From positions 1-34,216 of the forward strand of contig JAHIRB010000012.1 of assembly GCA_018818885.1 (NCBI GenBank): 34,216 nt of DNA. Direction: 5' to 3'. The notes under the pieces are model-generated. The model was not told the DNA's origin and made no database searches. It saw nothing but the letters and a program-made list of their open reading frames with translations. Source of the DNA: Patescibacteria group bacterium. GTDB taxonomy: Bacteria > Patescibacteriota > Patescibacteriia > Buchananbacterales > SURF-54. A program made the position numbers and the translations under genes. Shown here in pieces: positions 1-34,216 of the stretch (position 1 is the stretch's first letter; each line of letters starts with the position of its first letter).

Positions 1-115
1 ATCTTAAGCACCAAATTCCAAATCCCAAAGCGATTGTAAGATGTTTGTAATTTGTAATTTGATATTTATAATTTGTTTGGGATTTAAAAATTGTGATTTA
101 TAATTTAATCAACAT
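1..115. other. AT-rich intergenic stretch, no gene seen
   Basis: No open frame or RNA is evident. The stretch repeats short blocks of the type atttgtaattt, similar in flavour to the spacer between atpG and atpD. It may be the end of a dispersed AT-rich repeat or simply the leader of tRNA-His. Confidence 0.4.
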
Positions 116-191
116 GGTGGTAGTAGCTCAATGGTAGAGCACTGGGTTGTGGTCCTAGCGGTTGCCGGTTCGAGTCCGGTCTACCACCCCA
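116..191 (+). tRNA. tRNA-His (GTG)
   Basis: The sequence folds as a full cloverleaf. The acceptor GTGGTAG (117-123) pairs with CTACCAC (181-187), the D-stem is GCTC/GAGC, the anticodon stem is CTGGG/CCTAG around loop TTGTGGT, and the T-arm is GCCGG-TTCGAGT-CCGGT. The anticodon GTG is at 149-151. The histidine identity elements are present: an extra G at 116 (G-1) faces C73 at 188. CCA is encoded at 189-191. A terminator follows directly. Confidence 0.97.
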
Positions 192-197
192 AAAAAT

Positions 198-222
198 ACT
201 TCGCTTTGCGAGGTGTTTTTTA
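198..222 (+). terminator. Terminator of tRNA-His
   Basis: A 7-bp hairpin, acttcgc-ttt-gcgaggt, is followed by a T-run. The same hairpin recurs at 6691-6714 in front of another gene, so it behaves like a reused terminator cassette. Confidence 0.85.
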
Positions 223-243
223 TATTAGATAATCTAATTCTGA

Positions 244-290
244 TTGACATCAATAATTATTTATTATATTATATCAATATACATTGATAT
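244..290 (+). promoter_or_regulatory. ars promoter and probable ArsR operator
   Basis: TTGACA at 244-249 is followed after 17 bp by TATTAT at 267-272. Right behind it lies an inverted repeat, atatcaat (271-278) and attgatat (283-290), separated by 4 bp. Its size and AT-rich dyad resemble known ArsR/SmtB operators, and it covers the expected transcription start. Repression by the adjacent ArsR is inferred. Confidence 0.7.
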
Positions 291-296
291 ACTTCT

Positions 297-590
297 ATGG
301 TAAAATTTTGCCAAAATGAAAATCTAAATAACCTAAAAAGTTATTTACAAGCTATTGAAGAACCTAATCGTCTTAGGATTCTTTGCCTTCTCAAGAAAGG
401 TAAACTTTGTGTGTGTGAAATATTTAAACACCTATCTTTGCCTCAAAACTTAACATCTCATCACCTTAAAATTCTTAGAGATGCAGAATTAGTATTGTCA
501 AAAAAAAATGGGCTGAATGTAATGTATAAAAGAAATGAGAAAAAAATCGAATATTATCAAAAATTATTAAGTAAAATTGTAAATTTATGA
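297..590 (+). CDS. arsR: ArsR-family metalloregulator
   Basis: A 97-residue winged-helix repressor of the ArsR/SmtB family. The helix-turn-helix is visible around residues 47-67 (LPQNLTSHHLKILRDAELV). The motif LCVCE places Cys38 and Cys40 at the start of the sensing helix, matching the CVC part of the arsenite site of Escherichia coli ArsR. The third cysteine of that site is replaced by Phe43, so ligation may differ, perhaps using Cys5. The stop overlaps the next start as ATGA, indicating translational coupling. No Shine-Dalgarno sequence is seen. It probably represses the whole downstream cluster through the dyad at 271-290. Confidence 0.88.
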   Translation: MVKFCQNENLNNLKSYLQAIEEPNRLRILCLLKKGKLCVCEIFKHLSLPQNLTSHHLKILRDAELVLSKKNGLNVMYKRNEKKIEYYQKLLSKIVNL

Positions 591-874
591 TTATCCAAGT
601 TTTAGGGTCCGGCTGCCCTACATGCAAAAAATTATTTGAAACCGTCAAAAAAGTTCAGTCTGAGTTAAAAATTGATGCTGAGCTAGATTACATTACTGAT
701 GTTGCAAAAATGATTGAGATGGGGGTTATGACAAGCCCAGTATTAGCAATAGACGGTAAACCAGTTTTGACTGGTGGGGGTCACAGTGAAGAAGAAATCA
801 AGAATGCTTTAGTTAAAAACTTACCACAAAAGCCCAAGAATACAGGCGGTTGTTTATGTGGTGGCGACTGTTAA
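587..874 (+). CDS. Thioredoxin-like CxxC redox protein of the ars cluster
   Basis: A 95-residue protein of the 'redox-active disulfide protein 2'/thioredoxin_3 family. It opens with a beta strand and the active site GCPTC (Cys10, Cys13), and has the cis-proline region MTSPVLAIDG around residues 48-57. It is cytoplasmic, without a signal peptide. The C-terminal tail carries three extra cysteines (Cys89, Cys91, Cys95), which could bind metal or arsenite. Its position between ArsR and the permease matches the ArsE-type redox partner of organoarsenical gene sets. The exact substrate is not readable from the sequence. Confidence 0.85.
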   Translation: MIIQVLGSGCPTCKKLFETVKKVQSELKIDAELDYITDVAKMIEMGVMTSPVLAIDGKPVLTGGGHSEEEIKNALVKNLPQKPKNTGGCLCGGDC

Positions 875-888
875 TCAAATAAATTCTT

Positions 889-1869
889 ATGGATATTTTT
901 CAACCAGCTCAAGTATTTGCTGATATTGTCACATATAATTGGCTAGGAATAACAAATGAATATTGGGGTGATGCAATCAATTTTTTTATTTATGACGTAA
1001 TAAAGATTGGATTATTGTTAATAGTCATTAACTATGTAATGGCGATTACCCGATATTATTTTCCAGTAGAAAAGATAAGAGATATATTAACTAAAAGAAA
1101 ATGGTACGGCTTTGATTATCTATTGGCAGCATTACTCGGAGTAATAACTCCATTCTGTTCATGCTCATCCATCCCTCTGTTTATTGGCTTTGTTAGTGCT
1201 GGTATTCCCTTGGGTGTTACTTTTGCATTTCTTATTGCTTCTCCTTTAGTTAACGAGGCTTCGCTTTTTATTTTTCCTTCAATATTTGGTCTAAAAATGA
1301 CCTTGGTCTATAACTGTATTGGCATTGGTATAGCAATGCTTGCTGGAATGATAATCCAAAGATTAAAAATGGATAAACATGTTAATCCTGATTTTTTGAA
1401 ATTCAAAACTAAAAAAGAGGCTACTATAGAAAATGACGGGGAAAAAATTGCACTAAAAAAGAGGTTGATTATTTGGTGGAAAGACGGAATGCACATATCA
1501 AAAAGTATATTTCCCTATGTGTTAATAGGAGTAGGTTTAGGTGCAATAATACATGGTTTTGTACCAAGAGATTTCGTTGAAACCTATCTGGCTATTGGTA
1601 AATGGTGGGCTGTGCCTATGGCTGTCATACTGGGAATGCCTTTGTACGCTAATTCGGTTAGTGTTATTCCAGTTATTGAAGCTATGACAGGCAAAGGCAT
1701 ACCGCTTGGCACTTCACTTGCTTTCATGACAGCTACAGTAACTTTATCAATTCCTGGGCTTTTAATACTTAAAAAGGCAATGAATTGGAAATTGCTTTCA
1801 GCTTTCATAGTAGTAACTTCTCTTGGGATTATGATAATTGGATACTTTTTTAATTACTTTGTGTTTTAA
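889..1869 (+). CDS. Permease of the UPF0718/ArsP type
   Basis: A 326-residue polytopic membrane protein with about eight hydrophobic segments. The hallmark TPFCSCSSIPL lies at residues 87-97 (Cys90, Cys92), and the second half carries a related GMPLYANSVSVIPV segment, fitting the internal duplication of DUF318/UPF0718 permeases. ArsP members export trivalent organoarsenicals; other members have been linked to different metal(loid)s. Its place between the CxxC protein and the ArsF-like lipoprotein supports export of an arsenic compound. A hydrophilic, lysine-rich loop lies around residues 155-195. Confidence 0.85.
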   Translation: MDIFQPAQVFADIVTYNWLGITNEYWGDAINFFIYDVIKIGLLLIVINYVMAITRYYFPVEKIRDILTKRKWYGFDYLLAALLGVITPFCSCSSIPLFIGFVSAGIPLGVTFAFLIASPLVNEASLFIFPSIFGLKMTLVYNCIGIGIAMLAGMIIQRLKMDKHVNPDFLKFKTKKEATIENDGEKIALKKRLIIWWKDGMHISKSIFPYVLIGVGLGAIIHGFVPRDFVETYLAIGKWWAVPMAVILGMPLYANSVSVIPVIEAMTGKGIPLGTSLAFMTATVTLSIPGLLILKKAMNWKLLSAFIVVTSLGIMIIGYFFNYFVF

Positions 1870-1873
1870 TTTC

Positions 1874-2341
1874 ATGCAAATTATAAAAAATTTTCTTTGT
1901 TTCATTTTGTTAATCACTTTCATAATCATATTAACCGGATGCAATAAAACTACAATGGATGCTGGCAGCGATGACTACGGCAATTTAATGTCTAGTGCCA
2001 ATCAGTCTGTAGACAAACTAGAAGTTTATTATTTCCACCGTACAGCAAGATGTTATTCCTGCAATACTATTGGACAATATGTTCGTGAAACTATGGAACA
2101 AAAATATAGCGAACAGATTAAAGATGGCGTAATTGATTTTCGTCAACTAAATGTTGAATTGCCAGAGAATAAAGAAATTGCTAAAAAATTTCAAGCTTCT
2201 GGGTCATCTCTATATATCAATAGAATTATTGATGGCCAAAATAATATTGAGCAGGATATGAATGTCTGGAGATTATTAAAAAGTGAAGATCAATTTAAAA
2301 GCTATCTAGAAAATAAAATAGATTCTTACTTGGGGACATAG
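1874..2341 (+). CDS. arsF: ArsF-family lipoprotein with CxxC
   Basis: A 155-residue protein. I start it at 1874 rather than at 1838, because only this start gives a clean lipoprotein signal: a basic start, a hydrophobic run and lipobox LTGC with Cys23. The 1838 start would also overlap the permease by about 30 bp. The mature part has YYFHRTARCYSCNT, the CxxC region typical of the ArsF family (annotated as a nitrophenyl-compound nitroreductase subunit). It is predicted to be anchored outside the membrane, passing electrons to or from the ArsG-like permease encoded next. The assignment rests on this motif and on gene order. Confidence 0.8.
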   Translation: MQIIKNFLCFILLITFIIILTGCNKTTMDAGSDDYGNLMSSANQSVDKLEVYYFHRTARCYSCNTIGQYVRETMEQKYSEQIKDGVIDFRQLNVELPENKEIAKKFQASGSSLYINRIIDGQNNIEQDMNVWRLLKSEDQFKSYLENKIDSYLGT

Positions 2342-2346
2342 AAATT

Positions 2347-3063
2347 ATGGAGTTTATAAATTTTTTGATTGATAATTATAACATTCCGTTCTTAACGGCT
2401 TTTCTTTTAGGTATATTAACTTCGATTAGTCCTTGTCCTTTGGCTAGCAATATTACTGCTATTGCCTATATATCCAAAGAAATAAAAAAGGTTAAAAATA
2501 CTTTACTCAATGGATTTTTTTATACTCTAGGCCGTGGTTTTAGCTATACACTCTTAGCAACAGTAATTTATTTTGGGGTTTCCTCTTTTAAGGTATCACA
2601 AATATTTGAAGGATGGGGTGATAAAATTTTAGGTCCAGTTTTGATTGTAATTAGTTTAATGATGTTTGGGGTAATAAAAATTAACATCAGTGGGCATAAC
2701 CAAAAAATTGAAAAGTTGAAAGAGTGGCTTTCCAATAAGGGATATATTGGCTCATTACTTTTAGGTATTTTATTTGCTTTAGCTTTTTGCCCTTATAGCG
2801 GAGTATTATTCTTTGGGGTTTTAATCCCTTTAGTATTAAATTCAACTGAGAGTCTTTTACTACCGCCTATTTTTGCACTTGGCACAGGGTTGCCGGTTAT
2901 CATTTTTTCTTTTCTGATTGCTTTTTCAATGCAGAAGGTAGGTAAAGCTTTTGAGATAATTCAAAAAATTGAGAAAGTAATAAGATTTATTGTGGCCTCA
3001 GTGTTTTTATTGTCAGGAATTTATTATCTACGTTTTTTAATTATGTATTTAATAAATCTCTAG
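2347..3063 (+). CDS. arsG: ArsG-family CcdA-like membrane protein
   Basis: A 238-residue protein with six predicted membrane helices and the CcdA/DsbD fold. The paired cysteine motifs are in place: SPCPLASN near residue 30 in helix 1 and FCPYSGVLF near residue 150 in helix 4. The family includes ArsG, the permease partner of ArsE and ArsF in aromatic arsenical reduction and efflux; thiol transport as in CcdA is the alternative. It lies 5 bp after arsF and ends the operon. Its stop codon lies inside the following terminator hairpin. Confidence 0.8.
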   Translation: MEFINFLIDNYNIPFLTAFLLGILTSISPCPLASNITAIAYISKEIKKVKNTLLNGFFYTLGRGFSYTLLATVIYFGVSSFKVSQIFEGWGDKILGPVLIVISLMMFGVIKINISGHNQKIEKLKEWLSNKGYIGSLLLGILFALAFCPYSGVLFFGVLIPLVLNSTESLLLPPIFALGTGLPVIIFSFLIAFSMQKVGKAFEIIQKIEKVIRFIVASVFLLSGIYYLRFLIMYLINL

Positions 3064-3087
3064 TGGAGAGGTGTTTTTTGTTATAAT
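3055..3087 (+). promoter_or_regulatory. Overlapping ars terminator and promoter of the next gene
   Basis: A short hairpin, tctc-tagtg-gaga, spans the arsG stop codon and is followed by a T-run. TATAAT at 3082-3087 comes only a few bases later and ends 6 bp before the ATG at 3094. Termination and restart are packed into about 30 bp, and the mRNA would be leaderless. Confidence 0.65.
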
Positions 3088-3093
3088 AGAAAT

Positions 3094-3528
3094 ATGAATA
3101 AATTTAATAATTTCTTCACCGATAAAGAACGATTTAGAACAATTGATAAATTTCGTATTATTTATTTTTATCTGTTCTTAATTTCGTTTGGCATTACTGA
3201 ATTCGGACGGAAGATATATCGACCTTTTATTAGGGAAAGTGATATTAACGACTTTGGTATAGCAGATTCAATTGGTAATTTAGGAGGGATAGTTGCCCAG
3301 ATTTTTTTTGCGCTCGCTATCCTTAATCCTCCAAGACATAAGATATTTAGGGTTATTGCTTTACTTTCCTTTGGTTATATTCTTTACGAAGTATTGCAGC
3401 CATATTTACCCCGGGGAGTTTTTGACTGGAAAGATGTTTGGGGAACATTTATTGGAGGAGTAATTGCACTATTTCTTTTTCTTTTAGTACAAAAGGTGTT
3501 TAAGAATAAAAAAATTTTTAAGTTATAA
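3094..3528 (+). CDS. Small membrane protein, possibly VanZ-like
   Basis: A 144-residue protein with about four hydrophobic segments. The C-terminal FDWKDVWGTFIGGVIALFLF resembles the last helices of VanZ-like proteins, where a GxFDWxDxxxNxxG motif precedes the final membrane helix. The middle contains SIGNLGGIVAQIFFALAI. No enzymatic motif is visible, and a specific role cannot be assigned. It is transcribed from its own leaderless promoter and is not followed by an obvious partner gene. Confidence 0.6.
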   Translation: MNKFNNFFTDKERFRTIDKFRIIYFYLFLISFGITEFGRKIYRPFIRESDINDFGIADSIGNLGGIVAQIFFALAILNPPRHKIFRVIALLSFGYILYEVLQPYLPRGVFDWKDVWGTFIGGVIALFLFLLVQKVFKNKKIFKL

Positions 3529-3540
3529 TTCACTATTACA

Positions 3541-3810
3541 ATAAAAATGTAACTTTAACTCTTGAATAACCGTGGTTAACTTAGTTCTAATGTCGCCCGC
3601 CTCGCCGAGACGTCGAGTCGAGGCAGGTCCCTACTACCACCCCTTTGATTCGCCGTAACGAAGTGAAGGCGATTAATTCTGGGAAGTGATTCTTAAGCAT
3701 TAGGAGAAGACATCACCGATTTTATATCGCCTGCCTGCCGACCTGTCCGCCGAAACGTAAGCGAAGGCGGAAGTGGCAACGTAGGCATGGGTGGTGTTTT
3801 TTGTTATAAT
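3541..3810 (+). repeat. Palindrome-rich spacer with terminator and promoter
   Basis: A 290-bp gene-free stretch. It holds gtggtt (3572-3577) opposite actaccac, a GC-rich palindrome around cgcctcgccgag (3600-3628), and a hairpin catcacc (3711-3717)/ggtggtg (3790-3796) that encloses a further palindromic insert and ends in a T-run. The block aggagaagacatcacc matches aggagaagacatctcc at 4443-4458, so it is a diverged, longer relative of the element at 4330-4481. TATAAT at 3805-3810 serves the next gene. Confidence 0.6.
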
Positions 3811-3818
3811 GTAATTGT

Positions 3819-4325
3819 ATGGTTGATTTTATATTTAACAATTTATTTATAGCAGTAGTTCTAATACTTTTTACAACATCACTTTATTTTATTTATTTAA
3901 ATTTTCACGGCAGGTTTTCAAGAAGGAAAAATCTTGCAAGTCAATTATCATTTAATTATGAATTTAAAAATAAAAATAAAGAAAGTAACATTATTACAGG
4001 TAACTATAAAGGAAAGAAGATAAAAATATACGACAAGTTTTCATTTACGAATCTACTTTCCAGATATACGATTCCTTTATATGGTGTTTATGTAGAAATT
4101 GATGGAAAGATTATTCTAAGACCTAAACAATTTTCACTCTCACCTTTCAATAGATATCCATCGTCCGAAAAAATTAAAACAATTGTTGACGACTACATTG
4201 ATACTGGAAAAATTAAAAAAGATAAAACAAGTGATATTGTATTTTACATTTATATGATTTTCGGAATAACTTTCATACTTAGTATAGTCATTCTTATGTT
4301 TTATTTAAAGTATAACCCGCTGTAA
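3819..4325 (+). CDS. Orphan protein with two membrane helices
   Basis: A 168-residue protein, not recognised. Residues 5-29 and about 141-162 form membrane helices. Between them is a basic, lysine- and asparagine-rich region with a beta-rich core (NYKGKKIKIYDKF and YGVYVEIDGKIILRP). Both ends are membrane-anchored, so the middle forms a single soluble domain on one side. TATAAT ends 8 bp before the ATG and there is no ribosome binding site. A structured element starts 5 bp after the stop codon. Confidence 0.6.
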   Translation: MVDFIFNNLFIAVVLILFTTSLYFIYLNFHGRFSRRKNLASQLSFNYEFKNKNKESNIITGNYKGKKIKIYDKFSFTNLLSRYTIPLYGVYVEIDGKIILRPKQFSLSPFNRYPSSEKIKTIVDDYIDTGKIKKDKTSDIVFYIYMIFGITFILSIVILMFYLKYNPL

Positions 4326-4329
4326 CTTT

Positions 4330-4415
4330 CCAAATTCTAAATATCTGCTTAATTAAGTGGTTCTCTACCTACGGTAGATCTCCCGCAGGGAGACAATTTA
4401 CTACCATCTGGGACC
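4330..4415 (+). repeat. Recurring 3' element, copy A (two tandem hairpins)
   Basis: The conserved left block ccaaattctaaatatctg-cttaattaagtggttct leads into two adjacent perfect 6-bp hairpins with 3-nt loops, tctacc-tac-ggtaga (4364-4378) and tctccc-gca-gggaga (4379-4393). The right block actaccatctgggacc follows. The outer ggttct pairs with gggacc (4410-4415). Copies with the same plan lie at 6598-6681 and 7471-7566, each just after a stop codon. Confidence 0.75.
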
Positions 4416-4442
4416 TGAATCTGTGATGACAATCATAGCTTC

Positions 4443-4481
4443 AGGAGAAGACATCTCCTCTATTATGGGGAGGTGTTTTTG
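4443..4481 (+). terminator. Terminator with a competing hairpin
   Basis: acatctcc (4451-4458) pairs with ggaggtgt (4469-4476) and is followed by a T-run. The same tctcc bases can instead pair with aggaga (4443-4448). The two folds exclude each other, as in an attenuator. No ligand or leader peptide is evident. Confidence 0.6.
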
Positions 4482-4551
4482 TTACCTTTTTGAGATTTAA
4501 TCGTTTTATATAATAATGATATAATTATTAAGTAAATATTAAATAAAAATT

Positions 4552-5649
4552 ATGCCCATTCTAATTACTCTAATAATTGCAGTAGTCGTAGGATATATCA
4601 CCAGTCTAAAGAAAAAACGTTTTCCAATCTGGATTTATATGCTTACAGCATTTTTTGGTGCTCTTGCAGGAACATTAATTTCTTTTGGTGACTCTGCGTT
4701 ATTTCTAAATTACCCAATACTAAATATATGGACAGTGCCAGTTATTTTATCTATCCTATTTTCTTTAGTAGCTATATTTGCCGACAGAGGCAAAATGATA
4801 TTAACGGTTATTTCTATTTTTATAATAATTACTGGTATTGCTGGTTTTATATATATAGACAGTTCACCAAGTGATTACAGTGGACTTTTTCGTGAAGAAT
4901 TATCACGTGCAGGTGCTGAGCGTGTTGGCCAACCCATAGAAGGATTTAATGCGTTTATTTATCTTGAAGCATTTCCAGGTTTTATAGCAAAAGATTTTGA
5001 TGGCGTTAAATCTTTTGAAGGGATATATAATCTTAATGATACAGAACTAGAATATACCAGAACTGCTGGTAATCCAATAACTTCCGCTGAAGAAACTATA
5101 TCGGAAGAAGGTTATAAAATACTCCTTGTAAATTTTTCTAAGCGAGTTGGCGTAGAGGTGAATAATGAAAAAAATATTGCAACGCTTCTTGATAAACTTC
5201 GTGAAGGAGACCCAGAGCTTGTATCATACATCGGAGACGACTTCTCCATTTGGTTTCCAGAAGGTTGGTATGCCCACGAAAATAATTCATCAGTATTCTT
5301 TACTCACGACGAAATTTTGGATATTCCCAAAAATACAGAAAGTTTTGCCGCAGCGCCTTGGGCTCAAATTACAATTAGCATCATAGATATTGACGAGCTC
5401 TTTGCCCAAAACTTATGGACAGACGGAAGTGGATTTGTTATCTCTAAAAATTCTGTTCGTATAGATAATATGGAAGCTATAAGAATAGTGACTGAGGCCG
5501 GAGGAACAAGTGGCGAAGTTTTAAGCTATGTTTTTAATCCAGATGAAAGAGTATTTATAGTTTCACATTATCCATACATCCCGAGAAGCCAGGATACTGA
5601 TGAATTTGAACAAGCAGTGAGAACTTTTATGGTAAATTATAATTACTAA
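4552..5649 (+). CDS. Membrane protein with an extracytoplasmic domain
   Basis: A 365-residue protein, not recognised. The N-terminal 105 residues contain four hydrophobic helices. The rest is soluble and acidic, ending in a region (about 225-365) that includes DDFSIWFPEGWYAH and YPYIPRSQDTDEFEQAVRTF. That pattern (an aromatic 'P-x-GW' opening, beta-rich middle and closing helix) is common in PsbP-like or lipoprotein-type domains of small bacteria, but I cannot place it firmly. It is likely exposed outside the membrane. The spacer upstream has several TATAAT-like boxes (4509-4514, 4520-4525). Confidence 0.6.
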   Translation: MPILITLIIAVVVGYITSLKKKRFPIWIYMLTAFFGALAGTLISFGDSALFLNYPILNIWTVPVILSILFSLVAIFADRGKMILTVISIFIIITGIAGFIYIDSSPSDYSGLFREELSRAGAERVGQPIEGFNAFIYLEAFPGFIAKDFDGVKSFEGIYNLNDTELEYTRTAGNPITSAEETISEEGYKILLVNFSKRVGVEVNNEKNIATLLDKLREGDPELVSYIGDDFSIWFPEGWYAHENNSSVFFTHDEILDIPKNTESFAAAPWAQITISIIDIDELFAQNLWTDGSGFVISKNSVRIDNMEAIRIVTEAGGTSGEVLSYVFNPDERVFIVSHYPYIPRSQDTDEFEQAVRTFMVNYNY

Positions 5650-5679
5650 AATATTAAACTATTCTCAGCTTAACAAGAA

Positions 5680-5736
5680 ACATCTCTTAAAATGAGGTGT
5701 TTTTTGTTTACATTGAGTTTAACGAAATGTTATAAT
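5680..5736 (+). promoter_or_regulatory. Terminator followed by a leaderless promoter
   Basis: acatctc (5680-5686) pairs with gaggtgt (5694-5700) and runs into a T-tract. TTTACA at 5707-5712 and TATAAT at 5731-5736 (18-bp spacing) follow immediately. The -10 box ends 6 bp before the ATG at 5743. Confidence 0.75.
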
Positions 5737-5742
5737 AATGAT

Positions 5743-6585
5743 ATGAAGAAAAAAATAAACAAAGAAGGTAGGCTAACTAAAAAGTTCTACCAAAAAAATA
5801 TTTTATATGAGTGGAATCGTTTAACCAAAGACACGTTTCATAAACTTGAGTTTAATACTACATCAAAATGGTTAAAAAAATATCTACCGAAGAAAGGTTC
5901 CATTTTAGATGCTGGATGTGGCCCAGGACGCTATGCGTTAGCACTTGTAAAAATGGGTTACAAAATTACTTTATTAGATTTAGTAAAAGAAAATTTAGAA
6001 TTTTCGAAAAAGAAAGCTAAAAGATTAAAATTAGAAAAAAACATTAAAGAAGTAATAGAAGGATCAATCACTGATTTATCAAAATTAAAAAGTAATTCTT
6101 TTGATGCTGTGATATGTCTTGGTGGTCCTTTATCTCACGTTCACCCAGCATCACAAAGAAGTAAAGCCGTTAATGAACTTATAAGGGTTGCAAAACCAAA
6201 TTCCTTAATTTTTATTTCTGTTATGAGTAAATACGGAGTGCTGTTAGCTGGACAATTCGGATGGCCAAATGAAGCATCTTACAAAAAACACTTTGAACGA
6301 ATTGTCTTTAAAGGTGATGATTATCGCTGGCACGGCACTAAGGGTTTTTGTCATTTTTTTACCTCACAAGAATTGGAACAATTATTCAAGAATAAAAAAG
6401 TTAAGATTGTTAAAAAAATTGGACTTGAAGGTTTAAGCGTTGATAAAAAAACTACTAACTTCTACGCAAAAAAATATCCTAAGGCTTGGAAAAATTGGTT
6501 ATCAGTCCATCAAAAAATCAATACGGAACCTTTTGTTGTAGATGCAAGCGCTCATATACTTTTTATTCTTAAGAAGCTTCGTTAG
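5743..6585 (+). CDS. Class I SAM-dependent methyltransferase
   Basis: A 280-residue methyltransferase. The start at 5743 is preferred over 5692 because TATAAT (5731-5736) and a terminator lie between them. The glycine-rich SAM site ILDAGCGPGRYALAL is near residues 54-68. It is followed by an acidic strand end (LLDLV) and by FDAVICLGGPLSH as motif IV. The C-terminal half (HFFTSQELEQLF onward) matches the layout of small-molecule methyltransferases of the Methyltransf_11/25 type. The substrate is unknown and the neighbours do not point to a pathway. Confidence 0.82.
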   Translation: MKKKINKEGRLTKKFYQKNILYEWNRLTKDTFHKLEFNTTSKWLKKYLPKKGSILDAGCGPGRYALALVKMGYKITLLDLVKENLEFSKKKAKRLKLEKNIKEVIEGSITDLSKLKSNSFDAVICLGGPLSHVHPASQRSKAVNELIRVAKPNSLIFISVMSKYGVLLAGQFGWPNEASYKKHFERIVFKGDDYRWHGTKGFCHFFTSQELEQLFKNKKVKIVKKIGLEGLSVDKKTTNFYAKKYPKAWKNWLSVHQKINTEPFVVDASAHILFILKKLR

Positions 6586-6597
6586 CTACCACCCTCG

Positions 6598-6681
6598 CAA
6601 ACTTAAATATCTGCTTAATTAGCGGGTTCTCCGCCAGAGGCGGATCAGCCTCTGGCTGACAACTTACTCCCATCTGGGACC
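6598..6681 (+). repeat. Recurring 3' element, copy B (two tandem hairpins)
   Basis: The plan is the same as at 4330: left block aaatatctgcttaatt, ggttct (6625-6630), two perfect hairpins tccgcc-aga-ggcgga (6630-6644) and tcagcc-tct-ggctga (6645-6659), and right block acttactcccatctgggacc (6662-6681). The hairpin sequences differ from copy A at nearly every inner pair, yet stem length and 3-nt loops are kept. Confidence 0.75.
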
Positions 6682-6689
6682 CCAAAAGA

Positions 6690-6722
6690 CACTTCGCTTT
6701 GCGAGGTGTTTTTTGCTATACT
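6690..6722 (+). promoter_or_regulatory. Terminator plus leaderless promoter
   Basis: The hairpin acacttcgc-ttt-gcgaggtgt with T-run is almost the same as the tRNA-His terminator. TATACT at 6717-6722 ends 6 bp before the ATG at 6729. Confidence 0.75.
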
Positions 6723-6728
6723 TAAAAT

Positions 6729-7463
6729 ATGAGTATTAAAGAATCTATAAAAAAAATACCAACTTGGCTAAAAAGTATAATAATAATTGATATATTATTT
6801 GTTATTTGGCCCTTTTTACCATTTGATGACTATGCTACCGTATTTCATTATCACTTAACAATAATAAAATTAATTTTTGCAACGATAGTTGCTTTTATAA
6901 TAGGAATACTGGTTGCCAAATGGGGAATTAAAAAAACAATCATTATATTTATGATAATTATAATTTCTATACCCGGATTAATGTATGTAGAATATTATAT
7001 ATATGATTTCACAAAATTTATGAAATGCTATGATACAGATAATGGTTTCCATTGCGAAAGACCAACCAGTTTTGGTGAATCAAAATGTGAAAGAAATGAT
7101 GGATTATGGATATGCGAACACAATAGCTGGTACTGGTGTAGTTACAGTAATAGTTTGGCTGGAAAACTTTGTGATGATGTTGAATATGATTGTTTCTACC
7201 CATATTCTGATAATGGAAAAAAATGCACTGATTCAAGCCAGTGCCAAGGTGCTTGTAGAGTAGATTTTGAAATAGTAACATCTTCATGTAAAACAAAACT
7301 AGAAGGCAAAAATAAATTCTCATCGGGTGGTATTGAATATACGTGTACAAATAATATTATCGGTAATTGCGAAAAATATCCGCAGGTTTACAGCTGCAAT
7401 CCCAAGCCTTGCGAGATGGAAAATGGCCGTTTTTATTGTGATGGGCTGGGTTGTACAGAATAA
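6729..7463 (+). CDS. Membrane-anchored cysteine-rich protein
   Basis: A 244-residue protein, not recognised. Three hydrophobic helices occupy roughly residues 14-95. A hydrophilic domain of about 145 residues with 17 cysteines follows, spaced as in small disulfide-rich extracellular modules (for example KKCTDSSQCQGACRV). With the helices at the N-terminus, the cysteine-rich part is probably outside the cell and held by disulfides. The cysteine content is far above that of its neighbours. Function is unknown; surface contact or protein binding would be a guess. Confidence 0.6.
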   Translation: MSIKESIKKIPTWLKSIIIIDILFVIWPFLPFDDYATVFHYHLTIIKLIFATIVAFIIGILVAKWGIKKTIIIFMIIIISIPGLMYVEYYIYDFTKFMKCYDTDNGFHCERPTSFGESKCERNDGLWICEHNSWYWCSYSNSLAGKLCDDVEYDCFYPYSDNGKKCTDSSQCQGACRVDFEIVTSSCKTKLEGKNKFSSGGIEYTCTNNIIGNCEKYPQVYSCNPKPCEMENGRFYCDGLGCTE

Positions 7464-7470
7464 TTATTTT

Positions 7471-7566
7471 CCAAATCCTAAATATTTCCTTAATTAAGTG
7501 GTTCCCCGCTTCGCCGATATTGTGATAGGCATCAGCGAGGCGAGCAACTTACTACCATCTGGGACC
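7471..7566 (+). repeat. Recurring 3' element, copy C (single longer hairpin)
   Basis: The left block ccaaatcctaaatatttcc-ttaattaagtggttcc and right block acttactaccatctgggacc match copy A closely. Here the middle is one longer hairpin, cgcttcgc pairing with gcgaggcg, with an inner loop, instead of two short ones. The outer ggttcc (7500-7505) pairs fully with gggacc (7561-7566). Confidence 0.7.
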
Positions 7567-7859
7567 CTTTAATAACCATTAACAATTAACCCGCTTACGC
7601 TTCGGCGGGCAGGCATTTGACTTGTGACCAGTCTCGCCGAAGGCTCACCCGCTTCGCCGAGATTTTACTTATTATTAACGAGGCGGGCTGTTATTTTTTG
7701 TTGGTCAATTGTTGGTGGTCAATAGTCAATTGTTTTTACCGGGGTGGTTGTTTTTTTTACATTGAGTTAATCGCCCTTTGAGTTAATTTAGGGCGGCCAT
7801 GAATAGCACTGAATGAGTCTAAATGTTATAATAAATCTAGTAATTAACTAATTTTACTT
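7567..7859. other. Gene-free stretch with GC-rich palindromes and a promoter
   Basis: It contains palindromes built from cccgcttacgcttcggcggg and the related block cccgcttcgccgag...cgaggcggg (about 7590-7690), followed by several 'ttggtcaatt' direct repeats. A segment tttacattgagtt at 7758-7770 is shared with the promoter at 5707. TATAAT at 7827-7832 probably drives the gene at 7860. No protein-coding signal is convincing. Confidence 0.5.
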
Positions 7860-8066
7860 ATGGAAGAACAAAAAAAAGAAGCTTGCTGCTCACACACAGA
7901 TAAACACTTTTGTTTCTGTAGAGCAATCTTAGCAATTTTGATAATTGTTTTAGTTTGGTGGGCACCTTCTTGGGCTAACATTGGAATCACAGTTTTTGCT
8001 GCCTTGATTTTACTGGGTGCTGGTGGCTGTGCATGCAAAACAAAAAGTTGGATGAAAAAAAAATAA
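7860..8066 (+). CDS. Small membrane protein with cysteine clusters
   Basis: A 68-residue protein, not recognised. A cysteine- and histidine-rich head (EACCSHTDKHFCFCR) precedes one long or two short membrane helices (about residues 21-55). The end is CACKTKSWMKKK. The head could hold a metal ion. Upstream is TATAAT with a leader of about 20 nt; downstream is a strong hairpin. The protein is short but has a coherent membrane profile and its own signals, so I consider it real. Confidence 0.55.
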   Translation: MEEQKKEACCSHTDKHFCFCRAILAILIIVLVWWAPSWANIGITVFAALILLGAGGCACKTKSWMKKK

Positions 8067-8081
8067 ACTTCTTAAAACGAA

Positions 8082-8115
8082 AAACGCCACGCTGGTGTAA
8101 ACTTGCGTGGTGTTT
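8082..8115 (+). terminator. Terminator of the small membrane gene
   Basis: aaacgccacgc (8082-8092) pairs with gcgtggtgttt (8105-8115), an 11-bp stem with one G-U pair. The T-run after it is weak. Confidence 0.6.
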
Positions 8116-8123
8116 AGTTTAGT

Positions 8124-8163
8124 AAAAAAATTGCTTGCAGATCAAACTATAATCTGCAAGCAA
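8124..8163 (-). terminator. Terminator of the zinc-ribbon gene
   Basis: A perfect 12-bp inverted repeat, ttgcttgcagat (8131-8142) and atctgcaagcaa (8152-8163). On the minus strand it is followed by seven T, giving a strong terminator for the gene ending at 8192. Confidence 0.88.
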
Positions 8164-8191
8164 CGGTCAGAGGCCTAACTAGCCAGTATTA

Positions 8192-8398
8192 TTAAAATTG
8201 AAGAGGTTGTTGGCAACTTACGTTGGGGCATTGAAACTCTTTGGAGTTTTCTCCACCGATATCGGTAAAGCACTTCCCACAGAATTTCTTTTCACATGTA
8301 GGGCACTTCCAAAAATTTGAACAAACAATCGTGTTGCAGTTTGGGCAATTTTCGACCTGACCTGTTAGTAGAACATAAACTACCTTCAAAACTGGCAT
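8192..8398 (-). CDS. Small multi-cysteine zinc-ribbon protein
   Basis: A 68-residue protein with nine cysteines, arranged as C18xxC21, C26, C32xxC35, C40xxC43 and C57xxxxC62. This could hold two zinc ions in RING- or ribbon-like knuckles. No DNA-binding or enzyme domain is attached. The ATG is preceded by the purine-rich aaggggggat, a strong Shine-Dalgarno, unlike the leaderless genes nearby. It shares a divergent promoter region with the 35-residue basic protein. Function is unknown. Confidence 0.65.
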   Translation of the reverse strand: MPVLKVVYVLLTGQVENCPNCNTIVCSNFWKCPTCEKKFCGKCFTDIGGENSKEFQCPNVSCQQPLQF

Positions 8399-8436
8399 AA
8401 TATCCCCCCTTATGGTAAGATAATGACCGTAAGTTA

Positions 8437-8466
8437 TTTATATAGTATAATCAATATAATTGTCAA
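8437..8466 (-). promoter_or_regulatory. Promoter of the zinc-ribbon gene
   Basis: On the minus strand TTGACA (8461-8466) and TATAAA (8437-8442) are 18 bp apart. On the plus strand, TATAAT boxes at 8446-8451 and 8455-8460 lie in the same segment and may serve the gene at 8484, so the region is probably divergent. Confidence 0.65.
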
Positions 8467-8483
8467 CTATTAACTTAAATGAT

Positions 8484-8591
8484 ATGGGACACAATAGCGC
8501 TGCTAAAGCCCGAACTAAACACTCTAAGAAAAATACTCCAAAAGGCAAAGCAATAGCAAAAAAAACAAGACGTTTGAGAAAGATGCACTAA
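8484..8591 (+). CDS. 35-residue highly basic protein
   Basis: A tiny gene reading MGHNSAAKARTK at the start and KKTRRLRKMH at the end. About 40% of its residues are Lys or Arg, with almost no acidic residue. It has a promoter upstream and a clean terminator 13 bp downstream, so it is very likely expressed. Such composition suggests RNA or ribosome binding, like small ribosomal proteins of the bTHX kind, but no family is recognised and this is inference only. Confidence 0.6.
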   Translation: MGHNSAAKARTKHSKKNTPKGKAIAKKTRRLRKMH

Positions 8592-8603
8592 TTTTCTCTT
8601 AAA

Positions 8604-8636
8604 ATAAAAGATCCCGCTTACCGCGGGGTCTTTTAT
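8604..8636. terminator. Bidirectional terminator
   Basis: aaaagatcccgc (8606-8617) pairs with gcggggtctttt (8623-8634), with A and T runs on both sides. It separates the basic protein (+) from the convergent zinc-ribbon gene (-) that ends at 8654. Confidence 0.88.
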
Positions 8637-8653
8637 TTACTGTATCGTTAGAC

Positions 8654-8821
8654 TTAGTAATTTCCTCTGCTTTGTCGATTCTTTCGATAGCAGTCTTTGC
8701 AGAAAATGTCTCTTCCTTCAGCAGGTTCAAAAGGAAGTTCTGTGATGTCTGTTCCACAGCCTGAACATTTCCAGTTTCCTTGAAACATTTGGCGTGGAGC
8801 AAATCCTTGATTGTTATCCAT
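8654..8821 (-). CDS. Small zinc-ribbon protein (CxxC...CxxC, PFxP type)
   Basis: A 55-residue protein starting MDNNQGFAPRQMF. The motif WKCSGCGTDITELPFEP is followed by IFCKDCYRKNR, giving two CxxC pairs (Cys19/Cys22 and Cys41/Cys44) that would bind one zinc. The 'C-x-x-C...LPF.P...C.DC..K' pattern is familiar from small zinc-ribbon proteins found widely in candidate-phyla bacteria. The function of these proteins is not known. A weak aaaaaaggtc Shine-Dalgarno precedes the start. A longer open frame over the same bases is an artefact: it runs through the terminator and breaks the cysteine pairs. Confidence 0.85.
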   Translation of the reverse strand: MDNNQGFAPRQMFQGNWKCSGCGTDITELPFEPAEGRDIFCKDCYRKNRQSRGNY

Positions 8822-8891
8822 TTTAATGACCTTTTTTGTTTTGATCCTATAGCTTATATAAGAACAAAACTTACTATTAATTAACTTAGGT

Positions 8892-8920
8892 ATACTATCA
8901 CGCTTACATCATTTTGTCAA
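8892..8920 (-). promoter_or_regulatory. Promoter of the zinc-ribbon gene
   Basis: TTGACA (8915-8920), a 17-bp spacer ending in TGA, then TAGTAT (8892-8897). The expected leader is about 65 nt. The same TTGACA-17-TGA-TA plan is used at 9704-9732 and 16654-16682. Confidence 0.75.
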
Positions 8921-8954
8921 TAAAGAAAGCCGGGGGCGCTTGTGCGCTCCCGGC
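8916..8954 (-). terminator. Terminator of the pilin-like gene
   Basis: gccgggggcgc (8929-8939) pairs with gcgctcccggc (8944-8954) around a 4-nt loop. The minus-strand product runs into TTTCTTTATT. Confidence 0.85.
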
Positions 8955-8974
8955 GTGTTATCGCTGACATCTCG

Positions 8975-9634
8975 TTAGCACGGCTCTTTGCCAGTGCCCT
9001 TTAATTCGGACTTCTTCTCCAAATTCAGTTTCTTCTCTCGCTCTTTCATGAGTTGATCTTGTTTTTGTTTCTCGACTGACTCGAAGGCAAGACAGATGTC
9101 TCGCAAAAATACCGGCCTTTTTTTATCTACATCTTCTTCCAAGACCGCCTTTAGTCGATCTGACATAATATTGGCATATTCCGAACGCAGAACACCTGCC
9201 TCATCGATATAAAACGCTTTTGCATCGGCTGGTACAGGTTGTTCAGGAGTAGGCCTGGGGACAGCAACCGCGTGCCACCTTTGTTCCTTTTCTCCATCAA
9301 TTATGGTGACTTCGATTTTGTAGCCTTTTATGACATTATTGATGAGGTTGTGATCCATAAAAGGCGGATCAGCCGACGCCAATTCAATAAGGGTGCCATA
9401 CTCTCCGACATTGTTGTTGTTTTTGTCAAGGAATACCTTTCCCTTAAATATCCCTTGTCGTCGCGCCAGAAGCTCGAGTGTTTGTGTCGCGTAGTTCTCA
9501 GCCGACTTCTGTCGTGCTTCTGCTGCAATTTTCCTGGATCGAAAGATGGCGGGTAGTGCGAGTACTGCAATAATAGCAAGGATCGCTGTTACCACCATTA
9601 CTTCAACAATGGTAAAACCTCTTCTCTTCTTCAT
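8975..9634 (-). CDS. Type IV pilin-like (pseudopilin) protein
   Basis: A 219-residue protein with a class III signal. Basic MKKRRG is followed by FTIVEVMVV, with cleavage expected between Gly6 and Phe7 and the conserved Glu at mature position 5, then a hydrophobic helix up to about residue 29. The soluble part is mixed alpha/beta and ends in a lysine-rich charged helix. It would be processed by a prepilin peptidase and assembled into a pilus or a type II-like system, but no such genes are nearby. A strong aaaggaggag precedes the ATG. The gene is visibly more GC-rich than its surroundings, as expected for a recently acquired or strongly expressed gene. Confidence 0.85.
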   Translation of the reverse strand: MKKRRGFTIVEVMVVTAILAIIAVLALPAIFRSRKIAAEARQKSAENYATQTLELLARRQGIFKGKVFLDKNNNNVGEYGTLIELASADPPFMDHNLINNVIKGYKIEVTIIDGEKEQRWHAVAVPRPTPEQPVPADAKAFYIDEAGVLRSEYANIMSDRLKAVLEEDVDKKRPVFLRDICLAFESVEKQKQDQLMKEREKKLNLEKKSELKGTGKEPC

Positions 9635-9703
9635 TTTTACTCCTCCTTTATATTGTCCTGCTCTCGGTTGTGAATCTGAATCACTTTGAATTTCTTGCTA
9701 AAA

Positions 9704-9732
9704 AACTTATCACATTTATACTTTTTTGTCAA
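9704..9732 (-). promoter_or_regulatory. Promoter of the pilin-like gene
   Basis: TTGACAAAAAAGTA starts at 9732, and after a 17-bp spacer ending in TGA comes TAAGTT (9704-9709). The first 14 bases are the same as in the promoter at 16654-16682. The leader of about 60 nt contains a small dyad and a strong Shine-Dalgarno. Confidence 0.72.
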
Positions 9733-9754
9733 TAATATTAATAATTTTTTAATG

Positions 9755-9783
9755 TTGAAAATCTACCGTTTTGTTGCTATTAT
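9755..9783 (+). promoter_or_regulatory. Leaderless promoter of the 537-residue protein gene
   Basis: TTGAAA (9755-9760) and TATTAT (9778-9783) are 17 bp apart. The ATG begins 6 bp after the -10 box, so transcription should start at or next to the first codon. Confidence 0.78.
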
Positions 9784-9789
9784 ATAGAC

Positions 9790-11403
9790 ATGGCTAATCT
9801 ATCAAAAACAACCCAAGAGCTGATAAATCAAATCAATACTACTACTCAACCAAAACACGTCTCAAAAGAAGTAGAACGTATTAAAGTAAGCTTAATGGCT
9901 AGTAAGCTTGCTTTTTATTATGAAAAATTAAGGAATACCATTGATTATCAAGAAGAGCATTTACTTAGAAGAAATGCTATTAGAAGAGTGTTAAGAAGAT
10001 TAATTGTAGTAGAAGGTAGGCGAGAAAAAGTTGGCCGTCATTTAATTTATGAATTAATAAGAGCAAGTTATTTAGAAAACGAAAAAATTCCAGTAACTAA
10101 AATTGTTGAGGTAGAAAAGATACTATACAAGTATCTTTATTTATTAAATGATATCAAGCTTACAAAAAATCTTTCACCAAAAGAATTTAAAGAAAATTCA
10201 CAAATTGTCAATTGGGTTTTGGGAATTGCAGCTTCTGAACTCGACGAAGAGCTAGTTCCTTACAATGTAGACGACGCCTTGGTTTCTGCCATGTACAAAA
10301 CTATCAAGCAAGATTTAGTATTTTTTACTCTGCCACCAAAAATGACAGCCAGTGAACGCGACATTCATATCTATCTGGCAATTCATAGAAGTTTAATTAA
10401 ATCTGATTTTGATATTTTAAGTTACAAGCTCTTAAAACTTTATTACCCAGACTGGCCAAATCCAAACGCAGAAACTTTGGAAGCAGTATTGAAAAACTTG
10501 CTACTTATCAGAGAAGCAATAACTTCGCAAATTAAAGATCCATTGGGAGATAAATTAATCAAACTTTTCAAAAATCATTCTGTCTATTTTACTATTCTAA
10601 AAGACACTATTTTAAAAAATCCCAAGACTGCCTATCAGCGCCTGTTAGATCCAAATAGTTTGGCGGCTGATGTCACCGAAAGTGCAAACCTACGTTATCA
10701 AAAAATTAAAACAAAATTAAAGAGTAGCGTGCGGCGCTCAGTTGCCTATATCTTTATTACTAAGATGGCTTTAGGCCTTGCGCTAGAACTACCATACGAT
10801 ACTATCTTTTTAGGCCACATAAATTATATTCCACTTGGAATAAATATAGTTTTCCATCCCACCATGATGTTTTTAGTTACTGGCTTTACTAAAATCCCAG
10901 GAGAAAAAAATACCAAACAAATTATCTCTGGCATACAAGCAATTATTTACAATCAAGACAGGGGGAAATTAATTTACAAACTAAAAAGATCTCAAACCAA
11001 AGGCTCTGCTTCTAACACACTGCTAGCTTTGATCTATGTTTTGATGTATAGCATTTCATTTGGCTTGGTAATTTACATTTTAAGAATGATAAATTTTAAT
11101 ATTCTTTCGGGATTTTTGTTTGTCTTATTTCTAAGCATTATAAGCTTTTTTGCTATTAGAATTAAAAATGGCGCCAAGGAATTAATTGTGATAGAAAAAA
11201 AAGAAAACTTTATTTCGTTTATTATTGACTTTTTGACAGTTCCGATCTTAAGAGCCGGCCGTTGGATTTCCTTACAATCATCAAAAGTTAATATTTTTAT
11301 TTTCTTTTTAGATTTTATTATTGAAGCACCATTCAAGATGTTTTTGGTTGCTTTTGAACATTTGATTGCTTTTGTTAGAGAGAAAAAAGAAGACATCACA
11401 TAA
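9790..11403 (+). CDS. Large orphan protein with C-terminal membrane segments
   Basis: A 537-residue protein, not recognised. The first 310 residues are charged and mainly helical, with an arginine-rich stretch at about 60-80 (HLLRRNAIRRVLRRLIVVEG). Hydrophobic segments appear at about 320-365 and 415-460, with a weaker one near 500-525. No Walker, protease or nuclease motif was found. The layout of a long cytoplasmic helical domain plus a membrane anchor suggests an envelope or scaffold role, which is inference. It ends at a strong bidirectional terminator and has no co-transcribed neighbour. Confidence 0.65.
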   Translation: MANLSKTTQELINQINTTTQPKHVSKEVERIKVSLMASKLAFYYEKLRNTIDYQEEHLLRRNAIRRVLRRLIVVEGRREKVGRHLIYELIRASYLENEKIPVTKIVEVEKILYKYLYLLNDIKLTKNLSPKEFKENSQIVNWVLGIAASELDEELVPYNVDDALVSAMYKTIKQDLVFFTLPPKMTASERDIHIYLAIHRSLIKSDFDILSYKLLKLYYPDWPNPNAETLEAVLKNLLLIREAITSQIKDPLGDKLIKLFKNHSVYFTILKDTILKNPKTAYQRLLDPNSLAADVTESANLRYQKIKTKLKSSVRRSVAYIFITKMALGLALELPYDTIFLGHINYIPLGINIVFHPTMMFLVTGFTKIPGEKNTKQIISGIQAIIYNQDRGKLIYKLKRSQTKGSASNTLLALIYVLMYSISFGLVIYILRMINFNILSGFLFVLFLSIISFFAIRIKNGAKELIVIEKKENFISFIIDFLTVPILRAGRWISLQSSKVNIFIFFLDFIIEAPFKMFLVAFEHLIAFVREKKEDIT

Positions 11404-11417
11404 ATTTTAACATAGAG

Positions 11418-11455
11418 AAAAGCCGCCCGATCATACTAGATCTGACGGCTTTTTT
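11418..11455. terminator. Bidirectional terminator
   Basis: aaaagccg (11418-11425) pairs with cggctttt (11446-11453), with A and T runs on both sides. It ends the 537-residue gene on the plus strand and the tRNA-Pro transcript on the minus strand. Confidence 0.85.
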
Positions 11456-11456
11456 G

Positions 11457-11529
11457 TCGGGGCGATGGGACTCGAACCCACGACCTCCTGCTCCCAAGGC
11501 AGGCGCTCTACCAGCTGAGCTACGCCACG
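11457..11529 (-). tRNA. tRNA-Pro (TGG)
   Basis: The minus strand folds as a cloverleaf: D-arm GCTC-AGCTGGTA-GAGC, anticodon arm CCTGC-CTTGGGA-GCAGG with anticodon TGG, and T-arm GTGGG-TTCGAGT-CCCAT. The acceptor CGTGGCG/CGCCCCG has a U3-C70 mismatch where tRNA-Pro normally has G3-C70. CCA is not encoded (ACA follows), unlike tRNA-His. It reads the CCN codons used in the proline leader peptide upstream. Confidence 0.9.
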
Positions 11530-11599
11530 AACTAAAGAACTGATTCCTCCATGATTGACAATCTTAAACTAACTCACAAATTTTGTCAAGCGTACAACT

Positions 11600-11692
11600 T
11601 GGTCGCGGTGGGCGGACTCGAACCACCTCCATCACTAAAGTAATAATCGATAGATTATACCTCTGTAATGTTCCTCCAGTAGGATCACCCCG
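11600..11692 (-). ncRNA. tRNA-like element without an anticodon loop
   Basis: On the minus strand a 3' half typical of tRNA is present: T-arm GGTGG-TTCGAGT-CCGCC, acceptor strand CACCGCG, A73 and encoded CCA (11600-11602). The 5' strand CGGGGTG (11686-11692) pairs with it except at position 3. The D-region is a short hairpin, TCCT-ACTGG-AGGA. In place of the anticodon arm is a long helix (CATTAC/GTGATG, GAGGTA/TACTTT, TAATC/GATTA) closed by the 4-nt loop TATC. It starts 19 bp after the proCA stop. It may be a degenerate tRNA or a functional mimic. Confidence 0.55.
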
Positions 11693-11710
11693 ATGCTATT
11701 ATGTAAAATT

Positions 11711-13750
11711 CTATTTACGAATTTGACCATTACCACGTACTACCCACTTATAACTAGTTAATTCACGTAAACCCATTGGTCCACGGGCATGTAGTTTTTG
11801 TGTGCTTATTCCTATTTCGCAACCTAAGCCAAACTCCCCACCATCTGTAAAAACAGTCGGCGCATTACTATATACTACTGCTGCATCTACATGCTGGAAG
11901 AATTCTTCTATATTCGCCTTATCTTGTGAAATTATTGCTTCGCTGTGACCTGAACTATATTTTTTAATATGTTCAAGTGCTTCATCCAAATTTGCTACTG
12001 TTTTTATTGACATTTTCAACGATAAAAATTCTCTTCCAAAATCTTCTTTGGAAGCTTTATGCAATAGCTCTTTTGGATAATTATTTTCCAAATAAGTATA
12101 AGCTTGATCGTCTGCAAATATTTCAACCCTATACTCCACTAAAGGTATAACCAGCTGAGATAAATCTGCTAGTCTGTCTTTGTGTATTATAAAAGTATCT
12201 AATGCATTACAAGCTGCTGGTCGAGATGTTTTTGCGTTGTTTATAAGTTTTTTTCCCATTTCTAATTCTGCTGTCTTGTCAAAAAACATGTGTACTACGC
12301 CTGCGCCAGTTTCAATTACAGGTATTTGACTATTTTCTCTTACATAGTTAATAAGACCTTGACTTCCCCTAGGGATAATTACATCAACTAAACCGTGAGC
12401 TTTAAATAGAGTATTAACTGATTCTCTTTGTGCAGTAAGTAAGGTTATGATATTCTTATTAATATTATTTTTTTCTAAAGTTTCTTGAATAATTAAAAAA
12501 AATATTTTATTTGAATTAGCTGCATCACTTCCGCCCTTTAAAACACAGGCATTGCCTGCTTTAAAACATAGAGAAAATACATCAGGAGTAACATTGGGTC
12601 TGGATTCGTAAATTACTGCTATTACTCCAATTGGTACACTTCTTTTTTCTAACTCCAGACCATTATATAGCGTTCTTTCTTCTAATTTAATATCTAATGG
12701 CGATGGTAGTTCTGCTACATCTTTTAAACCATCAATAATTGAATCAATCTTTTTATTATCGAGTGATAATCTCAAATACTTTGGATCTTTTCTATCCATT
12801 AATTCTAAATCTTTCTTATTCTCTTTTAAAATATTATCTCTCTTTTTATTGATAGTATCAGCTAAATCTAAAATTACTTGATTAGTTTTCTTATCACTAA
12901 TTTCAACTAATTCCTGGCAAGACTGCTTTACTAATTGCAGGTTATCTAAAATATCTTTTTTATCTTTTGCGCCAAGTTCTTTTGCTCTGTCTCTTGCCTT
13001 ATCAATTCCTTCAAAAAAAATTTTATCGATTCGTTTCTCTGCAAAATATTCCATAGCTGCCTCGGTTGTTCCACCAGTAGAGGTAACAGCTTCTCGCCAC
13101 TGCTTAGCTGTCTTATTGCTTGCTTTAAATAATTCTGCAGCACCTAAAAATATGGCTCCTGCAATTTTTTCTGAATCTTTATTGAATCCATACTCTTTAG
13201 CTTTTTTTTCTATCAGTTCACACAAATAAAAAAAATAGGCTGGACCAGAACCGCTTAAAGCTGTAATGGAATCAATGTTATCTTCTTTGTTTAACTTAAT
13301 TTGCCCTCCCATGGAATTAAAAATTTTTTTAGTATCGTTAATATCCTCTTTAGAACAACCGCTTGAACTAATCCAGGCAGTAAAACCTGTTTTAACCGCA
13401 ATTGGCAAATTAGGCATAGCTCTTACTACGCGTTTCGCACCTGTTTTCTTTTCTATTGTTTTTAGCTCAACGCCTGCCATTATCGAAATTATTAATTTAT
13501 TGCTTAAATCAAAATTTATTTGATCCAACAGAGTATCAAATGACTGGGGTTTAACTGCTAAAATCACGACATCTGATTTTTTTATAACGGCATCAGCATC
13601 GGTGAAGAAATTTAAAACCTCTAGCTTATCTACTATTACTTTATCTTTGCCGCATACTATAATATTATTTTTATCGATTACCTCACTCATACACTGATAT
13701 ATCGCTCTGCCCATATTACCAAACCCTATTATCGAAATTTTCTTATTCAT
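11711..13750 (-). CDS. Fused pyrroline-5-carboxylate reductase / gamma-glutamyl-phosphate reductase
   Basis: A 679-residue fusion of ProC and ProA. Residues 1-260 are ProC: the NAD(P)-binding GFGNMG is at 9-14, with AMPNLP at 111-116, SGSGPAYF at 166-173 and TSTGGTT near 223-229. A linker of about 10 residues leads to ProA (about 271-679), which has VPIGVIAVIYESRPNVTPD, the ACVLKGGSDA cofactor segment and the catalytic cysteine Cys514 in SRPAACNALDTF. The enzyme would perform the second and last steps of proline synthesis from glutamate, with a spontaneous cyclisation between them. Its start overlaps the proB stop (ATGA). The frame is unbroken, and both halves look complete. Confidence 0.93.
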   Translation of the reverse strand: MNKKISIIGFGNMGRAIYQCMSEVIDKNNIIVCGKDKVIVDKLEVLNFFTDADAVIKKSDVVILAVKPQSFDTLLDQINFDLSNKLIISIMAGVELKTIEKKTGAKRVVRAMPNLPIAVKTGFTAWISSSGCSKEDINDTKKIFNSMGGQIKLNKEDNIDSITALSGSGPAYFFYLCELIEKKAKEYGFNKDSEKIAGAIFLGAAELFKASNKTAKQWREAVTSTGGTTEAAMEYFAEKRIDKIFFEGIDKARDRAKELGAKDKKDILDNLQLVKQSCQELVEISDKKTNQVILDLADTINKKRDNILKENKKDLELMDRKDPKYLRLSLDNKKIDSIIDGLKDVAELPSPLDIKLEERTLYNGLELEKRSVPIGVIAVIYESRPNVTPDVFSLCFKAGNACVLKGGSDAANSNKIFFLIIQETLEKNNINKNIITLLTAQRESVNTLFKAHGLVDVIIPRGSQGLINYVRENSQIPVIETGAGVVHMFFDKTAELEMGKKLINNAKTSRPAACNALDTFIIHKDRLADLSQLVIPLVEYRVEIFADDQAYTYLENNYPKELLHKASKEDFGREFLSLKMSIKTVANLDEALEHIKKYSSGHSEAIISQDKANIEEFFQHVDAAVVYSNAPTVFTDGGEFGLGCEIGISTQKLHARGPMGLRELTSYKWVVRGNGQIRK

Positions 13751-14835
13751 ATGTTTGTTTTATTATTTGATAAATATAAATAATCATAATGCACGATTGC
13801 GCGTTTTCCTTTTTTGCCAACATATCTTTCTGCTATATCATCTCCATACTCTGCCTTCCCTACTCCCAGATATTCTCCATTTTCGTTTTTAATTGTTAAG
13901 ATATCATTCTTCTTAAAATTTCCTTCTATCTTTACTACCCCAATAGGGAGCAAACTACAAGTCTTATTTTCTGAACACACCTTCTTTTCAATACACTCAT
14001 TTATATAAATTACGCCCTTACTTGATCCGTTTGATGTCGCAAGCCATTTCTTAACACTCGAAATTTTTTTACCAGCTAAAAATGTAGTTCCAACATTTTT
14101 CCCACACATCACATCTACTAAAATATTTTCCTTTTCACCATCGACTATATGAGTTGTTATTCCTATATCAGCCAGTTTTTCTGCCACACTACATTTAGTA
14201 ATCATTCCACCGCGGCCAAATGTCGATTTTGAAGGAACAACAAAATGTTTCCATGTTTTATCGTTTTTTTCTATTACCTTTATTAATCTATTACTTTCTA
14301 AATCCATCACACCTTCCACGTTGGATAAAATCATTAAAATGTCCGCATTTACTATACCTGCCACCAATCCGGCTAGCTCGTCGTTATCAGTAAACATTAA
14401 TTCACTAACTGCAATTGTATCGTTTTCATTAACAATTGGTATAATATTATTATCTAACAGGCTTGAAAAACAATTTTTCATATTTACGTAATGATTTCTT
14501 GTTCTAAAATCTTCTCTTGTACATAAAACCTGAGCAATGTTCAAATTATGCTGCTTAAAAGTTTCTTTATAGATTCTCATTAATTCTATTTGGCCCACTG
14601 CGGAAAACGCCTGTCTTCTTACTACCTCGTCTTTTTCATTCTTAAGTTTAACTATCGCCCTACCAGCTCCTACTGCACCAGAAGAGACTATTAAGACCCT
14701 ACTCTTATTTTCAATTATTTTTGCTACTTGTTGTACAATTTTTTTAATAATATCAATATTAATATTTCCATTATCTTTAGTGATCATGGTTGTCCCTATT
14801 TTTATTACGATAGTATTTTCTTTGCTCTTTATCAT
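13747..14835 (-). CDS. proB: Glutamate 5-kinase
   Basis: A 362-residue protein. The amino-acid-kinase domain (residues 1 to about 255) has VIKIGTTMI, VSSGAVGAGRA, PIVNENDTIAV and FGRGGMITK. A C-terminal PUA domain (about 280-355) follows, as in full-length bacterial ProB. It phosphorylates glutamate, the first and usually feedback-regulated step of proline synthesis. The stop overlaps the start of the ProC-ProA fusion, so two coupled genes cover the whole pathway. Expression is probably controlled by the leader peptide and terminator just upstream. The start codon lies 12 bp after the T-run of that terminator and lacks a clear Shine-Dalgarno. Confidence 0.95.
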   Translation of the reverse strand: MIKSKENTIVIKIGTTMITKDNGNINIDIIKKIVQQVAKIIENKSRVLIVSSGAVGAGRAIVKLKNEKDEVVRRQAFSAVGQIELMRIYKETFKQHNLNIAQVLCTREDFRTRNHYVNMKNCFSSLLDNNIIPIVNENDTIAVSELMFTDNDELAGLVAGIVNADILMILSNVEGVMDLESNRLIKVIEKNDKTWKHFVVPSKSTFGRGGMITKCSVAEKLADIGITTHIVDGEKENILVDVMCGKNVGTTFLAGKKISSVKKWLATSNGSSKGVIYINECIEKKVCSENKTCSLLPIGVVKIEGNFKKNDILTIKNENGEYLGVGKAEYGDDIAERYVGKKGKRAIVHYDYLYLSNNKTNI

Positions 14836-14847
14836 AGTTTTTACAAC

Positions 14848-14869
14848 AAAAAAATCCCCAGGTCTGGGG
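14848..14869 (-). terminator. Attenuator terminator before proB
   Basis: CCCCAG (14864-14869), 2-nt loop, CTGGGG (14856-14861), then an A and seven T on the minus strand. The proB ATG is only 12 bp further on. Because A and T runs flank it on both sides, it could also stop plus-strand transcription. Confidence 0.85.
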
Positions 14870-14957
14870 TTTTTTTGTTTGTCTAATTTTTCGCTTATTT
14901 TATATACAAATACCCACAGACCATAAGTCCAAGTTGCTAGGTGGGGTAGGTTGTGGG
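14848..14957 (-). promoter_or_regulatory. Proline attenuator (alternative RNA pairings)
   Basis: Read on the minus strand. Region 1, CCCACA (14952-14957, in the proline codons), pairs with TGTGGG in region 2 (14913-14918). Region 2 as GGTCTG-U-GGG (14913-14922) can instead pair with region 3, CCCCAGACC (14861-14869), over 9 bp with one bulge. Region 3 as CCCCAG (14864-14869) alternatively forms the terminator with CTGGGG (14856-14861), followed by ATTTTTTT. Region 1:2 thus favours termination and 2:3 prevents it, the logic of trp- and his-type attenuators. Confidence 0.8.
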
Positions 14958-14971
14958 CTTCGATATAGCAT
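14900..14971 (-). CDS. Proline-rich leader peptide of the pro operon
   Basis: A 23-residue frame that starts MLYRSPQPTPPSN and ends before TAA at 14900-14902. Prolines lie at positions 6, 8, 10 and 11, all within six codons (CCA, CCT, CCA, CCT). The ATG is about 5 nt from the expected transcription start. Stalling at Pro10/Pro11 would cover pairing region 1 and leave region 2 free, allowing antitermination. A ribosome reaching the stop codon would cover region 2 and allow the terminator. The peptide itself probably has no function. Its small size makes chance possible, but codons, pairings and promoter agree. Confidence 0.75.
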   Translation of the reverse strand: MLYRSPQPTPPSNLDLWSVGICI

Positions 14972-14981
14972 AAGTATTTAT

Positions 14982-15010
14982 ATCTTATAGTATGTAAATA
15001 AATTTGTCAA
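14982..15010 (-). promoter_or_regulatory. Promoter of the pro operon
   Basis: TTGACA (15005-15010) and TAAGAT (14982-14987) are 17 bp apart on the minus strand; TATAAG (14984-14989) is an alternative with 15 bp. Transcription would start near 14975, just before the leader peptide ATG at 14971. Confidence 0.78.
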
Positions 15011-15047
15011 CCTCGCCGAAGTCCGAGTCAACGAGACGAAGGCGGGT
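15010..15047. repeat. GC-rich palindromic repeat
   Basis: cctcgccgaagtccgagt and gacgaaggcggg form an imperfect palindrome of the same CGCCGA/TCGGCG family seen near 3600, 7600 and 29115. It lies between the transporter gene and the pro promoter and may also end the transporter transcript. Confidence 0.55.
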
Positions 15048-15051
15048 CAAA

Positions 15052-15894
15052 TTAATAATGATAAAGAAGCAAAACTCCAATTACAATGACTAGCATACCA
15101 ATAATTTTTTGTGGAATGCGCTTGTATTCTTTTAAAAATATAATTCCCATCAAAACTGCAAAAACTAATGAACTCTGAACTACTGGAACTACTTTTGATA
15201 CTTCGCCAATCTTTAATGACATAAACATAAACAATTCAGAAATTCCAAAAAATCCACCAGCTAAAATCAAACCCCATTTATTTACTTTGAACTCTTTGAT
15301 AATGGTTTTTGGTTTAAACTTTAGGAAAGTAAAAATCAAGATACCAATTAACATTAATTCTAGCGATGCCATCAAATTGGCAGAAAAATCCTTAATAGCA
15401 AATTTAGCGAAGACAATCGCACAAGCTCCAAAGACAGTGCTTAAAATCGTAAAAGTTATACCTTTAGACCAGTTAACTTTTGCTTTTTCATATAATGCAA
15501 TAATCACGCCAATAATAATTAATAGAACTGCCGATACTTTTACTAGAGTAATTGATTCGGCAAAAAATAAAAAGCCTGCTAACAAAACTAAAATATGACG
15601 AGACTGCCACACGATTTTAAATAAGGAAACATCAATTAACTTTAAGGCGACAAAACCAGACCAGTCAGAAAGTAATGCAAATATCACTAATCCAATAAAA
15701 AACAGCCAAGTAATGTTGTGTGTTGGTAAACTAAAATTAATAAAAATAACTGGCAGTAGTATTGCACCAGCAATAAAATCGTGAATAGCAGTAAAAGCCA
15801 AGGCATCACCTTGCTTTTTCAAAAAAGCTCTGGCTATTACCGTAGACAGTGCGAAAAAAAATGCTGTTAAAAGTGAAAATATTAACCAATTCAT
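15052..15894 (-). CDS. EamA/DMT-family transporter
   Basis: A 280-residue protein with ten predicted membrane helices in two similar halves, the standard size and layout of drug/metabolite transporter (EamA) proteins. The second half begins near WSKGITFTILSTVFGACAIVFAK and ends with the conserved run VFAVLMGIIFLKEY. Substrates in this family range from amino acids to nucleosides. Standing next to the proline operon suggests amino-acid export, but this is weak evidence. TATACT ends 6 bp before the ATG, so the mRNA is leaderless. Confidence 0.82.
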   Translation of the reverse strand: MNWLIFSLLTAFFFALSTVIARAFLKKQGDALAFTAIHDFIAGAILLPVIFINFSLPTHNITWLFFIGLVIFALLSDWSGFVALKLIDVSLFKIVWQSRHILVLLAGFLFFAESITLVKVSAVLLIIIGVIIALYEKAKVNWSKGITFTILSTVFGACAIVFAKFAIKDFSANLMASLELMLIGILIFTFLKFKPKTIIKEFKVNKWGLILAGGFFGISELFMFMSLKIGEVSKVVPVVQSSLVFAVLMGIIFLKEYKRIPQKIIGMLVIVIGVLLLYHY

Positions 15895-15900
15895 AAGTTA

Positions 15901-15906
15901 AGTATA
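15901..15906 (-). promoter_or_regulatory. -10 box of the EamA gene
   Basis: TATACT on the minus strand lies exactly 6 bp from the ATG at 15894. This is the same spacing as at 3082, 5731, 6717 and 9778. Confidence 0.65.
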
Positions 15907-15947
15907 CTAAAAATTTAAAATCTTGACGATTTTATCAAAGAAAACCC

Positions 15948-15976
15948 GCCTCACTCGTTCTAGAGATATTGGCGGG
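15948..15976 (-). terminator. Terminator of the orphan gene at 15997
   Basis: On the minus strand agcccgcc and ggcggg enclose about 18 bases and are followed by TTTTCTTT. It stops transcription from the gene at 15997-16575 before the EamA promoter. Confidence 0.7.
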
Positions 15977-15996
15977 CTGATACTGCGAGGCTTCAA

Positions 15997-16575
15997 TCAA
16001 TATATCCCCAAGCGTGGACACCATTGCTCCCAAGCATTATTGTCCAGACTGAGAGGTATCGGAAGTTTTCTTTGCTTCCTCAGAAACGTGCCGAGAGGTA
16101 TCCACTCATTGCCTTCTTTGACAAACGTCACTTTTTTAGGCTCATAAAAGCCAGAGACGTAATATTCCAATGAGTTTCCTACTTTGAGTATTTCAAATAC
16201 TCGACGAGCCACTCTTAAAGCAGTAGCCGTGAAATGCTCACCGTTGGTCAGTTTGAAAGAGACTTCGCTTTCCCTAGAGGTAGTTCCGACCTTGGTCACC
16301 TCGACATCGTCTTTCAGTGCACCTAATCGAGATGCCATTCTTTCAAGGTCTTCTTGTGACGGTTGACAGTTACGTCTGGTTATCTGTACCGACAGTTTTG
16401 CTTCACCCAAAAAATGTGAAATTGTCATTTTCCATATATACAACAATTCCCATTGTTCTTCGTCATCCAGCAAAGCTGTGGGTTGGTCTATTATCAAACC
16501 ACTTTTGTGATGGTGATAACGACCTATAAAATTCCATTCCATAATTACTTTTTCACGCATTACTGGTTTACCCAT
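15997..16575 (-). CDS. Orphan soluble protein
   Basis: A 192-residue protein, not recognised. I start it at 16575 (MGKPVMREK) because the strong Shine-Dalgarno ggaaaggag lies 7 bases before this ATG; the frame is open seven codons further up. It is soluble, with an N-terminal half suggestive of a beta-rich domain (IGRYHHHKSGLIID), a helical middle (EDLERMASRLGAL) and a C-terminal NEWIPLGTFLRKQRKL. It is visibly more GC-rich than the ATPase genes and shares its promoter type with the pilin-like gene, so both may belong to one acquired or highly expressed class. Confidence 0.6.
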   Translation of the reverse strand: MGKPVMREKVIMEWNFIGRYHHHKSGLIIDQPTALLDDEEQWELLYIWKMTISHFLGEAKLSVQITRRNCQPSQEDLERMASRLGALKDDVEVTKVGTTSRESEVSFKLTNGEHFTATALRVARRVFEILKVGNSLEYYVSGFYEPKKVTFVKEGNEWIPLGTFLRKQRKLPIPLSLDNNAWEQWCPRLGIY

Positions 16576-16653
16576 TCTGTTCTCCTTTCCGCCCATATAA
16601 CTTGGAACACCAAGCGTTCAGTACCATACTGAAACTTTGTAGGCAGATACAAT

Positions 16654-16682
16654 ACATTATCAAAGAACTACTTTTTTGTCAA
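16654..16682 (-). promoter_or_regulatory. Promoter of the orphan gene
   Basis: TTGACA (16677-16682), a 17-bp spacer ending in TGA, then TAATGT (16654-16659). The 14 bases beginning at the -35 box are identical to the pilin promoter. Confidence 0.72.
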
Positions 16683-16684
16683 TA

Positions 16685-16709
16685 CAAAAAAACCGGCTAT
16701 TGACCGGCC
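16685..16709 (-). terminator. Terminator of the V-ATPase operon
   Basis: Two CCGG blocks form a hairpin (16693-16707) followed on the minus strand by seven T. It comes about 20 bp after the ntpD stop. Confidence 0.8.
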
Positions 16710-16725
16710 TGATTTTAAAAAAATA

Positions 16726-17361
16726 TTAAGCAGTCTCCTGCTTGGCAATTATTTCTTTAACTTTCATCAAAGCAATGATGCTGGCTCTTTCTTGTTCGTT
16801 TAGTTTTGCTGTAATATATTTAATTGTCTCTTCCATGTCTGGAATAAACACATATTCTAATGCGTTGACACGTCTTCTAGTTTTTTCGATTTCTTCTGCT
16901 AGCAGTTTTGCGGAATGTTCTATTTCTGCTAACATAACCATATCTGCAATTGCACCAGAAAAAACTATTAATGCTTTGTCTAAACTTGTTGATGTAGTTG
17001 CTAAGTCATAGCTTAAAAAATCACCTTTTTCGGTATATTTAAATTGCGGAACTTCCACGCCCATAACATTTTTGGTAGTTGCCTGCATGGTAACTTTTTT
17101 GGTTGGCACCATTAGTGCTTCGTTAATGGCAGAACGTCTCATCTTGGCCGAAAAGAAAACAAAAGAAAAGAATCCTCTACCGAGCTCTTGTTCTATTTTT
17201 TCGCGCAAGTCCTTGGCTTCGCGAATAATGGTCATAAAACTTTTCATTAAGCCATCGCGCTTTTCTTTTAGCAATTTGTGCCCACGCAAAGCAGTCTTAA
17301 GTTTGGTCTTAAGTTTTAATAACTCTTGCCGTGTTGGATTGACGTTTAGTTTGTTGGACAT
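16726..17361 (-). CDS. ntpD: V/A-type ATPase subunit D
   Basis: A 211-residue protein of the usual length for subunit D, the central rotor shaft that turns inside the A3B3 head. The N-terminal NVNPTRQELLKLKTKLKTA and the C-terminal helix (RRRVNALEYVFIPDMEETI) are family hallmarks and form the antiparallel coiled coil. It is the last gene of the operon, as in Enterococcus and Thermus-type clusters. It is separated from ntpB by a palindromic repeat rather than the usual short gap. Confidence 0.95.
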   Translation of the reverse strand: MSNKLNVNPTRQELLKLKTKLKTALRGHKLLKEKRDGLMKSFMTIIREAKDLREKIEQELGRGFFSFVFFSAKMRRSAINEALMVPTKKVTMQATTKNVMGVEVPQFKYTEKGDFLSYDLATTSTSLDKALIVFSGAIADMVMLAEIEHSAKLLAEEIEKTRRRVNALEYVFIPDMEETIKYITAKLNEQERASIIALMKVKEIIAKQETA

Positions 17362-17372
17362 AATATACCACT

Positions 17373-17488
17373 GTCATTGCGAGGGAACGAATGTGACCGA
17401 AGCAATCTCCTTGGCGTAGAGATTGCCACGTCGCCTCCGGCTCCTCGCAATGACGCAAGGAGCGGAGATTACTTCGTTCGCAATGACG
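17373..17488. repeat. GTCATTGCGAGG-type palindromic repeat
   Basis: gtcattgcgagg (from 17373) is matched by cctcgcaatgac (to 17453), giving a long imperfect palindrome with inner gcaatctcc/gagattgc arms. A second half-copy ends in gcaatgac at 17488. Elements of this kind (GTCATTGCGAGG...GCAATCTC) are scattered in many bacterial genomes. It fills the gap between ntpB and ntpD without touching either frame. Confidence 0.85.
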
Positions 17489-17492
17489 CTTA

Positions 17493-18875
17493 TTACTTTG
17501 GTAAATACTTCTCAACGTGTTCTTCTTTAACACGTTTTAATTCTGATTTTGGTAATATCGCAAGAAGCTTCCAAGCTAAGTCTAATGTTTCTTTAATAGT
17601 TCTGTCTTCGTCTAAACGCTGACGTACAAATTTATCTTCGAACTCATCTGCAAACTGCGCGTATTTTTTATCTGCATCAGAAAGTGCTGCTTCTCCCAAA
17701 ATCACTGCAAGTTCTTTTGCTTCTTTACCACGCGCGTACGCTGCAAATAATTGGTTTAATACTCCTGAATGGTCATCTCTAGTTTTTCCTTCTCCAATAC
17801 CTTTATCTTTAAGACGAGAAAGCGAAGGCAATACATCAACTGCAGGATAAATTCCTTTTCTATGTAATTCTCTAGAAAGCATGATCTGTCCTTCTGTAAT
17901 ATATCCTGTTAAATCTGGAATTGGATGAGTTTTGTCGTCTTCTGGCATTGTTAGTACTGGAATCTGCGTAATTGAACCTTGGCGTCCTTTTAGACGCCCT
18001 GCGCGTTCGTAAATTGTAGAAAGGTCTGTGTACAAATATCCAGGGTAACCACGTCTGCCAGGAATTTCTTTTCTAGCTGCAGAAATTTCACGTAAGGCTT
18101 CGCAGTAGTTTGTCATATCAGTCAAAATGACTAAGACGTGTAAGCCCAATTCAAAAGCTAAATATTCTGCAGTAGTCAAAGCAATTCTAGGCAAAGTAAT
18201 ACGCTCAATTACTGGGTCGTTAGCTAAGTTGACATATAGCACTGCTCGTTCTATTGCTCCTGTTTCTTTAAATTGATTGATGAAAAATTCTGATTCTTCG
18301 TAAGTAATACCCATAGCAGCAAACACAACTGCAAAGTTTCCTTCGCTAGTTCCATCTGGCTTTACTACTTTTGCTTGCCTGGCAATCTGTGCGGCAAATT
18401 CAGCATGAGGCAAACCAGAACCAGAAAAAATAGGTAGCTTTTGGCCACGCACCAAAGTGTTTAAACCATCAATAGTAGAAATGCCTGTTTGAATAAAAGC
18501 ATTTGGGTAGTCTCTAGAATAAGGATTAACCGGTGCACCGTTGATATCTAATTTTTTTTCTGCAACTATTTGCGGCAAACCATCTTTTGGAGTACCAGCA
18601 CCATCAAAAACACGACCAAGCATGTCTTTAGAAACTCCTACTTCCATGGTTTTTCCTAAAAATGTCGCCTTAGCTCCTTTTACCTCTAAACCACGCGAGT
18701 CTTCGAACATCTGAACAACTGCGTGTTTATCAGTAATTTCCAAAACACGACCACGACGTTTTGAACCGTCAGAAAGTTCCACTTCTACCATTTCTTCGTA
18801 TTTAACATCTTTTATTCCCTCAACAATCATCAACGGTCCGGCAATTTCTGTTACTGTTTTGTATTGTTTAAGCAT
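17493..18875 (-). CDS. ntpB: V/A-type ATPase subunit B
   Basis: A 460-residue non-catalytic nucleotide-binding subunit of the V1 head. The P-loop of the catalytic subunit is replaced by [19 protein letters not shown], as expected for B. It also has the motif [21 protein letters not shown] and the ending [10 protein letters not shown] typical of V/A-type B subunits. It alternates with NtpA in the A3B3 ring. In most operons B follows A directly; here an opposite-strand gene of 324 bp separates them, so B and D need read-through or their own promoter. Confidence 0.97.
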
Positions 18876-18887
18876 AATTTTAATTTA

Positions 18888-18922
18888 TTGATAATTTTAT
18901 TAATAAAATGTTATTATATAAT
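18888..18922 (+). promoter_or_regulatory. Promoter of the inserted plus-strand gene
   Basis: TTGATA at 18888-18893 with TATTAT (18912-18917, spacing 18) or the better TATAAT at 18917-18922. The Shine-Dalgarno aaaggaggg follows at 18938-18946. Confidence 0.6.
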
Positions 18923-18954
18923 TGAGTATACAGAACGAAAAGGAGGGAATATCC

Positions 18955-19278
18955 ATGAATATAATCACCATCGTCATAAGACCAATTAATACAATGGGCG
19001 GCGTTGTGGTTTCAAAAGTAATGGATCAAAAACTCAGATTGCTCGGTCAAGGTCAAAAAATTGCCATCGATTTTCCAAACAACGAGCGAATAGTTTCTGG
19101 TGAAGTTACTAAAGTATCTTCAGATGTTATTCACCCATACAGGGTACTGATTGATATTGGTAAGCCAACATTCGTCTGTTTTGACCGCATTGATAGCATT
19201 CCAATAACCAACCTAACAGAAAGGGCAGGCATCGTAATACCTTTACTTTGGCACATCTTCCACGTTCCAAAAGAATGA
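18955..19278 (+). CDS. Orphan gene on the opposite strand inside the V-ATPase operon
   Basis: A 107-residue protein starting MNIITIVIRPINTMGG, not recognised. The start at 18955 follows a near-perfect aaaggaggg. The protein is beta-rich, with a core of short strands (KIAIDFPNNERIVSGEVTKV, YRVLIDIG) that looks like a small barrel or PilZ-like fold, and no membrane segment. It has its own promoter and terminator and lies between ntpA and ntpB in the opposite direction. This is how a self-contained inserted gene would look. Base composition and the strong Shine-Dalgarno link it to the genes at 8975 and 15997. Confidence 0.65.
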   Translation: MNIITIVIRPINTMGGVVVSKVMDQKLRLLGQGQKIAIDFPNNERIVSGEVTKVSSDVIHPYRVLIDIGKPTFVCFDRIDSIPITNLTERAGIVIPLLWHIFHVPKE

Positions 19279-19307
19279 AAACTAATTCTGTATACTCACT
19301 ATCACCA

Positions 19308-19338
19308 GGAATAGTGCACCCAGCGCTATTCCTTTTTT
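19308..19338. terminator. Terminator between the inserted gene and ntpA
   Basis: ggaatag (19308-19314) pairs with ctattcc (19326-19332), followed on the plus strand by six T. The T-run overlaps the ntpA stop codon at 19337-19339. On the minus strand there is no T-run, so read-through toward ntpB is possible. Confidence 0.75.
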
Positions 19339-21073
19339 ATTTGTTAATTTCTGATTTAATCTGTTCAGTCAATTTTTCTAATTCTGACATATTCTTTTCT
19401 TCTATCATCTTTGCTTTAGCAATCTTATCTTTTATCGGTAACTCAATTAACTGTTTTAGTTCTTTTCCAGCATCCAAAGCTTTAATGCCTTCGTGATGGA
19501 AAGTTAAAATTGCTTTAAGCATCCAATACATTTTCTTTGCTGACGTATAAGTATCAACATCATCAAAAGCGTTTTGATGCAAAAAATCTTCTCTAATTGC
19601 TTTGGCTGTATCTAAAACAAGTTGTTCTTTTGCTGATAGGGCTTCCACACCAACTAATCTGACAATTTCTTGCAACCGCGCTTCCTGTTGTAATAAATCC
19701 ATTGCCTGCGTACGCATTTCTGGCCAGTCGTCCCCTGCGTTTTGCTTCATGAATGGATTAACATCGTTGTAATATAATGAATAACTTGTCAGCCAGTTAA
19801 TTGCTGGAAAGTGACGTCTGTAAGCTAGTTGCGCGTCTAACCCCCAAAAAACCTTTACCACACGTAAAGTGTTTTGGGTAACTGGTTCAGAAAGATCTCC
19901 ACCTGGAGGCGAAACCGCGCCTATGACTGTAAGTGATCCTTCGCGTTTATCTGAACCAAGGCAAGTGACATAACCAGCTCGTTCATAAAACGAAGCTGTA
20001 CGTGAACCTAAATATGCAGGGTAACCTTCTTCACCAGGCATTTCTTCTAAACGACCTGACATTTCTCTCAAAGCTTCTGCCCATCTAGAAGTTGAGTCTG
20101 CCATCAAGGCAACTTTGTATCCCATATCTCTAAAATATTCTGCAATAGTAATTCCTGTGTAAACTGAAGCTTCCCTAGCGGCAACAGGCATGTTTGAAGT
20201 GTTAGCGATAAGAACTGTTCTTTCCATTAGAGCTTTGCCGGTTTTTGGATCTATCAACTCTGGAAATTCTTGCAACACATCTGTCATTTCGTTTCCACGC
20301 TCTCCGCAACCGATAAATATGATTACATCTGCGTCTGCCCATTTTGCTAACTGGTGTTGCACAACTGTTTTTCCAGAACCAAACGGACCTGGCACACAAG
20401 CAGTACCACCCTTAACAACCGGGAAAAACGCATCAATAACACGTTGGCCAGTAAGCAATGGTTCTGTTGGCAGTAATTGACTTTGCACTGGGCGTGGCTG
20501 CCTAATTGGCCAAATCTGCATCATAGATATATTCGTACTGCCTACCTTAGCAATTGTATCTTCTACTGTATATTCTCCTTTTTTGATACCTTCAATTTTT
20601 CCTTTAACTCCTGGTGGCACCATTACTTTATGTTTTATTAATGATGTTTCGTCTACTTCTCCTATTACATCCCCTTCACCGACAGTATCGCCGTTTTTAA
20701 CAGTTGGTACAAATTCCCATTTTTTCTTTCTATCTATGCCATTAGCTTCAATCCCACGTGTAATGTATGGCGATTTCGCCTTAGCTTCAATTGCTTGTAA
20801 AGGTCTTTGGATTCCATCATAAATTGAGGTTAACAATCCAGGCCCAAGTTCAACAGAAAGCGGTTTATCTGTTGGATACACGGGTTCGTCCGGCCCAAGA
20901 CCAGAAGTTTCTTCGTACACTTGAATGGAAGCTTTATCACCTTTTAATTCGATAATTTCACCAATTAATTTTTTTTCTGAAACTTTAACAACATCATACA
21001 TTTTGGCATCATCCATTCCGGATGCTACAACTAGCGGCCCAGAAACTTTAATTATTTTTCCTAATTTTTGCAT
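19337..21073 (-). CDS. ntpA: V/A-type ATPase catalytic subunit A
   Basis: A 578-residue catalytic subunit of the V1 head. The Walker A motif GPFGSGKT is at 229-236, followed by [16 protein letters not shown] with the catalytic glutamate and by [25 protein letters not shown]. The V/A-specific non-homologous insert (about residues 110-190, with [11 protein letters not shown]) is present and marks it as A rather than an F-type beta subunit. Length is normal. It hydrolyses or makes ATP while driving the D-F shaft. It begins 22 bp after ntpF. Confidence 0.98.
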
Positions 21074-21095
21074 AAATATTTTTTATATATTTTTA

Positions 21096-21419
21096 TTAAT
21101 TATTTGAAAGTATGTCTGATCCAACGGCCTGTTCTACTATTTTTTTGATGTTTCTCATGCCTGCACCAGTTGCACCTGCCTGCGAAGGAACTGCTACTAT
21201 CGATGGCAACGCCTTGGGAGCTAGGCTATCGAGTAATTCTGATATTTCGTCTGCCCAATCTTCGGTTATAAACAATGTAGCGTATTCATCGCTTTCGTAA
21301 ATTTCTTTAACCTTGTTTTCAGCTTCTTCTTTTGTTTTTACAGCAATTGCTTCTAAGCCCACAGCTTTAAAACCTAAAACTGCATCAAAACTTCCAATTA
21401 TTGCTACTTTATAATCCAT
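21096..21419 (-). CDS. ntpF: V/A-type ATPase subunit F
   Basis: A 107-residue subunit F, starting MDYKVAIIGSFDAVLGFKAVG, the typical Rossmann-like opening of this family. LFITEDWADEI and LPSIVAVPSQ follow. It binds the central shaft (D) in the V1 part and helps couple rotation. Its position between C and A follows the standard order. Confidence 0.93.
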   Translation of the reverse strand: MDYKVAIIGSFDAVLGFKAVGLEAIAVKTKEEAENKVKEIYESDEYATLFITEDWADEISELLDSLAPKALPSIVAVPSQAGATGAGMRNIKKIVEQAVGSDILSNN

Positions 21420-21451
21420 ATGTAATTTATCTTTTATGATTGATTAACATA

Positions 21452-21526
21452 GAAAGTATGGAATGTAATACCTTCTAGGTGTTACTAATTTTGATCAATC
21501 CTGGAAGGATTGATATTCCAACCTTC
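21452..21526. repeat. Inverted-repeat element between ntpC and ntpF
   Basis: gaaagtatggaat (21452-21464) and attccaaccttc (21515-21526) are inverted repeats. Inside are two adjacent hairpins, gtaatacc/ggtgttac (21465-21485) and the perfect atcaatcc/ggattgat (21494-21514). The element fills the gap right after the ntpC stop codon. It is different in sequence from the elements at 22547 and 26022. Confidence 0.6.
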
Positions 21527-22522
21527 TTAATACGTTTGTCTTAATGTTGTTTTAATTTCTTCAACAGGCATATCATTTAATTTGCCTGTCATAATAATTC
21601 GAATATTTCTAACTGCGTTACGTTTGGCAAAATAATATGCTAATACAATTTCTGGGCCATAAGCTATGCTTTTTGCTTTTTGCAAGTATCGTATTAAAAA
21701 ATCTTCTAGACTTTTTTCAAAAATATAAAGTAAATCAGATTGGCAATATTTATCACACTGTTCAGATACAATTTTATCGTATTGTTTGCCTAAAATTTTC
21801 ATTAGCTCTTCATTACTTTTTCCATAAACTTCTTCTAAATCAGATGCCTCGATATTTCCACCATATATTAAATTTTGTTTTAATCTATCTTTAGAAAGCT
21901 TTAGGCGTGTTGCTCTTAAAAAACTTAAAATATTTGCTTGGTCAATTAACAATTTATACAAGCCAGTAACAAATTTATTTTTAATCTTTTTAATAAGTTT
22001 ACCTTCTAGTTCAAAAAGTAAATAAGTTAATCGACTATCAATATAATCTGGTTCTGACCTTAGCGCAAACTTTCTATCTGCCTTCAAAATTACTTTTTTT
22101 ATATCATCATCTAGACCTAGATCAATTTTGTTTAAAACAAACTCTTTTAAGTGCTCAGGCTGATAAACTGTTTCATGATCTAGCATTTCATCAACTTCAT
22201 TTATGTTGTGATATTTAGCCTTAAAAAGAATGCGCAGGTTTAAAAAATCTCTTTTTAAATACAAAAACTTAAAGAAATTTTGATCTGGTATTATCTTTTT
22301 TAGCATTCGATACAATTGCTTGTAATCAGCTCTTAAAGCATCGCGATAATTAATAGGTTGAATATCTAAAAGATTATCGGCGTAGTCAGTATCGTTTAAT
22401 ACTTTAAAAGCTGTCTCAAAATCTGGAGCACTTACCATTCTTTCTACATCTGTTGCATCCAAAATATGAGGCTCCAAAGCCCTTATTTTTCCAGTTGCGA
22501 ATGCGTAGTTAGATGCTAACAT
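21527..22522 (-). CDS. ntpC: V/A-type ATPase subunit C (d-type)
   Basis: A 331-residue subunit of the V-ATPase C/d family, which forms the funnel-shaped socket between the rotor ring (K) and the central shaft (D-F). The opening SNYAFATGKIRALEPHILDATDVERM and the helical repeats rich in Leu, Tyr and Asp match the family. Length is close to the usual 330-350. The upstream gap contains an inverted-repeat element, so translational coupling to ntpE has been lost. Confidence 0.9.
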   Translation of the reverse strand: MLASNYAFATGKIRALEPHILDATDVERMVSAPDFETAFKVLNDTDYADNLLDIQPINYRDALRADYKQLYRMLKKIIPDQNFFKFLYLKRDFLNLRILFKAKYHNINEVDEMLDHETVYQPEHLKEFVLNKIDLGLDDDIKKVILKADRKFALRSEPDYIDSRLTYLLFELEGKLIKKIKNKFVTGLYKLLIDQANILSFLRATRLKLSKDRLKQNLIYGGNIEASDLEEVYGKSNEELMKILGKQYDKIVSEQCDKYCQSDLLYIFEKSLEDFLIRYLQKAKSIAYGPEIVLAYYFAKRNAVRNIRIIMTGKLNDMPVEEIKTTLRQTY

Positions 22523-22546
22523 ATAAGTTATTTATTCTTGGGTAAA

Positions 22547-22641
22547 CCCCGTAAATTTATTTATAATTTGAGGTTGTACTTTTTTAATTAGTTTAACTAT
22601 CACCATACTCTAGTCATGATTAATATCAAATTTTTACAGGG
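22547..22641. repeat. MITE-like element between ntpE and ntpC
   Basis: A 95-bp element with ends ccccgtaaa (22547-22555) and tttacaggg (22633-22641), flanked by the direct repeat taaa (22543-22546 and 22642-22645). The end cccTGTAaaaattt resembles that of the element at 26022. The last codons and the stop of ntpE (22634-22636) lie inside its end, so the insertion appears to supply the stop. It carries a 24-codon frame (22532-22606) that I do not regard as a gene. Confidence 0.6.
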
Positions 22642-23200
22642 TAAATAATATTTTTGCAACTTCAACCTCGCTTGAGGCACGCAAATTTTCAACTAAAGCT
22701 TCGAATGTACTGTTGATATCTACTTTTTCTGATTTAAAGATAAATCCTCCTGTACCACTTACTGTATCTTCTGACACATGATACTCTCTGCCAGCTGCAA
22801 TCAAGACTTTTTCTAATTGTTTAGTTTTGCCTTTTACAGAAATTATTTCTCCACCCACGTCTGGTAGTTTTGATATAAGCTTTTGCATTAATGAAATATA
22901 TTCTTTTTCTGATAGATTTTTTAGCTTACCCAAAACTTGATCATAAATAGTGTTTATGATCTTTTGTTTTTTCTTAAGTATTTCAGTTTGGTTTGAGGCT
23001 TTGATTTTAAGCTGAGCTTGTTGTATTTTTTGATCTGCTTTTTTGTTAGCAGTGATGATTATATCTTGAACTTTCTCCTCAACTCTATCGCTCCATCGCT
23101 TTATAACTTTATCAACTTCTTTCTTCCCTTCAGTTTTTGCCTTCTCTGCCTCTCTTTTCGCCTCATCCAAAATGGCCTTTTTTATGTCATCTAGAGCCAT
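22634..23200 (-). CDS. ntpE: V/A-type ATPase subunit E
   Basis: A 188-residue peripheral-stalk subunit. The N-terminal half is a long charged helix (DEAKREAEKAKTEGKKEVDK onward) that forms a coiled coil with subunit H; the C-terminal half is a compact domain that caps the A3B3 head. The length is normal for E. The C-terminus (ILFTL) is encoded partly by the end of an inserted repeat, so its last two residues are probably not ancestral. It starts 18 bp after ntpK. Confidence 0.92.
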   Translation of the reverse strand: MALDDIKKAILDEAKREAEKAKTEGKKEVDKVIKRWSDRVEEKVQDIIITANKKADQKIQQAQLKIKASNQTEILKKKQKIINTIYDQVLGKLKNLSEKEYISLMQKLISKLPDVGGEIISVKGKTKQLEKVLIAAGREYHVSEDTVSGTGGFIFKSEKVDINSTFEALVENLRASSEVEVAKILFTL

Positions 23201-23218
23201 AAATTTTTACTTTGTTTG

Positions 23219-23692
23219 TTAAATCTGAATTCCAAAAATAAACAAAATGCTGATCAAAAGCCCCAAAACTGCATAGGTTTCTACCATAGCCGAAAGAATA
23301 ATTGCTTTACCAGAAGCTTTTGGTTGTTTGGCAACAATGCCACATCCTGCAACTGATACTTTACCCTGAAGCCAGCCAGAAGTTAAGCCAGTAAACGCAA
23401 TTGGCAAAGCTGCAAAAAGAAACTGCCAACCAGTAACTGTCAATAGATCTGGTACAGTACCACCAAGCATTCCAATTTTTTGTAGGATCAAAAATGCTGC
23501 TAAAAATCCGTAAATACCCTGAGTAGCTGGTAAGGCTTCTAAAACTAAAATCTTACCAAACTTTTCTGGGTCTTCGGAAACAACGCCAGCACCAGCTTGA
23601 CCTGTCATACTTACGCCTAAGATTGAACCTATCCCTGCAAAAATTACAGCAACTGCTGAACCAATTATTGCAAGTCCAATTCCAAATGTCAT
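23219..23692 (-). CDS. ntpK: V-type ATPase proteolipid K, probable Na+ type
   Basis: A 157-residue rotor subunit with four membrane helices, a duplicated hairpin as in the 16-kDa proteolipids. The ion-binding glutamate is Glu138 in AMVETYAVLG. In the first hairpin LPATQGIYG gives Leu54, Thr57 and Gln58, and Gln109 stands in GWLQGKVS. These match the Na+ ligands of Enterococcus hirae NtpK (Leu61, Thr64, Gln65, Gln110, Glu139). The pump is therefore predicted to move Na+. A second carboxylate, Glu52, sits two residues before Leu54. Confidence 0.95.
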   Translation of the reverse strand: MTFGIGLAIIGSAVAVIFAGIGSILGVSMTGQAGAGVVSEDPEKFGKILVLEALPATQGIYGFLAAFLILQKIGMLGGTVPDLLTVTGWQFLFAALPIAFTGLTSGWLQGKVSVAGCGIVAKQPKASGKAIILSAMVETYAVLGLLISILFIFGIQI

Positions 23693-23706
23693 AATTTTAT
23701 TCTTAA

Positions 23707-25668
23707 TTAATTAGTTATTTTTATATACTTATTTTCTTTAGAAAACGGAGAAAAGCTTGATCCCCCACCTTCCATAAATTTTGGAAAAAATTCAATATAC
23801 TGCAGCCTACCAGAATGGATAAACGCACCCAAGGCATTAATTCCTAAATTGAAAATGTGTCCACCGATAAAAACAAGTGCTCCTATGAGCCAACCAACAA
23901 ACGGTATTCCCATCACAAGTCCTGTAATTATATTTACTACCATTCCAATGATTCCTGTTGTTAAACCCAGCGCTAACAGACGTGAGTAAGACAAAACATC
24001 AGAAAAGTATCCAACAAAATCATATAATCCCAAAACTCCTAATGGCAAACCAACAAGAAAGTTTTTTGCCAACAATGCCTTTGCAATAACCAGAGCAGCT
24101 ACTAAAGATAATGTTATCCATTTAAAAGTTGGTGCTAATACGCTAGACAATAATCCCATAGAACTTCCTGCAAAAACTAATAGTGATATTATGGTTAATA
24201 TCCATAAACCTGAGGTCATAAGACCTACTTTTGTTTGCCCGTTTTTAATTTTCCACCACGTGTTTACACCAAGACCAAACAATACTTGCACAACACCCAA
24301 AGCTAAAGCGATATAAAATATCATCAAAGGATTTTCTAATGGATTAATTATTTGAAGTGCAGTTAATGGCGCACTGATAAATGCTGGCATAACTGCTAAG
24401 TCTATAGCAAACCAACCACCAGTAAATACTCCTATTATAAATGATGCCACTCCTCCCCAAAACAACACTAAAAATAATTTTTGTGACTGCTTTGGTACTT
24501 TCATTATCTTGATTGCTAAAAGCGAAAACACAGAAAGCATTATGCCATAACCTGCGTCTGTTAAGGCAAGTCCAAAAAACAAGGTAAAGAACGGAGCTAA
24601 AAATGGTGTTGGATCTGGTTCGCCAGAAAGTGGTGCTCCATAAATTCCAGTTACTGATTCAAATGGTTTTGCCCAAGTGTTTTTAAAAATAATTGGTTGG
24701 GCATCGTCTTCTTTAATTGGCAGTTCTTCTATTTCAAAATTTGAAGTAATTTTATTAAGCTCTTCTTTGAGCGGATCAATTAATTTTTCGTCTATCCAAG
24801 CTAAGATAGAAAATGTCTGCCAGGACTGATTTGTTTTTGATAAATTGATTAAGCGGTCTCGTTGCCAATTTAAATGATCAAAATAGATTTTAAAATTCTT
24901 TTGCTGTTTAGAAATTTTTTGTGCTTGCTTTTCTAGTTCTGATAAATCTTTTTCCAACTCATCCAAACGTTTATTTAAATGTGAAACTCGTTCTGTCACC
25001 TTGCATTCAAGTTGTGGTAGTTCTGCTGTTTTAACATTTAACGAATTTAATAGAGAAGTTAATTTTTCTTCATCAATTTCTTTTAAAATAATAACTGCTT
25101 TTACCTCTTTAGGATTTGTTTCCACTTGCCTGATTTCTGTTAGCGGTAGTTTTTTCTGCAGCTCTATTATTAAATTATTGTAAGAACCAATATTTGTTTC
25201 TACCAGCTTGAATGTGTATCCAGAAATAAAATCTTTGCTGCTTGGAATAAAATCTAGTTGATCCCAGCCTGAAATTAGCGCTAGCTCTTGTTTAAAAATA
25301 TCTATTCTGTTATTTACTTCGTTAATTTTACTTTCTAATTCTTGTACGTCTTCAACTACTTTTTTATGGTCAAAACTACTAATAATCTTTTCCACCTCTT
25401 TTTTTGTGATATAAATCTTGGGATTTATTTTTTCGTACAAACTTTTTTTGTTTATGTCGTAGTTAGATAAAAAATCCAAAGCAAATTTTATGCCAGCAAT
25501 TTGATAATCTAATTTGGACATTTCGTCATCTACATTTTGCTTTTCTAATTCCTTATCATCAAAATCAATAATTTCGACAAAACTCAAATCTTGTAGTTTC
25601 TGAATTATTAACTGCTGAAACTTTTTTGAGGCAACTAGATTAATTTTTGCTACTTTTGCTTGTCCCAT
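23707..25668 (-). CDS. ntpI: V/A-type ATPase subunit I (a-type)
   Basis: A 653-residue stator subunit. Residues 1 to about 320 form the cytoplasmic arm with long coiled-coil stretches (LNKRLDELEKDLSELEKQ). The C-terminal half has about seven to eight membrane helices, including FTLFFGLALTDAGYGIMLS, GLYDFVGYFSDVLSYSRLLALGL and HIFNLGINALGAFIHSGRLQYIEFF, the standard family signatures. The arginine in SYSRLLALGL is the expected partner of the K-ring glutamate. It joins the ion channel to the peripheral stalks. Confidence 0.96.
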   Translation of the reverse strand: MGQAKVAKINLVASKKFQQLIIQKLQDLSFVEIIDFDDKELEKQNVDDEMSKLDYQIAGIKFALDFLSNYDINKKSLYEKINPKIYITKKEVEKIISSFDHKKVVEDVQELESKINEVNNRIDIFKQELALISGWDQLDFIPSSKDFISGYTFKLVETNIGSYNNLIIELQKKLPLTEIRQVETNPKEVKAVIILKEIDEEKLTSLLNSLNVKTAELPQLECKVTERVSHLNKRLDELEKDLSELEKQAQKISKQQKNFKIYFDHLNWQRDRLINLSKTNQSWQTFSILAWIDEKLIDPLKEELNKITSNFEIEELPIKEDDAQPIIFKNTWAKPFESVTGIYGAPLSGEPDPTPFLAPFFTLFFGLALTDAGYGIMLSVFSLLAIKIMKVPKQSQKLFLVLFWGGVASFIIGVFTGGWFAIDLAVMPAFISAPLTALQIINPLENPLMIFYIALALGVVQVLFGLGVNTWWKIKNGQTKVGLMTSGLWILTIISLLVFAGSSMGLLSSVLAPTFKWITLSLVAALVIAKALLAKNFLVGLPLGVLGLYDFVGYFSDVLSYSRLLALGLTTGIIGMVVNIITGLVMGIPFVGWLIGALVFIGGHIFNLGINALGAFIHSGRLQYIEFFPKFMEGGGSSFSPFSKENKYIKITN

Positions 25669-25687
25669 AGTTATGTTTTATTTGGTC

Positions 25688-25709
25688 TACCCTAAACGTA
25701 CTGAAGGGT
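25688..25709. repeat. Short palindromic repeat between ntpH and ntpI
   Basis: accct...agggt arms around aaacgtactga. It resembles a worn copy of the CCCTGAGC..CGAAGGG repeat family seen at 27482, 29432 and 32936. It lies directly before the ntpH stop codon. Confidence 0.5.
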
Positions 25710-26020
25710 TATTTTTTTAGCTCATCAAAAACCAGGCCTGCTGCCTGGTTAATCTTGCGTGCTCCTATATTTTCTAAATTTTTTAATTCTTTATCTAAAT
25801 TACTTTTTTCTTCTGCCATGATATTTTGGAGTTTTTTCTTTGCTTCTTCTAAAATTTGTTCAATTTGATCTACTGCTTTTTCGTCTGCTGCATCATAAGA
25901 ATCCTTACCCTTTTTTTCGGCATCCTTGATAGATTTTGTGATTTCTTCTTTAGTTTTGGCAATTAAATCCTGGCCCTCTATTTCTGTGGTTTTTATCTCT
26001 TCTATTGTTGATTTTGACAT
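25709..26020 (-). CDS. V/A-type ATPase subunit H (peripheral stalk)
   Basis: A 103-residue, almost wholly helical and highly charged protein (KDAEKKGKDSYDAADEKAVD). Its size, coiled-coil character and place as first gene before subunit I match the H/G-type stalk subunit (NtpF in the E. hirae nomenclature) that pairs with E. Sequence similarity in this family is low, so the assignment leans on context. Its ATG lies inside the 4-bp target duplication of an inserted repeat: the CATA next to the element contains the start codon. Confidence 0.82.
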   Translation of the reverse strand: MSKSTIEEIKTTEIEGQDLIAKTKEEITKSIKDAEKKGKDSYDAADEKAVDQIEQILEEAKKKLQNIMAEEKSNLDKELKNLENIGARKINQAAGLVFDELKK

Positions 26021-26021
26021 A

Positions 26022-26126
26022 CCCTGTAGTAGAAATTTAATTTATTAGTTTGTATGTTGATTTTTTAGATTGATAACCTCCCCTGTTGTAAACTGAAAAT
26101 ATTCCTATTAAATTTTCACTACAGGG
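26022..26126. repeat. MITE-like element at the start of the V-ATPase operon
   Basis: A 105-bp element whose two 20-bp ends, ccctgtagtagaaatttaat and (inverted) ccctgtagtgaaaatttaat, match at 18 of 20 positions. It is flanked by the direct repeat cata (26018-26021 and 26127-26130). The minus-strand start codon of the first V-ATPase gene lies in one copy of this duplication, and a second ATG lies in the other. No transposase is inside. Confidence 0.8.
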
Positions 26127-26203
26127 CATAGTTTTTGTGTTTTTTTCAAAATTAAAAATCTGACTAAAATTAGACAAATTTCTTAAACCAAAATTGGTTT
26201 ATT

Positions 26204-26233
26204 ATAGTATAAAGTAAAGATTGAGATTGTCAA
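26204..26233 (-). promoter_or_regulatory. Promoter of the V-ATPase operon
   Basis: TTGACA (26228-26233) and TACTAT (26204-26209) are 18 bp apart on the minus strand, with TATAAT at 26201-26206 overlapping. The resulting leader of about 175 nt contains the MITE-like element; without it the leader would be about 68 nt. Confidence 0.72.
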
Positions 26234-26510
26234 GACTCCAGGATTCACAATCACCATACTTCAAGACAATAATCATAAAAATGCAAGGATATTGGCACTT
26301 CTCGCCCCGTCCCGTAAATGTGAGCGCAAGCGAACATTCTTCGGGGTCAAGGGTTACCTTTTTGACGCAGTTATTATACCTTGTTAAAATAATTATGCCA
26401 ATACAATTTTCAGATATTTATCTTAAATTAGAAATAAAACATGCCACCTTTTTAGTTCTGACAAAGTGGCTTGCGCAATAATATCTCCTTTTAGTGATTG
26501 TTACTTTTGA
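26234..26510. other. Gene-free stretch with two hairpins
   Basis: It holds a nested palindrome at 26305-26346 (ccccg/cgggg around aatgt/acatt). On the minus strand a hairpin gccacttt/aaggtggc (26443-26470) followed by a T-rich run probably terminates the carbonic-anhydrase transcript. A plus-strand open frame here lacks any support as a gene. Confidence 0.5.
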
Positions 26511-26954
26511 TTATTCAACAGTAACAATATTAACTTCTAATCCCTTTTGATCCAAATCAGCATAAGCTATAACAATTTCCAAATCCGGAAATTCTGCTTG
26601 CAACTTTTTTTTAGCCTGCATCAAATCTTGTTTGTGAGAATTTTTTTCAACTTCTGTTGACGAAAAAGCATCTCTGCCACCATAGGCACCACAATCTGCA
26701 TGGTTAACTAAAACAATTTTTTTTATCTGATGAAGTCCAACAGAAACTGCTTTGATTTTCTTCTTGATAATACCAAAAAAGGTTTCGTCCAAGATAGACT
26801 TAGCCGCTCCTGGAGCTGTCCAAAGATCAAAATCTTTCAACTCCAAATCATCTTGAAAAAAATTCGAAGTCTCCTTCCAAAAACGAAAGTCAACACACAT
26901 TATTGCAGCTGCCTTGCAGCTATGCTGACCTTTAAAATTAAATGTTGATTTCAT
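26511..26954 (-). CDS. Beta-carbonic-anhydrase-like protein
   Basis: A 147-residue protein with the beta-carbonic-anhydrase pattern. MCVDFRFW supplies Cys20, Asp22 and Arg24, and VNHADCGAYGG supplies His85 and Cys88, so all three zinc ligands and the Asp-Arg pair are present. It is shorter than classical enzymes (about 200 residues), as in compact members of COG0288. It may hydrate CO2 or bind zinc for another purpose. A Shine-Dalgarno (aaggag) lies 7 bases upstream, and the palindrome aagaca-tac-tgtctt (26982-26996) precedes it and may be an operator. It sits between the two ATPase operons. Confidence 0.75.
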   Translation of the reverse strand: MKSTFNFKGQHSCKAAAIMCVDFRFWKETSNFFQDDLELKDFDLWTAPGAAKSILDETFFGIIKKKIKAVSVGLHQIKKIVLVNHADCGAYGGRDAFSSTEVEKNSHKQDLMQAKKKLQAEFPDLEIVIAYADLDQKGLEVNIVTVE

Positions 26955-27006
26955 TTTGTTTCTCCTTGTTTGTACTTGCTAAAGACATACTGTCTTGTTA
27001 TATGAA

Positions 27007-27456
27007 TTAATTATTAGTAGGTGGTTGTGCCCTAATCTTTCTATATTTTTTCTTAACTTTCATTCTTGCTAATTCTTTTTCTAGTTTTGCAGAAAGCGCA
27101 GTGTAATCTACTGCTTCCCTATCTTTTTCTTTCATTACCTTCTTTGCTTTTTCAATTGCCTCTTGAGCGCGAATTTCATCGATTTCTTCAAAACGCTCTG
27201 CAGTATCTGCTAAAACAATTACCTCGTTTCCTTTTCTCACTTCTATAAAACCACCAGAAATTGCAATTGGAAATTCTTCATTGCCTTTTTTGAGTAGTAG
27301 CTCACCTGGCACCAGTGTTGAAACTAGTGGCAAATGATCTACTAAAATAGTTATTTGCCCCATCTTAGTATCTACTGATATTTGGTCTATCTCGTCTTCA
27401 TACACTATTTTCTCTGGAGTAGCAATTTTAAAACTAATTTTATTATCTGCTGACAT
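27007..27456 (-). CDS. atpC: F-type ATP synthase epsilon subunit
   Basis: A 149-residue epsilon subunit. The N-terminal beta-sandwich is clear (SFKIATPEKIVYEDEIDQIS, GQITILVDHLPLVSTL, PIAISGGFIEV). The C-terminal two-helix part (AQEAIEKAKKVMKEKDREAVD) is present, so inhibition of ATP hydrolysis by the extended form is possible. A basic tail, KVKKKYRKIRAQPPTNN, is added. It is the last gene of the F-type operon. Confidence 0.95.
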   Translation of the reverse strand: MSADNKISFKIATPEKIVYEDEIDQISVDTKMGQITILVDHLPLVSTLVPGELLLKKGNEEFPIAISGGFIEVRKGNEVIVLADTAERFEEIDEIRAQEAIEKAKKVMKEKDREAVDYTALSAKLEKELARMKVKKKYRKIRAQPPTNN

Positions 27457-27478
27457 AGTAATTTAGTTTACTCTTTCT

Positions 27479-27629
27479 GTCATCCTGAGCTTGCCGAAGG
27501 ATCTCATATTTTCTAATCAGCATGGTGTGAGATCTGCGCCAGAGGCGTCATGCCAAAGGCAGATTCGCCTCTGGCGAACACCAGCCTTTGGCTGGTCTCC
27601 AGGTATAATATTTAATATTGGTCGAGATG
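27479..27629. repeat. Composite repeat with four tandem mini-hairpins
   Basis: It begins tgtcatcctgagcttgccga and ends ggtcgagatgaca, with the inverted ends tgtcat/atgaca. Inside lie four adjacent hairpins sharing a GCC-nnn-GGC core with loops aga, aaa, tct and ttt: gcgcc-aga-ggcgt (27536-27548), tgcc-aaa-ggca (27551-27561), ttcgcc-tct-ggcgaa (27564-27578) and accagcc-ttt-ggctggt (27580-27596). It fills the 185-bp gap between atpD and atpC. Confidence 0.8.
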
Positions 27630-27641
27630 ACAAAAAATTAT

Positions 27642-29021
<1,380 letters not shown>

Positions 29022-29046
29022 TTATTTAAATTACTAATTACGAATA

Positions 29047-29166
29047 CATACGAATATACAAATTCCTTAATCTTATAAACTTATGATTGCTGTTTTATCT
29101 TTATTCGTATATTTGCCCGCCTTGACGAGCAAGGCGAGGCAGGTATTGATTTGTAATTCGTATATA
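29047..29166. repeat. AT-rich inverted repeat with GC-rich palindrome
   Basis: The ends acgaatatacaaat and atttgtaattcgtata are inverted repeats of each other with few mismatches. In the middle is the GC-rich palindrome gcccgcctt...aaggcgaggcagg. It occupies the whole gap between atpG and atpD. Confidence 0.6.
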
Positions 29167-30075
29167 TTATTCAATTGCTATCATTGAAGTTGAAATTTCT
29201 GCAATCTCTTGAGTAATTCCTGCTTGACGTGCTTGGTTAAAGGCAAGCGTTAAATCGTCAATCATGTCTTCTGCTGCATCTGTTGCGTTTCTCATTGCAA
29301 GCATGCGAGCGGAATGTTCCGAAGCATCTGATTCTAAAATTGCTTGATAAATTTGTATTTCTATCATGCGTGGTAGTAATTGTTTTAAAACTTCGTCTGG
29401 TGTTGGTTCAAAGATATATTCATATTCTTCTCTTGTCCTGAGCTTGTCGAAGGATCTTCCTTTTTCGCCCCCCACATCACCAAGCATTTCGTCTTCGCGC
29501 TCTAAGGGTAGTAATTGTTTAACGCGAGGTACTTGTTTTAAAGATGTAATGTAATCTGTATACGCAATATTAACTTGATCGTAAGTACCTTTCATATATT
29601 CATCAATTACTAGCTTGGCTAAGGGACGTACTTCTTCAATTTTTGCTGTGACATCATATTTTTCAAATTCTGCCTTGGCATGATGTTTATAACGATAAAC
29701 TAATTCTTTTGATTTACTACCAACTAATATTAAATCGATTTTTACTTTTACTTCTTTATCTTTGATGAATTGTACGCATTCTGATACTAATTGACTGTTA
29801 AAACTGCCGCATAATCCTCTGTTTGACGTAACTACAATCATTGCCATTTTTTTGACTTTTCGTTTTTGCAAGATGGGATGCAAACTTTTATCTGTTTTTT
29901 CTGCTAAATTAATGATTGTTTGCCAAGCTAAATCTGAATAACTACGCGATGCTAATACATTATTAACTGCCTTACGCATCTTGGCAGCAGAAACCAATTC
30001 CATAGCCTTGGTAATTTTTTTGGTATTACCAATTGATTTTATTCTTCTTCTAATTTCGCGTGATGCTTGTGGCAT
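29167..30075 (-). CDS. atpG: F-type ATP synthase gamma subunit with repeat-derived insert
   Basis: A 302-residue rotor shaft subunit. The ends are standard: REIRRRIKSIGNTKKITKAMELVSAAKMRK at the start (quoted in pieces elsewhere: RRIKSIGNTKKITKAMELVS) and ARMLAMRNATDAAEDMIDDL near the end, and TSNRGLCGSFN is intact. Residues 207-214 read RSFDKLRT. They are encoded by a dispersed palindromic repeat (29432-29456) that inserted in frame just before YEYIFEPTPDEVL. This stretch is poorly conserved in the family, so function is probably kept. It starts 2 bp after atpA. Confidence 0.95.
   Translation of the reverse strand: MPQASREIRRRIKSIGNTKKITKAMELVSAAKMRKAVNNVLASRSYSDLAWQTIINLAEKTDKSLHPILQKRKVKKMAMIVVTSNRGLCGSFNSQLVSECVQFIKDKEVKVKIDLILVGSKSKELVYRYKHHAKAEFEKYDVTAKIEEVRPLAKLVIDEYMKGTYDQVNIAYTDYITSLKQVPRVKQLLPLEREDEMLGDVGGEKGRSFDKLRTREEYEYIFEPTPDEVLKQLLPRMIEIQIYQAILESDASEHSARMLAMRNATDAAEDMIDDLTLAFNQARQAGITQEIAEISTSMIAIE
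29432..29456. repeat. Dispersed repeat inserted inside atpG
   Basis: tcctgagcttgtcgaaggat differs by one base from tcctgagcttgccgaaggat at 27484. Read through on the minus strand it adds an in-frame RSFDKLRT segment to the gamma subunit. The peptide SFDKLRT is a known trace of this kind of repeat in proteins of many bacteria. Confidence 0.85.
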
Positions 30076-30077
30076 AG

Positions 30078-31595
30078 TTATGTTTGACTAACTTCTTTAG
30101 TTTTTTTGTATTCTGTGATGATTTCTGCCATCTTTTTTCCTAGCGCTTCATCAATATCTTTTTTATCTTTAATTTGTTGATAAATATCTTTATGTTGATT
30201 TCCCAGGTATGAAAGCAAATCTTTTTCAAAAGTTCTTATTTCTTCTACTTTTACATCATCAAGATGACCATTGATAACTGCATACAAAATGGCTACTTGT
30301 TGTTCAACCGGCATTGGCACGTATTGATCTTGCTTTAAAACTTCGGTAATACGTTTTCCTCTCTCAAGCTGTTTTTGTGTTGCTTCGTCTAGGTCTGAAC
30401 CAAACTGCGCAAATGCTGCTAGCTCTCGATATTGAGCGGCTTCTAAACGAAGTTTTCCAGCAACTTTTTTCATGGCTTTAATCTGTGCGGATGACCCTAC
30501 ACGCGAAACTGAAAGCCCGATATTTAATGCTGGCTTTATACCTTGATAAAACAAATCTGTTTCTAAATATATTTGTCCGTCGGTAATTGATATTACGTTT
30601 GTTGGAATATATGCTGATACATCCCCTGCTTGAGTTTCGATAATTGGTAATGCAGTTAAAGACCCACCGCCATTATCTTGATTAAGTTTAGCTGCACGCT
30701 CTAACAGACGAGAATGTAAATAAAAAATATCACCAGGATATGCTTCACGTCCTGGAGGCCTGCGAAGTAGTAAAGAAATTTGTCGGTATGCCCAGGCATG
30801 CTTAGAAAGATCATCATAAACTAAAAGCACATCTTTTCCTTTATCCATAAAATATTCACCCATAGCGCATCCACCATATGGCGCGATATACGAAAGTGAT
30901 GCGGGGTCTGATGCAAACGCAGCTACCACAATTGTATATTTCATTGCTCCTCGCTGTTCAAGTTCATCAATAAGTTTTGCTACTTTTGATTTTTTCTGTC
31001 CAATGGCTACATATATACAAATAACATCTTGATCGTGTTGGTTTAAAATTGTATCAATTGCTAAAGCGGTTTTTCCTGTTTGTCTGTCGCCAATAATTAA
31101 TTCGCGCTGACCTCGGCCAATTGGAATCATCGAATCAACTGCCTTTATTCCAGTTTGTATCGGCGAGTTTACTGGTTCACGCATAATAACACGTGGCGCA
31201 ATTTTTTCAATCGGATAAAAAACATCAGTTTTTATTTCTCCTTTACCATCTAATGCCTCTCCCAAAGGATTGACCACTCTTCCTAAAAGTGATTCACCGA
31301 CAGGAGTTTGTAAAATTTTACCTGTACTTTGCACGCTATCTCCTTCTTTTACTTTTAAATAATCACCTAAAATGACAGCGCCCACAGAATCTTCTTCTAA
31401 ATTTAAGGCCACACCAAAAATATTATTTCCAAAATCCAAGAGTTCCAAACTCATTGCATTAGAAAGCCCAGAAATTTTTGCAATTCCATCACCAATTTCT
31501 AAAACCGTGCCTAGAGTTTGTGTAACTGCTTTAGCTTTGTAACTTTTAATTTGTTCTTTGAGTGACGCTACAATGTGGTCTTTTGTATCTGCCAT
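30078..31595 (-). CDS. atpA: F-type ATP synthase alpha subunit
   Basis: A 505-residue non-catalytic nucleotide-binding subunit. The Walker A motif GDRQTGKT is at 169-176. [26 protein letters not shown] is the usual alpha segment (here cited as [20 protein letters not shown]), and [20 protein letters not shown] contains the helix before the C-terminal bundle. Length and motif order are normal. It forms the alpha3beta3 head and starts 11 bp after atpH. Confidence 0.98.
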
Positions 31596-31606
31596 AAATT
31601 TATGCT

Positions 31607-32020
31607 TTAGTTTTGAGACATTTTAATTTTTAGTTGCTCTACTCTACTTTTTAAACTGGTATCAATAACTTGGTCTTCGAATTCAATTTTGACTCCGCCA
31701 ATTAGATCATGGTTGGTATTTTCTATAAATTTAAAATCCTTATAGCCTTCAAAAATTACTAATTTTTTCAGTTTTTCTTCTAAACTATTTAGATGTGATG
31801 TGGTGAGTTTATTTTTTGAATTTACTCTAATTTCCGCTATTTTGTTGGTTTTATTATATATTTTTACAAAATATTCAATAATCATTGGCCATTGCTTAAG
31901 ATCACCTTTTTTAGCTACCAAACCTACAAAACCCTCTACTGCAGCATCAACTTGATCTTTTGATGCCTCGTTAGTAATTTCAAATAAAGTTTGTGCGTAT
32001 TGTTTGGGTTTTATTTTCAT
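31607..32020 (-). CDS. atpH: F-type ATP synthase delta subunit (short)
   Basis: A 137-residue stator subunit, clearly shorter than the usual 175-180. The N-terminal helical domain is abbreviated ([16 protein letters not shown]), while the C-terminal domain is recognisable in [28 protein letters not shown]. It links the head to the b stalk. Short delta subunits are common in reduced genomes. Its ATG lies in the target duplication of an inserted element; before insertion it probably overlapped the atpF stop as ATGA. Confidence 0.88.
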
Positions 32021-32021
32021 A

Positions 32022-32130
32022 TCCGGTAGTGCTCCCCTAAATGAGATTTAATTTTTATTTATAATATTAATTAGAGTATATAAATTTATTGTCAGATAGT
32101 AATTTTTAATTTTACGGAACTGCTACTGGG
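32022..32130. repeat. MITE-like element between atpF and atpH
   Basis: A 109-bp element with imperfect inverted ends (ccggtagtgctcccctaaat against cccagtagcagttccgtaaa) and the flanking direct repeat tcata (32017-32021 and 32131-32135). On the minus strand the duplication reads TATGA, which contains the atpF stop in one copy and the atpH start in the other. Confidence 0.6.
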
Positions 32131-32622
32131 TCATAATTTACTAATAGTATGTTCCACAACTTTTTTATCGACTTCTTCGTCTACTACATCTTCTAAAACT
32201 TTATTGGTTGCCATTGCTACCATGTCAGAAACATCTGCTCTAACCTCTTTGATCATTTTTTCTTTTTCGTTTGCGATCTGTACTTTTGCCTTATCGACGA
32301 CTTCTTGTGCTTCTTTCTTGGTTTGAGCTAAATATTTTTGTCTATTTTCTTCTGCAACTTTTTGCGCACTCAAAACAATACTTTCTGCCTCTTTTTTTGC
32401 AGCTAATATTTTTTGTTCTTTTTGGGTTTCTGCTTTTACTAGCTCATCTTTAATCCTTTCTGCATCTTTAATTCCTTGTTCAATTTTTTTGGTTCTATCT
32501 GTCAACATTTTCAAAACTGGCTTGTATAAAAATTTATACAAAACCGCCAACAGGATTAAAAAATTTACCATTTGGGCAATTATCAAACGCCAATCAATAC
32601 CCAACTTTTCTATTAGCTCCAT
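32131..32622 (-). CDS. atpF: F-type ATP synthase b subunit
   Basis: A 163-residue protein with one N-terminal membrane helix (WRLIIAQMVNFLILLAVLYKFLYKPV) followed by a long charged helix. This is the standard layout of the membrane-anchored stator stalk. The phrase FLYKPVLKMLTDRTKKIE is typical of b subunits. A single b gene is present, so the stalk is presumably a homodimer. It ends in TGA within a target duplication. Confidence 0.95.
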   Translation of the reverse strand: MELIEKLGIDWRLIIAQMVNFLILLAVLYKFLYKPVLKMLTDRTKKIEQGIKDAERIKDELVKAETQKEQKILAAKKEAESIVLSAQKVAEENRQKYLAQTKKEAQEVVDKAKVQIANEKEKMIKEVRADVSDMVAMATNKVLEDVVDEEVDKKVVEHTISKL

Positions 32623-32657
32623 AAAAAGCTTGTTTGTTTGTTAAGTGTTAATTTTTT

Positions 32658-32891
32658 TTACACGAACTTGATTACCAATGCTACAACTAAAACATAAATA
32701 GCAATAGCTTCGGTAAACGCAACTGCCAAAATCATAGCAGTTTGAATTTTTGCACCAGCTTCTGGGTTTCGGCCAATTGATTCAACCGCCTTAGAACCCA
32801 TTTTACCGATTGAAAGGGCAGGCATAATTGCTCCAATAGCCATGGTTGCTCCAGCTGTGATAGATTTGATTACTTCTAGATCCATTTCCAT
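32658..32891 (-). CDS. atpE: F-type ATP synthase c subunit, probable H+ type
   Basis: A 77-residue hairpin proteolipid. The loop RNPEA (41-45) marks the polar turn, and Glu61 in AFTEAIAIY is the ion-binding carboxylate. Compared with the Na+-binding c subunit of Ilyobacter tartaricus (Gln32, Glu65, Ser66, Thr67), the equivalent positions are Ile28, Glu61, Ala62 and Ile63. The extra Na+ ligands are therefore missing and proton coupling is predicted. Confidence 0.95.
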   Translation of the reverse strand: MEMDLEVIKSITAGATMAIGAIMPALSIGKMGSKAVESIGRNPEAGAKIQTAMILAVAFTEAIAIYVLVVALVIKFV

Positions 32892-32935
32892 AATTTTTTA
32901 CATTATTATTAATTAATATATAATCCTGAGTTTAT

Positions 32936-32986
32936 CGCACTTCGACGGGTTCAGTGCGACTTTGAGCGTATTCGAAATGGTCGAAG
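32936..32986. repeat. Palindromic repeat between atpB and atpE
   Basis: cgcact (32936-32941) pairs with agtgcg (32953-32958), followed by gactttgagcgtattcgaaa and gtcgaag. It resembles the widespread CACTTCGACGGGCTCAGTGCGACTTTGAGC repeat type and sits in a 111-bp gap. Confidence 0.7.
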
Positions 32987-33002
32987 AATTACTTGAATAT
33001 AT

Positions 33003-33740
33003 TTAATGGGCCATTTCTGTACTGGCCATTGTTAAAAATACTAAAGTTAAAGTAGCAAATATCAAAGCCTGAATAAAACCAACAAAAATTTCTAAAAACA
33101 TAAAGGGTAGCGGTGCAATATAAGGAACTAAAAAAGTGACAACAAGTAGTAAAACTTCTCCAGCAAAAATATTTCCAAATAATCTAAACGAAAAAGAAAT
33201 TATTTTAGCTAGTTCTGCAAAAATTTCTAAAATACCAACAAAGCTATATATGGGATTTTTGGAAACATACTTTTTCATGTGTTTGACAAAACCTATCATG
33301 ACTACTCCAAAAACTTGCGTGCCTAAAACTGAAACTAGTGCTATTGCTAAAGTAACATTTAAGTCTGCTGAAGCAGATCTGATGAATGGAACTAAGACTT
33401 CTTTTCCGTGATGTATTTCGTAAAAACCAATTGTGCCAAGTCCAGGAATAATTTCTATCCAGTTCGAAAGTATAACAAATAAAAAAATCGTAGCGACTAA
33501 AGGAAAAAATATTATTGTCTTACTACGATTTTGAGTGATGTTATCCATAAAATCCATCAAGCGTTCAAAGATTGTTTCAATAATATTTTGCAGACCTGTT
33601 GGCACTTCTTTTAATTTTTTATGTAAAAGAAAGGTGATAAAAAAAAGAAACAAAGCTACCAGTAAAGCCATGATTAACGTATTGGTTACTGGAAACGTTT
33701 TGATGTGAAAAATGGCTTCAGCTGCGAGTGATATGTTCAT
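33003..33740 (-). CDS. atpB: F-type ATP synthase a subunit
   Basis: A 245-residue membrane protein with about five to six helices. The essential arginine stands in SFSFRLFGNIFAGEVLL, and the last helices carry GFIQALIFATLTLVFL. It forms the two half-channels next to the c ring. The start overlaps the stop of the AtpI-like gene by 4 bp (ATGA). Confidence 0.96.
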   Translation of the reverse strand: MNISLAAEAIFHIKTFPVTNTLIMALLVALFLFFITFLLHKKLKEVPTGLQNIIETIFERLMDFMDNITQNRSKTIIFFPLVATIFLFVILSNWIEIIPGLGTIGFYEIHHGKEVLVPFIRSASADLNVTLAIALVSVLGTQVFGVVMIGFVKHMKKYVSKNPIYSFVGILEIFAELAKIISFSFRLFGNIFAGEVLLLVVTFLVPYIAPLPFMFLEIFVGFIQALIFATLTLVFLTMASTEMAH

Positions 33741-34027
33741 ACATCCTTTTTAGTTTCATTATTTTTTTGTTTTGTTTGCTTTTCGATTTCTGTAAAAACT
33801 TTAATTATTTTAAAATAAATAATCCACGAAGAAATCATTATTGAAAGTAGTATACCAACCAAAAGTAATATTGGCGAACTTTCGAATTTAACGTCTAAAA
33901 ATCTTCCTAACAAAGCTAATACAACAACTGGCACTGCTATCATCCAGCCTAACTGGCCCGCAATACTAAGGGAAAAAAATAAGTTACTTTGCTCCTTTTT
34001 TACCTGTTTTTCTTTATCTTTAAACAT
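33737..34027 (-). CDS. AtpI/AtpZ-like F-ATPase accessory protein
   Basis: A 96-residue protein with two membrane helices (about 26-46 and 54-76) and charged ends, matching the small AtpI/AtpZ proteins that open many F-type operons. Members are linked to c-ring assembly or ion supply. The first helix region (GQLGWMIAVPVVVLALLGRFLD) fits the family. Its start lies only about 8 nt from the expected transcription start. Confidence 0.85.
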   Translation of the reverse strand: MFKDKEKQVKKEQSNLFFSLSIAGQLGWMIAVPVVVLALLGRFLDVKFESSPILLLVGILLSIMISSWIIYFKIIKVFTEIEKQTKQKNNETKKDV

Positions 34028-34041
34028 AAAATGGTTGGGTT

Positions 34042-34069
34042 ATTATACCAAATTTACTAAAAAATTCAA
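34042..34069 (-). promoter_or_regulatory. Promoter of the F-type operon
   Basis: TTGAAT (34064-34069) and TATAAT (34042-34047) are 16 bp apart on the minus strand. The -35 box overlaps the stop codon (34066-34068) of the transposase upstream, so the operon begins directly behind an insertion element. Confidence 0.75.
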
Positions 34070-34216
34070 GTTTTTGTATTAGTCCAGCACATATTGGACA
34101 CATAGTTATTTTTTAATAAATAATCCACAGGAGTCTCTAAATTAAGGCCCCAGTGGAATCGTTTTGTATTATACCAAACCAGCCACTCAGTCATTTTTTG
34201 ATTGAATATATCTACA
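34066..34216 (-). CDS. C-terminal end of an IS481/IS3-type transposase (partial)
   Basis: The last 49 residues of a DDE integrase-like transposase, cut by the window edge. FNQKMTEWLVWYNTKRFHWG and ETPVDYLLKN match the closing part of the integrase core (the 'WYNT.R.H..L...TP..YL' region, with the last catalytic Glu expected further upstream). The ending CWTNTKT is common in IS481-like copies of candidate-phyla genomes. Arg-Pro-His is Arg-Phe-His here. Whether the element is complete cannot be judged. Confidence 0.85.
   Translation of the reverse strand, partial: VDIFNQKMTEWLVWYNTKRFHWGLNLETPVDYLLKNNYVSNMCWTNTKT

Follow-up and report, generated by a model that had tools for sequence, protein, structure and literature searches.

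A probable leader-peptide attenuator of proline synthesis in a Patescibacteria bacterium, with candidate leaders for further amino acids in the same genome

Directly before the proline synthesis gene proB of a very small and uncultured Patescibacteria bacterium lies a short reading frame rich in proline codons, followed by a transcription terminator, which raises the question of whether and how the transcription of this operon responds to proline. The stretch of DNA analyzed (34,216 nucleotides) is called the window in the following. Judged from its sequence, the region is very probably a ribosome-mediated (leader-peptide) transcription attenuator, which would couple the transcription of proB and of a proC-proA fusion gene to the supply of charged tRNA-Pro. 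The elements occur in the DNA in the following order and spacing:

15052-15894, minus strand: EamA-type transporter gene, ending 180 bp upstream
14982-15010, minus strand: leader promoter TTGACA-17-TAAGAT, 10 of 12 consensus matches
14900-14971, minus strand: leader reading frame MLYRSPQPTPPSNLDLWSVGICI, 23 codons, as read from the sequence; Pro-rich counterparts in 12 other genomes
14939-14956, minus strand: control codons Pro6 CCA (14956-14954), Pro8 CCT (14950-14948), Pro10 CCA (14944-14942) and Pro11 CCT (14941-14939)
14949-14957, minus strand: region 1 CCCACAACC, pairs with region 2 and overlaps Pro codons 6 and 8
14913-14922, minus strand: region 2 GGTCTGTGGG, partner of region 1, or of region 3 with one bulged U
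14861-14869, minus strand: region 3 CCCCAGACC, 3' strand of the antiterminator and 5' arm of the terminator
14848-14869, minus strand: intrinsic terminator CCCCA-GACC-TGGGG (14869-14856) with a T7 run (14854-14848)
13747-14835, minus strand: proB, glutamate 5-kinase with PUA domain, 362 aa (TIGR01027, AA_kinase, PUA)
11711-13750, minus strand: proC-proA fusion gene, 679 aa (TIGR00112, TIGR00407), overlapping the stop of proB

The product of proB scores 300.5 bits against TIGR01027 (cut-off 186). The fusion protein, a pyrroline-5-carboxylate reductase joined to a glutamate-5-semialdehyde dehydrogenase, reaches 212.1 bits with TIGR00112 (cut-off 196.75) and 419 bits with TIGR00407 (cut-off 317.45). 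A single operon of two genes encodes all steps from glutamate to proline, and both genes serve the synthesis of the very amino acid that the leader would sense. A preliminary description of this DNA had additionally pointed to a tRNA-Pro(UGG) gene in the same block. The gene is present downstream of the operon (11456-11529, minus strand), but it is one of two in the genome, the other being located at L265 3909-3983, and it features a promoter-like sequence of its own (TTGACA-17-TAAGAT), because of which it probably lies outside the operon. The genome comprises 1.35 Mb on 51 contigs and belongs to a large class with genomes of roughly 1 Mb. A tRNA-SeC(UCA) predicted in it by ARAGORN may indicate selenocysteine use or represent a false call. 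Before the leader promoter, a GC-rich element (window 15011-15050, GACCCGCCTTCGTCTCG...CGGCGAGG) has an 82% identical copy at L002 1501-1543 and is possibly a dispersed repeat.

The leader promoter combines the -35 box TTGACA (15010-15005) with the -10 box TAAGAT (14987-14982) at a spacer of 17 nt on the minus strand. From the -10 spacing, a transcript start near 14975 is predicted, and RNA polymerase would begin a few bases 5' of the leader ATG, which is located 10 nt downstream of the -10 box; the predicted 5' UTR comprises 0-6 nt. The reading frame in the window is not preceded by a Shine-Dalgarno sequence, which is typical of attenuators without defining them. In every leader found by the blind scan described below, the start codon lies 6-13 nt past the -10 box, which leaves no space for a Shine-Dalgarno sequence and therefore makes leaderless initiation likely. 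On the basis of the predicted promoters, the leaders are probably translated from leaderless or almost leaderless transcripts. All four proline codons among the 23 codons of the frame fall within a span of six codons. The promoter, the frame with Pro at positions 6, 8, 10 and 11, the pairings and the terminator had been described before, and these assignments proved exact to the base.

Regions 1 and 2 form the helix CCCACA(ACC)/(GGTC)TGTGGG. This pairing is present as claimed, but the full helix is longer than originally described, since an outer extension reaches from just 5' of the leader ATG to just 3' of the leader stop and spans the leader frame. Regions 2 and 3 form GGTCTG-U-GGG/CCCCAGACC with 9 pairs and one bulge, and this antiterminator and the terminator 3:4 are mutually exclusive. 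A single A separates the TGGGG of the terminator hairpin from the T7 run, after which 12 nt remain to the proB ATG at 14835. This gap is too short for any promoter, so the mRNA of proB must pass the terminator, and the region is therefore an attenuator in the broad sense. The leader RNA folds with -40 kcal/mol versus -23.1 +/- 3.3 kcal/mol in shuffles (z = -5.2; 0 of 200 shuffles as good), and three terminator-like sites were observed in the region versus 0.3 expected, two of them being opposite-strand views of one near-palindrome. Scored as uninterrupted helices, the 2:3 (p = 0.36) and 1:2 (p = 0.31) pairings of the window are no better than shuffles, this score being blind to the bulged U of the real 2:3 helix.

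The positions also agree with the geometry proposed earlier, according to which a stall at Pro10/Pro11 frees region 2 and a ribosome at the stop hides it. With Pro11 in the A site, a ribosome would reach to about nt 42, region 2 at nt 50-59 would stay free, and the RNA downstream is calculated to fold into 2:3 (-10.0 kcal/mol). Having reached the leader stop, a ribosome would cover nt 51-81 from the ATG, thus hiding region 2, and the downstream RNA then folds as the terminator. In several relatives, region 2 is located at or just beyond the leader stop, still within the ribosome footprint. According to the proposed mechanism, a ribosome would start on the nearly leaderless AUG and, with Pro-tRNA being scarce, would stall at Pro 6-11 and cover region 1. 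Region 2 could then pair with region 3, the terminator would be blocked and proB would be transcribed. With ample Pro-tRNA, the ribosome would proceed to the stop and cover region 2, allowing 3:4 to form and transcription to end before proB. In the case of no translation, 1:2 would form, and so would the terminator.

Comparable leaders were found in relatives. A search with TIGR01027 for genes similar to proB covered 381 genomes of the class and 380 sampled from the phylum, and the sequence upstream of the genes found was inspected. The same layout occurs with different sequence before proB-like genes of 12 other genomes, i.e., one of the same order (G003), eight of the class (G041, G105, G036, G303, G326, G178, G047, and G236) and three from other classes of the phylum (G531, G624, and G520). 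The comparison with relatives proposed in the preliminary description, which looked for conserved runs of Pro codons and pairings, thus turned out in favor of the attenuator. In G003, TTGACT-17-TAGAAT is followed 6 nt on by the ATG of the leader MLIVQNYLQLNPPVVTGSHCLGSFVM and then by a terminator, with the pairings AAACTACC/GGTAGTTT (1:2) and TCTGGG/CCCAGA (2:3); its ProB is only 29% identical to that of the window. Further leaders of the class are MKILTKNLRLNLLPLLPLKNGRFSYFVI (G041), MKYAITLTPPQAHTSDRKLA (G105), MEYTIITTPPQPKQPDRKLA (G036), MNKIISPIYPPINLDV (G303), MSNNLPQPKPSNKTPG (G326), MKKLFSNNQAPHPREIDFSAR (G178), MNQRFIKVNPSNVPAPRESGCFGL (G236), and VKTLSSNSIPFPTTSC (G047), and those from other classes read MNYQYQYTKLNLPRPLPI (G531), MLLAQFNTGTSTPPPRAGRVPCA (G624), and MKYGIRLVFIAPTPPVTGC (G520). 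The 2:3 pairing recurs with unrelated letters, namely as GTCGGGGT/GCCCCGAC in G531, as GCTGGTGG/CCGCCAGC in G047 and as GATTTTCAT/ATGAAAATC in G041, where GATTTTCAT pairs either with ATGAAAATC at the start or with ATGAAAATC in the terminator arm. Among the 13 leaders, neither a conserved sequence nor an aptamer was found; what is kept is the reading frame, the Pro codons and the pairing logic. The leaders share no alignable sequence and have diverged too far to be described by a single covariation model. The sole other genome of the window's family has no proB, so that a fine compensatory analysis has no close relative to draw on.

The genes behind these leaders are related to proline as well. 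Leader and proB are followed by proC and proA in G326 and G047 and by proC in G178. In G303 and G520, the gene 3' of the ProB-like kinase encodes prolyl-tRNA synthetase, as would be expected if the signal is charged tRNA-Pro. The kinases at these two loci (L132 and L189) are short and without PUA domain, and the Pro leader and kinase are followed there by the synthetase, not by proA or proC.

Leaders were also counted by a blind scan, which used no amino-acid criterion and required a promoter score of at least 8.5, a start codon 3-16 nt downstream of the -10 box, an ORF of 8-40 codons and a terminator within 110 nt. Matches were obtained in 11 of the 83 proB regions from Patescibacteria, each with at least two Pro in the leader; most regions (72/83) are without such a leader at this threshold. 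The leaders of G036 and G236 fail the scan and were added by eye, outside this count. Proline accounts for 31 of the 215 residues of the blind-scan leaders versus a background of 3.3% in the long ORFs of the genome (p = 8e-12; p = 3e-10 with the window left out). Combined over the leader set and compared to shuffles, the pairings reach p = 5e-9 (2:3) and p = 0.007 (1:2). No match occurred in 80 proB regions fetched by protein similarity, mostly from Bacteroidota/Chlorobiota and four from Patescibacteria. These loci are the closest by protein, with 42-49% identity to the ProB of the window, which thus resembles the enzyme of other phyla, while the leader is shared with members of its own phylum. 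Some short frames were rejected: those at L113, L123, L124, and L169 have promoter scores of about 8 or less and no Pro excess, and Pro-containing frames before proB in L004, L005, L008, L009, and others have no terminator in place.

Such leaders could also respond to something other than the supply of proline. An arrest peptide or Pro-Pro stall sensor reporting EF-P activity or the state of the ribosome would be one such case, which we regard as very unlikely. Pro-Pro stalls in leaders of other systems can report EF-P, this factor is encoded in the genome of the window, and about half of the leaders contain Pro-Pro (G000, G003, G105, G036, G303, G624, and G520). Nevertheless, the layout is kept in leaders without Pro-Pro (G178, G326, G041, G531, G236, and G047), and the regulated genes are those of proline synthesis and prolyl-tRNA synthetase. 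Moreover, sister leaders of the genome (see below) use Cys, Leu, Lys, and Gln, none of which is linked to EF-P. Since EF-P is encoded, pausing at Pro-Pro is expected to be relieved as long as proline is available.

The idea that a C-rich region 1, which must mimic region 3, produces the Pro codons as a by-product is very unlikely indeed and has already been refuted for the most part. Region 1 does overlap Pro codons in the window, and the leaders contain 12-36% C. However, the 13 leaders hold 38 CCN codons in frame, whereas their two alternative frames hold 17 and 18 (Fisher p = 6e-4), i.e., about half as many, and clusters are rare there: at least two CCN within four codons occur in 13 of 13 leaders in frame, compared to 2 and 3 leaders in the alternative frames. 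The Pro codons of G041 lie outside its region 1, which reads ATGAAAATC. The Pro codons are therefore no side effect of C-rich pairing regions. It is extremely unlikely that the hairpin merely terminates the upstream EamA-type transporter gene and that the short frame is a chance ORF. This gene indeed lies on the same strand 180 bp upstream, with no other clear terminator found between it and proB, but a consensus promoter stands between it and the hairpin, the 12 nt from T-run to proB are too short for another one, and the order promoter-ORF-hairpin-proB with Pro codons recurs in 12 other genomes.

Further support for a leader-peptide attenuator comes from the remaining genome of the window, every contig of which was scanned for near-leaderless leaders with terminator and pairings. 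A Cys leader (MNSNKCQQNTCNCCCNCCCLPHFSIC) precedes an SbnI-like gene and cysK, a Leu leader (MKPFSLKLNQNLKALLLLLLPFGGRFTYV) precedes leuA, a Lys leader (MQYTALNLKNKKSPA) dapA, and a Gln leader (MQVLISNNQQQNQSQFLLC) nadE, the downstream genes belonging to matching or related pathways. The leuA product stays below the equivalog cut-off and carries a LeuA dimerization domain. The helix sums of the non-Pro leaders found in this genome range from 30.5 to 50, compared to a maximum of 29.5 in one shuffled genome; the Pro leader of the window, with 29.5, is the weakest by this measure and level with that maximum. Elsewhere, the Cys type was found again before cysK in G255 (MNYNIEKLICCCKKSTIAGNYCC) and G196 (MLKIYKNLNICCAERC), and dapA of G001, a genome from the family of the window, is likewise preceded by a leader of the Lys type (MKYFLLSNKDKKPAT, recognized by eye). 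The genome also contains biased leaders without a clear target gene (MNKVLSNNLVITISLVVLILVVLI, MNIMQNNWYFGFYFFTDPEARVS, MIKITSTIIIEIIISQPLGGSLLRV, and MIISLNTIITNDTIDTKIGWVCGIT); the types without a recognized target are Ile/Leu/Val, Ile and aromatic, with a Thr/Ile candidate besides. Candidate leader loci, all on the minus strand, are L232 (G000:C1:19901-38774), L218, L266, L280, and L268. A ninth candidate, before metK, appeared attenuator-like in the scan and was discarded as a SAM-I/IV riboswitch (L266 4386-4511, minus strand); the scan accordingly catches other attenuators as well. The preliminary reading as an attenuator is thus backed by the recurrence in relatives, the frame-specific proline and the matched Cys, Leu, Lys, and Gln leaders of the genome.

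The riboswitch before metK and T-boxes before proB in two genomes of the phylum would suit an attenuation in which the RNA itself (T-box or riboswitch) or an RNA-binding protein acts as the sensor instead of leader translation; such sensing is nonetheless exceedingly improbable here. The T-boxes were detected in G101 (E = 6e-14) and G428 (E = 3e-11), both below the Rfam curated score, and two different devices thus appear to place proB under tRNA-dependent control within one phylum. The Patescibacteria T-box leaders before proB are located at L101 1199-1433 and L155 1285-1454, and one that stands elsewhere is at L125 462-687. For the leader of the window, a T-box is excluded: the model RF00230 gave no match in it and detected the positive controls in L101, L155, and L125. 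Likewise, no Rfam family reached its cut-off in this leader, the best score of a leader family being 21.4 bits for Phe_leader versus a gathering threshold of 55. In addition, the features kept in the 13 leaders are the frame, the Pro codons and the pairing logic, not an aptamer, and the other leaders of the genome have codons matching their own pathways.

Beyond proline, we consider it likely that leaderless attenuators of the leader-peptide type are the general means by which a Patescibacteria lineage with near-minimal genomes regulates its amino-acid synthesis. Their specificities would include Pro, Lys, and Gln, and their recurrence with unrelated sequences looks like the result of repeated gain or rebuilding. 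Leader-peptide systems had been reported from Proteobacteria and Actinobacteria alone until a survey in 2010 added Firmicutes (PMC2965389). In the open-licence literature, we found no description of leader peptides or attenuation for Patescibacteria or the Candidate Phyla Radiation, which is suggestive rather than proof, and neither a leader-peptide attenuator before proB nor a Pro-codon leader for proline synthesis. This agrees with the initial statement that no Pro-codon attenuator is established for proBA or for such organisms. Likewise, no precedent was found for Pro before proB, Lys before dapA or Gln before nadE. The proposed mechanism itself is known; as far as literature was found, the pathway specificity, the phylum and the predicted leaderless form would be new. 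If true, these mostly uncultured, gene-poor bacteria would sense amino-acid shortage without dedicated regulator proteins, and proline, lysine, and glutamine would join the pathways under leader-peptide attenuation. The leaders would further provide a natural set of leaderless examples for studying transcription-translation coupling from the first base. Moreover, short ProB-like kinases without adjacent proA or proC would be tied to proline, by shared regulation, and to prolyl-tRNA synthetase.

Among known systems, Bacillus proBA is under T-box control. The T-box of proline genes (Bacillus proBA as well as G101 and G428) shares with the window the gene and, by analogy, the signal, i.e., uncharged tRNA-Pro; it differs in that the tRNA binds the RNA directly and no leader ORF is involved. 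The trp, his, leu, ilv, thr, and phe attenuators of Proteobacteria resemble the window leader in featuring a short ORF with runs of cognate codons, a cognate pathway, exclusive 1:2, 2:3, and 3:4 pairings and an intrinsic terminator immediately upstream of the first gene. The window differs from them by proline, by proB-proCA and by the phylum Patescibacteria, and its leader AUG is predicted at or near the 5' end, whereas theirs is preceded by a Shine-Dalgarno sequence. In Salmonella, the mgtP (mgtCBR) and mgtL (mgtA) leaders are rich in Pro codons like that of the window, and it was experimentally shown that low charged tRNA-Pro lowers termination (PMC3641672). However, these leaders control Mg2+ transport and virulence genes instead of proline synthesis, have no sequence relation to the window leader, and mgtP, unlike the latter, features a Shine-Dalgarno-like sequence (PMC3641672). 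The trpL attenuator of Sinorhizobium meliloti is leaderless, its transcript beginning at the AUG of the leader ORF (PMC7298713). Unlike the window, it concerns tryptophan in Alphaproteobacteria, and its peptide and small RNA have additional functions in trans (PMC7298713). In mycobacteria, leaderless short polycysteine ORFs are reported to sense Cys by runs of Cys codons and thereby parallel the Cys leader before cysK in the genome of the window (PMC9031893). They act on the translation of downstream genes and have no conserved terminators (PMC1262725), in contrast to the leaders of this genome.
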